64,000 bases of DNA from Methanosarcina barkeri str. Wiesmoor (GCF_000969985.1 NZ_CP009526.1:1-64000), one strand, 5' to 3'. Shown: positions 1 to 64,000, numbered from the stretch's first letter. Made by a program: numbers and translations. Notes: generated by a model not told the origin, from the letters alone.

Positions 1-17
1 TATTTAAGGTATAAATC

Positions 18-40
18 TTTTCCAGTGGAAATACAGGGGT
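18..40 (-). promoter_or_regulatory. Origin recognition box (ORB) match 1
   Basis: Read on the minus strand this is ACCCC, four bases (TGTA), then TTTCCACTGGAAAA. It has the dyad core TTCCACTGGAA and the G/C-run at the spacing known for archaeal ORBs bound by Orc1/Cdc6. Three further copies with the same architecture occur at 15846, 16024 and 19746, all in the opposite orientation. It sits 1.1 kb upstream of orc1/cdc6. Confidence 0.65.
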
Positions 41-719
41 CTTTACCATAACAATTAATACGGTGTACTTCCATTGGATCTACTGCAAATATGACTTAAA
101 ATTACTTGCTTATAAACCAATTTTACCTAAAATTTTAACAAAAGAAGATCGGGAATATAGATTTTATCTGGCTTGCGAGGTATCTTAATACTTAAGACTC
201 GCCCGCAATTTTATCAGCAATTAGTAGAAAATGAGAGTTTCAGGCATTAACTATAAGAAAGATGTATCTTCTACCCCTTTCTCCTTATTAGCGGAATTTA
301 TAGGGTTTTTCATAAAGGTACAAACAATAATGAAGTAAAATTTTAGAAATCCTAAAATAAACTTTAGTTCCAGATATTGAGAGTTAAGACTTCGGAATTA
401 AGAGTTTAACCTTTTCCCCTCTTTCTCTCTTTCCAAATACCCTTACATTAACCCCCATTTATAACCCTCTAAAATCCTTTGATGACTATTACAATAATGA
501 CCATTACAATAATTATTGAAACCCGCTAAAAGGTTATTATGTATTCAGTCTAAAATTTATCAAGCAGTTGTGGTTATAATTGTGCAACCATTTGAAAAGG
601 AAAATCTAAAACATAACTCTAAAAACGTAGCTCTAAATACGTAATATTTAATAGATGTAGATTCGGAGGATTAAATTGGTTGCAGACTATTAAAATTCCT
701 CCTGATTTCAGGTAGTAGT

Positions 720-944
720 AAAACACTTAAAATTAAAAACACTTAAAATTAAAACACTTAAAATTAAAAACACTTAAAATTAAAACACTTAAAATTAAAA
801 ACACTTAAAATTAAAAACACTTAAAATTAAAAACACTTAAAATTAAAAACACTTAAAATTAAAAACACTTAAAATTAAAACACTTAAAATTAAAACACTT
901 AAAATTAAAACACTTAAAATTAAAACACTTAAAATTAAAAACAT
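720..944. repeat. Tandem array of a 15-16-bp AT-rich unit
   Basis: About 14 head-to-tail copies of a unit reading AACACTTAAAATTAA(A) are visible, differing mainly in the length of one A run. The regular period and lack of spacers exclude CRISPR. The array is next to orc1/cdc6 and could ease DNA melting, or may be simple slippage expansion of the kind common in Methanosarcina intergenic DNA. Confidence 0.9.
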
Positions 945-1120
945 TTAAAAAACAGAGTTTATCAACTGTATTAATTTATTATATATAATTTGCATAGTAA
1001 TATTACTATCAATTAGTTTGACGTGCAATGGTTCACATTATATTAATTATCTACGTTAGAAGTATCTTAATTCCTTAATTCCTTAAATGCCTAATATCAT
1101 AATTTTTATAGAGGATTTTC

Positions 1121-2365
1121 ATGATAAAAGCTCAATCATTAGACGGCTTATTCGAAAAATTACTTGACGGGAAATCAATTTTCAAAAATAAAGAAGTGCT
1201 TCGGCCTTCTTACACTCCTGACCTTTTATTGCATAGAAATGAGCAAATTAACAGTCTTGCAACAATCCTAGTTTCTGCACTCCGAGGAGAGACTCCTTCC
1301 AATGTACTTATTTATGGGAAAACCGGGACAGGAAAAACCGCGGTTACCCGTTATGTTGGAAAAGAACTTGAAAGGGTAAGTGAAGAGAAATCACTTTTTT
1401 GTTCGGTTGTTTATATTAATTGTGAAGTAATTGATACACAGTACCGTCTCCTTGCAAATCTTGCCAGACATTTCGAAGAAGAAGTTCCTATGACTGGGTG
1501 GCCTACTGACCAGGTTTTCATGAAATTCAAGGAGGCAATCGATTCCAAAGAGCAGGTCATTGTCATAATTCTGGATGAAATTGATAAGCTGATCAAAAAA
1601 GGAGATGATGTTCTTTATAACCTATCGAGAATCAATACAGACTTGCAGAGAGCCAAAGTCAGTATGATCGGCGTTTCAAATGATCTGAAATTTACGGAAT
1701 TTCTGGACCCCAGGGTCAAAAGTTCCCTGGGCGAAGAAGAATTGATTTTTCCTCCTTATGATGCTGAGCAGATAAGCGATATCCTGAAACAAAGAGCAAA
1801 AATGGCTTACACCGACGGCTCTCTCGGTGAGATGGTAATCCCCTTATGCGCTGCTTTTGCAGCTCAGGAACACGGCGATGCAAGGCGCGCACTCGATCTC
1901 CTGCGGGTTTCGGGAGAAATTGCAGAAAGGGAAAACCAGCCTCAGGTTCTTGAAGAGCACGTAAGGCGCGCTCAGGAAAAAATCGAAGTTGATCGCGTAG
2001 TCGAAGTGGTAAGAACCCTTCCAACGCAGTCCAAACTCGTACTCTATAGTATCATTCTTTTGCGGAGCAGGGGCAGAGAAGGTAAGAATGTCACAACAGG
2101 CGAGATGTATAATGTTTATCGCCAGCTCTGTCACCATATTGATGTGGATATCCTTACCCAGCGCAGGGTTACTGATCTCATGTCCGAACTTGATATGCTG
2201 GGCATAGTCAACGCAGTGGTTGTAAGTAAAGGCCGTTACGGTCGAACGAAAGAAATTTCTCTGAGCGTTCCAGTAGAAAGCACTCGTAAAGTACTTCTTG
2301 AGGATTACAGGCTCAAACCTCTGGTAGATTTCAAGGCATCAGTTTTCAGCAAGATGTTTTCATAA
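1121..2365 (+). CDS. cdc6: Orc1/Cdc6-type replication initiator
   Basis: This 414-residue protein is an AAA+ ATPase that binds origin DNA (ORBs) and helps load the MCM helicase. The Walker A motif GKTGTGKT is at about residues 66-73, Walker B (ILDEID) at about 150-155, and a winged-helix DNA-binding region follows in the C-terminal third. Length and motif order are those of archaeal Orc1/Cdc6. It stands alone with a 1.1-kb AT-rich upstream region carrying an ORB match. Which of the usual two Methanosarcina paralogues it is cannot be settled here, although proximity to ORBs suggests the origin-linked one. Confidence 0.96.
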   Translation: MIKAQSLDGLFEKLLDGKSIFKNKEVLRPSYTPDLLLHRNEQINSLATILVSALRGETPSNVLIYGKTGTGKTAVTRYVGKELERVSEEKSLFCSVVYINCEVIDTQYRLLANLARHFEEEVPMTGWPTDQVFMKFKEAIDSKEQVIVIILDEIDKLIKKGDDVLYNLSRINTDLQRAKVSMIGVSNDLKFTEFLDPRVKSSLGEEELIFPPYDAEQISDILKQRAKMAYTDGSLGEMVIPLCAAFAAQEHGDARRALDLLRVSGEIAERENQPQVLEEHVRRAQEKIEVDRVVEVVRTLPTQSKLVLYSIILLRSRGREGKNVTTGEMYNVYRQLCHHIDVDILTQRRVTDLMSELDMLGIVNAVVVSKGRYGRTKEISLSVPVESTRKVLLEDYRLKPLVDFKASVFSKMFS

Positions 2366-3018
2366 AGATAGCATGTTTTCATAAAGATAGCATGTTTTCA
2401 TAGAAATGAGGCATGTTTTCACGGGATGAGACTTTCATATTCTTCATCCTGGTTTTTTGGCCTACCTGCTAACTTCTCATTTTTTCGGGGTCTTCCTGAC
2501 TTCTTTAAACCTTTCTTGCTTCAAGCCTTTAAGTCTTCTCTAACTTTCTTTACTTCAAATTTTTTTGACTTTTTTTTGACCTTTCTTTATTCTCAGTTTT
2601 TCAGTTTTTTCGCGCTCCAGCTTCTCTCCAGCTTATTTGTATTATTTATGTATTAGTTTTCAGGAAATAATATATACGATCCTGTGATTTGACTAGAATC
2701 ATATCGTCTTACAGTTAGCTTATGGACTTGAGTATTCAACTTACTATTTAATTTATAATTTTAGCTTTATTGACCTTTGAAATTAGGATTCAATATATCC
2801 AGGTTTCTGTTCAAACCTAATAATTCAATAGTTCAAACCCAGTAATCTGTGATTCAATAGTTTAAATCCAGTAGTCCATGTTTCAATAATTCGAATCCAG
2901 TAATCTGTGATTCAATAGTTTAAATCCAATGATTCACTATCCAATAATTCAAGTTAATAAGCAGGCACAACATCTAAAATTAATATTTTAAGTTTAATTA
3001 AAGTTTAAAGGGTAATTT
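2366..3018. other. Gene-free region with short tandem repeats
   Basis: After orc1/cdc6 there are three imperfect copies of a unit containing AGCATGTTTTCATA (about 2370-2420), a T-rich stretch (2440-2640) that may end transcription, and at about 2820-2940 imperfect repeats of roughly 30 bp built on ATTCAATAGTTTAAATCCAG. A 76-codon open frame at 2426-2656 is only a by-product of the T-rich composition (Phe/Leu/Ser-rich). I see no gene. Confidence 0.6.
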
Positions 3019-3582
3019 TTGATGAAGATAATAGCTTTCGTAGGCATGCCAGCATCTGGAAAGTCGGAAGCTGCCAGAATTGCTGCTGAAATGGGAATTC
3101 CCGTTATTAACATGGGTGATGTGATCCGGAAGGAAGTTTCAAGGCGCGGGCTTGAACCCAATGATTCCAACACCGGAATGGTTGCAACACAGCTTCGCAA
3201 ATGCGAGGGTATGGATGCAGTTGCGGTACGTTGCATTTCCCAAATAAGGGATGCTGGCTCTGACCTTATTGTTGTGGACGGAGTGCGCGGAGTTGCTGAA
3301 GTGGAATGCTTCAGGCGAGAATTAGGAGAAGGTTTTATTCTGATTTCGATCTACGCTCCTATTGAAATCCGCTTTTCCAGAGTTCAGAAACGAGGCAGAA
3401 GCGATGATATGAATAGTATAGAAGGGCTCCGCAACCGGGACGAACGAGAACTCAGCTGGGGAATGGGAGAAGCTATAGAAGCATCGAACATTGAAATTGA
3501 AAATAATTCCACTCTGGAAATTTTCAAAAAGGACGTTGTTGAAGTTTTGAGCAATTACTTACGACAAACCCCTTCTGAGTAA
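3019..3582 (+). CDS. UPF0200-type P-loop NMP-kinase-like protein
   Basis: A 187-residue nucleotide kinase fold protein. The P-loop GMPASGKSE lies at residues 9-17 and is followed by an NMP-kinase-like region (MGDVIRKEV, then VVDGVRGVAEVE for a Walker B-like strand). This matches the archaeal UPF0200 family, related to adenylate and dephospho-CoA kinases; its physiological substrate is not established as far as I know. The next gene (UPF0201, 73 bp downstream on the same strand) is a familiar archaeal neighbour, so the two may be co-transcribed. Start ATG fits the family N-terminus. Confidence 0.85.
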   Translation: MMKIIAFVGMPASGKSEAARIAAEMGIPVINMGDVIRKEVSRRGLEPNDSNTGMVATQLRKCEGMDAVAVRCISQIRDAGSDLIVVDGVRGVAEVECFRRELGEGFILISIYAPIEIRFSRVQKRGRSDDMNSIEGLRNRDERELSWGMGEAIEASNIEIENNSTLEIFKKDVVEVLSNYLRQTPSE

Positions 3583-3655
3583 CTCTCTTGAGTATATTTC
3601 TGAAAAAAATTCAAAATTCTGGAATAAATCCTTTTTAAATTACTGGAGCAGATTT

Positions 3656-4135
3656 ATGATACACGTTAAGGTTTCAGCAGCTGTATATCCTACAGAAGAC
3701 TTAGAAAAGGTTATCAAAGCAGTCTCATCCCTTTTTACTGATATTGAACTTGAGAAGGAAGCTATTGAGGACACTGGGTCAGAAACAGGAGTTTCTCCTT
3801 CTTTTTTCCTTTCAGGGGAAGGAGGAATTGACATTCTGCAAACTCTGCATGGGCTTGTTCGCAGGGAAGAAATTATAGATAGTGTCCGCAATAAAGCTTT
3901 CAGTAAAGGTTTGTCTAGTGACGGGCTTTCGGTCCGTTTTTCTCTCAACAAACAGGCTGCTTTTGTCGGAATTCCCAGTGTACCTGCACAGGAAGAGCCT
4001 CTTGGATCTATTGAAATCATTATTAGAGTTGATTCTCAGGAAGAAATGGAAAGACTTTTTGAATGGCTTTTGCCCCTTACTGAAGAAGGAAAACCTGTTG
4101 TTGAGGTAGAAATGGACTATGTGGAGAAGGATTGA
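3656..4135 (+). CDS. UPF0201 family protein (COG1325, putative RNA-binding)
   Basis: A 159-residue archaeal protein beginning MIHVKVSAAVYPTEDLEKV and ending in a beta strand with VEVEMDYVEKD. It resembles UPF0201, a conserved family with an S1/L5-like fold that has been suggested to bind RNA. No catalytic motif is visible. A CTGGAG Shine-Dalgarno-like run precedes the ATG. Placement directly after the UPF0200 gene on the same strand suggests one transcript. Function beyond the family name is unknown. Confidence 0.8.
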   Translation: MIHVKVSAAVYPTEDLEKVIKAVSSLFTDIELEKEAIEDTGSETGVSPSFFLSGEGGIDILQTLHGLVRREEIIDSVRNKAFSKGLSSDGLSVRFSLNKQAAFVGIPSVPAQEEPLGSIEIIIRVDSQEEMERLFEWLLPLTEEGKPVVEVEMDYVEKD

Positions 4136-4234
4136 AGGTCTTTAATACGTTTAACATAACATATATTTATTTATCTGTATATTTTTATATATTGTTAACG
4201 TCTCTACTATTTTATAAAAATGAGATCGTAAATA

Positions 4235-4330
4235 GTTCACTCAACTTGTTCATTAAAACCGTTCACTCAACTTGTTCATTAAAACCGTTCACTCAACTTG
4301 TTCATTAAAACCGTTCATTAAACTCGTTCA
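4235..4330. repeat. Tandem 26-bp repeat, three copies plus a partial
   Basis: Three nearly perfect copies of a 26-bp unit starting GTTCACTCAACTTGTTCATT run head to tail from 4235, followed by a truncated copy. There are no spacers. The array lies between the UPF0201 gene and the TIM-barrel isomerase gene, close to the latter's promoter region. Confidence 0.9.
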
Positions 4331-4396
4331 GTTAAATATATCTCAGTTCTCGCTAGATGACGTATATTGATAAATGAAAAGGAATGAACTTTCATC

Positions 4397-5170
4397 ATGC
4401 AATTGCATAGAATCAGCTATTCTTCGCGTGCAGTCGTTGAAGACCCTTTCAAATGGGCTTACACGCTCGAAGACCATGGGTATACCGGTTGGGAAATCGT
4501 ACAGGAAGGTTCTCAGTGCCTGAACAGCAAGAACATTCAGAATTTGAAAAATATCAGTGAAACCACAGGCCTTGAATTAACTCTGCATCTGCCTTTCTCG
4601 GATATGAATCTGGCAGGCCTGAATGACTCAATCAGGGCAGAAGTCATCAGGCAGATGAAACACTACCTGACTCTTGCCTCTAATTATGTCAATCTCGCTG
4701 TAGTACACCCTGGTTACCTTTCCCCTTATGGCGTGCAGGTTCCGCAGGAAGCTTATTTTACCAATCTTGCTTCTCTCCAAGAAATCTGTGACTTTGCTGC
4801 GGATTTCGGAATCCTTGTTGCTGTCGAAAATATGCCCGACATGCCGAAAATCTTCGGAAAATATCCTGACGAGATGCTTGAGATGCTTGAATCTATTGGA
4901 AGCCATAATGTGGGTTTTACTTTCGATGTAGGACACGCAAACACTGTAGGGCTTATTGACGACTTTTTGGACCTTCTTAAAGATAATATCTCTCATGTGC
5001 ATATCCATGACAACATGGGTAAAAAAGATGAACACCTACCCCTTGGAAAAGGCACAATAGACTGGATACGAGTTATGGAAAAACTTTCGGATTATAAAGG
5101 AATTTTCGTTACCGAGATGAGTTCTGTGGAAGAAGGAATTGAGAGCCTTGATTTTTTAAGAAATCTGTAA
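4397..5170 (+). CDS. Sugar phosphate isomerase/epimerase-like TIM-barrel protein
   Basis: This 257-residue protein belongs to the xylose-isomerase-like/AP-endonuclease-2 TIM-barrel superfamily. Metal-binding hallmarks are visible: a histidine in AVVHPGYL, the glutamate in VAVENMPD, FDVGHANT (Asp/His), HVHIHDN and a C-terminal Glu in VTEMSS. The exact substrate cannot be told from sequence; archaeal homologues are annotated only as sugar phosphate isomerases or endonuclease IV-like. Endonuclease IV proper is usually longer and has a fuller metal-ligand set, so I favour isomerase/epimerase. It appears monocistronic. Confidence 0.8.
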   Translation: MQLHRISYSSRAVVEDPFKWAYTLEDHGYTGWEIVQEGSQCLNSKNIQNLKNISETTGLELTLHLPFSDMNLAGLNDSIRAEVIRQMKHYLTLASNYVNLAVVHPGYLSPYGVQVPQEAYFTNLASLQEICDFAADFGILVAVENMPDMPKIFGKYPDEMLEMLESIGSHNVGFTFDVGHANTVGLIDDFLDLLKDNISHVHIHDNMGKKDEHLPLGKGTIDWIRVMEKLSDYKGIFVTEMSSVEEGIESLDFLRNL

Positions 5171-5309
5171 GATTTAGAGAATAAGAAATCTGTAAGATTT
5201 AGAGAATCTGTCAGGTTTAAGGTTTCTATTTTTCCATAGCTTTATTTTTTCATTCTCCTCTATTTTCTCATTCTCCTCTATTTTTTCGTTTTTTATCTTT
5301 TCAGTTCTT

Positions 5310-5867
5310 TCACTCAGGTAACTCTCTTTCTTGTAATTCTCTTTCCTGTAACTCTTTTTCTTTCAAGTATCTGGCCCAATCACCATGCTCGATTCTTTCC
5401 GATTCAGGTTTCTCGTCATAAACGTAAATAAAGCCTCTGAATTTCTGCTCATCAATTTCCAGATCCACGTATTCTCTGTGGTATCCTCCGAAAAGTTCCA
5501 TATAATCGATTGATTTGGCAATTTCAAGTTGCTGTTTTCCTGAAAACCTGCGTACTTCGGCTAAAACACAGGAATTTTCCGAAGGGTAGATGCCGGGATA
5601 AGGGCCCAGAGAGTAAAGAGCGTATCCGTCTACCTTTGTTGTGCCCAGAAACTCTGATCTGTTTTGCAGATCAAAACGGCGGCTATTGTAAAGCCCGTTT
5701 CTGAGGCTGCCATACAGTGCCATGATAAGCTCTTCACCTTCAGGTTTCTGGTACGAACGCTGCCAGCAGACATTTCTGTGAAAAACATTTCCATAGAGAA
5801 TCTTATCTCTTACATTACTCTCTTTGTCTTCACAAGCAGCTTCATTTTTTCTTGCATCCTCTTCCAT
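5310..5867 (-). CDS. Gamma-glutamylcyclotransferase-like (AIG2/GGCT fold) protein
   Basis: The frame has 185 codons. The motif MALYGSLRNGLYN is the P-loop-like YGSLR signature of the GGCT/AIG2 fold, followed by a beta barrel with AEVRRF and a later FRGFIYVYD. It may act on gamma-glutamyl amines or amino acids; the substrate is unknown. Two starts are possible: ATG at 5867 with GGGT upstream, giving a 48-residue leader, or ATG at 5723 (MALYGSLR) with AGGTGA upstream, which is where the family fold begins. The C-terminus ends in repeated LQERE units (ELQERELQERELPE), encoded by a short tandem DNA repeat. Confidence 0.75.
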   Translation of the reverse strand: MEEDARKNEAACEDKESNVRDKILYGNVFHRNVCWQRSYQKPEGEELIMALYGSLRNGLYNSRRFDLQNRSEFLGTTKVDGYALYSLGPYPGIYPSENSCVLAEVRRFSGKQQLEIAKSIDYMELFGGYHREYVDLEIDEQKFRGFIYVYDEKPESERIEHGDWARYLKEKELQERELQERELPE

Positions 5868-5912
5868 ATTATACCCTTAAATGAATTATTTAACAACAAA
5901 ATTATAAAATAC

Positions 5913-6983
5913 TTATTTCATAAAACCATAACCTGCAAACCGCTGAGGTAGGTCAAGGTTTGCTAGCAGGAAACGGTCTTCTTTACTGTAAGCTACTTTT
6001 TTGTTACCTGAAAGTTCCAGTACGCAAGTACTGTCAGGCTTTACCTCTTTTACTTCCTGTCCATCAACCAGGATCTTCTCCACACGTACAGGTTCGGACT
6101 GCAGGCCAACAAAGAGATGAAGCACATTTGAGGTTTCAATTGCTCGCGTGAATTTTGAGATGGTGCATTCAAGGACATAATCAGTACTTATGATTTCTTT
6201 ATCGGAGATAATAAATCCCCTTTCTATATCTTTGGCCTGCACGTTTTTAAGACGCATTCCTACTCTGGTGCCTGTGGGTGCACTTTCAATATCCACATCA
6301 TGGCTCTGGATAGATCGGATTTCAATGTCTCTATCCATCGGGAAAATTTTAGTCTTGTCCTTGTCTTTTGAAATCCCCTGTTTGACAACTCCAAGAACAA
6401 CACAGCCTTTTCCAGTAACGTTGAACGCATGGTCTATAAACACTCTTGAAGGCAGACTATTCAAGTCAGCCTGTTCAGCTTCGATTTTTTCCGAAATCTC
6501 GGAAATTTTAGCTTTGAGGTCTTCCACACCCTCAAAAGGATTTTTTGCACTTTTGTTGGTATTCAGGGAAATACAGTCCCAGTCTTGGAGAGAAGTGCCC
6601 GCAGTCATCAGTTTTATTTTCTTTTTCAGCTCATCGATTGCATACATATGGGTACTGTCGGACTTTGTCAGGGCAATAATTCCATGCTTAAGGCCAAGCA
6701 GATCCAGGGCAACAATGCATTCTCCGGTATGAACACTTGCAGGATTATTCCTATCAAGGCCGTCAGGAGGGACACAGAGAACTGTCATATCTGAAATATT
6801 CAGTGCCGTAATCAGGGATTTTAAAGCTTTGGGATAGCCGTGCGAGTCTACAAAAACCATTTTCCGGCTCTCCTTAGCATTATTGTACATAGTTATGTCA
6901 GAGGATGTTCCTTTTTTCCCCAGATTTGCGGCAAGGGAGGTTCTTCCGCTCTTTTCCGTCCCGATAATTGCAACGTTTGTCAT
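5913..6983 (-). CDS. Divergent EF-Tu/SelB-like GTPase paralogue
   Basis: A 356-residue protein organised like a translational GTPase. The N-terminal G domain has P-loop-like GTEKSGRTS (residues 8-16), a G3-like DSHGY in place of DxxGH, and TKSD as the guanine-specificity motif. It is followed by domain-2 (VTGKGCVVLGVVKQG) and domain-3 barrels typical of EF-Tu and SelB. It is much shorter than EF-1A and the catalytic His after DxxG is replaced by Tyr, so GTP hydrolysis may be altered. Archaea have EF-Tu paralogues of unknown role; I cannot say whether this one binds a tRNA. It is followed by the GGCT-like gene after 45 bp and may share its transcript. Confidence 0.75.
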   Translation of the reverse strand: MTNVAIIGTEKSGRTSLAANLGKKGTSSDITMYNNAKESRKMVFVDSHGYPKALKSLITALNISDMTVLCVPPDGLDRNNPASVHTGECIVALDLLGLKHGIIALTKSDSTHMYAIDELKKKIKLMTAGTSLQDWDCISLNTNKSAKNPFEGVEDLKAKISEISEKIEAEQADLNSLPSRVFIDHAFNVTGKGCVVLGVVKQGISKDKDKTKIFPMDRDIEIRSIQSHDVDIESAPTGTRVGMRLKNVQAKDIERGFIISDKEIISTDYVLECTISKFTRAIETSNVLHLFVGLQSEPVRVEKILVDGQEVKEVKPDSTCVLELSGNKKVAYSKEDRFLLANLDLPQRFAGYGFMK

Positions 6984-7298
6984 ACTGGATTCCTTCTAAT
7001 TCTTTGTAATTTCTTGTAATTTCTTGTAATTTCTTGTAATTCCTTATAATTCCTTATAATCTCTTTTAATCCCTTTTAATTTCTTGAGCTGCATTCTTGA
7101 GCTGCATGTTATTAATAACTCTGAATTTACAAGGTATTATAAATCTGAACCTACATCTGGTATAATGCATCTGGTATAATTATTCTGTAATATATTTCTT
7201 TTCGAAACACTTTAAATAAATTTTTAAACTCCAAAGTTCTCAAAAAGTCAAATCTTAAAAACACAGTCTGGCAGGGAAAGCAGTCTGGCAGGGAAAGA
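6984..7298. repeat. Intergenic region with tandem 10-bp repeat
   Basis: Upstream of the EF-Tu-like gene, about seven copies of a 10-bp unit TTCTTGTAAT, decaying to TCCTTATAAT and CCCTTTTAAT, run from about 7000 to 7080. Around 7265-7300 there is a short direct repeat GTCTGGCAGGGAAAG. No gene is seen. Confidence 0.8.
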
Positions 7299-8471
7299 TT
7301 ACCATGGTTCGCCCTGCCAGATTGCTTGAGTTTTATCATTAGTACTTTTATTAATCTTTTTTATAATTACCAGATACTCTCCTCCTACTAACTGAGGCTC
7401 TTCAAAAATTGCATCTATCCCGAGTCTTTTAAGATAATCTTCGAACTCGGCTGCAGTTTTTAGATCCCTTACTCGGATCTTTGCTTCCTCATATAAACGC
7501 TGGCCGTTTTTTACACTTAGGATGGATTCACTAAGAGGGCCAAGTATACTCTTCCCTAACTGCATGCAGCGTTTTTCAAACTCATCCTTATCTTCGTTCC
7601 ATTCAACTGTTTGAAAACCTTCTCTGACAATCCGGGAAAGCATATAGTCTCTGCCGGTCTCATTGTAAAACTTAAAGGCATGCCTGAGATCCGAGCAATT
7701 ACTCTGGGAAGAGGTATATTTTAACGGAGAAAGAACCATTTCCGGATCTTTTATTACGACTCCTTCATGTTCTTTTTCTCCAAGTTCCCGGATGATTTTT
7801 CCTATTTCTTCAGCAGCAGTTTCTAGGGGAATTTCCTTGAAGAACTTTACCTGGAAAAAGCCGTATTTTTCCAGAATTTCATGCTTCCTTTTTATTGGAA
7901 GAGGCTTACCGCTGTTTTTTTCCCGAATATCAAAGATGTAAAACTCTACCGACTCGATGTCATAGATATCTTTTGGAACATAAGGATTGTCCGGGCCTAT
8001 CATTTCTCCATAAAGTACAAGTTCAGGGAAATCGTCAAAAAATTTCAGATTCAGCTTCTCTTTTGCTTTTTGAGTCGTATAAGGGCAGATATACCCGCTC
8101 CGGGTAATTGCAAGGATTTCGTCTTTTGCAATCGCTATGCGGACATTATACCCATTCATTTTTTCTTCCACGGCCACTTTTTCAAGGCCGTTAAAGTGCT
8201 TTTTAATTGTGGGATCCAGTACCATGGCTCTCCGGATTTTCGGGAAACCCATAATGATTTCGAAAGAACCGTCTTTCTCATAAAGCACGGTTCCCCTTTC
8301 GATATGTGAGATCTCCTTATCGAAACGGAACAGATATTCATATTTTCCCCAATTCTGGGCAAGATAGTTTTTCTCAAAAAGGTGCTGAACCCTTTCCTTA
8401 TTAAATCCCAGGAAACTGGCAAGTCTAGCTATAAATTGAGGATCTATCTCCTCGTTCCCCTCTCTGCTCAT
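7299..8471 (-). CDS. ATP-dependent RNA ligase, archaeal Rnl3 family
   Basis: A 390-residue nucleotidyltransferase. Motif I, EKMNGYNVR, puts the adenylated lysine at residue 104. Later motifs are ILAITRSGYICP (motif Ia), LYGEMIGPDNP (motif III), EGVVIKD (motif IV) and SPLKYT (motif V). Length and C-terminal helical domain match the archaeal homodimeric RNA ligases (Pab1020/MthRnl type), which join or circularise RNA. Cellular targets are unclear. It appears monocistronic. Two other RNA-end enzymes, KptA and RtcA, lie 10-12 kb away. Confidence 0.9.
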   Translation of the reverse strand: MSREGNEEIDPQFIARLASFLGFNKERVQHLFEKNYLAQNWGKYEYLFRFDKEISHIERGTVLYEKDGSFEIIMGFPKIRRAMVLDPTIKKHFNGLEKVAVEEKMNGYNVRIAIAKDEILAITRSGYICPYTTQKAKEKLNLKFFDDFPELVLYGEMIGPDNPYVPKDIYDIESVEFYIFDIREKNSGKPLPIKRKHEILEKYGFFQVKFFKEIPLETAAEEIGKIIRELGEKEHEGVVIKDPEMVLSPLKYTSSQSNCSDLRHAFKFYNETGRDYMLSRIVREGFQTVEWNEDKDEFEKRCMQLGKSILGPLSESILSVKNGQRLYEEAKIRVRDLKTAAEFEDYLKRLGIDAIFEEPQLVGGEYLVIIKKINKSTNDKTQAIWQGEPW

Positions 8472-8813
8472 GTTTATTTATCTGTTTTCAGGCCTGAAAT
8501 AAGTTGTCGTTCTCAGGCATGCCTTCAGAATGATACGTCTTCAGAGTATCATTATGGTTTATTTATGATTCTCGGGTGTGTATCTGATATGATTCTCAGG
8601 CGTGAATCCGATACGATTCTCAGGTGTGAATCCGATACGATTCTCGGGTGTGTATCTGATATGATTCTCAGGTATGAGTATCAGTACATAACCTGTTTTT
8701 ACTTGTTTCTTGAGCAACAAATTGGGGAATGTCTCAGTACATTGAAAATGTTTTTAAGTATTTGGCTTATAATCTGTTACATCTAAGTTTGCAAAAAGAT
8801 TGGAGAGTATAAT
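8472..8813. repeat. Intergenic region with a 24-bp tandem repeat
   Basis: A 24-bp unit beginning GATTCTCGGGTGTG is repeated 4.4 times between 8567 and 8672, with variants at the same positions (GGGTGTGTATCTG versus AGGCGTGAATCCG). It separates the divergent RNA ligase and TIGR00266 genes, so it lies in both promoter regions. No open frame of interest is seen. Confidence 0.9.
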
Positions 8814-9602
8814 ATGGCAGATGAGATTGACTACGAGATTATCGGCAACGATATGCAGATAGTTGAAATTGAGCTTGATCCTGAAGAAGCCGTTCAAGCA
8901 GAGGCCGGGGCTATGGCTTACATGGGACCCGGAATTCAGATGCAAACCAGTATGAGTAATGACGGTGGTGGACTTTTTGGAGGTCTCAAAAAAGGACTTA
9001 AAAGAGCCCTGACAGGAGAAAGTTTCTTCATTACAAGCTTTGTTCAAAAAGGTTCCGGAAAAGGGCATGTAGCTTTTGCGGCTCCTTATCCGGGAAAGAT
9101 TATCCCCCTTGATCTCACAAAGTTCGGAGGCGGTCTCCTCTGTCAGAAAGACTCATTTCTCTGTGCTGCTCGCGGAGTAGAGATAGAAGTAGCTTTCACC
9201 CGCAAGCTTGGAGTAGGGTTCTTCGGTGGCGAAGGTTTTATCCTGCAGAGACTGAAGGGTGATGGTCTGGCCTTTCTCCATATAGGGGGCACAGTTATAA
9301 GAAAAGATCTAGCAGTTGGTGAGACTTATCGTGTCGATACAGGCTGTGTGGCAGCTTTCACTGAAACCGTAACCTATGATATAACCTGGTCAAGGAACTT
9401 TAAAAACGCCCTTTTCGGTGGTGAAGGAGTTGTTCTTGCAACCCTTACAGGCCCGGGCACGGTTTACATGCAGAGTCTGCCTTTCTCCCGCCTCGCTGAC
9501 AGAATCTTTGCAGCCTCTGCCTTTGGTAACCGGGAAGAACAAAACGGCGTTGCTGGGACCGGTATCCTGGGGGGCTTCATCGGTGGAGATAGATCATTCT
9601 AA
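8814..9602 (+). CDS. TIGR00266/AIM24 family protein
   Basis: A 262-residue protein of the family once called DUF124, found in bacteria and archaea and related to the C-terminal part of mitochondrial AIM24. Typical features are AVQAEAGAMAYMGPGIQM at the N-terminus, the Gly-rich GGLFGGLKKGLKRALTGESFF and the conserved GGEGFILQRLKGDG and GGEGVVLATLTGPG repeats of the double-stranded beta-helix fold. Its molecular function is not known. A GGAGAG run lies upstream of the ATG. It stands alone, ending at a large tandem repeat and a strong terminator. Confidence 0.88.
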   Translation: MADEIDYEIIGNDMQIVEIELDPEEAVQAEAGAMAYMGPGIQMQTSMSNDGGGLFGGLKKGLKRALTGESFFITSFVQKGSGKGHVAFAAPYPGKIIPLDLTKFGGGLLCQKDSFLCAARGVEIEVAFTRKLGVGFFGGEGFILQRLKGDGLAFLHIGGTVIRKDLAVGETYRVDTGCVAAFTETVTYDITWSRNFKNALFGGEGVVLATLTGPGTVYMQSLPFSRLADRIFAASAFGNREEQNGVAGTGILGGFIGGDRSF

Positions 9603-10002
9603 AAATGGGAAATTGTTCTAAACAAAAAAAATATTCTAAAAGTGAAATTGGTTTTAAAATCGAGTTCATCTTAAAGAGGAATTCATTGTAAAATAGAAAT
9701 CTTTCTTAAGGGGATTCATTGTAAAATAGAAACCTTTCTTAAATGGGATTAAAGTAGAATTTGTTTTAAAGCAAGAAATAAGTCCAAAGGAAATTGTAAA
9801 GTCCAAAAGAAATTGTAAAGTCCAAAGGAAATTGTAAAGTCCAAAGGAAATTGTAAAGTCCAAAGGAAAGTGTAGAAATTCAAAGGAAAGTGTAGAAATT
9901 CGAAGGAAAGTGTAGAAATTCAAAGGAAAGCGTAGAAATTCAAAGGAAAGTGTAGAAATTCAAAGGAAAGCGTAGAAATTCAAAGGAAAGCGTAGAAATT
10001 CA
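9603..10002. repeat. Two adjoining tandem repeat arrays
   Basis: The first array (about 9780-9870) repeats a 19-bp unit GTCCAAAGGAAATTGTAAA about five times. It passes, through a shared AAAGGAAA core, into an array of a 20-bp unit GAAATTCAAAGGAAAGTGTA repeated about seven times to 10000. Both end against a perfect hairpin. An 85-codon minus-strand open frame across this array (9666-9923) is only a product of the repeats. Confidence 0.92.
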
Positions 10003-10034
10003 AAAAGGCCTGCTTTCTTAAAAGCAGGCCTTTT
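10003..10034. terminator. Strong bidirectional hairpin terminator candidate
   Basis: A 14-bp perfect inverted repeat, AAAAGGCCTGCTTT / AAAGCAGGCCTTTT, with a CTTA loop. It lies between the convergent TIGR00266 gene and the first CBS-domain gene. Flanking A and T tracts make it usable in both directions. Archaeal termination normally relies on U tracts, so a hairpin this strong is notable. Confidence 0.75.
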
Positions 10035-10098
10035 CTTAATTACTGGCTTTCAGGATTTCACTTAAGTTTTTTCTGGCTCTCTTTCTCTGGTTTTGAGC

Positions 10099-10875
10099 TT
10101 ACTTCTCAAGTGTATTTATTACATTTCTGCGGGCCAGGAAACCAGCAAGTTCATCATCCAAGCTAAGGACTGGAACACCTCCCACATCATGTTCTAACAT
10201 TGTCCTAACAGCTTCTTCGAGTGGAGTATTGGTATAGACACTAATCACACTACGGGTCATAATATCTCCTACCAATAGGTTCTTGATCCTTGAATCCTGC
10301 TGATTATCAGCCACTAGATCCCTGAAAGAACGCATAGCAAAGGCAATATCGTCTTCAGCAATAATGCCTACAAGTTTTCCGTTTTCAATTACTGGCAGCC
10401 TTCCTACATCTTTGTCAAGGATAAGTCGCCTAGCGTGGCTAACCCTCTCAGATGAACTGATAATTACGGGACTTTTTTCCATTACTTCCCCGGCAAAGCC
10501 TGTGAAGTGGTTTAGTTCCATGAATTCCTGGGGTGTCACCCAGCCCAGGGCTTTTCCATTATCAGTGACAATAATTACGCCACCAGTTTTTTTCATCAGG
10601 GTAAGAACGTCCCTGGTATCGGTATCAGGCAGAACCTTTACAAAATTGTCGGATACGGCTGTTGCAACATGCAGAGAGGATGCAGGTTTACTCAGTTTCT
10701 TACGAGTCCCTAGCTGCTCTGTCAGACTTCTCATTGTAAGTACACCGATTATCTGGTCGTCATGAACTACCAGCAGACGTTTTGTGTTTTTCTTTTCCAT
10801 TAGATCCAGAGCGTGAGATATAGTGTCTGACTTATCAATCCTGTATGGCTGTACCATTATGTCTTTAGCTTGCAT
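10099..10875 (-). CDS. CBS-domain protein 1 (four CBS motifs)
   Basis: Starting at [12 protein letters not shown] the protein has 258 residues made of two CBS pairs (Bateman modules), with the usual endings [30 protein letters not shown] and [13 protein letters not shown] modules bind adenosyl ligands (AMP, ATP, SAM) and usually control a partner. The frame extends to ATG at 10908, but AGGTGA five bases before the ATG at 10875 favours the shorter start. It is the last of five CBS genes in a row on the minus strand. No catalytic or DNA-binding domain is attached, so its partner is unknown. Confidence 0.88.
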
Positions 10876-11045
10876 GCAATTCACCTCATGCGTATCCAGA
10901 ATTTTCAATTATATTTTTCGCAATTTTTTGCGTGTTTTCTTCATCCGTTTCCTACGGTTTAATTCCGTATCGTTTTCTTACTTTGGATGATTTATCTATC
11001 GCGGTTTATTGTTTTTTTCGCAGTACATACCTCCACTGCGGTGTT

Positions 11046-11891
11046 TCAGAGGATGGCTTTCATGATATCGGTTCTGCTTAGTATACCCACTATATCTTCT
11101 CCATCACTGACAGGTAATGCAGTCACTCCATCTTCCATCATCTTTTTGGCGGCTGCACTAACATCTTCATTTACGTCAATGGAATTTATTGGAGATATCA
11201 TGATATCTTCTGCGGTCAAAGGTAACTCTTTTACGTATCTATAGGTCTTCTGGCCTCCAGGAGAGGATTTCCTGGTCATCTTGATATTTTTCATGGAAAG
11301 TTCGCCTTGAAAATCAGTTAAGAGATTTAAGGCGAGGCTTCTGCTGGAAATAATCCCCACAGGCTTTCCTGCATCGTCTTTAACAATAACTCTTTCGATG
11401 TTATTCCTGTTCATTTCGTCAATTACATGGTTGATAGTATGATGCCTGTGAACAGAAATAATATCCTCAGTCATTAATTTAGAGATTTTTGTTTTCATAT
11501 CCTCTTTATTTTCCGCAACATAGCGCACAAGATCTGTCCTGGTGATAATACCTACAATATCGTTCTTTACCACCGGAATAGTATGCACTCCGTTCTCAAG
11601 CATTAAGGCAGCTGCCTGGGAAATAGAGGCTTCAGGATAGATGCTAATAACCGACTCAGTCATCAATAATTTGATAGGGATCTGATCTATCGGTCTTCTC
11701 CTCCAGAGAGGTTCAGCCTGAGCCAGACGGTTAGTGATGTCTGATTTTGTAACGATTCCCACTATCTTGTCCTCATTGAGAACAAGCAACGTACTGATTT
11801 TATGCCTTAACATCAGTTTTCTCGCACGTGACACGGGTTCTTCTGTGTTTACGACGTACACAGGTGAACTCATGATGTCCGCTACATTCAT
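11046..11891 (-). CDS. CBS-domain protein 2 (four CBS motifs)
   Basis: A 281-residue protein with four CBS motifs: [42 protein letters not shown] and [15 protein letters not shown] linker with [21 protein letters not shown] joins the third and fourth. GGAGGT stands six bases before the ATG. It is separated from CBS protein 1 by 170 bp and from CBS protein 3 by 560 bp containing repeats, so it probably has its own promoter. It likely senses an adenine nucleotide or SAM; the target is unknown. Confidence 0.9.
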
Positions 11892-12452
11892 GAAGTACCT
11901 CCTTCACTTTTACAATATATAAGTGTCAATAATTATACTTTTTGAATCGGAAGCAAAAGTTATAATTTTTAGCTATACTTGGTCAACTTTTAAGGAAGTA
12001 ACCAGTACCTCTTGTTGAAGCGAGAGTTAATTTAATAGGTTCTTATTTTATAAAGTTCTTACTTTAAAATGAGCTACACTTCAAATTTTAAGTACTCAAT
12101 GTACAGCTTACTTTTTGATCTATCCACAAAGTACAGGTTTACTTCTCGATCTATCCAGCTAGAGAATTTTCCTTTTATCCAAATCTTCTGGAAGCTTAAT
12201 CTCCTGGAAGCTTAATCTCCTGGAAGCTTAATCTCCTGGAAGCTTAATCTCCTAGAAGCTTAATCTTCTTAAAACTTAAACCCGAAGGTTTTTCGGGCTC
12301 AGTCGACTTAAGGATCAGTTCGACTTTAATTTTCGCTAAACTTAGTTAAGTTCCGTAACAGTTTGAACCAGTAATAGTTTGAACCAGCTTGAACCGCCTG
12401 GACCAGGTTTAATCAATTGGAATCATCTAATCAATTGATTATATTCTCAAGT
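11892..12452. repeat. Intergenic region with 16-bp tandem repeat and a small hairpin
   Basis: Between CBS genes 2 and 3 a 16-bp unit CTCCTGGAAGCTTAAT is repeated about five times (12184-12270). It is followed by a 6-bp-stem hairpin CCCGAA/TTCGGG at 12281-12297. Further on, GTTTGAACCAG is duplicated. No gene is seen. Confidence 0.85.
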
Positions 12453-13547
12453 TCATTTAAGAGATCTCAGAAGATCCCTTTCAGTAATAATGCCGCGGAG
12501 CAGCCCATTATCCAGGACCGGAAGTGAACCTATCTTTTTCTCAAGCATTATTTCCATTGCTTTTCCCAGGTCTGTACCTGGACCAGTCCATATCAGATCT
12601 CTTGAGACAATAGAACCTACAGGCTGGTCTAGAGCCTCGTGAATGTTTCCTGTTGTCAGCTTACTGAAAGCTTCTCCATTTCCAAGGAAATGGATAATAT
12701 CAGAGGACGTGATAATTCCTGCGAAGATGCCATCTTTAACTACAGGAAGCCTTCGGAGCCTGTTATCTACCATTACTTTTGCTGCCTGTCCAATGGGTGT
12801 ATCAGTTGATACCATCTTGACGTTCTCGGTCATATATTCATCAACAGTTCTGTTTGTCACAAGTCCACCCATCAGTTCAAGTGCATTCCTTTCGGTAAAG
12901 ATTGCGACGACCTGCATGTCACTGTTCACGATTGGCAGACCACCTGTTCTTCTTTCAATCATTGTTGAAACAGCGTCTTTAAAGTCAGCCTGGTCATAAA
13001 GATAGGGAATGTCAGTTTCCATGATTTGCCGTACTTCTTCGTTGATCGCAGCTAGAAGGTTACCTTTGAAGCGGTTTTCAACGAGCAGATTCTTTCTTCC
13101 GCCCCCCAGAAAATCAATAATATCTACGGAAGTAACTACCCCTTCCAGCCTCCGTGTTCCGGCGTTTGTAATAGGAATGCGCCTGAACCTCTTTTCAGTC
13201 ATAATCTTGATTGCATCCATTATTGTTGCGGTTGGAGGGAGTGTTACTACATTCCTTGTTGCAAGGGCCAGGATTTTTCCCTCATGTTCTGAAATACGGG
13301 ATTTAAACTCAGGACCTATTCGCATAGTACCCATGCTGCTAATCGTGTGTGGGTCTTTCTGCTGCGCTTTCTTGGATTTGCTCACACCTGGCTGAACCTT
13401 CATCTTATCGACGGACGAAAATGTCGTATTTCTGTTCAATAGAACCACCGAATTCGAGTTGCAGTTAATTGCTTTTTTTGTATTCCGTTTCTCTGTTTCT
13501 TCTTTTCCTGTTTTCTTGTAGAAACTTTCCTGGAGTCTGCAGTTCAT
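12453..13547 (-). CDS. CBS-domain protein 3 (four CBS motifs, basic N-terminal extension)
   Basis: A 364-residue frame. CBS motifs end in [48 protein letters not shown] and [15 protein letters not shown]. The first 75 residues are basic and low in complexity ([16 protein letters not shown]); internal Met codons at 13403 (MKVQPG) and 13325 (MRIGPEF) could be the true start. No clear Shine-Dalgarno separates the choices. The protein is the longest of the five CBS cluster members and probably acts as a nucleotide-responsive regulator. Confidence 0.85.
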
Positions 13548-13790
13548 TTCTCAACAGATCCAGATTTGCTCCCGGAAAAAAATAAAACCTGAAAGCAATT
13601 TCTCCCGAATCTTTCCAAAAGGTTTACTTTATCCTAAATTTATAATTATTAATGATGATCTTTGATGTTATAATCTTTTTGTGTGAAAACTTACTGCTGT
13701 TTTTCGCATTTCATTAATTTTCTTTAAATTTTCTTTAAATTCTGCGGTTAGTTGTTACCTTTCACCGGATACTTTTCATTATATATTTTT

Positions 13791-14606
13791 TCAAAGGCGG
13801 TTTTCGAAGGGTTTTTCAGGCCATACATTGACAATAGATTCTAGAAGGTCCTGTCTATCAACGATTCCGGATACCCTGTCTTTTTCATTTACAATGGTAA
13901 CTCTTCCGATATCCTGGTGAATAATCATCTCAATTGCACTCTGAATGGAATCATTTTCTGAAAGTGTATACGTAGGAGTTGACATTATCTTCTCAACTTT
14001 TGGGCTTTCATTAGGCCTTGTTCGTCTCTCGTCTTCCACTTCAGTGCGCACAGCACCTGATTTGATTATGTCTCTGCGAGTTATCATTCCAATGGGTTCG
14101 CCTTTCTTTGAAACTACAGGAATACCTGTATAATCGGTTTCGAGCATATGCGCCCAGACTATGCTGACTTTGTCCTCTTGTGAACACGTTTTGACTTTTT
14201 TCGTCATTACGGCCTGCAATGTTTTGGGAATATTTTTTGGAACTTCGACGTTTCTGAGAATATCCACATTACTCAGGACTCCAACCACTGTACGGTCCGT
14301 AGTAGATTTAACAACGGGAACTCTGTTCTGCTTCGACTGCACCATCAGTTTTGCGGCCTTTATAATATCCATATCTGGAGTGACCGTAGGGGACTGGCTT
14401 GCATACCCGCCGACTGTGACATTCGAGCGAGTAGAGGTAATCCTTAAGATATCCTGGTCACTCAGCATTCCCACAAGCCTGTTCTCTTCATCAACAACAA
14501 CAAGGCTTCGGAGAAGGTAATCGCGCATCAACTGACGGGCGCGAGTCACAAATTCTCTCTCTTTGATACTCACAGGCTCATCTGTCATAATCTCGCTAAC
14601 GTTCAT
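13791..14606 (-). CDS. CBS-domain protein 4 (four CBS motifs)
   Basis: A 271-residue protein with CBS motif ends [42 protein letters not shown] and [20 protein letters not shown] six bases before the ATG supports the start. It follows CBS protein 5 after 60 bp, so the two may be co-transcribed. The N-terminus [14 protein letters not shown] closely resembles that of CBS protein 2 ([14 protein letters not shown]), which suggests tandem duplication within the cluster. Confidence 0.9.
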
Positions 14607-14666
14607 TGTCTACCTCCTTATAATCTTTAAAAAAAGAAGTTCAAAATGATATCTAAAGGTCATAAG

Positions 14667-15320
14667 TTACTCGTAGTCCTCGCCTTCTTCTTGCCGGCAG
14701 TTTCCGCAAAGGTATCTTCCGTCCACAAATCTAAGATCATATGAAAAGACATTACAGGATTCGCACATTCCAGTTTGCAAATCTTCTCCCTCTGAAACCT
14801 CTTCGAGTGAGGGGGTGGAAAGGAGAGCCTCTCTGTTCATGTCAATAAGTTCTTTAAGGATAGTATTAAGCCCGGGCGTTACTATCAAGATGTCAGTGTT
14901 TGAAATCACTCCTACTATTCTACTGTTTTCCAGGACAGGCAACCTTTTAACATTAGCTTTTAACATGATCTCGGAAGCTTCTACTATACTTGTTTCAGGC
15001 TCTACGGTTATCAAAGGGGTTGATAGGATTTCACTTGCCTTTACCTCATCTGGTTTTTTATCCTCTGTAACAATACCCTTTACAAAGTCCCTTTCAGTTA
15101 TAATTCCAATGGCTTTGCCATTCTCTGTAATGATGACACTTCCTGCATCACGACTGACCATTTCCCTCGCAATGGCAGGAATATCTGAATTAATATCCAT
15201 TATTATGACTGCTTTATTCATGACTTCAGCAACTGAAACCTCTCTTTCAATCTCTTTGCTATGAATACCAGTACCCATGTCTCTCTCAGCATCGGTGTCC
15301 CTTCCAGGTACATCTGCCAT
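14667..15320 (-). CDS. CBS-domain protein 5 with C-terminal zinc ribbon
   Basis: A 217-residue protein with a single CBS pair (AIGIITERDFVKGI and IVGVISNTDILIVT) followed by an acidic linker and a C-terminal zinc ribbon with CESC and CGNC (CxxC, 18 residues, CxxC). Archaeal CBS proteins with a C-terminal rubredoxin-like or zinc ribbon are known. The ribbon may bind nucleic acid or a protein partner. GGGGG stands 12 bases before the ATG. It is the first gene of the minus-strand CBS cluster and faces the ORB-containing intergenic region. Confidence 0.88.
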   Translation of the reverse strand: MADVPGRDTDAERDMGTGIHSKEIEREVSVAEVMNKAVIIMDINSDIPAIAREMVSRDAGSVIITENGKAIGIITERDFVKGIVTEDKKPDEVKASEILSTPLITVEPETSIVEASEIMLKANVKRLPVLENSRIVGVISNTDILIVTPGLNTILKELIDMNREALLSTPSLEEVSEGEDLQTGMCESCNVFSYDLRFVDGRYLCGNCRQEEGEDYE

Positions 15321-15845
15321 CTACTGCTGTTCCCCCTTTCATTCCGTAATTGGCAATTCACAATATAAAATTTATAGATACATTCAGATACATTCAGATA
15401 ATTTACATCAATTTACAACGTATAATTTATAATATAATATTTAAAATATAATTTATAATGCCATTTTCGATTAAAAGTTCTTCAGGTATCCAGTTCCCTG
15501 TGGAAAAACATTCAAGATTGCTTTAGTTTTCCCTCCAGTTTAGGCTTTGTCCAGTTTAGGCCTTGCAATCATTAGCTTTTTAAAGATGATACTCCGGTGA
15601 GGCTTGCTGTCCCGGATTTATTTTTTGTCCGCTTCCTCTAAGACGTTTTCCCCATAATTTTCGGACTTTTTTTACAGCTCAAATATATGATTCAATGGTA
15701 CATAATAATAACGGCGTTTGCTTTTTTTGTAGAGAACATAAACTTGCATGAAGTCGAACGCATTAACTTTAAATCTCCAGTTAGCTTGTTTATGATAAAA
15801 TACATGGCAAAAAGCTTAGTAAAGTCACGGAGAAAATTTTTCAGA

Positions 15846-15867
15846 ACCCCTACATTTCCACTGGAGG
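15846..15867 (+). promoter_or_regulatory. Origin recognition box match 2
   Basis: ACCCC, then TACA, then TTTCCACTGGAGG. It has the same spacing between C-run and dyad core as the other three matches. One base of the right half of the dyad differs (GGAG for GGAA). Confidence 0.6.
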
Positions 15868-16023
15868 TTTTTGCTGAGAATGAAAAAGGTTTAATCGTCT
15901 GGAAGAAGTATTAGAAAGAAGTGCAGAAGAGAAGTAGACTTTAGAAAACAGGCTTATACAGTTTAAAAAAATCTAAATTATATTTGTAATGCTTTCTATT
16001 TCTCTCACAAGAAATTTTTCGGG

Positions 16024-16044
16024 CCCCTTTATTTCCACTGGAAC
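16024..16044 (+). promoter_or_regulatory. Origin recognition box match 3
   Basis: CCCC, then TTTA, then TTTCCACTGGAAC. The core dyad is complete. It is 178 bp from match 2 in the same orientation and about 90 bp beyond the end of the RPA gene. Confidence 0.6.
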
Positions 16045-16133
16045 GCACTTCATAAGCTTTTACCTTGAAAAGCATGGTTTGAGGAGTAAGCCAGAAGCCG
16101 AAGCCAAACCAGAAGCCGAAAAAGGGAGAGTGA

Positions 16134-17588
16134 TTAAAGCATAATTACTCTGCTTCGGTTCCCAATACTCAGCTCGATTTCTTCATTCAGGCCATACTTC
16201 GCATACGCATTAATGATCTGGATTTCGGAGTCAATATCAAGATCTTCGATCACATAAGCCTGTTCTCCCCAGAGAGTTAACCTTATGCTGCCGGTTTCGT
16301 CTTTTAATTGGAGATTTGCAACCACGTTCTCGGTTCCATCTTCTCTTTCAAACTCTCGGAGTTCCCCTATTTCGGAAACCTTCCCCTGGACCGAATAGCT
16401 TTCCCCAGGGATAATATCAGCAATATCCGTAAATTTTTCTCTATACTCAATCTCCTTTTCACTCTTCTGGATTATCCCCCGGTTTCCTAGATTGAGTTCC
16501 ACCTGCTGGTTGAAGGCATTTTCCCGAGAATAAGCATGAAGTACTTCTATGGTCTCGTCAAAATCAACTTCATCCAGAAAGTTGGTTTTTTCATCCCAGA
16601 GAGTTAGCCTGATTTTTCCAGTGGAATCGCCAAGAAGAAGATTTCCTACTCTTCCGGGAGACCCATCTTTTTTCTCAAAGGTCCGGATTTCCCCTATATC
16701 GAGCACTCTACCGGAAACGTTAATATTGTTCATATCAGCCCTTATATCTTCAATTGGGGCAAATTCCTCTTCGTACTCGACTTTTTTTTCACTTTTCTTT
16801 ATTATACTTCGGTTTCCCACCTGCAATTCAACTTTCTGAGTAAAAGCATTTTCTCGCGCATAAGCATTAACCAGCTCCACAGTGTCTCCGTATTCTATCT
16901 GGTTTAGGAACTCGGTCCTGTCGTCCCATAGGGTCACCCTGACTGTGCCTGTACTGTCTCCAAGAAGCAGGTTTCCGACCTTTCCGCTGGTACCGTCTTT
17001 TCGCTGGAAGGTCCTTACTTCTGAAATTTCCAGGACTTTTCCTGTCAAATTCAGGTCTCCCATGCCATCTTTTATATCCTTTATTTTCTGGTTGTTGGCA
17101 GCCACATCGATTTCTTCTTCACTCTCGGCCAGGACTCCATTATTTCCTACATTGACTTCCACTCCCGAATATCCCTGTTTCGCATAGCCGCTGATCTGGA
17201 GGGTTTGTCCTGCTATGATTTTTCCAGCCTTTATGAGATCTGCCATGTTGTCCCAGAGTGTTAGCCTAATCTTTCCGGTTTCATCTCCAACAATTATATT
17301 TCCGACTCTACCTATCGTCCCGTCGTTTCGGGTAAATTCTTTGGTATCGAAAACTGACACAACCTTTGCAACAAAGTTAATTTGTCCGCTCTCAGCTGTA
17401 ATGTTTTCAATCTTTACACTGTCCCGACCTACATCCGAAAATCCAAGTTCGTTGGCAACCAGCATGGCAGCCATAGGTTCATCGCAAAGCCCTCCCATGC
17501 TTTCGACCTTTTCCTGTACACGTTGCAGGAAGTCTTCTTTACTGATAACATGGCTAAGTTTTTTATAAATTGATTCAATATCTGTCAT
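16134..17588 (-). CDS. rpa1: Replication protein A-like ssDNA-binding protein with four OB folds
   Basis: A 484-residue protein built from an N-terminal segment (about 1-60) and four tandem OB folds (about 68-165, 180-275, 287-380, 392-484). Each repeat has a similar series: KVxEIxExRTFxRxDGTxGxVGNLLLGDxTGxIRLTLWD, then a second half ending LGNRGII. This is the architecture described for Methanosarcina RPA1, which coats single-stranded DNA in replication and repair. GGGGAT before the ATG supports the start. No zinc finger is present, unlike the shorter RPA2/3 paralogues. It lies beside the ORB-bearing region. Confidence 0.93.
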   Translation of the reverse strand: MTDIESIYKKLSHVISKEDFLQRVQEKVESMGGLCDEPMAAMLVANELGFSDVGRDSVKIENITAESGQINFVAKVVSVFDTKEFTRNDGTIGRVGNIIVGDETGKIRLTLWDNMADLIKAGKIIAGQTLQISGYAKQGYSGVEVNVGNNGVLAESEEEIDVAANNQKIKDIKDGMGDLNLTGKVLEISEVRTFQRKDGTSGKVGNLLLGDSTGTVRVTLWDDRTEFLNQIEYGDTVELVNAYARENAFTQKVELQVGNRSIIKKSEKKVEYEEEFAPIEDIRADMNNINVSGRVLDIGEIRTFEKKDGSPGRVGNLLLGDSTGKIRLTLWDEKTNFLDEVDFDETIEVLHAYSRENAFNQQVELNLGNRGIIQKSEKEIEYREKFTDIADIIPGESYSVQGKVSEIGELREFEREDGTENVVANLQLKDETGSIRLTLWGEQAYVIEDLDIDSEIQIINAYAKYGLNEEIELSIGNRSRVIML

Positions 17589-18138
17589 ATTATCCCCTTA
17601 ATGTATGATTTCTATTTTCAGTGTCTATTATTTGCCTCAATTCCTGTGGCAATAATTGTTAGTGATAGTTGCTACCTTGAATTCTATTCAGGGTATAATA
17701 AAGTTCAAAAACTGTTAAGAGGCAAGTTTATTCTTCTTGATTTTAAGTTTGAACACGCGCTGTCGAAGTACTTTATATATTGCGCTACGATATGCAAGCC
17801 GTCTTACTAAAGATTACCGTGTGCCAGATGAAAGTATTTCTCAACAAAGCGGAATCCATATTAATAAACTATGCCCGTTTAATAAACTATGCCTATGCTT
17901 ATCTATTCTATCTCTCGCGGGCTTTCAAACTAAAGATATCCTGAAATCAAAGCTTGAGATTCCTTTCCTTAGCTTGCAGTACTGAAGAACTCAGAGGCTT
18001 CTTGTTCTGCAAAATTCCAGGAAACATTTTGGGTCAGAAGATAGTTGAGAAACAGAAAATTTAACTTCGCAGCTTTGTCAAAATAAAACTTAAAACAAAA
18101 CATTATTTATAGTAAAGTTTCATTATGTACGTGATACC
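17589..18138. other. Gene-free region between rpa and kptA
   Basis: About 550 bp between divergent genes. Small open frames (17601-17810, 17737-17985) lack Shine-Dalgarno sequences and resemblance to known proteins. A TATA-like TTATTTATAGTA at about 18102 precedes kptA. I see no RNA gene or repeat. Confidence 0.5.
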
Positions 18139-18762
18139 ATGATTCGAAAATGCACTGAGCACGGCTATTTTAGAGGAGGCAGCTGTCTGCAGTGTAAACG
18201 CCCTGGAAGATACCTGCTGGACGATAACAAGGAAGAAAAGCTTGGCAGGTTTGTATCTGGCACTCTCCGGCATTTCCCAGAATCTGCAGGAGTTACAATG
18301 GACAGATTCGGTTGGGTTAATATCAACGATTTCTGTGACGTTATGAGAAAGCGATACAGCTGGATGAGGAAGGAATACCTTTACGCGCTTGTAGAATCTG
18401 ATGAAAAAGGAAGGTATGAGATCCGCAATTCAAGAATCAGGGCACGTTACGGGCACTCTGTCAACATTGATCTGGATTACAGGGAAAGCGATTCTCCATA
18501 TCTGTATTATGGGGCAAGCCCTGAAGAAGTTGATGTTCTGCTGGAGAACGGAATTTTTCCAATAAAGCAAAGATATGTCCACCTCAGCACTTCATATGAA
18601 AAAGCAGTAGAAGTGGCCCTTATTCATACTGAAAACCCTGTCATCCTTCAAATCGATGCCTTTAAAGCTCAGGAAGATGGGATATCTCTCAAACTTGCAA
18701 CTGATGACATCGTACTTGCGGAAAGGATACCTCCTGAATATCTTTTTGTCGTTGAAGAGTGA
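18139..18762 (+). CDS. kptA: RNA 2'-phosphotransferase, Tpt1/KptA family
   Basis: A 207-residue enzyme that transfers a 2'-phosphate from RNA to NAD+, giving ADP-ribose 1'',2''-cyclic phosphate. Family signatures are LGRFVSGTLRHFPESAGV, GWVNINDF, ARYGHS, YYGAS and the NAD-site RYVHLSTS. The N-terminus carries a small zinc-ribbon-like segment (C5, H8, C16, C19), seen in many archaeal members. Archaea lack the yeast-type splicing ligase that makes the substrate, so the natural target is uncertain. It converges on rtcA across a pyrimidine tract. Confidence 0.92.
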   Translation: MIRKCTEHGYFRGGSCLQCKRPGRYLLDDNKEEKLGRFVSGTLRHFPESAGVTMDRFGWVNINDFCDVMRKRYSWMRKEYLYALVESDEKGRYEIRNSRIRARYGHSVNIDLDYRESDSPYLYYGASPEEVDVLLENGIFPIKQRYVHLSTSYEKAVEVALIHTENPVILQIDAFKAQEDGISLKLATDDIVLAERIPPEYLFVVEE

Positions 18763-18827
18763 CTTTAAAGGGTTGATTTCAAAAGAATAACTTTAAAAGA
18801 CTGATTGTTTAATTTCTAGCAAGTTAT

Positions 18828-18998
18828 TTGTGGTACTTTTCTTTTCTTTCCTTTTTCTTTTCTTTTCTTTCCTTTTCTTTTCTTTCCTATTTTCTTTCCT
18901 TTTTCTTTTCTTTTCTTTCCTTGTACTTCCGATTTCCTTTTATCTTCTCTCTTTTATCTCTTGTTCCTTTTTTCTGTATCTATCTTTCCTTTTCTCTT
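18828..18998. repeat. Polypyrimidine tract with mirror symmetry
   Basis: About 170 bases are almost entirely C and T on the plus strand, made of TTTCTTTTC and TTTCC blocks with strong mirror symmetry. It lies between convergent kptA and rtcA and just past the rtcA stop codon. Such tracts can form triplex (H-) DNA and give U-rich transcript ends in the plus direction. Several plus-strand frames full of Ser/Phe across it are artefacts. Confidence 0.85.
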
Positions 18999-19994
18999 TC
19001 AACTCACGGACACTTCAAAAAGACCTTCTTTTTTTTCTATCCTGAATTTGACATCCAGAAACTGTTCAGTGACCCAAATATTTGTCGTAGTATGAAGAGA
19101 GAGTTCACGGACAGTGTAAGAACTATTTCCTGCAAGAGCCATGTACGGTATTAGTTGGTCTGCCAGATGTGTGTCCACCGAGGCTCCTGATCTAAGTTCA
19201 GGAATAATTTCATCTGCAGCATTTTTGCCTACCTTTTCTGCGGGAAGTCCTCTTTCCCCAAGTGCACTCCCTCCTATATAGCCTATCCAGAGGGTTATCC
19301 CGCTTCCAATGGAAAAAGCTTCAAAGGATTGGGTTTCGATCAGAGAGGGGTATCCGGCTTCCATTAATCTCTTACTGGCAGCTTCTGCCTGGCGTAAAGG
19401 TACATGAGCAGGAAGATTCGAGGCGTGAGAACTTCCCTTGATGTCTTCCTTTTCTTTTAAAAAATGAAATTCTCGCAGCCTGCAAGGTTTAAAATAAGCT
19501 GAAACTTTTCCTCCTCCTTTAGGGTAGTAACCGTGTTCTTTTAGGGTTATGCTGCCTGAATATCCAAGTTGCTCCAGAGCCCTGAAAGTTACATGCTGCA
19601 GGTAGTCTATTGTCGGAGACCAGGCCACGTCAGTTCCTCCTTTTATAGTGAGCTCGACCTTCTCTTTCGCAAACGGCAGTGCAGGCATAATGCACTGGAG
19701 GAGTAGGGTTATGCTTCCTGCAGTCCCGATATCAATATCATACTTACCCCCCTCTATTTCCACTGGAACAAAAGAAATTTCAGTAGAGCCTGGAAAAAGT
19801 CCCGAAATCTGAGCCCTACAGATCCTGGCTGCAGTTTCCAGTGCTTTTAAATGTTGCTGTTTCAGGCCTGGACTTGGCCTGTTTTTTCTGATATTAGTAA
19901 TCCTTATCCCTTGCCCGGTAACCGCGGAAAGAGCAACAGCCGTTCTGACCAACTGCCCTCCCCCTTCACCATAAGAGCCGTCGATCTCTAACAT
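18999..19994 (-). CDS. rtcA: RNA 3'-terminal phosphate cyclase
   Basis: A 331-residue enzyme that converts RNA 3'-phosphate to 2',3'-cyclic phosphate using ATP. Signatures include LEIDGSYGEGGGQLVRTAVALSA at the N-terminus, RxNRPxPGLKxQHL and the catalytic-region THLADQLIPYMALAG with the adenylated His near the C-terminus. GGGGGGAAGC precedes the ATG. Sequence inside the gene (19746-19770) also matches an ORB. The gene forms, with the RNA ligase and KptA, a loose group of RNA-end-processing enzymes in this window. Confidence 0.94.
   Translation of the reverse strand: MLEIDGSYGEGGGQLVRTAVALSAVTGQGIRITNIRKNRPSPGLKQQHLKALETAARICRAQISGLFPGSTEISFVPVEIEGGKYDIDIGTAGSITLLLQCIMPALPFAKEKVELTIKGGTDVAWSPTIDYLQHVTFRALEQLGYSGSITLKEHGYYPKGGGKVSAYFKPCRLREFHFLKEKEDIKGSSHASNLPAHVPLRQAEAASKRLMEAGYPSLIETQSFEAFSIGSGITLWIGYIGGSALGERGLPAEKVGKNAADEIIPELRSGASVDTHLADQLIPYMALAGNSSYTVRELSLHTTTNIWVTEQFLDVKFRIEKKEGLFEVSVS
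19746..19770 (+). promoter_or_regulatory. Origin recognition box match 4, inside rtcA
   Basis: ACCCCCC, then TCTA, then TTTCCACTGGAACA. The dyad core and the four-base spacing to the C-run match the other ORBs. It lies within the coding sequence of rtcA, encoding the segment around VPVEIEGGKY on the other strand, so chance or coding constraint may explain it. Confidence 0.45.
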
Positions 19995-20039
19995 TTGCTT
20001 CCCCCCATTTTCCTGATTTCATCTTACGTTATCCTGAGG

Positions 20040-20245
20040 TTTTCCTTTCATTCGCTTTCCTTCATTCATTTTCTTGTATTTGCTTTCCTTCATTCATTTT
20101 CTTGTATTTGCTTTCCTTCATTCATTTTTCTTATATTTGCTTTCCTTCCATTTCCTTTTCTTGTATTTGCTTTCCTTCATTCATTTTTCTTGTATTTGCT
20201 TTCCTTCCATTTCCTTTTCTTGTATTTGCTTTCCTTTCTTTTCCT
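20040..20245. repeat. Tandem repeat running into the end of the flavoprotein gene
   Basis: About eight imperfect copies of a roughly 25-28-bp unit built from CTTGTATTTGCTTTCCTTC and ATTCATTTT. The array begins between the divergent ends of rtcA and the flavoprotein gene and continues into the latter, where it encodes its terminal KGKQIQEKEMEGKQIQEK. Confidence 0.88.
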
Positions 20246-21701
20246 TTATATTTCGGATTGTAGCTTTTACAGCTAGTCTGAGAGGATCCACAAGCATAGA
20301 GACCGGTGGTGTATAGCAAGTCTCCAGGTCAAGAAGGTCTCTAATGGTAGTTTTCTTTCGGATTGCTAAGGAAAGAGCATCGATCCTTTCTTTTATCCCC
20401 TCTCCTCCGGCAAGCTGCGCCCCCACCAGAATATCGTCTTTGAACAGGAGTTTAATGTACAGGTCTTTACGGCCCGGATAATAGGAAGCTCTTGTACGGC
20501 TCAGTGAAAATCCTGTGTTTATCTTTATTCCATGGCTTTCAGCCTCTTTTGAGGTAATGCCAACTCCGCCAAATTGTAAATCTCCTGCCACGGCTACCCA
20601 GGGATTGGCAAGCGGCCCAAGAGGGGTACTTTTTCCTGTGATATTATTGCCGATTATGTCGGCCATATGCCGGGCTGTCGTGCCTAGCTGGCTTAATTTT
20701 GCTTCCCCTGTTATAAGGTCTGTTACCTCCACACATTCCCCGCCTGCATATACATAGGGAAGAAATTCTTCTCTTGCCTTATCTCCTGCCTTAACCTGAA
20801 GTATTTCATTTACAATTATTCCTCCTGCTTTCCCAATTTCGATACCGGCCTCTAGGGCAAGGGATACCTCAGGTTTAACTCCACTTGCAAGAAGCACAAG
20901 ATCTGCAGGAAGCTGCCTCTCCCCTACATATAGTATTTTTTCTTTCCAGAAATTTTCAGGATAAACCGCAAGTTCCCCGGAGATTACCTCAATCCCGAGA
21001 CTTTCCAGATGTTCTCTTATAATTTCGGAAATGTCAGGGTCCAGTTGTCTGGAAAGCAGGTTTTTACTTCGGTTTATGAGGATGGCTTTAACTCCCCTTC
21101 TTGAAAGTGCCACTGCACATTCTATTCCTATTGTTCCTGCACCTATTATGCAAACTCTCTCAACAGTTTTCAGGGCTTTTTCAAAAAGCACTCCATCATC
21201 AAGATTCCTCAGAGTAAAAACACCATAAGGGAGAACATTTGTACTACCTGTTAGAGGTATAAAGGGCAGGCTACCTGTGGCGATAACGAGTTTGTCAAAA
21301 GGATAAGTCCTTTCTCCTGTCCGAACAACTTTTAAATCCAAATCTATTGAGCTGACACACTCATTTAGCCTGACATCGATTCGATTTCTTTTGAAAAAAT
21401 CCTTGGGTTTAACTATTAATTTTTCAAAACTCTTAATTTCCCGGCCCAGAACAAAAGGGATTCCACAGTGGCTGTAAGCAGTATGGGAATCTCTTGAAAT
21501 TACAGTGATCTCAAAATCGCTCTGTCTTCGAATTTTGGTAGCAACCGCCATGCCACAGGCTCCCCCTCCTATAATAATCACTTTTATGGGATCTTTTTTT
21601 TCGAGGTTCTGTGCGGATACTGCTTCCTGAAATTTTTCATCAGATTTGGCTGCTTTCTGGATTTCATCTACAGCACTTTCTGTGCCGGAATCGCTTCCCA
21701 T
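20181..21701 (-). CDS. CoA-disulfide-reductase-like FAD/NAD(P) oxidoreductase
   Basis: A 506-residue pyridine nucleotide-disulfide oxidoreductase of the single-cysteine branch. An FAD-binding GGGACGMAVATKIRR follows a 37-residue polar leader. AYSHCGIPFVLG supplies the redox cysteine, as in CoA-disulfide reductase and NADH oxidase. CIIGAGTIGIECA is the NAD(P) site and VYAGGECVEV the second FAD contact. The likely role is thiol/disulfide or oxygen/sulfur redox balance; the exact acceptor is unknown. The last 18 residues (KGKQIQEKEMEGKQIQEK) come from the adjoining tandem DNA repeat, so the natural C-terminus has been extended by repeat expansion. Confidence 0.87.
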   Translation of the reverse strand: MGSDSGTESAVDEIQKAAKSDEKFQEAVSAQNLEKKDPIKVIIIGGGACGMAVATKIRRQSDFEITVISRDSHTAYSHCGIPFVLGREIKSFEKLIVKPKDFFKRNRIDVRLNECVSSIDLDLKVVRTGERTYPFDKLVIATGSLPFIPLTGSTNVLPYGVFTLRNLDDGVLFEKALKTVERVCIIGAGTIGIECAVALSRRGVKAILINRSKNLLSRQLDPDISEIIREHLESLGIEVISGELAVYPENFWKEKILYVGERQLPADLVLLASGVKPEVSLALEAGIEIGKAGGIIVNEILQVKAGDKAREEFLPYVYAGGECVEVTDLITGEAKLSQLGTTARHMADIIGNNITGKSTPLGPLANPWVAVAGDLQFGGVGITSKEAESHGIKINTGFSLSRTRASYYPGRKDLYIKLLFKDDILVGAQLAGGEGIKERIDALSLAIRKKTTIRDLLDLETCYTPPVSMLVDPLRLAVKATIRNIKEKKGKQIQEKEMEGKQIQEK

Positions 21702-23217
21702 ACTCTCAGTAATTGTGTTTCACGCCTATTATAAGTTTTTAAGTATCCGAAAAGCTTTCAGGTTCTCGCGTAGGGAACTCTCAAAGCGATCTATTAAGGC
21801 TATTTAATCAGGCACTTTTTGAAAGACAAGTTACTTGAAAATCTACTCTTCCCTCATGAAAAAATACGCCTCTGACATAGTCTGGAAAAAGCGCGAAAAA
21901 GGACTTATAGTACTCAGGGGGGCTGAACGAGCGAGTTTGGGAGTGGGGGGTTAGTACATAAAAAAGTTTCTATGTCTCGCCCGTTCAATTTTTTACAAGT
22001 CTTTTTTTTTATATATACTTTTCTAAATTTTCGACTCTATTATTTTTTACATTTTCTTAATTTCTTCTGACCTGTTCTGAAAGACTTCTTCTGGAGTTGT
22101 TTTGAAAGTATCTTCTCTTTAAGGCATCAGGCATAAAAAATGACTTTGATTTGATAAAATTCTTTAAATAACCACAAAGTTCTTAAATCCTGCCGGCATT
22201 AAATACATGAATTTAAAACATATGACGCGCAGGATTCCTTATTTGCCGAGACTTCTTTAAAGGCAGGGGGGAACTGTTCTGTCAGATCATATCATTGATT
22301 AACAACTTCACCTATTCATCATTGCTAAATTCGTAAAGATAATCCAATGTAACTAATCCACATGCAAATATAATAAAAACTTAGATTTACTAAATTATCA
22401 CTCAGGGTTAAAATAACCATTCAACGTAAAGCTGGAATTCATATCTCATCACCCATGAAGTAAAAGTCAAAAAGTGTTCTCGATAAACCTGATACATTTC
22501 ACTTACCGCTTACCAGTTATCACTACAGAGCCCCTAAACCACGGGGTAGAGCGTCTGGCACATATAGGCTTCATGCCTGGATTACCCGTTTTTAAGGGTA
22601 TTTCTTGAAAACCGCAGTTATCAGGCTAATTGAAATGTGAACACTTCTTTTTGGCTTTTGGCTCTGAAATTTATCTCAGGGTCATAATAAAAACTTATGT
22701 TAGGGAAAAGGCTTTCGAGCAGGTATTGGAAAGTCTCAGGAACAACGCAGGTATTATGTCTGCTCACTTGAAAGTTAAGAGATTCTAGATCTAAGAGAGC
22801 CTTAAGCCAGGCTAACTCAGATCTGGTACTTTACCAAGTTCTCATAAGGTAAGAGTTTCCACTCGATAGCGTAAATTTCTGGTACTCTACCGGATCAGGT
22901 TTCCTGGCATAAGTATAATGGAAACTCCAGGCAGGTTCGGAACTATCTTTCCGGCTACAGTTATAGTTAATGCTTAAATCTGCCCCTTCAAGGGTGTTTT
23001 ATCCCTGATCCGATATAAAATCTGATTTTTTACTATTTTTGCATTGTCAGTGCTTTACGAGTTTTCGGAGTCTAGAGAATAGTTTATGTCATCAGAAAAC
23101 TCGACGGATCTAATTCAGAAATGCAATTAATTGCAACTGTTAAGTATGAAATTCCTAGTGAATTTAATTTAATAAAACTATCACGATAAATCATTCACAA
23201 TATATGGGAGAATTCAC
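21702..23217. other. 1.5-kb gene-free region before dnaG, candidate structured RNA
   Basis: No protein gene is supported. The segment 22470-22650 contains long-range complementarity (AAGTGTTC with GAACACTT; ACATTTCA with TGAAATGT) enclosing three small hairpins. The following 22700-23010 has GGAAAGTCTC and GGTAAGAG, which recall conserved RNase P RNA segments, but the 3' CR-V signature (CGGCTTA) was not found. The whole stretch is less AT-rich than ordinary intergenic DNA here, which also favours an RNA gene. A G-rich run (GGGGGGTTAG) lies near 21945. Confidence 0.4.
22472..22646. ncRNA. Possible structured RNA or inverted-repeat element
   Basis: Left arm AAGTGTTC (22472-22479) plus ACATTTCA (22494-22501) can pair with right arm TGAAATGT (22631-22638) plus GAACACTT (22639-22646), leaving a 14-base bulge on the left. 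Inside are hairpins CCCC/GGGG, AGGC/GCCT and ACCC/GGGT. Strand and ends are unknown; I could not assign it to SRP RNA, RNase P RNA or a tRNA. Confidence 0.35.
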
Positions 23218-24771
23218 ATGCAAAATACAGATACTACAAAATACATCATTCATTCTAAAATTAATGCGGATGGGGTAATTGAACGTCCTGATATCGTAGG
23301 TGCGATTTTTGGGCAAACTGAGGGATTACTCGGGGCTGATCTTGATCTCCGTGACCTGCAAAAAACTGGCAGGATTGGCAGGATCGAGGTAATGGTTACG
23401 GCTAAAGGAGGAAAGACCAAAGGAAATATCTTTGTTCCCTCAAGCCTTGATAAGGTTGAAACCTCAATTCTTGCCGCGTCGCTTGAGACCATTGATAGAG
23501 TAGGACCATGCAGCGCCAAAATTGAGGTTTTCCAGGTAGAAGACGTAAGAGCTGTAAAGCGAAAGAAGATTATTGAAAGGGCAAAGCTCATTTTTACCAA
23601 AATGTTTGATGAGACCGTGCCCGAATCCCAGGAGCTGGCTGATGAAGTCCGACAGTCCGTAAGAGTCGATGAACTCACTTACTACGGAAAGTCCAGAATT
23701 CCCTGTGGGCCGAATGTACTTAACTCAGATGCCATCATTATTCTCGAGGGAAGGGCTGACATTCTGAACCTACTCCGTTATGGTATAAAGAATACCATCT
23801 GTGTAGGAGGAACAAACATTCCTCCAGAAGTTGCAGAGCTTACTAAAAAGAAAACAGTAACAGCATTTACTGATGGAGATCGTGGAGGAGAACTCATAAT
23901 ACGTGAGCTCCTACAGGTGGCAGACATCGATTATGTTGCCCGTGCCCCTGATGGAAAATGTGTAGAGGATCTTGTTCAGAAAGAAGTTATACGAGCTCTT
24001 CGTCGGAAAGTTCCTGTAGAACAGATCATCGAGAAATACGGAATCCAGGAGAGAGAAGGTGAAGAAAGTACCAGAGTGGAAAGGGGCTCCAAAAGAAAGA
24101 TAAGAGCACCTGAGATTGCTCCCAGGATTACTGAAAAGAAGTTGCACAAGCGTATTAAAATTCACAGGGTCTCTTCAAAGCCAGATCTTTATGAGGAGGA
24201 ACTTCCGGAAGAAGAAACGAAAGGGAAAGCATCTGCAAAAGCTTTTGAAAAGGTTTCTGTAAAAGCTGCTGAGAAAGTCTCGGAAATGGTTCCTGCAACT
24301 GCAGGAAAAGTCAAAACGAGATCTATCGTCGCAAAACCTCAGATCTCAGCAAGGAAAGCTCCTGCTGCCGCCAGAGTTTCCAGAGAAAAACCTGCTGAGA
24401 AGGTTCCGTCAGCCGTTAAAGTTTCTAGAGGTGAGGCTGTCAGAGTTTCTCCTGCTCCGGTAAAGACGGTTCCAGTTTCTCCTGAAGCCACCAGGTTCAG
24501 ACCTCATGTCGAAGCTCTGAAAGGAACTTTAACGGCCCGAATTCTTGATTCCCAGGATAAGGTAATAGAAGAGATTGCGGTGCGGGACCTTGCGAGCAGG
24601 CTGAAAACATATAAAGAAAATATCCAGAGTGTTGTTTTTGATGGCGTAATTACTCAGAGGCTCGTTGATATTGCCTCAAGTAATGCAATTAAAAACCTTA
24701 TAGGTGTGAAGATAGGGAATATAGCTAAGGTTCCTGCTGATATGGAAGTTTTGACTGCAAGCATGCTTTGA
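23218..24771 (+). CDS. dnaG: Archaeal DnaG-type primase
   Basis: A 517-residue protein with a central TOPRIM domain: [15 protein letters not shown] (catalytic Glu) and [13 protein letters not shown] (DxD). The N-terminal domain (about 1-165) includes [17 protein letters not shown], typical of archaeal DnaG. Archaeal DnaG is linked to the exosome and also makes RNA primers in vitro. Between TOPRIM and a conserved C-terminal region (about 435-517) lies a long Ala/Lys/Val/Pro-rich low-complexity linker (about residues 290-425) with repeated KVS, KAP and EKV blocks. GGGAG precedes the ATG. The 1.5-kb gene-free region is upstream. Confidence 0.95.
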
Positions 24772-25423
24772 GAGACCTTTAATTCTCTCAAGTTTCATTC
24801 TTTTTTATTCCTTTTCTTCCAATCTCCATTCTTCTTTACTTTCTTCTTTCAATTTCTGTTCTTCTTTACTCGCCTTTTTCAGTCTTTGTTCTTCTTTACT
24901 TTCTTCTTTCAATCTCTGTTCTTCTTTACTCGCTTTAATATTCTGTTTCTGTTGTTCTAGTGCTTAATCTTCTTTCATTTTTTACTTCCTAAGTTTCCCT
25001 TTTTTTTCCAGCTTCCTTTTTTTCCAGCTTCCTTTTTTTCCAGCTTCCTTTTTTGTTTCTGTTCTTAATTCAAGTATTTTTATTTTTTAAAACCTGGCTT
25101 TCTTCCATGAGTCATTGAATTTCCTGTTCTCACTTTTCTAAAATCGATATCCTTATACTTTTCATCTGCTCCTAAAGTCAATTCCATCTGGACTGTCATC
25201 TTTAATCTTTATATATAGGATTCAAAGGATACCACGATTTGGCATTATTTCACACCACAGTGCTAAACTTCACACTTTCTCCCATAATCCTTCATTATTT
25301 ATCATATACATTATATAGAAAAGTTTATCATATAAAACTAGGAAGTTCATTTCCTCGGATAATTCTTTTATCCGATTCAAGATGATATTAAATTGATCTT
25401 GTAAAATTGTAGGTCTGTTCGCT
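24772..25423. repeat. Pyrimidine-rich repeats and promoter region
   Basis: Direct repeats of about 50 bp containing GTTCTTCTTTACT recur from 24810 to 24940, followed by four copies of CCAGCTTCCTTTTTTT (25010-25065). They follow dnaG and may provide T-rich termination. Further on, TTTATATATA (about 25208) and TTATATAG (about 25312) are TATA-like elements upstream of the broken UPF0058 gene. No gene is seen. Confidence 0.7.
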
Positions 25424-25588
25424 ATGCACAAGGAAGAGCTAATACAACTACACACGTATATGGCCCAGATGAAGAGATATTTTGAAAGGCACGGGGTAAC
25501 GCACGAATTCGATGACTACAAGGCTTTATCCATAAGCCCTGTACACATTCACCGGAGCAAGGCAGATCACAAGCGCGCAATTTTTATT
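25424..25588 (+). pseudogene. UPF0058 protein, N-terminal part, split by an IS200-type element
   Basis: Fifty-five codons (MHKEELIQLHTYMAQMKR to HKRAIFI) match the beginning of the small archaeal UPF0058 family, with its conserved SPVHIHRSKADHK. The frame then runs into the insertion element and adds 18 foreign residues before stopping at 25645. The missing C-terminal part is at 26308-26424. Joined, the two halves would give about 93 residues, the normal family size, so the gene was intact until the insertion. Confidence 0.85.
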
Positions 25589-25704
25589 ACTATGGGAGCG
25601 CAGAGGGTCACGAATACCCTGACCTTTAGGTCGGGGATGAAGTGAACCCTCGCTGGCTGTTTTATATTCGCATAACTGTTTCAATCATCAGTTCTTTGTA
25701 AAAT

Positions 25705-25758
25705 AAAGTTTTTTTTGGCACCATAACCACAGGTGGTGCCAGCCACCTATGGCTAGGA
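25705..25758 (+). promoter_or_regulatory. Paired hairpins ahead of tnpA
   Basis: GGCACCA/TGGTGCC and AGCCA/TGGCT form two adjoining stem-loops directly upstream of tnpA. IS200-type elements commonly carry a leader structure that limits translation of the transposase, so these may play that part. The role is inferred from position and family habit. Confidence 0.5.
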
Positions 25759-25767
25759 TGTGATATA

Positions 25768-26235
25768 ATGTTGGAACTACGTAGTTTTAGCCATGGCTAT
25801 GGTCAGATTACCTACCACATCGTGTTGGTACCTAAATATCGATACAGTATATTCTACAACAAGCGGATTAAAAAGGATTGCGAGTTGATTCTCAGCAGTA
25901 TTTGCATGGAAAAAGGCTACAAAATTCATGCAATGGAAGTTGTAGATGATCATGTTCACTTGTTTCTAGAGTTTCATCCAAGTACTTCTCTATCAGAGGT
26001 AATTCAATACTTGAAAGGAGGAAGTTCTTACAGACTTTTCAAGCTTCATCCTGAAATGAGACACCAGTATTGGAGTGGAAGTCTATGGTCAAGTGGAAAG
26101 TTCTATCGATCTGTTGGGAATGTAACTGCTGACACAATCAAGCATTATATTAAGGAATCGCAGGGAAAAACGAAAACAGAAGCTCAATCACAGAGGTTAA
26201 AAAAATCCGGGCAACGTAGAATTAATGAGTTCTAA
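25768..26235 (+). CDS. tnpA: IS200/IS605 TnpA transposase (Y1 HUH)
   Basis: A 155-residue Y1 transposase. The HUH metal site is DDHVHLFLEF, and the catalytic tyrosine lies in the helix TIKHYIKESQ. The core length is typical; the C-terminal 20 residues (KTKTEAQSQRLKKSGQRR) are a basic tail. It cuts and rejoins single-stranded DNA at the element's hairpin ends. It appears intact, so the insertion may be recent. Confidence 0.93.
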   Translation: MLELRSFSHGYGQITYHIVLVPKYRYSIFYNKRIKKDCELILSSICMEKGYKIHAMEVVDDHVHLFLEFHPSTSLSEVIQYLKGGSSYRLFKLHPEMRHQYWSGSLWSSGKFYRSVGNVTADTIKHYIKESQGKTKTEAQSQRLKKSGQRRINEF

Positions 26236-26307
26236 GTACCAAAATAACCGGGCGGGCGGCCCGAAGCATACCCCATCCTTTAGGGTGGGGTGGCCGCACG
26301 CAATTTG

Positions 26308-26424
26308 ATTTTAGGAGGCGAGCTTGCAACTCTCATGTCCCGGGACGACCCTATCTTTGAGGAAACACCAGCTCATATGAGGGATTCACTGAATTCCGTC
26401 ATCAAGCTCATGGGTAATAACTGA
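26308..26424 (+). pseudogene. UPF0058 protein, C-terminal part
   Basis: Thirty-eight codons reading ILGGELATLMSRDDP to KLMGNN followed by TGA. This is the missing end of the UPF0058 protein whose start lies before the IS200 element. It has no start codon of its own. It overlaps the end of the convergent acetyltransferase gene by 17 bp. Confidence 0.8.
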
Positions 26425-26938
26425 TAGGGCTCTTGAAGGTGACAAAGAATTCGTTATCTGAAATTATAGATTCCAGATATTTTTGTTTTGAAATTAGGAG
26501 ACGATAAGGGTGAAGATGCATTTTCATCACCATCCCGTCCTCTCCATCTGAGTAATATTTTTTTTCGGTCCAGCAGGGTACAAATCCTATGGACCTATAT
26601 AATTTTTGTGCTCCTTTGTTACTGTTTCTTACTTCGAGCCTTGCGTATCGAAGTCCGTTTGCAACAAATATGTCACAGATAGCATGAATTAGTGATGTAC
26701 CTATTCCTCTTCCCCGATATTCTTCTTTGACACCGATAGAAAAAATGTGCCCTTCATTTTCTCCAGAACGGTAGCCTACTACATACCCCATGACTTTTCC
26801 ATCCTGCTCTGCGATAAGGAAACCATCCCCAACGGTTTCGTAAAAGCTCATATATAAGAGGGAGTTGTGCTCCGAAAAGGCCTCACTTTCAATTTCAATT
26901 ACTTCTTGGAAGTCTTCAGGTGCAAAACGCCTTATCAT
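26408..26938 (-). CDS. GNAT N-acetyltransferase, RimI-like
   Basis: A 176-residue GNAT protein. The N-terminus MIRRFAPEDFQEVIEIESEAF is the usual alpha1 region of RimI-type enzymes, and the acetyl-CoA-binding motif A is IGVKEEYRGRGIGTSLI. The region LRYARLEVRNSNKGAQKLYRSIGFV completes the fold. It probably acetylates the N-terminal residue of proteins, as archaeal RimI/Ard1-type enzymes do, but the substrate is inferred. Its last residues, past the core domain, overlap the UPF0058 remnant and may be a C-terminal extension. Confidence 0.85.
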   Translation of the reverse strand: MIRRFAPEDFQEVIEIESEAFSEHNSLLYMSFYETVGDGFLIAEQDGKVMGYVVGYRSGENEGHIFSIGVKEEYRGRGIGTSLIHAICDIFVANGLRYARLEVRNSNKGAQKLYRSIGFVPCWTEKKYYSDGEDGMVMKMHLHPYRLLISKQKYLESIISDNEFFVTFKSPISYYP

Positions 26939-27080
26939 AATACCTAATATATTCCTACTATTTTATTATTTCTTCGAGAGCAAATCTTCTTTATAAAGTT
27001 CTCTTGAAGTCATTCTGAAGTCATTCTGAAATACTACAGTCCAGATTTCACGAACTTATTTCAGTATAGCTGATTTTTCA

Positions 27081-27134
27081 TATAACTTGTTTTCGTAGAA
27101 CTTGTTTTCGTAGAACTTGTTTTCGTAGAACTTA
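27081..27134. repeat. Tandem 15-bp repeat
   Basis: Three copies of GTAGAACTTGTTTTC, with an imperfect copy at each side, lie between the acetyltransferase gene start and the end of arcS. Confidence 0.85.
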
Positions 27135-27155
27135 TTTGAAGGTCCGCATGCAAGC

Positions 27156-29036
27156 TCAGAGTTTCTTGATATGCCTGACATCCACTGCAACTCCTCTACT
27201 AGACTTTACCATTTCCTCTCCGCTCATCATAGCTCGCCCTACGCAGAGCGCTTTTTTCCCGAGCACAATTACCTCATCATTAGGCCTTATTCCCGTATCA
27301 GCCTCAATAACTCCTGGGGCAAGGATTGAACCGCGTGGGAGAAAATCATCAATCTTTACCAGGTATTTCTTATTTTTTAGCATGAGTTCGGCTCCTTCGA
27401 GAGAAAGAGCAAGCATTCCGTATTGTGGAACCAGGGTTGCAAGTTGTTTTTTTCCGGAAAAGAGCTGATACTTGGGGAATCGGCCTTTGACCACAAGCTT
27501 TCCGATTTCTTCAGAGAAAAGAAATGCAGCACCTTCTCCGAACTGATATTCTGCAATAGCTCTCACGAAATTCTTCTTGTTTTCTTCCGCGTTCAGGCTT
27601 TTCCTGCTGAAGTTTTCGGATGAACAGATAGATTCAACGGTACTCCTGAGGTTTGAGAGAGCCTCCGTAGACACAAGACTTCCTTTAGCAGTATAGGTTA
27701 TTTCAATCCCGAGATTGCCTGCCGCTCTTTCACAGATTTCCCTGTATGCCCCTTCTACATGGGCAACTATGGCTTTGTATCTGTATTTTGAGAGATAAGC
27801 TTCGAGGCAGCCGGAAACCCAGTTTTTCTCCTCTTCGTCCCAGTGTCCTGTAACTGCAGTGTCATAATGGGCTGCTGGATATGTTAATTCCAGTTCTCTG
27901 GGTACTATTCCAAGAGGTGAGGTTAAAATCACTTCATGGACGAATTTCCGGTATTTTCCTAGGGCCAGAATAAATTTCTGATGGGATTGGGAGGTTGAGT
28001 AAGGTTTTCTGGCCGCGCATGGCAAAAGTACGAGGACCTCAAGGTCTGGAGGTGTATACCTTTCCTGTATACGTCGTGCAAACCTCACCACTTCGACTCG
28101 AGATAGAGCCTCTGAGGTATCTGCAAGCAACTGGTTTTGCCGGAAAGCAGGAACTCTTTCTTCAAGGTAGGAATACTCAAAATCTCCAAGTCTTAACAGG
28201 GCTGTGAGCCAGGGTCTTACTCTGCACTGGCCCTCAACATATTCTCTCAATGTTCCTGCCCTTATCCTTTCCCGCACAAGGGAAAGTTCGGCTTCGAGAG
28301 CATTCTTATTGTGAGCTGAAAGGAATTTTGCCCTCTCGATCTTCGGAAGCTTCCTGAGCTCTGCGGGCGTACTTTCAGCGCATGCCCTGCACCTGCAGGG
28401 AAACTCTGTCAGGGAGTCAAGATAAAAGCTGCTTGTTGCTGTCAGGTAGATATCAGAATAAGCTGCAATTTCTGCTCTGGTATCGTCCAGAACATCAACT
28501 CCAAGATAGATTAGCATAGCTATATTTTCAGGAAGCGCGAGGTTTGGGGCATAAAGAGCTGTATCAGGGGGAATCTGGTTTTTAAATTCTATTACGGTCT
28601 CGAGAAATCTTCGTGCATTGTTTTCCAGGGTACCTGCCCCTTCCATTACATACAGGTCGGTTTTCTCAGGCTTTCCTCCTATTCTAAGGAGAGAACCTGT
28701 TGGGCCTGCATCTTCAACGTTTTCGCCTTTAAAAGCAGTAAATTTTTGGACGTTCCCGAGGGACTCAGCTGGAATGGCAGGCGGATAAGTTTGATGCGGC
28801 AGGATTATAAGAGTTCCTTTTCCTGCTTTTTCCCGGATTTGCTTTACGCGTGCTTCGAGCTCTGCATCGGATTTTACATCCCAGAAACTTCCCGCGTCAA
28901 CAACAGGGCCGGGGTTTTCAAGCTTTCCAAGTTCTGTCGCATTCAAAATGCAGGGCGTATGAAGCTCGGGAGACAGCAGAAGTTTTCCTATCCTTGCTGC
29001 TCCGTCTCTTTGTTCTATCTCAAAGTACCGTGTCAT
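27156..29036 (-). CDS. arcS: Archaeosine synthase ArcS (TgtA2)
   Basis: A TGT-paralogue that works on preQ0 at position 15 of archaeal tRNA in the pathway to archaeosine. The first ~300 residues resemble the TGT barrel (MTRYFEIEQRDGAARIGKLLL). The ArcS-specific motif PCAARKPYSTSQSH follows at about residues 345-358, then a C-terminal region with a PUA RNA-binding domain (ILAPGVIEADTGIRPNDEV). The frame extends to ATG at 29099, but the ATG at 29036 has AGAGGAC upstream and starts at the family N-terminus, so I use it (626 residues). It appears monocistronic. Confidence 0.92.
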   Translation of the reverse strand: MTRYFEIEQRDGAARIGKLLLSPELHTPCILNATELGKLENPGPVVDAGSFWDVKSDAELEARVKQIREKAGKGTLIILPHQTYPPAIPAESLGNVQKFTAFKGENVEDAGPTGSLLRIGGKPEKTDLYVMEGAGTLENNARRFLETVIEFKNQIPPDTALYAPNLALPENIAMLIYLGVDVLDDTRAEIAAYSDIYLTATSSFYLDSLTEFPCRCRACAESTPAELRKLPKIERAKFLSAHNKNALEAELSLVRERIRAGTLREYVEGQCRVRPWLTALLRLGDFEYSYLEERVPAFRQNQLLADTSEALSRVEVVRFARRIQERYTPPDLEVLVLLPCAARKPYSTSQSHQKFILALGKYRKFVHEVILTSPLGIVPRELELTYPAAHYDTAVTGHWDEEEKNWVSGCLEAYLSKYRYKAIVAHVEGAYREICERAAGNLGIEITYTAKGSLVSTEALSNLRSTVESICSSENFSRKSLNAEENKKNFVRAIAEYQFGEGAAFLFSEEIGKLVVKGRFPKYQLFSGKKQLATLVPQYGMLALSLEGAELMLKNKKYLVKIDDFLPRGSILAPGVIEADTGIRPNDEVIVLGKKALCVGRAMMSGEEMVKSSRGVAVDVRHIKKL

Positions 29037-30023
29037 GTTTGTCCTCTTATGTCTATCAGGATGTAAAGGTTTGTCCTGCACGTCTTCACATGAATCCAAT
29101 TAATATTTATTATTCCTTCGCGTAGAGAACATTTGATCTGAGGGTTTGCCAAAATTGACGAAAACGCATTAAATGCAAAAAAAGTGAACTACAATTGCTT
29201 ATTTGATCAAAAAATTACATTTTGCGTCTTTAAAATCGCACCATAAAATGCCGCTGAATACAAAATTTAATAATAAGAACTTAATTAATGAGCTGATCCC
29301 AAAACTCAAAATTGCTTCTCTGAATCCTGTATTCCGAATAATCAATCAACTTTCTGATCATGAAAACAATCTTGAAAATTCTTGATGATTAAGAACTAAA
29401 TGGCTTTTGGGATAGGCCCAATGTTATATTTATATATAAAGTTAATACTTAATACAATCTTTTCTGACAACTTTTATGAAAAGATAAATATTAATTATGT
29501 GTTGAAACTATATAGGGCTTTTTGCCCTATTACATGTTTAAATGCTCTTTTAAATAACAATTATACTAATATAAAATTTTTTTAAATTGATTTTAAATTA
29601 ATTTAAGCAAATTTTTTCCCAAAATAAACTTTATATTTAAATATTATTGAAAAATACGAAATTTTGTGGACTATGGCAAAACCTCCTCTGATTTGACTAT
29701 CTATGGAACTGTCTACGCAAGTAAAAATATAAAACGAAAAGTACATCTCAATTTTATAGAAATGCGATCATTAAATGAATAGAATAGACAAATTTATTTA
29801 ACATTAAGTTTATTTTTTAATACAATATATAAATTTTGAATTATTGGCTGGTACAAAAGCGTCTGATTCGGATTTTTCCTATGAAATCACAAATTCAAAG
29901 AAGTTCTAAACAAGTGAACCTCACATAAAAAAGCCAAATTTAATTTTATAAAAAAAGTTAGCTCTTATATATAGAACTTCTCGGTTCTGTCTCCAAGAAG
30001 TCTACTGTAAAGAAGTGAAACAC
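29037..30023. other. AT-rich gene-free region with a MITE-like element
   Basis: Nearly 1 kb of very AT-rich DNA. It contains an inverted-repeat element at 29293-29416 that recurs at 54002. Small frames (29203-29385, 29400-29585) are rich in Lys/Asn/Ile and not convincing. Possible TATA elements are TTATATATAGAA near 29965, ahead of the zinc-ribbon gene, and TATATTTATATATAAAG near 29429. Confidence 0.5.
29293..29416. mobile_element. MITE-like element, family 2, copy 1
   Basis: A 124-bp segment bounded by inverted repeats CTGATCCCAAAACTC and GGCTTTTGGGATAGG (complement CCTATCCCAAAAGCC). It is recognisably the same as 54002-54126, sharing the ends and an internal part around GAATC..GTATT..AATCAAT and ACT/TTC-TTGATGATT. 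No coding capacity. It is decayed relative to copy 2. Confidence 0.6.
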
Positions 30024-30296
30024 ATGAGTACGCAACAATTTGATTTTGAAAGGGAAGATGTCAATTTCAAAGCCATGTGCCCGGAGTGTAAATACGAGTT
30101 CACCACCACTTCAAAGAACATTAAGGATTCTAATCTTACACTGGTGAATACTTTATCTTGTCCTTCATGCGGCAAGGAACTCCACAGGATCATATTATCT
30201 GAAAAATCAAAAAAGGAAATGTTAGAAAAGATAGAGCAATTGGCTGTCAAGGAAATTGAAAACGAGCTAGAAAAATCCCTCAAAAAATTGAAATAA
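30024..30296 (+). CDS. Small zinc-ribbon hypothetical protein
   Basis: A 90-residue protein (93 if a GTG at 30015 is used). Two CxxC motifs, CPEC and CPSC, separated by 23 residues suggest one zinc ribbon. The C-terminal third is a charged helix (KKEMLEKIEQLAVKEIENELEKSLKKLK), possibly a coiled coil. I do not recognise a specific family. It is alone in an AT-rich accessory region. It could be a nucleic-acid- or protein-binding factor; nothing supports a firmer call. Confidence 0.65.
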   Translation: MSTQQFDFEREDVNFKAMCPECKYEFTTTSKNIKDSNLTLVNTLSCPSCGKELHRIILSEKSKKEMLEKIEQLAVKEIENELEKSLKKLK

Positions 30297-30761
30297 TTTA
30301 GATACAGTACTTTTATGACATTTAGCATTAATTAAAATTTTCGCTTTCCCACTGAATTCGCTTTCTTTAGAATTCCCAAAGTACTATCTTTCTGAATTTC
30401 GGTGATTTGAAGGATTCTAAATTCACCATTATAATTCCATTCATTGATCACCTGCTTTCGGCAGCAAACACACTTTAACATCGAAATATCCTTGATTATT
30501 ATTTTTGTAGGTTCAGTTATAAATCAGTGTTATGCAGACTTCATATCTAATTCAATTTGTCAATTCTCTTATTCACTGTAAATGTATATTAATTATGCTA
30601 TAATTAATATTTAATAATTTTTGATTTAAATTGAATTTTAAACGTTCTGAAAAAAACGATATCAATAGAAAAATTGAATGGATTTTTATGTCGACCTGCC
30701 GAAAGCAGGTTCTAGATTTATTGAATTGATATAGGTAACATAATATCAAGAGTTAGAGGCG
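30297..30761. other. Gene-free region with an inverted-repeat element
   Basis: AT-rich and without a gene. ACCTGCTTTCGGCAG (30450-30464) and CTGCCGAAAGCAGGT (30696-30710) are perfect 15-base inverted repeats 261 bp from end to end. Each can also fold by itself into a small hairpin (e.g. ACCTGC/GCAGGT). Either a MITE-like element with these ends or two independent hairpins would explain this. A related ACCTGCCGAATATAGGTT occurs after the IS1634-type remnant near 63911. Confidence 0.5.
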
Positions 30762-31244
30762 ATGAAATTGAAAATTAAAACTAAAGCTCTTTTTATTTTT
30801 GTAATATTAGTAACTTTAGCGGGGATTGGGTGCACTAGTTCACCCAATGACAACAATACCGTGAGTGATATCAATGAAAGTTCATCAGAGAGTCCTGATG
30901 CTACTTGGTTGAAGTCTGCTATATATTGGCTTCCGGTGATTACAGACGATCTTAAACCAATAGTCGCGGCAGTAGATGCCGGCAATATTTCGGATGTGAA
31001 TTCAAGCAAACTCATGTCAGATACACAGGCTGCAATTGAGGAGAGTGATCAGTATGAAGTATCCTCTAATCTTCAGTTTGCTAAAATTGAATATGACCTT
31101 TCTATGAAAGCTTTCAATGGAGCTGCACAAGTTATTGCACTTGAAGATATGGAAAATACAACAAAATATCTCACCGAAGGCTTCACGCATATTCAGAGAT
31201 ATAATGAGCATATTAATAGTTTTAATGAACAGATGAAAAACTAA
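30762..31244 (+). CDS. Putative lipoprotein, hypothetical
   Basis: A 160-residue protein with a basic N-terminus, a hydrophobic stretch (LFIFVILVTLAGIG) and Cys24 in LAGIGC, a lipobox-like end. The mature part begins with a low-complexity Ser/Asn/Asp linker and continues as a mostly helical soluble domain. It is probably anchored on the outer face of the membrane. GAGG lies before the ATG. I recognise no domain, and the neighbours give no clue. It lies just downstream of the inverted-repeat element. Confidence 0.65.
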   Translation: MKLKIKTKALFIFVILVTLAGIGCTSSPNDNNTVSDINESSSESPDATWLKSAIYWLPVITDDLKPIVAAVDAGNISDVNSSKLMSDTQAAIEESDQYEVSSNLQFAKIEYDLSMKAFNGAAQVIALEDMENTTKYLTEGFTHIQRYNEHINSFNEQMKN

Positions 31245-31551
31245 TTGATATATCAGGTCTATTACAAAATTAGGAATAGATACGATATTTTCCGGTATAC
31301 GAAAGGGTACGTAGGAAACCACAGACTTCCTTAAAAAAGACATTGCTTGCTTTGAATTCTGGATCTCGACGAGCAGCAATAAGTGTTTCGTAAGAAGGCC
31401 AAGGAACTCGAAGGAATAGAGTCGCTTGAGTTTGCCAGAATAGTTGTGAGTGGATAATATTTTTGTTCGTGTATCTAACTATGTGTATAAAATTAAAATG
31501 TATGAAAGTTATAAAAGGAGGAAAGTACAAAAGGATATAGAATGTGATATT

Positions 31552-32016
31552 ATGATCTCAGATATAGAGGTTCAAAAGCTCATTGAGGATGTCAAACCTA
31601 TACCTTACCAAGTAATTAATGGTATCAAGCCAAAAGTAAGGGAAGATAAGAAACATCTCGTTTGGTCATACGAACTACAAAGCAAGTCTTGGAATACCTT
31701 TGTTGTAAAAATTAGGCAGAACACAATTTACAAATTTGACTTTTCAGTCATCCTTTCATACAAAGATGATGGCAATAACCTGCACATTATAAAAAGATAC
31801 AATGGTATACATACACATACAAATAAGATTGAGAAAAATAAAATAAGGGGTTTTCACATCCACACTATAACTGAAAGGTACCAAGAAAAAGGATATGAGC
31901 CGGAAGGGTACGCCGAAGTTACAGAAGCCTACTCTGATTGGAGAGGGGCTTTAGACACAATGATAAAAGAATGTAACTTTGATATTGGTAATTCTAATTT
32001 GGACAAATTCGTGTAA
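31552..32016 (+). CDS. Hypothetical protein paired with the DUF1828 gene (possibly DUF6978-type)
   Basis: From ATG 31552 the protein has 154 residues (MISDIEVQKLIEDVKPI); the open frame reaches back to a GTG at 31450. It is a beta-rich basic protein with KIRQNTIYKFDFSVILSYKDD, then a His-rich KRYNGIHTHTN and GFHIHTITERYQ. These histidines could bind metal. It resembles the small family often found beside DUF1828 proteins, which I believe is DUF6978, but that is from memory. The DUF1828 gene starts 10 bp downstream, so the two form an operon, perhaps a toxin-antitoxin or defence module. Function unknown. Confidence 0.6.
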   Translation: MISDIEVQKLIEDVKPIPYQVINGIKPKVREDKKHLVWSYELQSKSWNTFVVKIRQNTIYKFDFSVILSYKDDGNNLHIIKRYNGIHTHTNKIEKNKIRGFHIHTITERYQEKGYEPEGYAEVTEAYSDWRGALDTMIKECNFDIGNSNLDKFV

Positions 32017-32026
32017 GTGATAAATT

Positions 32027-32809
32027 ATGGATCTTACATCGTTAGAGCGGGATATAAAGAAAAGAATTTGCGAAGATATTGAAATCTTCTATGAAGGAGA
32101 AGAAAGGCTTGTTATTGTTTCCCCAGTTACATTTGACGATGGAGATTCGCTAAATACAGTGCTCAAGGAGGGGGAAACCGGTTGGTATTTCACCGATGAA
32201 GGCAGCACTCTAATGCACTTATCATATACAGATCTTGATACTTCACTTGATAGGGGTAAGCGGCAGGAGATCTTCAAGCAAATCCTCTCTATCCATAACA
32301 TGGAAAATGATGGAGGAGAGCTCAAAATTATGGTAGAAGGAGAGGATTTTGGAGAATCATATTTTACGTTTATCCAGGGGTTAATCAGAATAGTTGACCT
32401 CGTATTATTTACAAAAAAAGAATATGTAAAATCTATGTTTTATGAAGAATTCAGAAGCTATTTGAAAGAGAAGTTCGGCACTAAGTGCAACTTTAACTAC
32501 ACGGACAAAGCGCGTGACCCGGAAAGTATGTATTCTGTAGACTGCTCTATTGAAGATGAGAACAATCTTATTTTCTTTTTTGGCGTGCTTAATGACGATA
32601 AATGTAGAGATGTAACCATTACATGTCTCAAATTTAGGGAATGGGAGAGAGACTTTGTGTCTATATGTATCTTTGAGGATCAGGAGACAATTACCCGGAA
32701 AGTTTTTGGCAGGCTCCTTGATGAAGTCGATAAATCATACTCTACACTATCAACTGCAAAAGCAGGGCTTCCGGAATACATGAAGAAATTTGCACTTAGT
32801 ATGAACTGA
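32027..32809 (+). CDS. DUF1828-type protein
   Basis: A 260-residue protein. The N-terminal ~95 residues (ETGWYFTDEGSTLMHLSY and KRQEIFKQILSIHNM) match the DUF1828 domain, and the remainder resembles the DUF1829-type C-terminal domain often joined to it. The family is spread through phages and accessory regions of bacteria and archaea with no settled function. It follows the preceding gene by 10 bp. Its stop codon lies 38 bp from a MITE-like repeat. Composition is AT-rich, as expected of an acquired module. Confidence 0.7.
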   Translation: MDLTSLERDIKKRICEDIEIFYEGEERLVIVSPVTFDDGDSLNTVLKEGETGWYFTDEGSTLMHLSYTDLDTSLDRGKRQEIFKQILSIHNMENDGGELKIMVEGEDFGESYFTFIQGLIRIVDLVLFTKKEYVKSMFYEEFRSYLKEKFGTKCNFNYTDKARDPESMYSVDCSIEDENNLIFFFGVLNDDKCRDVTITCLKFREWERDFVSICIFEDQETITRKVFGRLLDEVDKSYSTLSTAKAGLPEYMKKFALSMN

Positions 32810-33241
32810 TAATTTACTTTTCATATTCATTTCTCTGAAAGTTTTTCGGCAGTATGCCAATTATTCTGTAAAATCATAAGTCTCAAAAAGTTATTGAGTA
32901 GAAAATTCCATATCAGAAGACCAATTTCCTCCATAGTACTCAAAACTTGACTTCAAATTTACAGCATATTTGAGACACTGCCAGTTTTTCTCACTTCCCA
33001 TTTTTTTGAAGCCAAAAGGTTCTCAGCTTTATTGTTTATTCCATGCTAACTCTTCAGAAGGAGAATGATATTCTTCAGAAAGAGAATGATATTCTTCAGA
33101 AGAAAGGAAGATGGTATATTTTTATATATTATTAATCTTGATTATCTGCTGCAACTCATCTTTCATTTGTCTGTCATTGTCTGTCTCAAGCCGTGACAGA
33201 AATTCTATTTTTCACATTTGAACTCCAATTTGAGGTCTAGA
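32810..33241. other. Intergenic region before the glcD-like gene
   Basis: Apart from MITE copy A, it holds a duplicated GATATTCTTCAGAA unit (33070-33105) and a TATA-like TTTTTATATATTATTAA at about 33118, upstream of the dehydrogenase operon. No gene is seen. Confidence 0.55.
32848..32982. mobile_element. MITE-like element, family 1, copy A
   Basis: A 135-bp element bounded by GGCAGTAT and ACACTGCC. Its interior (TCTGTAAAATCATAAGTCTC and TTGACTTCAAATTTACAGCA) is nearly the same as 36770-36906 and, in reverse orientation, 53846-53981. It contains no coding sequence. It lies directly after the DUF1828 gene. Confidence 0.85.
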
Positions 33242-34612
33242 ATGGATATAACTGCAGAACTTCAAAAAATCGTTGGTGGGCGACTCTCAGTCTCGCCTTC
33301 GGAACTTTATTGTTATTCTTCTGACGCATCCCAGGTCAAGGGAATGCCTGATTACGTGGTACGCCCGAAAAGCACAGACGAAGTAAGCCGGATTGTCAGG
33401 CTTGCCTATGAGAACGAGATCCCTGTGACTGCAAGGGGAGCAGGCACAGGACTTGCAGGTGGTGCAGTCCCTGTTAAAGGGGGCATTGTGCTGGATATGT
33501 CGGGCATGAATAGGATTCTTGAAATCGATATTAATAATATTCAGGTCCAGGTAGAACCCGGGATTATTCAGGATGATTTAAATGAAGCGCTAAAGCCGTA
33601 TGGTTTTTTCTTTCCTCCAAATCCTGGCAGTTCAGCCATGTGTACTATCGGGGGTATGATAGCTTACAACGCAAGTGGAATGCGCTGCGTTAAGTACGGT
33701 ACTACCAGACACTATGTTCGCGACCTTGAAGTGGTGCTTGCGGACGGGACAGTTATTCATACCGGTTCAAAGATGCTGAAATCCGCAGCAGGATATGACT
33801 TGACCCAGCTTATTGTGGGTTCGGAAGGCACACTCGGCATTGTTACAAAAGCCAGGCTTAAGATTGCCCCTCTCCCTAAAACTCGAAAACTGGTAATTAC
33901 TTCCTTTGAAAACGCGGAAATTGCAGGGCAGGCGGTCGTAAAAACCTTCTCACACGGGGTCATTCCCTCAGCCTGCGAGATTCTGGACAGGGTTTCCCTG
34001 CAGGTTCTCAAACGTTACGACCCGAACCTTGTGCTTCCTTCAGAAGGCGATGTAATTCTTTTCGAGGTTGACGGCACTGAAAGCTCGGCACGTGAAGCTG
34101 CAGAACAGATCATGAAAGTCTGTACTCCCCTGTCTCTCTCTATAAGGCTTGCGGAAAGTGAAAAGGAAATGGCAGATATCTGGGCAGCCAGAAAACTCGT
34201 AGGGGCTGCGGTTTCTCGCCTGGACCCAACAAAGAGCCGCATCTATGTAGGAGAAGATGTGGGAGTTCCCATAAAGCGAATCCCTGAACTGCTAAAACGA
34301 GCACAGGAAATCGCTGAGAAATTCAACCTGCCGGCTATGAAATACGGGCATATAGGAGATGGAAACCTGCACTTTGCACTTTTCATTGATGTCCTGAATA
34401 AAGATGAATGGGATCGCCTAAACAAAGCTGCGGATCTTATTCACAGGACAGCGATTGAGCTTGGAGGTACAGTTAGCTCCGAACATGGAATAGGTGCGGC
34501 CAGGGCTGAATACATGAAAGCCCAATGGGGCCCTGCCCTTGAGGTAATGCGTGCGATCAAAAATGCCCTTGACCCGAAAGGTATACTGAATCCGGGCAAA
34601 CTGGGGTTGTGA
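33242..34612 (+). CDS. glcD: FAD-linked 2-hydroxyacid dehydrogenase (GlcD/D-lactate dehydrogenase type)
   Basis: A 456-residue flavoprotein. The N-terminal FAD_binding_4 domain shows PVTARGAGTGLAGGAVP and the PNPGSSAMCTIGGMIAYNASG region. The C-terminal FAD-oxidase domain has GHIGDGNLHFAL and the closing SSEHGIGAARAEYM and LDPKGILNPGK. Such enzymes oxidise glycolate or D-lactate and pass electrons to an Fe-S partner. GAGGT six bases before ATG 33242 fixes the start; an in-frame TTG at 33218 is less likely. The next gene, an Fe-S protein, starts 5 bp after the stop. The substrate cannot be told; D-lactate is plausible. Confidence 0.88.
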   Translation: MDITAELQKIVGGRLSVSPSELYCYSSDASQVKGMPDYVVRPKSTDEVSRIVRLAYENEIPVTARGAGTGLAGGAVPVKGGIVLDMSGMNRILEIDINNIQVQVEPGIIQDDLNEALKPYGFFFPPNPGSSAMCTIGGMIAYNASGMRCVKYGTTRHYVRDLEVVLADGTVIHTGSKMLKSAAGYDLTQLIVGSEGTLGIVTKARLKIAPLPKTRKLVITSFENAEIAGQAVVKTFSHGVIPSACEILDRVSLQVLKRYDPNLVLPSEGDVILFEVDGTESSAREAAEQIMKVCTPLSLSIRLAESEKEMADIWAARKLVGAAVSRLDPTKSRIYVGEDVGVPIKRIPELLKRAQEIAEKFNLPAMKYGHIGDGNLHFALFIDVLNKDEWDRLNKAADLIHRTAIELGGTVSSEHGIGAARAEYMKAQWGPALEVMRAIKNALDPKGILNPGKLGL

Positions 34613-34616
34613 GAAT

Positions 34617-35783
34617 ATGAAAAACGAAGGAAAAAAGGGAACTGAGCAGGCAAAAAAACCGGAAAAAACCAAAATAACCGAGAATGAGATAAACGGGAAC
34701 GAGAGTGGAAAGCAGTCCTTTGAGGTTGACCGCAGGTCGGTTTATAGATGCGTACAATGCGGAACCTGCCGCTCGGTTTGCCCTGTATTTGACGTGGTAG
34801 GCTGGGAATCTGCCAATACACGAGGCAGAATGCTCATTATTAAAAGCCTGCTCGAAGGCAGGCCCCCTTCTGAAGATATGCTTCCAAGCCTTGCTTCCTG
34901 TACAACCTGCGGGATCTGCGCTGTCAAATGCCCTGCAGGAGTAAAACCACCTAAGGTTGTTGAAGCTGCTCGTGCCCAGCTTGTGAAATGTGGCATCACG
35001 ACCGAAGCCCAGAAAAACTTGAAATCAACTATTATGACATACGGAAACTCGTTCGGGGAAACAAGAGACCGTAAACACTGGCTCTCCGAAGTAGAACGTT
35101 CTCAACTCCCTGAAAAGTCCGATTATGTCTATTTTGTGGGCTGTTTCGACTCCTACCGCTACCCGGAGTTTGCTAAAAAAACGTTTGGAATTCTGCAGCA
35201 GTTTGGCGTAACCCTCCTGCCTGACGAGCAATGCTGCGCTTCTCCTCTCCTGCGTACCGGATTTAAGGAGGATGCAGAAAAGGTCATGAAGCACAATCTT
35301 GAGCAAATCAGAAAAGTGGGCGCGCACACAATTATTACGAGTTGTGCCGGTTGTTATACAACGCTCAAGAACAACTACCCAGAAGAACTTAAGGTTATAA
35401 GTCTCCCAGAATTCCTTGTCGAACACCTGGAAGAACTTAATTTGAAGAAACTTGACCTTACAGTTACTTATCACGACCCTTGCCATCTGGGCAGGCATAA
35501 TAAGGTCTACGATGCTCCAAGAAAGGTCATTCAGGCAATCTGTACTCTCAAGGAAATGAAATATATTAAAGAAAATGCACGCTGCTGTGGTGGTGGAGGC
35601 GGAGTACGGACAGGGTATCCTGATATTTCTCTTGAGCTTGCAAGAAACAGGCTTAAAGATGTGCCGGAAGGCGTGGATTACATTGTAACCTCCTGCCCTC
35701 TCTGCGTGAGAAATCTCAGGGACGCAGGTGGAGACATCGAGGTTATTGATATTGTAGAACTCGTGGCAATGGCAATGGAGTAG
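34617..35783 (+). CDS. glcF: Fe-S oxidoreductase (GlcF/HdrD-like, CCG domains)
   Basis: A 388-residue electron-transfer subunit. Two [4Fe-4S] motifs, CVQCGTCRSVCP and CTTCGICAVKCP, are followed by two CCG (cysteine-rich) domains: one with CCASPLLR and CAGCYTTL, the other with CHLGRH, CCGGGGGVRTG and CPLC. This is the plan of GlcF, LutA-like and HdrD proteins. In a methanogen it could deliver electrons from 2-hydroxyacid oxidation to the heterodisulfide/methanophenazine chain, which is inference. The N-terminal ~35 residues are Lys/Glu-rich. It is translationally close-coupled to the preceding dehydrogenase. Confidence 0.88.
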   Translation: MKNEGKKGTEQAKKPEKTKITENEINGNESGKQSFEVDRRSVYRCVQCGTCRSVCPVFDVVGWESANTRGRMLIIKSLLEGRPPSEDMLPSLASCTTCGICAVKCPAGVKPPKVVEAARAQLVKCGITTEAQKNLKSTIMTYGNSFGETRDRKHWLSEVERSQLPEKSDYVYFVGCFDSYRYPEFAKKTFGILQQFGVTLLPDEQCCASPLLRTGFKEDAEKVMKHNLEQIRKVGAHTIITSCAGCYTTLKNNYPEELKVISLPEFLVEHLEELNLKKLDLTVTYHDPCHLGRHNKVYDAPRKVIQAICTLKEMKYIKENARCCGGGGGVRTGYPDISLELARNRLKDVPEGVDYIVTSCPLCVRNLRDAGGDIEVIDIVELVAMAME

Positions 35784-35789
35784 TCCGGT

Positions 35790-35877
35790 TAACTTCAAAG
35801 TCTAGCTAACTTCAAAGTTTAGCTAACTTCAAAGTCTAGCTAACTTCAAAGTCTAGCTAACTTCAAAGTCTAGTTAT
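35790..35877. repeat. Tandem 17-bp repeat, five copies
   Basis: Five near-identical copies of TTCAAAGTCTAGCTAAC follow the stop codon of the Fe-S protein gene. No spacers. Confidence 0.9.
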
Positions 35878-36047
35878 TTTAAGTTCAACTGCGGCTTCTC
35901 AGTTGATTTTACTAAGGGCCGGTTTGATTCGGCTCAACTCTTTTTTACGACGTATGGCACCATATTTTTATTCCCGGAAAACAAGATTCTTGTTTACTGG
36001 GTTTAAGCTGAAGATGAGTTTTAGAGATTGGTTAGGAGGACAGGATA

Positions 36048-36305
36048 ATGGGTTGTAAACCGATAACGTTTCGTAATGTTAATCCTGATACTTTTAATTG
36101 TATGAAGAAAAAGCTTCAGGGATACGGAATCCATGTCCCAGAGGGTTATAGGGGAGAACTTTCTGGCAAAGGAATTACTGCGAATTTCGAATGGGACGGA
36201 CAGTCCAATCTTACCATTACAATTACGGAAAAACCCTTTATCGTCAGTTGTGAAATCGCGGCTCAGAAAATAAAAAGTTTTATAAGAGCTTGCCATGGCT
36301 CGTAA
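36048..36305 (+). CDS. Small hypothetical protein, tandem paralogue 1
   Basis: An 85-residue protein with a good AGGAGGA ribosome site. It shares with the next gene the pattern FRNVxPxxFxCMKKKLxxYGI, then GxLxGxGIxAxFxWDGxxNLxIxIxEKP and a closing Cys-containing helix. The pattern suggests a compact alpha/beta fold. I recognise no family. It is placed downstream of the GlcD/GlcF operon, but a repeat array and 264 bp separate them. Confidence 0.75.
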   Translation: MGCKPITFRNVNPDTFNCMKKKLQGYGIHVPEGYRGELSGKGITANFEWDGQSNLTITITEKPFIVSCEIAAQKIKSFIRACHGS

Positions 36306-36408
36306 AAGTTTGCTTCAACTTATGAGGGAATTTAGGAATTGGCTTCAAAAATTATCTTCGGATTACTACAAGAATCAATTTCATAGGAATTAATTTCGGA
36401 TTAAGACT

Positions 36409-36690
36409 ATGGGCGAAAGGAAACTGGATACTGAGGGCTGCCAGGGGATTAAATTCAGAAATGTAACTCCTGAAGTATTTTCCTGTATGAAGAAAAAACT
36501 TGAGAGCTATGGAATTGAAGTTTCATCCGGAAATTCCGGTGTGCTTGAAGGAAACGGAATAGTTGCCCATTTTAGCTGGGACGGTGAGGCAAACCTGTCA
36601 ATTGAGATCAAAGAAAGACCTCTTGAAACTTACTGCGGGCAGGTAAGTGGAAAATTGAGGACTTTCTGGCGTGAGTGTCAGGGTTTATGA
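36409..36690 (+). CDS. Small hypothetical protein, tandem paralogue 2
   Basis: A 93-residue protein with about half its residues shared with the preceding gene (FRNVTPEVFSCMKKKLESYGI, FSWDGEANLSIEIKERP). Conserved Cys (SCMKK) and the C-terminal CxG/REC region occur in both. Clearly a local duplication. Ends 80 bp before MITE copy B. Function unknown. Confidence 0.75.
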   Translation: MGERKLDTEGCQGIKFRNVTPEVFSCMKKKLESYGIEVSSGNSGVLEGNGIVAHFSWDGEANLSIEIKERPLETYCGQVSGKLRTFWRECQGL

Positions 36691-36769
36691 AGGTGAATCC
36701 AATCCATGCTTACATCAGGATTACGTGTGTTTTTTACAACTGGTTTAAAAAAGAATAATTGATTGATTT

Positions 36770-36906
36770 GGTAGTGTGCATGATTTTTTTGTAAAATTAT
36801 AAATCTCATAAAGTAATTGGGTAAAAGATTTTGTATCAGAAGATCAATTTTTACCAGAGTATCGAAAAATTTGACTTCGAATTTACAGCAAATTCGTGAC
36901 ACTGCC
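36770..36906. mobile_element. MITE-like element, family 1, copy B
   Basis: A 137-bp element with ends GGTAGTGT and ACACTGCC and an interior matching copies A and C. It lies 6 bp beyond the stop codon of the HamB-like helicase gene. Confidence 0.85.
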
Positions 36907-36912
36907 TAAAAA

Positions 36913-39900
36913 TTAGGCAATTCCTTCTAATACCTTCCAAATCTTATAATAATCCTCACCAATTTTTCCCATTGATTCTGTCCATAATCTCGAATCATGG
37001 CTTGCTAATTCTGTACGCAAATCATTCAAAGATTTTTCATGTATTACTGAAAACATGTTTTTTGACAAGCTAAGTGATGCACTGCGTGGCACTCCTAATA
37101 AACGAAGTGCAATTGCTTCATCTGTGTCTACGCCATAATAAACTCTTGCAGGCAAATTTCGAAGTGTTGCTTGGTCTGTTTCAGATAATTTATCGAAATT
37201 ATCTCCAAAAGTCATTGTTTGTAAAGCAGCGAGGCCCCATGCGGCGGTTTGTGTAAGTTTTCCAAAAATATTTCTACAACAATTACTCATAGCTTTTGTG
37301 GAATCAATAGCATTTCCTTGCTTGTCGTTAGCAAAATATTTGTCAGACATTTCTTTCAGGCTAAGTCCATTTACCCAATCAGTGACCATATCTGCTAAAC
37401 GACTTCCATCTTTCCCCCAACCACCAGTAGCAGCTTCTAAATTTTCACGTAATTCGGAAACATCTAACAATATCCCCATCAGCTTCCTCAAATCTTTTTT
37501 ATCTTTAAATAATTCATTTGGATCCCATATATTTTCTCCAATACGTTCGTCACGCAGTCTTTTTAAAGTATTTCTTATTGTTTCTAACGAAAAACCAGTA
37601 CTATCAACCAACTTAAGTGGAGCATTTCCCGATAAATTATCAGCATATGCTCTAACTCCAGCAATAAGATATCTAGCATTATCAGGATTATTATTTCTTA
37701 ATGTTTCAAACCCTAAAGTACCCCGTAAAATTAACTCAATTTGCTTGGTAAATTCAGTAGAATTTCCAATTTGACGATATGAATGAACTATGTATTGCAA
37801 AAAAGCCGACCATTCTGGGAGATAGGACAATTTTTGTAATTCTAAAATTTGTCCTTCACTTATAGCTGTTTCTACCATTTTTATAAGTGTTGAATTTAGA
37901 GACAAAACTTGTTTATCAACAAACGTCTTTAACTTTACAGCATTTTTTTCATTCGTCGCAGCTAATGCAACAATTCCTACGCTCCCTTGATCTACTCTCC
38001 CTGCTCGGCCAACTAAATTCCAAAATTCTTCTGGTTGCATTTCTTTACCATATGGATATCTATAGTCAGCCATAACTACAGCTGTTACGGGAAAATTTAC
38101 TCCTTGAGCAATCGTTGTAGTTGCAACAAGAATTTTAATATGTCCTGATTCAAATAACCATTCCATTAACCATTTAGTTTCATCCGACAGACCAGAGTGA
38201 TGCACACCAATTCCATATTCCAGCAAATCACATAATGGGAAATCATCACCAAATTCACTTTGAATATAACGTTTTACAAGTTTCACATCTTCAGGTAAAT
38301 CCGTAATCTTATTATCAGGGTGTTTAAAACTATTTGCGAGTGACCATGTATGTTGAATTTTTCCCACCAAGACTATAACAGATCCTCTTTCTTTCAAAAC
38401 TTGTGCAGTTACTGCGGCTAGTTTACTAGCGTTATTATTTATTTGTGACCAATTATATCCAAGTGGACGATTGTTACTTAACTGTAGTTTTTCAGGGATA
38501 TGTAGTGTATTTCTTGTTGTGTGAAGAGTTTCAAGATATAAGGAATAGTTACCGTTATTACTTTTTTTATGGCGACTTAGTGCTATAGCTCTATCATTTG
38601 GGTTCCAATCCACACTCATCTCAATCGATTTGTTACTATCGGAAGAAAGCCATTTAGATATTTGTGTAGCGTTATTAATAAAAGGAGTTAATAGCAGAAA
38701 CTGGGAATCACGACATTCTCTGTTAATAGTAGCAAGCAGCAATTCTAGTTTTATTCCTCTTACTGGTTGAGAGAGGTTATGTGCTTCGTCGACAATTACT
38801 AAAGATAAAGGCCGATTTATTTTTTGTTCCCATCCTCCACGAAGCATTAAATCCAATTTTTCAGGTGTAGTAACCAGCACTCGGAAATAAGAAGATTTTT
38901 CCACATCAGTAAGCAGACCAGCTTCAAGACTATCGATTTCAAGAGCAGGGCTGATTTTCTCCACGTTAATTTTTAGGGGATTAAAATCTTTTCTTAGACG
39001 TGTACAAATTTGATTTACGAGTGCATGAGTAGGGGCGAGATATGCTATCCATCCATTTTCAAATTGATTAAGTGCTTGCAGGATTCGGAATTCAGCAATA
39101 AACGTTTTTCCACTAGATGTAGGCAAATTAATTACAATCGAACGTGGACTTGAACTGCGTAATCCTTCTTCTCGTAAAGTATACCTTTGAGGCGGCAACA
39201 TTTCAAAAATTGGTTTACTTCGTTCTCTTGATACAAGGGTTTCAACAAATTGAGTTACTTGATCATTAACAGCTCTTGTTATAGTCCATATACAATTATC
39301 AACTAGCTGTTGAGATGTACACTCTAATAATCGAGTTAAATTATCTAGTTCAACTAGTTCTGCTCTAGTACATGCGTTTAGTGCAGAATCAAATTGTGAT
39401 TCTAGTTGTTGTCTTATATCGTAGTTTCCTTCTACTTGACCTTGAGTTGTATAAATCGCTAACAATTCCGCAGCTTTTGCTAAATGATATAATGCTACCA
39501 ATTCCCAAGCAGCAGTTCTTGAATAATCACCTTCTGATTCAAGATAATCTTTTTCATATTCATTTTGATGTTTTCTTAAATCTACAACTCTCTCGTGAAC
39601 TCTATCTAAGTCATTCCATCCATCTTTTCTAATAATAGACAACCACACATCAATAATAGTAGCAAATGTTCTTTTATTCCAATATGGTGAATTAATTGGT
39701 AGATCTATTGGAGGCAGCTCTCTAAGCAACCTTGATGCATCTGCTCCACGATCTCCTAAAACGCCAAAACAAGATAAGCGCAAATATTCTTTTCCAGCTT
39801 CAATAGGATCCTCTGGCTTGGGAAGTACTCTTAATAATTGAAATAGCTCTGCACTGATTTTACGAAGACTATTGATTTGCTCATCATCGTCTAATAAATC

Positions 39901-40068
39901 AATCAAAGCCAATTCTAAAGAATCAATTATCAATAAAAAGTTTGAGTTCTCTTCTTCGACTGATGAATAATCCAATTTTAGTGATTCGTGAAGTAATCGT
40001 CTGGAAGACTCTATATGGGCTTGTTTTAAAGAGTCATCATCTATTAAATTCATTACCCACGATTTCAT
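36913..40068 (-). CDS. hamB: Hachiman system helicase HamB-like
   Basis: A 1051-residue superfamily-2 helicase. A helical N-terminal domain (about 1-280) precedes the helicase core: Walker A LPTSSGKT near residue 322, AYLAPTHALVNQI (motif Ia), VTTPEKLDLML (Ib), VIVDEAHN (DEAH box, 427-430), ILVATTTIAQGVNFP (motif V) and VGRAGRVDQG (motif VI). A long C-terminal helical region follows. Its ATG overlaps the stop of the upstream DUF1837 nuclease by 4 bp. This nuclease-helicase pair and its tight coupling match Hachiman, where HamB surveys DNA and restrains HamA. AT-rich codon use suggests horizontal acquisition. Confidence 0.85.
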   Translation of the reverse strand: MKSWVMNLIDDDSLKQAHIESSRRLLHESLKLDYSSVEEENSNFLLIIDSLELALIDLLDDDEQINSLRKISAELFQLLRVLPKPEDPIEAGKEYLRLSCFGVLGDRGADASRLLRELPPIDLPINSPYWNKRTFATIIDVWLSIIRKDGWNDLDRVHERVVDLRKHQNEYEKDYLESEGDYSRTAAWELVALYHLAKAAELLAIYTTQGQVEGNYDIRQQLESQFDSALNACTRAELVELDNLTRLLECTSQQLVDNCIWTITRAVNDQVTQFVETLVSRERSKPIFEMLPPQRYTLREEGLRSSSPRSIVINLPTSSGKTFIAEFRILQALNQFENGWIAYLAPTHALVNQICTRLRKDFNPLKINVEKISPALEIDSLEAGLLTDVEKSSYFRVLVTTPEKLDLMLRGGWEQKINRPLSLVIVDEAHNLSQPVRGIKLELLLATINRECRDSQFLLLTPFINNATQISKWLSSDSNKSIEMSVDWNPNDRAIALSRHKKSNNGNYSLYLETLHTTRNTLHIPEKLQLSNNRPLGYNWSQINNNASKLAAVTAQVLKERGSVIVLVGKIQHTWSLANSFKHPDNKITDLPEDVKLVKRYIQSEFGDDFPLCDLLEYGIGVHHSGLSDETKWLMEWLFESGHIKILVATTTIAQGVNFPVTAVVMADYRYPYGKEMQPEEFWNLVGRAGRVDQGSVGIVALAATNEKNAVKLKTFVDKQVLSLNSTLIKMVETAISEGQILELQKLSYLPEWSAFLQYIVHSYRQIGNSTEFTKQIELILRGTLGFETLRNNNPDNARYLIAGVRAYADNLSGNAPLKLVDSTGFSLETIRNTLKRLRDERIGENIWDPNELFKDKKDLRKLMGILLDVSELRENLEAATGGWGKDGSRLADMVTDWVNGLSLKEMSDKYFANDKQGNAIDSTKAMSNCCRNIFGKLTQTAAWGLAALQTMTFGDNFDKLSETDQATLRNLPARVYYGVDTDEAIALRLLGVPRSASLSLSKNMFSVIHEKSLNDLRTELASHDSRLWTESMGKIGEDYYKIWKVLEGIA

Positions 40069-40853
40069 GTTTTACCTTCCAATATGATTATTGGCCAATC
40101 AGCAATAGAACAAGGACAATACCATGCATTTAATTTAGCCCTCGTAATTGAAGAGTCTATCTTTTTTGATAGAGCATTTGCTCGATTAATTAGATCTTTT
40201 TCTTGGGGATCTATATCTCTCATCAGTGCACCATACAATATTACAGACTTCTCTTTCGATTTAAGATATGTTTCAACAGCTTCTTGAAAATATGGCCACA
40301 TTTCTGTATTTTTGCAGCGAATGTGAAGCCACTTAATTAAACTTAGACGAATTGAACGGGTTCCATAAATTATCTCTAATTGATTAATTATACCATGCCG
40401 GCCAGTCATCACATTAGGAGGAGTTTTTTTTTCAGTTGAAGTTTTTACTTCTCCAAAAAAAAATTGTGTTGTTTCTCCATCTTTATAAAACCCAACTAAA
40501 TCAGCGCCAGGGAGACTTGCTTTTGGCGTTCTTTTGTCACGTTCTGAATTCCAAGGCCATTTTATATTATATTCATCTTTTAAAGCGCATTCAACAAAAG
40601 CTTCTCCGATTTCCCAAGGTTTTATATGAGAATTATTTGAGCTCAATAATTTAATTAATGTATCTGATGCCATTTCCGTTGTAGCAAGTTCTTCTAAATC
40701 TCGACGGAAGCTTTCGGCATGTTCAGCATCTTTTACACGGTCATAAACTACCTCGCTCAAAAAAGATTTGAAGTCTTCTGGATTAGATATATTTTTACCT
40801 TTATAGCTGACATGATTCACATGGCCTTGGTAAGTGGTATCATAATTAATCAT
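40065..40853 (-). CDS. hamA: Hachiman system nuclease HamA-like (DUF1837)
   Basis: A 262-residue protein. A restriction-like nuclease core is visible: E84 in WEIGEAFVE, D118 in LPGADLVGF, E135 and K137 in FFFGEVKTST, i.e. the E...D...ExK pattern of PD-(D/E)xK enzymes and of HamA (DUF1837). The distal part has a conserved GRHGIINQLE helix. In Hachiman, HamA degrades DNA when phage infection releases it from HamB. It precedes hamB with a 4-bp overlap. All four catalytic positions look intact, so the system may be functional. AbpA-type proteins are an alternative label within the same DUF. Confidence 0.83.
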   Translation of the reverse strand: MINYDTTYQGHVNHVSYKGKNISNPEDFKSFLSEVVYDRVKDAEHAESFRRDLEELATTEMASDTLIKLLSSNNSHIKPWEIGEAFVECALKDEYNIKWPWNSERDKRTPKASLPGADLVGFYKDGETTQFFFGEVKTSTEKKTPPNVMTGRHGIINQLEIIYGTRSIRLSLIKWLHIRCKNTEMWPYFQEAVETYLKSKEKSVILYGALMRDIDPQEKDLINRANALSKKIDSSITRAKLNAWYCPCSIADWPIIILEGKT

Positions 40854-41629
40854 AATACAGCAGCTCCAACGTCGGATAACAAAGTATTTTTGAACATCTA
40901 TTCAACTATATGTGACAATCAGGAAGCAAATAACCTGGATTTATCTATCTAAAAGTTAAGATTCGTTTTTCGACTTTCAGATTATAATCATATCTTCATT
41001 TAGATTTTAAGAAACTATTTTTTTCTGTATACTATTTAACTCTTTTTAAATATCTCTAAACTATTGTCATTTTTCTCAAAATTAGAGCAATATTCATGCG
41101 TCTTCGGTTAAGTGAGGAATCGTGACAATTACGTCAATTTCCTCAACATTTGTCAAATATTTTAATAAATTACGAGCTGTAACAGGGTATCGATTTCATG
41201 TAAACAGGCCAAAATTTAAGTCTGGCTTCTAATGCAAAATCGATAGCTTTCAGGCAAGAAAATTCCTTAACCGAGGACCAATGGAGCAATATTCTAAGAA
41301 ATTGTAATAATTGTAATTATAGAACAAAGAGTAGGTAGACTAAAATAAAGTTGTAATGTTTGTAGTGCAATAACTTTCGTATTTTTCTAAATATACCCGA
41401 TCTATGCTTTTTTAAACTCAGTTATTCTAACTCACATAGGAATACTCAAGTTGTGATTTATTACTTCTATCAAACGTAAAAAATAGTAAAAACACATAGG
41501 AAGAATTAATGGATATTTTTACACAGATTTTGCAACAAAGTCTATGTATCACAAATTAAAATTTACAGAACTTTCAGTATACTAATTGATTTACTATAAT
41601 TTCTACACGAACAACTTTACCTTTGTCGC
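40854..41629. other. AT-rich gene-free region upstream of hamA
   Basis: About 780 bp without a supported gene, strongly AT-rich like the Hachiman genes. It probably holds the hamA promoter (AT-rich stretches near 40960-41050). No inverted repeats, tRNA or clear attachment site are visible at the outer edge, so the boundary of the acquired segment is not defined here. Confidence 0.5.
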
Positions 41630-43948
41630 TTACTTTTTCCTTTTTTCCTTTCTTCTTATCAAACACTTATGAGCATTCCCCACAAGGTCAAGTCTTCCTG
41701 CCTTCTCGAGAGCTTCGTATACAAGCTCGTAATTTGCAGGGTTCCTGTAGTGCATAAGAGCTCTCTGCATGGCCTTTTCTTTCTTGCCTTTTGCAACGTA
41801 TACTTTTTTGCCTGTGAACGGGTCCAGTCCTGTATAATACATGCATGTCGATACGGTCATAGGTGTTGGGGTGAAGTCCTGTACCTGTTCGGTATAGCCT
41901 CCATGGTCTCGCACATACTCCGCCATCTCTATCATATCTTCAAGGGTACAGCCCGGATGCCCTGACATCAGGTAGTTTACAATGTACTGTTCTTTGCCGC
42001 ACTTCCGGTTGAGCTCTGTAAATTTCTGGGTAAATTTCTCGTAGACTTCCCTGCCTGGCTTACACATTACATTTGTGACCTGCCTCGAAAAGTGTTCAGG
42101 TGCGATTCTTAATTGTCCGCTGATATGGTAGGCGCAAAGTTCTCCGAGGTACTCTTCATCCTTAAGAGCCAGGTCATAACGTACCCCGTAACCTGTAAAG
42201 ACATGCCTAACTCCTGGAAGTTCGCGCAGGCGGCGTAAGAGTTCAAGCAGCTTTTTATGGCTGGTATCCAGAGCAGGGCAAATGCGAGGATAAAGGCAGG
42301 ATTTGTCCAGACAGGCTCCTTTTTTTCCCCAGGTTTTACACTCCATGCCGTACATGTTTGCACTTGGGCCGCCAACTCCGTTTATAATGCCCTTGAAATC
42401 AGGTTTTTCTGTGAGCTTTTTTGCTTCACGCAGGACAGATTCGATACTGCGGCTTGCAATCATGCGCCCCTGATGTTCTGTAATTGCACAGAAAGCACAG
42501 CCTCCAAAGCATCCCCTGTGCGTTGTCAGGGAGAATTTTACCATTTCCAGGGCAGGAACCGGTTCAGTATAGGAAGGATGGGTTTCACCAGTGAACGGCA
42601 GTTCATACACATGGTCCATTTCAGCCTCTGTAAGAAGGCGCATTGGCATGTTCTGCACGATTACGGTTTTCGGGTGAGGCTGAATAATCCCTTTTCCAGT
42701 AACAGGGTTCTGTTCCGCGAAATATATACGAAAAGCTTTTGCAAAGGCTGTTTTATCCTGAGAAACTTCTGAAAAAGAAGGAATTTCGAGATATCGCTTT
42801 AAAAATGTGGCTGCATTCTCAGCTATTTTCTCGTCTTTTTGTCCTGACTTTTCCTTTTCCGGTATTTCCTGTTCCGATTTTTCCTTTTCCGGTATTCCCT
42901 GTTCCGATTTTTCCTTTTTCAGTACTTCCTTTTCTGATTTTTCCTGTTCTTTTTTATTCGACCTATTATCTGACTTTTCAGCTCTTTTTTTGAGCTCCTT
43001 CCAGGCTTTAACTTCCATCTTCCATACTGTGCCGGGGACATCTCTGATATTTCTGATATCTTCCCCGGCCTGCAGTCTTTTTGCAATTTCTACGATCTGA
43101 AGCTCTCCCATACCGTAGACTATGAGGTCAGCAGGCGCGTCAGCCAGAATGGATTGCCTGACCTTATCTGAAAGATAATCATAATGAGCAAAGCGACGTA
43201 AGGAAGCCTCAATGCCCCCAAGCACTATAGGCACTTCAGGAAAAGCCTCTTTTATTCTGTTCGAGTAAATTATCACGGCGCGGTTAGGACGAAGCCCTGT
43301 TTTTCCTCCAGGGGAATAAGCATCCTTATTCCGCGGCTTCAGGCCTGGGGTCAGGTTGCTGACCATAGAATCGGTATTTCCTGCACTTACGGAAAAAAAG
43401 AGTCTTGGCTTTCCAAGTTTTTTGAAATCTTCAGGGCTGTCCCAGCGCGGTTGGGCGATTACTCCTACTCTAAAACCGGCATCTTCAAGAACTCTTCCTA
43501 TTATTGCCGTGCCGAAACTGGAGTGGTCTACATAGGCGTCCCCAGAAATCAGAATAATATCAAGCTCTTCCCAGCCGCGAGCTTTTACTTCTTCAAGGCT
43601 CATTGGAAGAAATTTCGATGCAGGTATGCGGGAAGAAACGGATTTTCTTTTTCTTTCTCTCTTCTTGTGTTTAGGTTCAGATCCTTTCCCAGGTTTTTTT
43701 CCCGCTTTTGTCGGTAATTTTACTTTTGAGAGCTTTACTTCTGAGAACTTTCCTTCGGCTTTTTTTCCTTCGGCTTTTTCAGGTTTTATCCCTGATTTTA
43801 CCCTGAGTTCCACTCCATCTTGCGTTTTTTGTCTTAATTCAGCTTTTTTTGGAACAAAAGAACCGGTTTTTCTGCTCGGTCTTTCTTTATTCCGCTTTTC
43901 AGGTTTTAAGTTTTTATTCTTTTTTGAAATCGCTGTATCTTTGGCCAT
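41630..43948 (-). CDS. YgiQ-family radical SAM protein
   Basis: A 772-residue member of the UPF0313/YgiQ family. Radical SAM cysteines are in THRGCFGGCAFCAITEHQGR. A B12-like N-terminal domain begins at FLPMSLEEVKARGWEELDIILISGDAYVDHSSFG. The first ~110 residues are very Lys-rich and low complexity, and an insert with repeated EKEKSEQ(E/G)IP units lies between the domains (about residues 335-375). Both are probably disordered. The reaction catalysed by YgiQ proteins is not established to my knowledge. A C-terminal Lys/Arg tail (RRKEKRKK) follows. Confidence 0.88.
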   Translation of the reverse strand: MAKDTAISKKNKNLKPEKRNKERPSRKTGSFVPKKAELRQKTQDGVELRVKSGIKPEKAEGKKAEGKFSEVKLSKVKLPTKAGKKPGKGSEPKHKKRERKRKSVSSRIPASKFLPMSLEEVKARGWEELDIILISGDAYVDHSSFGTAIIGRVLEDAGFRVGVIAQPRWDSPEDFKKLGKPRLFFSVSAGNTDSMVSNLTPGLKPRNKDAYSPGGKTGLRPNRAVIIYSNRIKEAFPEVPIVLGGIEASLRRFAHYDYLSDKVRQSILADAPADLIVYGMGELQIVEIAKRLQAGEDIRNIRDVPGTVWKMEVKAWKELKKRAEKSDNRSNKKEQEKSEKEVLKKEKSEQGIPEKEKSEQEIPEKEKSGQKDEKIAENAATFLKRYLEIPSFSEVSQDKTAFAKAFRIYFAEQNPVTGKGIIQPHPKTVIVQNMPMRLLTEAEMDHVYELPFTGETHPSYTEPVPALEMVKFSLTTHRGCFGGCAFCAITEHQGRMIASRSIESVLREAKKLTEKPDFKGIINGVGGPSANMYGMECKTWGKKGACLDKSCLYPRICPALDTSHKKLLELLRRLRELPGVRHVFTGYGVRYDLALKDEEYLGELCAYHISGQLRIAPEHFSRQVTNVMCKPGREVYEKFTQKFTELNRKCGKEQYIVNYLMSGHPGCTLEDMIEMAEYVRDHGGYTEQVQDFTPTPMTVSTCMYYTGLDPFTGKKVYVAKGKKEKAMQRALMHYRNPANYELVYEALEKAGRLDLVGNAHKCLIRRKEKRKK

Positions 43949-43980
43949 AACTTGCTTTAAGGCTCCTTTTTCTCGTGCTT

Positions 43981-44622
43981 TTATTCGCCCATCATCATTT
44001 TTAACATTCTGTAGGAAGCCATAATCTGATTATTTCCATCCCTATCTGTAGGGGATCCGTGTCCAGGGTACAGGTTTTTTACATCCAGTTTTGTGAGCTT
44101 TTCTATTGAGCTAGCCATCTTTTCAGGCACAGAACCCTCAAAGTCCGTTCTTCCGGAACCCCCACCTGGAAATACAGTGTCTCCGGAGAAAAGACTTTTT
44201 GAGACAGGCTCATAGAGGCAGATACTTCCTTTTGAGTGACCCGGCGTATGGATTACTTCCAGGTATTCCCCATTTCCGATGTCAATTTTATCTCCTTCTT
44301 CATATGTAATTGTGGGCCTGACTTCAGGAGCTCGCTCCCCAAAAATTACGGCCACGCTGAGGTAGTCATCATTTATGCCCTCCAGGTCAGCTTTATGTAT
44401 TCCGACTTTTGCACCGCTTCTTTCTGCAATAACTGCGGCTGCTGCGGTATGATCATAATGGCAATGTGTCAGGACTATTAATTCAATGTCGGTTAGCTTT
44501 ATATATTTCTCCAGTTGCTTGATAATCAGGTCGCTGTTCATTCCTGTGTCGATCAGCACTTTTCCATTTACCAGATAGACACTGGAATCGTAAGCTGTAG
44601 GGCAAATATACCGGACTTCCAT
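43981..44622 (-). CDS. Metallo-beta-lactamase-fold hydrolase
   Basis: A 213-residue MBL-fold protein with the zinc motif THCHYDHTAAAAVIA (HxHxDH), the downstream IHTPGHSKGS histidine, SGDTVFPGG (Asp) and LYPGHGSPT. Resemblance is to glyoxalase II and small thiolesterase-like enzymes; the substrate is unknown. It is followed on the same strand by the YgiQ-family gene after 32 bp, so the two may be co-transcribed. Confidence 0.88.
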   Translation of the reverse strand: MEVRYICPTAYDSSVYLVNGKVLIDTGMNSDLIIKQLEKYIKLTDIELIVLTHCHYDHTAAAAVIAERSGAKVGIHKADLEGINDDYLSVAVIFGERAPEVRPTITYEEGDKIDIGNGEYLEVIHTPGHSKGSICLYEPVSKSLFSGDTVFPGGGSGRTDFEGSVPEKMASSIEKLTKLDVKNLYPGHGSPTDRDGNNQIMASYRMLKMMMGE

Positions 44623-44827
44623 AGTTCTTCCTCTTTCACTTCTCTTTTCCTTTTTTCCTTGCTTCCCTTTCCTGCACTTTCTGTGTTACTTCTCTTTCTT
44701 ACACTTTCCTTACTGTTCACTCTTTGCTTTTAATATGTCTGTGAATTAATGTCTGGAATTAATGTCTGGAATTAATGTCTAAGAATTAATGCTGGAAATT
44801 AATGTTTGGGAATTAATGTTTGAAAAT

Positions 44828-45601
44828 TTAGATATTAAAAGCTCGGCGCGCATTTTCAGTAGTCGATTTTGCGATTTCTGCTGGCTCCACATCCTTAAGT
44901 TGCGCTACTACAGGAACAGAGTCTACTATGAAGGCAGGCTCATTTCTGCCTTTGCGGGGAGAAAGGAAGGGACTATCGGTTTCCAGAATCAAGTTTTCAA
45001 GCGGAACAGCTTCTGCAAGAGTCTGGTGATGTTCGGAAAAGCAGACAAGAGTTGCCAGGGAAATATAGTATCCCATATCCACAATTTCCCGCATGGTCTC
45101 AACAGGGCCGCTATAGCAGTGATAGATTACCGTATCCACACCTTTGACAAGTTTTAACACTTCTGCTTCAGCCTGTCGGGCGTGAACTATAAGAGGTTTG
45201 TCCAGATTTTTTGCAAGCTCAATTACCTTTTTGAATGCAGCAGTCTGCCTCTCACGTTCCTCTTTTGTTTTGCAGTCCTGGAAATCCAGGCCCGCTTCTC
45301 CGATTCCAACTGCTTTTCCTGCATTTTCTTCAATCTGAGCAAGAATAGCATTTATCTCTTTATCCTCGCCTCCTCTGCCAATATCAGGACTCAGGCCAAG
45401 CGCGGCATAAATATCCTCATTCTTTTCCGCAAGTTCAAGGCTAATACGGTTGCCTTTCAGGGAAATTCCTGAGTTGACCATTCCGACAACTCCTGCCTCT
45501 CTGGCTCGTAGAATAGTCTCTTCCCTATCGCGGTTGAATTTTGGAAAATCAAGATGACAGTGGGAATCAATAATTGGATAAGGCATGGATTTGTATTCCA
45601 T
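44828..45601 (-). CDS. TatD-family metal-dependent hydrolase
   Basis: A 257-residue TIM-barrel hydrolase. Metal ligands are visible: DSHCHLDF, VGIGEAGLDF, LIVHARQAE, YHCYSGPVE and LETDSPFLSP. TatD proteins are DNases in bacteria and eukaryotes; archaeal members are probably nucleases too. Between it and the MBL gene lies a run of about five copies of an AATTAATGTCTGG unit (44745-44825), just past its stop codon. Confidence 0.9.
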   Translation of the reverse strand: MEYKSMPYPIIDSHCHLDFPKFNRDREETILRAREAGVVGMVNSGISLKGNRISLELAEKNEDIYAALGLSPDIGRGGEDKEINAILAQIEENAGKAVGIGEAGLDFQDCKTKEERERQTAAFKKVIELAKNLDKPLIVHARQAEAEVLKLVKGVDTVIYHCYSGPVETMREIVDMGYYISLATLVCFSEHHQTLAEAVPLENLILETDSPFLSPRKGRNEPAFIVDSVPVVAQLKDVEPAEIAKSTTENARRAFNI

Positions 45602-45736
45602 CTCATTTTATTTTACTTTTTATACTAACTATGGAATACAAACCCGAAAATGAGTATGCAGCTCTTATCCGGTTTTTTGTTTTTTAATTATGGCACCTGA
45701 GCCCTCTAGTTGTTTGGCCAGCCCAAGTCTCCAATT

Positions 45737-47245
45737 TTAGCTTTTTTCTTCTCTCTTATACAGCAGGTTCATAGCATTTACAAGGGCTTCTACAGAGGCC
45801 ATAACTATGTCCGGGTTTGCAGACCTTGCAGTTACAACTCTGCCCTTCTCATTTTCGAGACCTATATATACATCTGCAAGGGCATCTGCTCCACCTGTAA
45901 TTGCATCGATCCTGAATTCCTGGAGTCTAAAGTGGTTACTTTCTCCCAGGATATCTCTTACTGCTTTGAGGGCGGCGTCTACAGGGCCAACCCCTGTCTT
46001 TGCTGCAATGGTTTCTTTACCTTCGATATCTGCTTTGACTACTGCAGTCGGTGTCAGGATATTTCCTGTCATTACAGAAACTTCTTTGAGTTTAATCAGT
46101 TCATCCTCTGAACTTGCTTTTCCAAGAACGGCAGAGGCAACAGCATAAAGGTCTGCGTCTGTAATGTGCTTTCCTTTATTTGCAATCTCCTTAATTCTGG
46201 ATACAATTTCATCAAGCTGCTCGTCATTGCTGATTATGCCTGCAGATTCAAGAGACTGCTTGACTGCATGTTTACCTGTATGCTTACCAAGGACAATACG
46301 CCTTTTGTGTCCTACCATTTCCGGTGTCATTATTCCGGGCTCGAAAGTATCGGATTTTTCGAGTACTCCCTGACTGTGGATTCCGGATTCATGGGAGAAT
46401 GCGTTTTGGCCTACTACAGGTGTGTTTGGAGGTAGCCTGATTCCAGTATAGTTTTCAATCATTTTCGAGGTTTCTACAAGATACTCAGTGTGAATATTTG
46501 TTTTTGCCCCGTAGATTGAGGTCAGACTCATGACTGTCTGAGAAAGATCGGCGTTTCCTGCTCTTTCACCTATTCCATTTATTGTAACCTGAACCTGGGA
46601 CGCACCTGCTTCGACTGCCATGAGGCTGTTTGCTACAGCAAGCCCGAAATCGTTATGGCAATGTACATCAATAGGAATTGTTACTTCATCTGCGATATCC
46701 TTTATCTGTCTGTACATTGCTGATGGAACCATAACTCCAACAGTGTCTGGCACGTTAATGATATCGCATCCTGCTTCCTGCACTGCTTTGAAAACCTCTA
46801 TGAGATATTCAGGTTCGGTTCTCGTAGCGTCCATTGCAGAAAACATGCATCTTCTCCCATTATCTTTAATGTACTGGACAGTCTCCACAGCCATTTGAAT
46901 TACTTCTTCCTGGCTTTTTTTGATGGTATATGTCCGCTGTACTTCAGAAGTAGGGACGAAAGTATGCACAAGTCCTACATCACTGTCAAAACAGGCATCA
47001 ACGTCTTTTTTCAATACACGGGCAAGTCCACAAACCTCAAGATCCAGTCCGGCATTAGAAATAGATTTTACGGATTCTTTATCTCCTTCTGATGAGATTG
47101 GAAATCCAGCTTCTATAATGTCTACCCCGAGTTTGTCAAGTTGACGGGCAATTTCCAGCTTCTGGGCAGAAGTTAGAGATACCCCAGGGGTTTGTTCTCC
47201 GTCACGCAGTGTTGTGTCAAAAACAGTTACCTTTTTATTCCTCAT
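45737..47245 (-). CDS. leuA: 2-isopropylmalate synthase-family enzyme
   Basis: A 502-residue acyl-CoA:2-oxoacid condensing enzyme. The catalytic barrel shows FDTTLRDGEQTPGVSL, HCHNDFGLAVAN and NGIGERAGNADL. The C-terminal ~120 residues form a LeuA-type allosteric domain (FRLQEFRIDAITGGADALADVYI). The family includes 2-isopropylmalate, citramalate and homocitrate-type synthases. IEAGFPISSEG and the full regulatory domain favour LeuA (leucine synthesis), but CimA has the same plan and cannot be excluded. No leader peptide or operon partner is seen. Confidence 0.82.
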   Translation of the reverse strand: MRNKKVTVFDTTLRDGEQTPGVSLTSAQKLEIARQLDKLGVDIIEAGFPISSEGDKESVKSISNAGLDLEVCGLARVLKKDVDACFDSDVGLVHTFVPTSEVQRTYTIKKSQEEVIQMAVETVQYIKDNGRRCMFSAMDATRTEPEYLIEVFKAVQEAGCDIINVPDTVGVMVPSAMYRQIKDIADEVTIPIDVHCHNDFGLAVANSLMAVEAGASQVQVTINGIGERAGNADLSQTVMSLTSIYGAKTNIHTEYLVETSKMIENYTGIRLPPNTPVVGQNAFSHESGIHSQGVLEKSDTFEPGIMTPEMVGHKRRIVLGKHTGKHAVKQSLESAGIISNDEQLDEIVSRIKEIANKGKHITDADLYAVASAVLGKASSEDELIKLKEVSVMTGNILTPTAVVKADIEGKETIAAKTGVGPVDAALKAVRDILGESNHFRLQEFRIDAITGGADALADVYIGLENEKGRVVTARSANPDIVMASVEALVNAMNLLYKREEKS

Positions 47246-48080
47246 AGGTTCGATGTAAAAATCGATCCCTTCTTTCAGTTCTTACATTCATAGTAATCAT
47301 CTAGTTGAATGTAGATTTCTAGTATATAAATCTCACGAGAGTTCTTTTATATTTAAACTTAGTTTTGTTTTTTAATTTCTTGACGGAAAATTATTTATAC
47401 TAGATACCCCATTCTAGGGTTGCTTCTCAAGGTGTAACACGACATCTATGAGAATGAAAAACGAAACTTGAAAAACGGGACTTGAAAAACGGAATTCAAA
47501 GGTGCCGAAAAAACGAATCTGAAAAACGGAAACAGAAGGCGCCTGTAGACATTGTTTTTCTGAAACAATGACTCATAAAAACGGATAAAGTTAAGGATTC
47601 GAAAGTACAATTCTTTTGAAACCTTTTAACTCTTCTCATTTCCCTCTTTCAAAGTTGTTCAATCTCCTTTGCAGGAGAATATTTATATACAATAAATGCG
47701 TTGTATATATTCCTCATATCATTCAAACGTTCTGAGGAACTCAATACAAAGCTTTATATACAATAAATGTCTTGTATACTTCCTTCGCACAACGCGATTG
47801 TGTCGAGGTGAATAACACAAAGCTTTATATACAATAAATGCCTTGTATATGACCCTGCGCAAACTGATTGCGTAGGTAAAAAAATCACATATCTCTTTCA
47901 TCTTTTAATGGAGTCAGGAGTTTTTTCCTGTCTGACGAGGATTTTGTCGGTTCGGTTAATTCTGGGCGGTGAGAGTTTTTCATAACACATCATCGCGAAA
48001 CGAAAATAACTGAATTGATAGTTGTTAGTGCAAGTTTCTGCGACCAAGACCTTTATTTTGAAGTGTGCGATACATTAACA
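47246..48080. promoter_or_regulatory. rRNA leader with three tandem promoter-like repeats
   Basis: Upstream of 16S rRNA, the sequence TTTATATACAATAAATG followed by a (C)TTGTATA block occurs at 47682, 47753 and 47824. The spacing is exactly 71 bp both times. Each TTTATATA is a strong archaeal TATA box, and together they look like three tandem rRNA promoters. GAAAAACGGGACTTG-like units repeat upstream (47457-47540). Complementary blocks before and after 16S (GAATTGAT near 48012 with ATCAATTC near 49638) may form its processing stem. Confidence 0.75.
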
Positions 48081-49558
<1,478 letters not shown>

Positions 49559-49769
49559 AAGCAAAAAAACTCACCACCCAGATGCCGATAAACCGAACAA
49601 AATCCTCACCATTTAAATCATCGATCATAATCTAATGATCAATTCTAACTCATCAAATGCACCCGGAAAGTAAATTTTCGGGGAAGGGCGGATTGCCTGC
49701 GTTGACACGCAGGTACATGAAGTCATGTATAAGTGCTGTATACTGGACGCTTTCTGGACCTGGTTAGGA
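49559..49769 (+). other. 16S-23S spacer without tRNA-Ala
   Basis: A spacer of about 210 nt. No tRNA-like cloverleaf or TGC anticodon arm is visible, unlike most Euryarchaeota, where tRNA-Ala sits here. The left arm of the 23S processing stem (49717-49746) pairs with 52691-52720. Confidence 0.75.
49717..49746 (+). promoter_or_regulatory. Left arm of the 23S rRNA processing stem
   Basis: ATGAAGTCATGTATAAGTGC is complementary, with a few mismatches, to 52691-52720 (GCACTGTACATGACTTCAT). Pairing continues inward after a bulge (CTGGACC with GGTCCAG), the layout of an archaeal bulge-helix-bulge cut by the splicing endonuclease. Confidence 0.75.
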
Positions 49770-52675
<2,906 letters not shown>

Positions 52676-52690
52676 CCGGTCCAGGCGAAA

Positions 52691-52720
52691 TTCAGTATGC
52701 AGCACTGTACATGACTTCAT
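52691..52720 (+). promoter_or_regulatory. Right arm of the 23S rRNA processing stem
   Basis: Complementary to 49717-49746 as described there. It lies between 23S and 5S. Confidence 0.75.
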
Positions 52721-52745
52721 CTTTCCACAATCCCATTTATAGGTA

Positions 52746-52872
52746 GAGTTTGGCGGCCATAGCGGCAGTGTAACTCCTGTACCCATCCCGAACACAGTAG
52801 ATAAGCCTGCCCGCGTTCCTTACTGTACTGAAGTGTGCGAGCCTTCGGGAACTCTGGATCGTTGCCATACTC
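52746..52872 (+). rRNA. rrf: 5S ribosomal RNA
   Basis: Conserved core ACTCCTGTACCCATCCCGAA and GATAAGCCTGCC. The closing stem pairs GAGT-TTGGC with GCCA-TACTC. It lies 70 nt after 23S and ends the operon; T-rich DNA (CTGTTTTTTG, about 52902) follows as a terminator. Confidence 0.96.
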
Positions 52873-53358
52873 ACCTTATAATACCTTACTTTCACTAATC
52901 TGTTTTTTGTAACTTATTTTTGAATTAATTTTTTGATAATGGTTTTATATTGCTTTTTCAATTCATTTTTGAATCGCTTTTTCTCATATTCTACTTTATA
53001 GACCTTCTTTATGACTACAAAAACAGATATTCGCCTTTTTCCATAAGAAATAAAGGTGTTTTCTGATTCTTTTAATGCTCATGTTTCTGTATCGTTCTCG
53101 TTTGGCTGCTGGCCAATTTGGCAGGATATTTTATATTCTTACGTGATCTGTGAAATTAATTATTTAAGAAAGTAATCTAAAAGGCTAAAAACATATTCAC
53201 AAATTCTATTTCCAATTTCTCATTGCATAACTCTCCTTAGAGAGATATTCCTAGGATACTGGGAATTTTTACCCTTTAGTCAGGCATTTTCGTGAATGAC
53301 CTTAGGAATTCTCTTAAAAAAAATCTCTTCAAAGTATAGAGGTGCAGCAGGAACTTCC
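52873..53358. other. Gene-free region after the rRNA operon
   Basis: AT-rich, with T runs that could end rRNA transcription. I see no gene, repeat or tRNA. Confidence 0.5.
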
Positions 53359-53829
53359 TTATCCATATATCTGCTGTGCCAGATAGGTATGGATACCTAT
53401 CTGTTTAATCTGGTCGAGCTGGACTTCTAACCAGTCGACGTGTTCTTCTTTTTCCTTCAGGATATATTCGAGAAAAGTTTTATTGTTGTTGTCTCTCAAC
53501 TCAGTCGACAGACGAATGCTTTCGTTATAACCTTTGACGGCTCCCTTATTCAGCTTCAAGATCATGCTCATGCACCTCCGACACAGGGAGCCAATGGTCA
53601 TTTCGTTCAGTTCGCTAACTATGGGCTTTTCCTCCGGGAAGAGGATGCGTTCGATTAGTTTTTCAGCATGTCTTATTTAGACGATGGGCCGCTGCTCTAT
53701 TGCCTCACCCAGTAGTTTGTAGTTACAGTTTTCACACATCTCAGCATGAACAAAGTACTGGTTGACAGCAGTCAGTTCCTCGGTCAAACGAGCGTTTAGA
53801 CTCTCGATAATCTTTTCATTTCCCTTCAC
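53359..53829 (-). pseudogene. bfr: Broken bacterioferritin/ferritin-like gene
   Basis: From GTG 53829, with GGGGG upstream, the frame reads VKGNEKIIESLNARLTEEL, then ELTAVNQYFVHAEMCENCNY as in bacterioferritin helix A, and reaches a TAA at about codon 48, where DEMRHAEK would be expected (here V-stop-IRHAEK). The same frame continues to a normal end (LEYILKEKEEHVDWLEVQLDQI). A second defect is a region reading SLCRRCMSMILKLN; in another frame it reads VSEVHEHDLEAE, the expected ferritin sequence, so two compensating frameshifts have occurred. The total of 157 codons is normal. MITE copy C lies 17 bp upstream of the start. Iron storage is probably lost. Confidence 0.85.
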
Positions 53830-53845
53830 AAATAACCCCCTATGC

Positions 53846-53981
53846 GGTAGTGCCTCAAATTTGCTGTAAATTTGAGGTCAAGTTTTTGCATACTATGGAG
53901 AAAATTGATCTGCCTATATGGAATTTTTTACTCAATAACTTATTGAGATTTGTGATTTTACAGAAAAATTGGTACACTGCC
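53846..53981. mobile_element. MITE-like element, family 1, copy C (reverse orientation)
   Basis: A 136-bp element, bounded by GGTAGTGC and ACACTGCC, reading the reverse complement of copies A and B (CTCAAATTTGCTGTAAATTTGAGGTCAA). It lies immediately upstream of the bacterioferritin start, where the promoter would be. Confidence 0.85.
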
Positions 53982-54001
53982 TTTTTGTTATTATGGGGAA
54001 A

Positions 54002-54126
54002 CCTATCCCGAAACTCAGAATTTGATTTGTTGAATCTCGTATTTGGAACAATCAATTGAATACCTAATCACTAAAATAATCCCGAAAACTCATGATGATT
54101 TAGAATAAAATAGGTTTTGGGATAGG
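54002..54126. mobile_element. MITE-like element, family 2, copy 2
   Basis: A 125-bp element with ends CCTATCCCGAAACTC and GGTTTTGGGATAGG (complement CCTATCCCAAAACC). It matches the more decayed copy at 29293-29416. Only 20 bp separate it from MITE family 1 copy C. Confidence 0.65.
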
Positions 54127-54139
54127 CTCGGGATATAAT

Positions 54140-54534
54140 ATGGTTGATGAAAATAAAATTAATCAAGATAACGGGAGTAGGTTCAGGTATAGACTTGGTA
54201 AGTGGCTTCTGAATAGAGATGAATGCGTCTTCGTGAGTGTAATAGATCAGAGCAGGGACGATAAATCCATACGTCAACACGTCAACACTTAATTGGATCA
54301 ATTAATAACTGGGTAAACAGAAAAGAAGAATTTGCATCACAGGAAATCGTTTCTGAGATGTGCGAGTTTATTAAGAGCGAAAATGAAGATCTTTACCTCC
54401 GTTTAATGGAAAAATGCGCTCTAAAAATAATAAATGTCGGTGAAGGTATATTTGAAGCACTGAGCATGTGCAAGTGTGAAGAAGCAATAACTAATCCTCA
54501 ATGTGGAATAACTGACAATGCCTCTGGTGTGTGA
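54140..54534 (+). pseudogene. Frameshifted hypothetical gene remnant
   Basis: From ATG 54140 a frame reads MVDENKINQDNGSRFRYRLG, then KWLLNRDECVFVSVIDQSRDD, and stops at 54290. An overlapping frame continues with NWVNRKEEFASQEIVSEM, CEFIKSENEDLYLRLMEKC and ends GITDNASGV at 54534. The two pieces look like one protein of about 130 residues broken by a frameshift. I do not recognise the family; the charged, helical character gives no function. It starts right after MITE family 2 copy 2. Confidence 0.55.
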
Positions 54535-54761
54535 GATCCCCAGTCTGCTTTCTGATTTTCCTGAAATTTTAATGCAATGCTATTTGTGCTTTATTGGTTA
54601 TCCAGATTCGTGTTCGGTGGGGTTTTCTACATTATGTGCCTCTACCGTTCCGACTTATAATAAAATTTTTCTTACTTTACTTAGATCAACAGGTCTTATC
54701 AGATTATTTTTGATAAATTTATTTAAATAAAAATTAAACCTATATTTATTGGGGGTAACTT

Positions 54762-55394
54762 ATGGGTTATATCGAAACCTGGAAAGAGGTAATGCAAAGC
54801 CCGTCTGACTTTTACAGAGACATGCCTAAGACCGGAGGGTATACTGATCCGCTTACCTTTGCAGCAATCAGTTTCATCATATACGCATTTTTAGCCATAC
54901 TTTTAACCGTCCTCTTTGGCCCTGGAATGTATATGGGCTGGACGTACGGTGGAACGTATGGTGGGATGTACGAGGGTATGTACGGTAGTGCGCGAGGGCT
55001 TGGCTTTTTCGCGATACTTATGACTGTGATCATAACACCTATTGCAGGTATTATTTCTATATTTATCGAAGCTGCAATACTCTATATTATTTATAAAATA
55101 CTTGGAGGAACGGGAAGTTACGAAGGCACTGTAAGATTCATTTCTTATGCAACTGCTGTACTGGTACTTTCCTGGATTCCTATCGTCGGCTGGATTGCCG
55201 GAATTTACGGGATATATCTCTATATTGTGGGCGGAATGTATGTCCATGATATAAGCATGGCAAGGTCCGTAATAGCTGTACTGCTACCAACTTTACTTAT
55301 AATCCTGCTTATGGCCATATTTATAGCATGGCTATTTGCTTTCTCAGGATTATTTCTCTTAGGGTTCTTTTCTACGGGTGTTATCCTTTTATAA
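54762..55394 (+). CDS. Yip1-domain-type membrane protein
   Basis: A 210-residue integral membrane protein with about five hydrophobic segments (near 31-52, 85-125, 135-160, 165-190, 190-210). The N-terminus TWKEVMQSPSDFYRDMP is the usual Yip1-family opening, and a Gly/Tyr/Met repeat (MGWTYGGTYGGMYEGMYG) forms an exposed loop after the first segment. GGGGGT five bases before the ATG gives a strong start. Function in archaea is unknown. Confidence 0.8.
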   Translation: MGYIETWKEVMQSPSDFYRDMPKTGGYTDPLTFAAISFIIYAFLAILLTVLFGPGMYMGWTYGGTYGGMYEGMYGSARGLGFFAILMTVIITPIAGIISIFIEAAILYIIYKILGGTGSYEGTVRFISYATAVLVLSWIPIVGWIAGIYGIYLYIVGGMYVHDISMARSVIAVLLPTLLIILLMAIFIAWLFAFSGLFLLGFFSTGVILL

Positions 55395-55520
55395 AAAAAC
55401 TCATCTTATTTTTTGGTCATGTTCTATGTAAAAATTTAAAAACCGATTGCCTTGAGCTAAATGTTTATATATTAGAAATTCCTTTAATTGAAGCTACACG
55501 AGCAATACGTGATCAAGAAT

Positions 55521-55592
55521 GCCAAGATGGCGGAGCGGCTACGCAATCGCCTGCAGAGCGATTCCATTCCGGTTCGAATCCGGATCTTGGCT
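55521..55592 (+). tRNA. tRNA-Cys (GCA), copy 1
   Basis: The acceptor stem pairs GCCAAGA with TCTTGGC. The anticodon stem ATCGC/GCGAT encloses loop CTGCAGA, giving anticodon GCA. The T arm CCGGTTCGAATCCGG is perfect. No CCA is encoded. A TATA box (TTTATATATTAG) lies about 55 bp upstream. Confidence 0.95.
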
Positions 55593-55657
55593 TCTTCTTT
55601 AAACAATTTATTGCTCTAAAATTATTTTATATAGTATCCCACACGAATTTGCATAAT

Positions 55658-55729
55658 GCCAAGATGGCGGAGCGGCTACGCAATCGCCTGCAGAGCGATT
55701 CCATTCCGGTTCGAATCCGGATCTTGGCT
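55658..55729 (+). tRNA. tRNA-Cys (GCA), copy 2
   Basis: Identical in sequence to copy 1 over the whole 72 nt; the flanks differ. A TATA-like TTTTATATAGTA lies about 30 bp upstream, so it has its own promoter. The duplication covers just the tRNA. Confidence 0.95.
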
Positions 55730-55964
55730 TTCCTTTAAAAACCAATCTTTTTTCCAGAACTTTTAATTTTCTGATTCTCACGGTCTATTCTTAAATTTTT
55801 TTCGTTTGGTCTGCTTAAGTAAAGTGACCACGTAAATGAATTATCATATAAGTGGATCACATAAGTAAATCGTATGCCTGCTTCTGATAGTAATTTATAG
55901 CTTACTTTGATTCAGGTTTAATTCCGAACCTTAATTTTATATTAGAGAAGACTGATTTTTGAGC

Positions 55965-56579
55965 ATGGACATTGATGAACTCATGAAGAGGCTCTTTGAA
56001 CTTTATCCTGAAGCTTCTAACGATGGCTTTACAGATCCTTTTTTTGCGTTAATTTCTACTGTGATGTCCCACAGAACCCGGGATGATGTGACCTATCCAG
56101 CGGCTAGCAAGCTTTTTGAGAGATTTTCGACTCCTGAAGAAATGGTGAGAGCTGATGTTAGCGAGATTGAAACTCTTATAAAAGATGTGGGCTTTTACAG
56201 AGTTAAAGCAGGAAGAATAAAGGAAATTTCCAGACTTCTTCTAGAAAAATATGGTGGCAGGGTTCCTGACGATATGGAAGCTCTTCTTGAACTGCCTGGA
56301 GTCGGCAGGAAGACTGCCAACTGCGTGCTTGCCCATGCTTTTCTCAAGGATGCCCTTGCCGTGGACACTCATGTCCACAGGATTTCTAACAGGCTAGGTC
56401 TAGTAGAGACAAAAGTCCCTGAAGAAACTGAAACCGAATTAAAAAAGATCTTTCCACAGAAATATTGGAGACATGTAAATCTCTTGCTCGTAAAATTAGG
56501 GCAAAATACCTGCCGGCCTATTTCTCCAAGGTGCAAAACATGTACTCTTGATGATATCTGTCCTAAAATTCTCCTTTAA
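55965..56579 (+). CDS. nth: Endonuclease III
   Basis: A 204-residue DNA glycosylase/AP lyase. The helix-hairpin-helix LPGVGRKTANCVL contains the catalytic Lys, and VDTHVHRISNRLG the catalytic Asp. The C-terminal [4Fe-4S] cluster is C-x6-C-x2-C-x5-C (CRPISPRCKTCTLDDIC). It removes oxidised pyrimidines in base-excision repair. An in-frame TTG at 55959 is also possible, but ATG 55965 is the natural start. Confidence 0.95.
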   Translation: MDIDELMKRLFELYPEASNDGFTDPFFALISTVMSHRTRDDVTYPAASKLFERFSTPEEMVRADVSEIETLIKDVGFYRVKAGRIKEISRLLLEKYGGRVPDDMEALLELPGVGRKTANCVLAHAFLKDALAVDTHVHRISNRLGLVETKVPEETETELKKIFPQKYWRHVNLLLVKLGQNTCRPISPRCKTCTLDDICPKILL

Positions 56580-56848
56580 TAGGGAGTTTTCTGTAGTCCC
56601 GGAAACTTCGAAGTCAAACTCCAAAAGTCAAACTCTAAAATCGAACTCTATGACTCTCTATGGCTCTATCAGGGCTGCGGAAAAAACCTGCGGGGTGATA
56701 CGAGATTATTTATATAAGGCTGGCATTTAGCAGGCAAAAGGGTTATTCTTATCCTTAGTTGATAGTAAATTAATTCCAGGTATACGGTTATCCACACCGT
56801 TAGCAATACTCAGGATCATATCATTTATCACATTTTACGAGGTCAAAC

Positions 56849-58027
56849 ATGTTTCAAATAGGAGAAGCTTTAATGGGGCAGGGTGCAGAACTTGCCCATG
56901 TTGATTTGATGATAGGAGACAAGGGAGGACCCGTAGGGCAGGCTTTTGCAAACGGCCTGACCCAGCTTTCAGTCGGACATACTCCACTCCTGTCCGTTAT
57001 CAGGCCCAATCTACCTCCAAAACCTTCAACCCTAATTATTCCGAAGGTTACGGTAAAAAATATGGAGCAGGCAGGAAAAATTTTCGGACCTGCTCAGGCA
57101 GCCGTTGCAAAGGCAGTAGCAGACTCAGTTGAAGAAGGCGTAATCTCAAAGGACCAGGTTGAAGAAATTGTCATTGTAGCCAGTGTCTTTATCCATCCTG
57201 ATGCCCAGGATTACAACAAGATCTACAGGTATAATTACGGAGCAACAAAACTCGCAATCAAGCGTGCTCTCGGAGGCTTCCCGGACATTAACACCGTTCT
57301 TGAGGAAAGCAACAAGTCTACCCATGCTATCATGGGATTCAAGGTTACAAGGCTCTGGGACCCACCATACCTGCAGGTTGCTTTTGACAATCCTGACATC
57401 GAATTTGTGCAATCTGCCATATCCCAAATTCCTAAAAGCGATCACGTTATTATCGAAGCAGGCACACCTCTTATCAAACGCTATGGTATGGATGTCATTT
57501 CAAGGATCAGAGAGGTCAGGCCTGATGCCTTCATAGTAGCTGACTTAAAAACTCTGGACACCGGAAATCTTGAAGCAAGAATGGTTGCAGATGCTGCAGG
57601 AGATGCTATTGTGGTCTCTGCTCTTGCCCCGATAAGCACTATTGACAAGCTTATTGAGGAAGCCCATAAGACAGGTATCTATGCGGTAATGGATACTCTC
57701 AACCAGCAAGATCCGATTTCTGTCTTAAAACAGCTTAAGGTCATGCCTGATGTCATTGAACTCCACCGTGGAATCGACATTGAAGCCACCGAACATGCAT
57801 GGGGCAATATCGCCGAGATCAAGAAGATTGCTCCAAAGATTCTGGTTGCCGTTGCAGGCGGAGTCCGTCTTGACAAAGTGCCTGTAGCTCTCGGCCAGGG
57901 TGCTGATATTCTTGTCGTCGGACGTGCGATTACTAACTCAAAGGATGTCAGGGAAGTTGCTGAGCAGTTCATCAACAGCCTTAACAAACCGGAAATTGAC
58001 CAGTTCAGGGTCATGACTGACTTCTAA
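56849..58027 (+). CDS. fae-hps: Bifunctional formaldehyde-activating enzyme / 3-hexulose-6-phosphate synthase
   Basis: A 392-residue fusion. Residues 1 to ~161 are Fae ([21 protein letters not shown] with its conserved His), which condenses formaldehyde with tetrahydromethanopterin. From about 165 on comes the Hps domain ([40 protein letters not shown]), a TIM-barrel making hexulose-6-phosphate from ribulose-5-phosphate or the reverse. In methanogens, the fusion is thought to supply ribulose-5-phosphate by reverse flow and to channel the formaldehyde into methanopterin. GAGGT precedes the ATG. Confidence 0.96.
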
Positions 58028-58200
58028 GCAGGTTTAAGAATTTCTCGAAAAAAGGTTGCTGAAAATCTATTGCCGAAAATCTACTGCTAAAAACCTACCG
58101 CTAAAGGGGAAAACCATGCAGTGATTTCGGCAGAAACTTTTAGAGAAAGCGTCGAAATTCATGCTTTCCATTTATTTTTACTTTTCAAGAGGGGATTTTT

Positions 58201-58869
58201 TTGGGTTTACCATTCATTGTATTGAACTATAAGACTTATTTACAGGGTACAGGTCAGGGAGCAATGGAAATTGCAAAGGCCTGTAAAGCTGTATCCGAAG
58301 AGTCAGGTGTCGAGATAGCAGTAGCCCCGCAGCTTCCGGATATTTACAGGGTAGCCTCGGAAGTTGCGCTCCCGGTCTTCTCGCAGCATCTGGATGGGAT
58401 AGGAGCAGGAAGCTTCACAGGCCACGTTTTTGGAAAATGCATAAAAGAGGCAGGTGCTGTAGGGACTCTGATCAACCACTCTGAAAAGCGTCTGACCCTT
58501 GCAGAGATTGAGGCATCGCTAAAGGCTGCAAAGGAATTCGGGCTCAGGTCAATTATCTGCACTAATAATGTCCCGACAACTGCAGCAGCGGCAGTCCTGG
58601 GGCCGGATTATGTTGCAATCGAGCCTCCCGAACTTATAGGGAGCGGAATCCCTGTCTCAAAAGCTGACCCTGAGGTTGTTAGCGGTTCGGTTGAGGCGGT
58701 TGCAAAAATTAATCCAAGGGTAAAGGTACTCTGTGGAGCCGGGATTTCCAAAGGTGAAGATCTAAGGGCAGCTCTTGACCTTGGTTCTCAAGGCGTGCTT
58801 CTGGCATCTGGAATTGTGAAAGCCACAGACCCAAAAGCCGCACTTGAAGACCTTATCCGTCTGATTTAA
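58201..58869 (+). CDS. tpiA: Triosephosphate isomerase, archaeal type
   Basis: A 222-residue archaeal TPI, about 25 residues shorter than bacterial enzymes, as usual. Catalytic residues are Lys in LNYKTY, His in LINHSEKR and Glu in VAIEPPELIG. The phosphate-binding end CGAGISKGED and GVLLASGIV are present. The start is TTG, with GAGGGG ten bases upstream and no nearby ATG. It follows Fae-Hps by 174 bp on the same strand, so the two sugar-phosphate enzymes may be linked. It overlaps the convergent HEAT-repeat gene by 4 bp at the stop codons. Confidence 0.95.
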   Translation: MGLPFIVLNYKTYLQGTGQGAMEIAKACKAVSEESGVEIAVAPQLPDIYRVASEVALPVFSQHLDGIGAGSFTGHVFGKCIKEAGAVGTLINHSEKRLTLAEIEASLKAAKEFGLRSIICTNNVPTTAAAAVLGPDYVAIEPPELIGSGIPVSKADPEVVSGSVEAVAKINPRVKVLCGAGISKGEDLRAALDLGSQGVLLASGIVKATDPKAALEDLIRLI

Positions 58870-61742
58870 GTTTTGTTTTCTTGAATTTCAGGTTGAGCTC
58901 TGGTATTTGCCTTCAGGTACTTGGTAAGAGGTTTTACTGCTCTTTCATCTCCAATGTCAATTAGCAGAAATACGGAGTTCTCCCTGATATTCTTGTTTTC
59001 ACTACTCAGGCCTCTTATTAGAGGTTCCACTGCTTCTTCTTTTCTATCAATGAGGATCGTTGAAGCGCAGTCTCTTACTTTTTTGTTATTATCTCCCAAA
59101 GCTTTGACAAGTGTTTCAGTTGCTTTTTCGTCTTTTATCTCTCCTAAAGCATTAACAGCAGAGATTCGAATTCTGGAGTTGTCGTCCTCAAGAGCTTTCT
59201 TAAGAGTTCCAATTGCTTTTGGGTCATTTATTTTACCCAGAGCTTCTAAAGCAGTGCATCTTAGTGTTTCATTTCCATCTATTGCAGCACTATTGAGCAC
59301 GTCCACGGCTGTGGCATCACCTATATTTCCAAGAGCCCATGCTGAAGCGACTCTCACATTTTCGTCTCCATCTTGTAGTCCTACAGTTAAAGATTTCACT
59401 GCTTTTTGGTCCCCTATTGCTCCCAGAGAAAGAGCTGCATTTCGCCGTACTTCGGGATTTTCATCGGATAGTATCTGGGTCAGGGGTTTAACTGCCTTCG
59501 GGCTTCCGATTTCTCCCAGAGCAAGGACTGCGCAACTTTTTATTGAATCGTTTTCATTCAAAGCCATGATAAGGGGTTCTACTGCTCTTTTATCCCCGAT
59601 TTTTCCTAAGGAAATGGCACTACACTCTTTCACATTGTCGTATTTATCCACTTTCAAGGCAAGTGATAAGGGTTCTACTGCCTTTTTGTTTCCAATTTCT
59701 CCAAGAGAAAAGGCTGCACAGGCTTTTGTCTCATTGCAGTCTTTGACCAGTATTTCAATAAGAGGTTCGATAGAACTTTTTTCTCTCATTCCTCCCAGTG
59801 CAAGTATAGAACTGACTCTCACATAACTCTCTTCACGTTTTAATGCCCCTAAGAGTTTCTCTGACGCTTTTTTATCTTCAGGATTAACTCCGGAAGCCTC
59901 TTCGTATTTTTTTATGTTTTGCGGGTCTGCTTCCAGTGCATTGATGAGGGGTTTTGTTTCTGAGTTTCCAATCTCTTCAAAGGCTTTTGCTACTTCCTTC
60001 CGGAAGTTCAGGTCTTTTTCTTCTACAACTTTCTGGAGAGTTTGGTCTACTTTTTCATCACCTTTTTTTTCAGTGAATTCAGCAGAAGTTTCTGTTTTTT
60101 CTTTAAACAGTTCCTCAAGTCCTGGAACAGCTTTCTCGTCTCCAATTTCAATAAGTGTAAAAACAATATATTTTCTAACAGTCCTATTCTGGTTCTCAAG
60201 AGATTTTATCAAATCAGGAACTGCAGGTTCTCCTATTTCTACAAGAGCTCTGGCACAGCCCAGCCTTGTTTCTTCATTTTCAGCCGAGAGATTTTGAATG
60301 AGAGGTTTTATTGCTCTTTTATCTCTTATATTTCCAAGAGCCCAGGCGGCTGTACAGCTTGTATATGTATCATTATCTGAAAGGGCTTCTATAAGGGGTT
60401 CAACTGCTGGTTTTCCGATTCCAACAAGAATATCACCAGCATACTGCTTGACGTCATTATTTTTATCCTTTAATGCCTGGACAATCGGTTTGGTGTTTCT
60501 GTCTCCTGTTTCTTCGAGTGTTTGTACAGTCAGATTTCTGACTTTTTGGTCAGGGTCTTTTAACTGCTGGACTAGAGCTCCTATTGATTCTTTTTCTCCT
60601 ATTTTTCCAAGAGATTCCACGACAAGACTCCTTACTTCAGGATCTTCATCTGAAAGAGCACTTATCAGGGCTTTTTCGGCTCTCTGATCCCCAATTTCTC
60701 CCAATTCAACAGCTGCAGTACAGCGGACGTCTTTATCTTTATCCGAAAGGGCCTTAATCAGGGCTTCTGTTGCTTTCTCTTCTCGGAGTTCTCCGAGAGC
60801 TACAATGGCTTTCTTTCTTGTCTCTCTGTCTTCGTCATTCAATGCTTTTATCAGGGGTTCAGTGGCTTTTTTATCCCCTATCTTTCCGAGGGCTTCCACA
60901 GTGTTCCTTCGAACTTTTCCGTCCTCGTCTGAAAGGGCCTTAATCAGAGACTCTTCGGCTTCTTCTCCCCCAAGTTTTCCTAGAGCTTCGGCTGCACTGG
61001 ACCTTACCTCACTGTTATTATCTTCGAGACTCAGGCAGAGGGCCTCAACAATTTTCTCATTTTCTACCTTTCCTGAGAATAAGGTACCTCCCCAGCCATC
61101 TTCCTCTGAAGAAGAACCTGCCTTTTCAATTTCTCCAAGAGCCCAGGCTGAATTGGAGCGCACTCTTTCATCTTCATCTGAAAGTGCCTGAATTAGTTGT
61201 TTTTCTGCTCTCTGGCTTCTTGCATTACCAAGTGCTAGAGCTGCACTGCTTCTAACCTTCGGGTCTTCGTCCTTCAAAAGCTTTATTATGGCTTTTTCTG
61301 CTTCTTGTCCACCAATATTTCCAAGAGCCAGAGCGGTTTCACACCTTGTTTCCGGGTTTTCGGAGTCGATAACTTCTATAAGAGGAGTTACAGCTTCTTC
61401 TCCCATTTCTTCCAGGGCAAATCTGGCTTCCTTTCTGGAGTCTATATCATCGTTTCCTAATGCCTTTATCAGAGGCTCTATAGCTTGTTGAGTTTCTGAC
61501 TCATTCATATCTAAAATGGTTGTTTCATTGAGGTTTTCATCGTTGCCTTCGCTGATCCCGGAAGCAACTCCAATCAGTGTCAGTGTGGGAGGTTTTATAT
61601 CCTGTTGAGTTTCTGACTTATTCATATCTAAAATGGTTGTTTCATTGGGGTTTTCATTGTTGCCTTCGCTGATCCCGGAAGCAACTCCAACAAGTGTCAG
61701 TGTGAATAGTAACAGTACGATTTTAGGCACTGAGGGATTCAT
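58866..61742 (-). CDS. Exported HEAT-repeat protein
   Basis: A 958-residue protein. A signal peptide (VPKIVLLLFTLTLVGVASG) opens it. Then about 25 HEAT/PBS-lyase-type repeats of 31 residues follow, each of the form AVEPLIKALxDEDxxVRxxAAxALGEIGD. Such superhelices bind proteins. The N-terminus contains a 39-residue duplication: LTLVGVASGISEGNNENPNE and LTLIGVASGISEGNDENLNE, i.e. a 117-bp DNA repeat that also copies part of the signal peptide. No enzymatic motif is seen. It probably works outside the membrane as a scaffold, perhaps on the cell envelope; this is inferred. Confidence 0.9.
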   Translation of the reverse strand: MNPSVPKIVLLLFTLTLVGVASGISEGNNENPNETTILDMNKSETQQDIKPPTLTLIGVASGISEGNDENLNETTILDMNESETQQAIEPLIKALGNDDIDSRKEARFALEEMGEEAVTPLIEVIDSENPETRCETALALGNIGGQEAEKAIIKLLKDEDPKVRSSAALALGNARSQRAEKQLIQALSDEDERVRSNSAWALGEIEKAGSSSEEDGWGGTLFSGKVENEKIVEALCLSLEDNNSEVRSSAAEALGKLGGEEAEESLIKALSDEDGKVRRNTVEALGKIGDKKATEPLIKALNDEDRETRKKAIVALGELREEKATEALIKALSDKDKDVRCTAAVELGEIGDQRAEKALISALSDEDPEVRSLVVESLGKIGEKESIGALVQQLKDPDQKVRNLTVQTLEETGDRNTKPIVQALKDKNNDVKQYAGDILVGIGKPAVEPLIEALSDNDTYTSCTAAWALGNIRDKRAIKPLIQNLSAENEETRLGCARALVEIGEPAVPDLIKSLENQNRTVRKYIVFTLIEIGDEKAVPGLEELFKEKTETSAEFTEKKGDEKVDQTLQKVVEEKDLNFRKEVAKAFEEIGNSETKPLINALEADPQNIKKYEEASGVNPEDKKASEKLLGALKREESYVRVSSILALGGMREKSSIEPLIEILVKDCNETKACAAFSLGEIGNKKAVEPLSLALKVDKYDNVKECSAISLGKIGDKRAVEPLIMALNENDSIKSCAVLALGEIGSPKAVKPLTQILSDENPEVRRNAALSLGAIGDQKAVKSLTVGLQDGDENVRVASAWALGNIGDATAVDVLNSAAIDGNETLRCTALEALGKINDPKAIGTLKKALEDDNSRIRISAVNALGEIKDEKATETLVKALGDNNKKVRDCASTILIDRKEEAVEPLIRGLSSENKNIRENSVFLLIDIGDERAVKPLTKYLKANTRAQPEIQENKT

Positions 61743-62811
61743 ATTTTATACCGTTTCCATAAATTCGATATCAGTTTGATTTTGAAGTTTAGAGCTTTAA
61801 ATTTGTGTAGGGATTCTCTTAAACAGGAAATCTTGCTTAACGTTAAATGAATAGCTTGATACATTTTTAGTATATATTTAGTTTTTTGCAATTTACTTTT
61901 GTTAATTTTTGCAAAATAAATTTTCAGGAATTTACATTCTTACCGGGGGCAGGTACTTGATAAGTAATACACTTGGGTGATGGTAAGTGATGAATTTAAG
62001 GAATTATAGAGAAATTTTAAGAACCTCCATAGTGTTATTCATTACTCTAATTTTTACTTTATTAGTTGTGGCTAAAAAATTGTTAATTATTACAATATGT
62101 TATGAAAAAATACTTTTTAAGAATCCATACTGGAAAATCTGTCCTCAAACATTCGATAGCAATATGTTGCTGGCAAGTATTTCCAGCTTCCAGAAAGCGT
62201 CTTTGAGAGCCTCTTCAATTCCATGACTGCTATAGATATCTTTTAAGTATTTTTCAGGTTTTTACCTTTTTTCAAAGATTGAAAAATGTCAGGCAATTAA
62301 CGGCTAGAGACGCAATTAACGGCTAGAGACTTCGCCAGGAAAGCCGTGTTGTTTTAAACTAACAGTTCTGTTGCTTTACTGAAAACTAACTTTTAAATGA
62401 TTTTGAATATATCAGAGATGCTTCTTCCGACTAGCTAATGATAAAGTAGTTAAACTATTCTGGTATTTGGGTAAGAACCGTTAATCTTTCGGCTAAAAGT
62501 TCCTTCCAGGGAACGAAAATTAAAAGTACTTTTCCAATCTAACCTTTATGTACTAATTCTGAAAAATCTATATTATGAAGGCTTCTACGGAGTTTAAATT
62601 CAGTGTGTTTCAATTTCTGTATACTTTCCTTTATACCCTTTCCGGCAATGTCTAGAAAGTTCTGTGATTCCAATTGCTTATGTGTTTCTCATGTTTTTGT
62701 GATGAATGTTAATATTATCAAAGGGAAAATATATCTCTTCTAAAAATTAATTTTACTGGCATCGTTTTTTCAAAAGTGTTACATACTCTTTGGAATAACT
62801 ATCCACAAAAG
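61743..62811. other. Gene-free region upstream of the transposase remnant
   Basis: AT-rich. A 79-codon frame at 61987-62226 has a hydrophobic stretch but no ribosome site or known relatives, and I leave it out. CAATTAACGGCTAGAGA is duplicated at about 62297-62328. No RNA gene is seen. Confidence 0.5.
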
Positions 62812-63870
62812 CACAATTCTGGAAGCAATCAAGTCTCTCAATTCAGCTTTAAACCCTGGAAACAAAGTGTACTATGTCGCTGATAGTTCCTTTTACACAG
62901 ACAATAATATCAAGAATATAGGAAAGTCATTCTGGATCAGTCGTGTTCCTGCAACATTAATGAGGCAAAGGAACTGCTAAAATGTAAATCTAAACCTGAA
63001 AACGTTGAAAAATGTAAATCTAAACCTGAAAACGTTGAAAAGCGATGAAAGATACTCGTTTTACCAAACCTCTGTAGAATATGGCGAAGTTAAACAAAAG
63101 TGGGTTTTGTTACTCTCTCATAAAATGAAAGAAAAGAAAGAGGCAATTCTCAGAAGGAAACTTAAAAACAGCTTGAAAAAGCAGATAAAGTTTTTAAAAA
63201 ATTGACAGGAGAGGACTTCTTCTGTGAAGAAGATGCATTAAAAGCAGCAAAAAAATGGATTGCAGATTTCCCTTCAGTTGTGTTTGAAAAAATATATTTG
63301 AAAACCATTAAAAAACGTGAAGCAGGTAAAAGAGGCAGACCTTCGAAAGATGAGAAATTAAGGACTTATGAGAAATTAAAGACTTATTACAGGATTAATG
63401 AAATAATAAAAGTTAACGAATCTTTTGTTTTAATAGAAATGGAGAAAATGGGACTTTTCATTATTGCAAGTAGTGATATCAGCCTTTCTCCTGAAGAGAT
63501 GCTGAAATATTACAAAGGACAGGATAAAGTAGAAAAAGGATTCCTATTTTTGAAAAGTGATACCTTTAGCATATCGAAAGTGTATCTCAAGAATAAATCA
63601 AAAATTGAAGCATTGACAATGATAATGGTTCTCTGCTTAATGATTTATTCAATTGCGGAATGGAAATTAAGGATAAAATTAGAAGACGAAAATGAAACGG
63701 TTCCAGATCAAAAAGGGAAACCAACAAAAAAATCGACAATGAGATGGATATTTTTCAAGTTTCAGGGAATTACAGAACTTATAACTCAGAAAAAAGGGAA
63801 AACAAATTCAGAAATTCTAAATATGGAAGATATTAACTGGAAGGTATTAACTGGAAGATATGGAGTCTAA
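62812..63870 (+). pseudogene. Decayed IS1634-type (DDE) transposase
   Basis: The C-terminal two thirds of a transposase in broken frames. The first piece reads LEAIKSLNSALNPGNKVYYV, ADSSFYTDNNIKN and SFWISRVPATL, then loses frame. In another frame NEAKELLKCKSKPENVEK continues, followed by SDERYSFYQTSVEYGEVKQKW, and the longest piece (63202-63870, 222 codons) contains GQDKVEKGFLFLKSDTFSI, the region with the last catalytic Glu. The N-terminus is missing. A 30-bp tandem duplication (62981-63010 and 63011-63040) is one visible defect. It must be inactive. Confidence 0.8.
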
Positions 63871-64000
63871 TGAGAGATAAATATGAAAATATATCTCTAG
63901 TTGCGTTAACCTGCCGAATATAGGTTGTATTCATTTTTGGAACTTGTTTGAACTTGTTTGAACTTCTTTGAACTTGTTTGAACTTCTTTGAACCTATTTT
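63871..64000. repeat. Window end: inverted-repeat-like sequence and 11-bp repeats
   Basis: ACCTGCCGAATATAGGTT (about 63911) may be the right end of the IS1634-type remnant; it resembles the hairpin at 30694. After it, TTTGAACTTGT/CT is repeated about six times with an 11-bp period up to the end of the window. Confidence 0.6.

Follow-up and report, generated by a model that had tools for sequence, protein, structure and literature searches.

Does this archaeal chromosome of the Methanosarcina type carry a Hachiman anti-phage system, and by which route was it obtained? From the 64-kb window (the whole stretch of DNA that was analysed, 64,000 nucleotides), a sequence-only reading had singled out a nuclease gene and a helicase gene next to a mobile repeat, and had proposed an archaeal Hachiman with an intact active site, acquired horizontally. 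The analysis described here retains most of this picture and modifies the family assignment. With a probability of about three in four, nuclease and helicase form a complex of the HamAB type and represent the PDC-M23 lineage, which would be a deeply branching sister of Hachiman; the genes would have come from anaerobic bacteria.

A coupled gene pair and its family

The locus is built around the following features, the nuclease gene being first and the helicase gene second:

40065..40853, minus strand: HamA-like nuclease of the PDC-M23A family, 262 aa (PADLOC PDLC04527, AF2 model, match to HamA 8vx9_A)
36913..40068, minus strand: HamB-like Ski2-type DEAH helicase of the PDC-M23B family, 1051 aa (PADLOC PDLC04531, AF2, Foldseek)
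40065..40068, minus strand: ATGA overlap coupling the nuclease and helicase genes, shared by roughly half of the 84 related loci

Both ORFs start with ATG. The 4-bp overlap, the DEAH motif of the helicase (residues 427-430) and the residues E84, D118, E135 and K137 of the 262-aa protein, the last two forming E135xK137, were all confirmed as the sequence-only reading had described them. The claim of an intact active site holds as well: D118, E135 and K137 are in place and conserved among 79 relatives. Indeed, E84, D118 and K137 are invariant in this alignment, and position 135 is occupied by E in 76 relatives and by Q in the other three. A degraded remnant was ruled out, both frames being open and the motifs intact. 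A QVK sequence replaces the active-site EVK in three PDC-M23A relatives (L145, L150 and L161).

PDC-M23 is an unnamed candidate family of PADLOC-DB 2.0.0 (models PDLC04527-04532), "PDC" standing for phage defence candidate (PMC11514479). Among the PADLOC-DB profiles, PDC-M23A (PDLC04527) matches the nuclease with an E-value of 8.6e-100 and 331 bits over residues 4-260 of 262, and PDC-M23B (PDLC04531) matches the helicase with an E-value of 0 and 1396 bits over residues 2-1049 of 1051. A match that spans both proteins fully, in a family where the helicase adjoins PDC-M23A at 84 of 87 loci (the 4-bp overlap recurring exactly in roughly half of these 84), is far above chance. PDC-M23A is moreover the sole PADLOC-DB match of the nuclease, for which the HamA1 and HamA2 profiles gave no match; the Pfam HamA profile (PF08878) reaches 15.5 bits, under its gathering cut-off of 25, and an NCBIfam scan of the 262-aa protein returned zero models. 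The helicase is matched by the HamB profiles of PADLOC-DB, with 222 bits at best. On the basis of these scores, the pair belongs by sequence to PDC-M23, and its link to HamA is marginal. It is consequently filed as PDC-M23, Hachiman-like and not canonical Hachiman, since one defining sequence criterion of Hachiman gave a negative result. A literature search found no paper naming PDC-M23, no experiment on any of its members and no mechanism.

More sensitive comparisons give the following picture of this marginal link. An hhalign comparison of the nuclease with HamA gives a probability of 22%, a phmmer search of the PDB an E-value of 0.63, and a sequence-profile search for solved relatives yielded none except HamA at an E-value of 0.5. 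The Pfam HamA profile is touched at E < 0.1 by 5 of the 79 relatives and PADLOC HamA1 by 3 of them (best E-value 2.8e-4); in the reverse direction, a canonical Vibrio HamA touches PDC-M23A at 2.2e-4. When the profile of the 79 relatives is aligned with Vibrio HamA, the GE, D and ExK elements coincide, and in these profile alignments E84, D118, E135 and K137 superpose on conserved HamA residues.

Predicted structures and the helicase tree

The AF2 model of the nuclease (pLDDT 91.6, pTM 0.89) superposes on HamA. With a second aligner, the first rank is taken by HamA 8vx9_A (Z 17.1, rmsd 3.9, 236 residues aligned), a HamA mutant structure scores Z 14.8 and the HamA domain of AbpA Z 13.5, and the best unrelated fold reaches Z 7.1. 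In plain Foldseek, HamA is absent from the top 50 for this model and nothing falls under an E-value of 0.001; the fold match therefore rests on the second aligner, with its wide gap to unrelated folds.

For the helicase (AF2 model, pLDDT 89.1), the first three Foldseek ranks are three HamB chains, with an E-value of 7.7e-29 for 8vx9_B versus 5.9e-23 for Hel308. HamB aligns with the model across residues 1-1051 with Z 25-27, and Hel308 gives Z 25.1. By Z alone the two would be tied for this predicted structure; rank, coverage and the tree decide in favour of HamB. The alignments of Hel308, POLQ and nearly all Brr2 structures begin at about residue 254, and among the matches listed the HamB chains are almost alone in covering the N-terminal 250 or so residues. 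A counterpart of the N-terminal helical domain (NAH) is found as helices at 4-300 of the model. In E. coli this domain of HamB contacts HamA, and it is missing from related Ski2 helicases (PMC12278908). On the nuclease side, helices 25-56, loop 96-116 and helices 155-180 of the model probably correspond, by their position, to the three stretches through which HamA contacts HamB, and the conserved FPWPxGRD sequence falls in loop 96-116. As for the C-terminal barrel of E. coli HamB, no strand is present beyond residue 703 of the helicase model, and the alignment stops at HamB residue 1089 of 1174.

In the helicase tree, the 17 PDC-M23B entries form a single clade (100), lying inside a set (98) together with HamB, AbpB and a rhizobial lineage. 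This set excludes both the Hel308 of the source genome and a second Ski2-like helicase. Given the long branches, the tree fits PDC-M23 either as sister to HamB or as nested in it. The rhizobial sequences, from Rhizobium and Ensifer plasmids (L252:1740-5712 and L253:1686-5691), constitute a third lineage whose helicase matches PDC-M23B with 591 bits. It is preceded by a 284-286-aa protein for which PADLOC and Pfam scans gave no match, and in which a GFDGW...QVKGT motif is reminiscent of D...(E/Q)xK.

These data allow the proposal of the sequence-only reading, a canonical Hachiman made of a DUF1837 HamA and a HamB, to be weighed. The architecture and the folds of HamAB are indeed there: the two-gene layout, the D...ExK motif and both folds are shared, the HamB profile matches the helicase, and HamA profiles weakly touch 3 to 5 of the 79 relatives. 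The assignment nevertheless does not hold by sequence, where PDC-M23 is the best family for both proteins (331 bits versus no HamA1 or HamA2 match for the nuclease, 1396 versus 222 bits for the helicase), the nuclease misses the Pfam HamA cut-off and PDC-M23B stands as a separate clade. Canonical Hachiman is thus considered unlikely, and membership of the PDC-M23 lineage is the preferred reading.

Horizontal gain at a genus-wide insertion site

A genome scan detected 107 PDC-M23A relatives, of which 80 were retained; they come from numerous phyla of bacteria and from a few archaea, and four more were found on viral contigs. In a phylum sample of 295 genomes, PDC-M23B is present in 5 and canonical HamA above cut-off in 8. 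Within the genus, PDC-M23A occurs in one genome out of 31, that of the source itself. The source helicase falls with Thermodesulfobacteriota, grouping (100) with Desulfuromonadales, Syntrophobacteraceae and one Pseudomonadota bin at 60-64% identity, and the other archaeal copies are placed elsewhere in the tree. This bacterial grouping and the scattering of the archaeal copies support a bacterial donor and repeated transfers into archaea. The pair is also AT-rich, as first noticed, with a GC3 of 0.21-0.22 versus 0.36-0.47 in the adjoining genes. Rarity in the genus, foreign composition and bacterial neighbours in the tree all agree with the horizontal acquisition that had been proposed. Elsewhere in the window, a G+C-rich stretch is explained by a complete archaeal rRNA operon (16S, 23S, 5S) at 48081-52870, and two identical tRNA-Cys genes (76/76 bases) at 55518-55593 and 55655-55730 have starts 137 bp apart.

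The site in which the pair resides comprises:

36409..36690, plus strand: left hotspot anchor, a conserved small ORF of 93 aa, adjoining the site genus-wide
36770..36906, plus strand: older dispersed MITE of 137 bp at the left edge of the module, with imperfect 8-bp terminal inverted repeats
36907..41468, no strand assigned: module segment lacking a counterpart at the corresponding site of the other genomes compared within the genus (blastn, sites of 27 relatives)
41092..41283, plus strand: dispersed MITE, the younger of the two, bounded by terminal inverted repeats and lying upstream of the nuclease gene (genome copies)
41630..43948, minus strand: right hotspot anchor, a radical SAM protein of 772 aa, in 30 of 31 genus genomes (Radical_SAM_N, 434 bits, Pfam)

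The right edge of the module lies at about 41436 to 41469, and between the left MITE and this edge only the 41092-41283 repeat matches the sites of the 27 relatives by blastn. The comparison with related genomes thus gave a segment that is lacking at this place in the relatives and is foreign in composition. In these 27 relatives (L065-L092, site 36690-41630), the gap from anchor to anchor is empty, about 80-110 bp, in some ten cases; in the others it is filled with unrelated cargo that ranges from about 1 kb to about 23 kb, the closest relative (G029) having 9 kb. Conserved anchors with differing cargo make this a genus-wide insertion hotspot. One such cargo, in G023 (L075:670-1602), encodes a 310-aa protein with an adenylate/guanylate-cyclase domain that matches Pycsar cyclase profiles at 8.7e-24; another, in G020 (L070:4134-9190), appears by eye to be a nitrogenase-type cluster, with NifH-like and NifK-like N-termini. 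The left anchor is adjacent to a further small ORF (36048-36305), alike in sequence and also kept across the genus; a Pfam scan of the two gave no match above cut-off.

The 137-bp MITE, which starts with GGTAGTGT and ends with ACACTGCC, does stop 6 bp short of the helicase stop codon at 36913. It has 33 matches in the source genome, the full-length copies being 72-80% identical to the one at 36770-36906, and copies are found throughout the genus; no clear target-site duplication was seen at its ends. In four relatives (G024, G019, G006 and G010), the same MITE is contiguous with the 93-aa ORF, hamAB-like genes are absent and other sequence begins a few bases past its end. The MITE is therefore older at this site than the module. 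The suggestion that this element helped to bring in or to bound the module survives in its second half: it marks the left edge, and its role as carrier is rejected on account of these four genomes. It could instead have provided homology for cassette exchange. The MITE at 41092-41283, whose two ends precede the nuclease gene by about 240 and 430 bp, is flanked by an apparent 11-bp target-site duplication, GAGCAATATTC, and has about 25-30 further genome copies; it is regarded as the younger of the two because its copies are up to 99% identical.

The insertion data bear on a second explanation, in which a Hel308/Ski2-type DNA-repair helicase and a repair nuclease would act together with no role in defence. 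The nearness of the helicase core to Hel308, POLQ and Brr2 speaks for it, but the occurrence in a single genome of the 31, the foreign composition and the hotspot insertion are a poor fit to housekeeping functions, the source genome has its own Hel308 (C2:1526904), and relatives of the pair are found in restriction-modification operons and on viral contigs. This explanation is accordingly held to be improbable compared with a HamAB-type complex of PDC-M23.

Proposed mode of action and relation to known systems

Related pairs are frequently accompanied by type I restriction-modification genes. Raw Pfam counts give Methylase_S for 16 and HSDR_N for 11 of 106 immediate neighbours, and with iterated profiles hsd genes were counted in the flanks of about 34 of the 84 loci, always on the same strand as the pair; this last count is approximate, the hsdS, hsdR and hsdM profiles having drifted (in L133 two models hit one ORF), so the Pfam counts are the firmer ones. 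At several loci (e.g. L106, L125, L135, L146 and L178), hsdS is immediately upstream and hsdR immediately downstream. That the pair might serve type I restriction-modification systems as an accessory module, functional only with HsdMSR, as these associations would suggest, is hardly probable in view of the majority of loci where hsd genes are not adjacent, including the source locus, near which none was found and whose genome has its HsdR homologues far away. A broader and quite tentative idea is that PDC-M23 might be an independent deep HamAB branch, commonly installed in type I restriction-modification operons unlike known Hachiman, which might act on DNA ends made by HsdR, or when HsdR fails, as a second layer that sacrifices the cell; in that case the archaeal copy might have branched off as a stand-alone form.

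For the HamAB-type complex itself, a mode of action can be proposed by analogy with E. coli HamAB. Gene structure, family membership, both fold matches, active-site conservation, co-occurrence of the two genes, horizontal gain and the insertion site come from the present data, and the assembly of the complex, its trigger, the destruction of DNA and the protection against viruses are all extrapolated from the E. coli system. The N-terminal helical domain of the helicase would bind the nuclease, and as long as the duplex DNA is intact the helicase would keep its partner inactive. Once a free end or a single strand of DNA, produced by viral replication or damage, enters the helicase, the nuclease would be released or activated and would use its D...ExK metal site to degrade the DNA of both cell and virus.

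A candidate family found in numerous phyla of bacteria and in several groups of archaea is in this way tied to a mechanism known atomically, and its function becomes directly testable. The locus also illustrates that annotation with Pfam HamA and NCBIfam profiles misses distant HamA relatives found by structure, and that the genus-wide insertion hotspot of this Methanosarcina-type lineage holds a putative defence module.

Among known systems, the Hel308/Ski2 helicases share the helicase core with the source protein; they have no counterpart of its first 250 or so residues and no paired nuclease gene. AbpAB of E. coli K-12 (PDB 8ZUE) is closer, with a HamA-type domain and a related helicase. 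AbpA combines an N-terminal Cap4 nuclease with an inactive HamA domain (PMC10732053), whereas the source 262-aa protein is a HamA-type domain alone, with its site intact and Cap4 absent. Hachiman HamAB of E. coli ECOR31 (PDB 8VX9, PMC12278908) resembles the pair in the HamA fold, the D...ExK motif, the Ski2-like helicase with an N-terminal helical domain and the two-gene operon. It differs by an identity of 11-17%, by the HamA Pfam cut-off that the source nuclease misses, by the conserved FPWPxGRD of the source family, absent from the HamA sequences aligned, and by the C-terminal barrel of E. coli HamB, which the source helicase model does not have. With PDC-M23, finally, both proteins match end to end, the gene order is identical and no difference was found, so the source pair is a member of this family.
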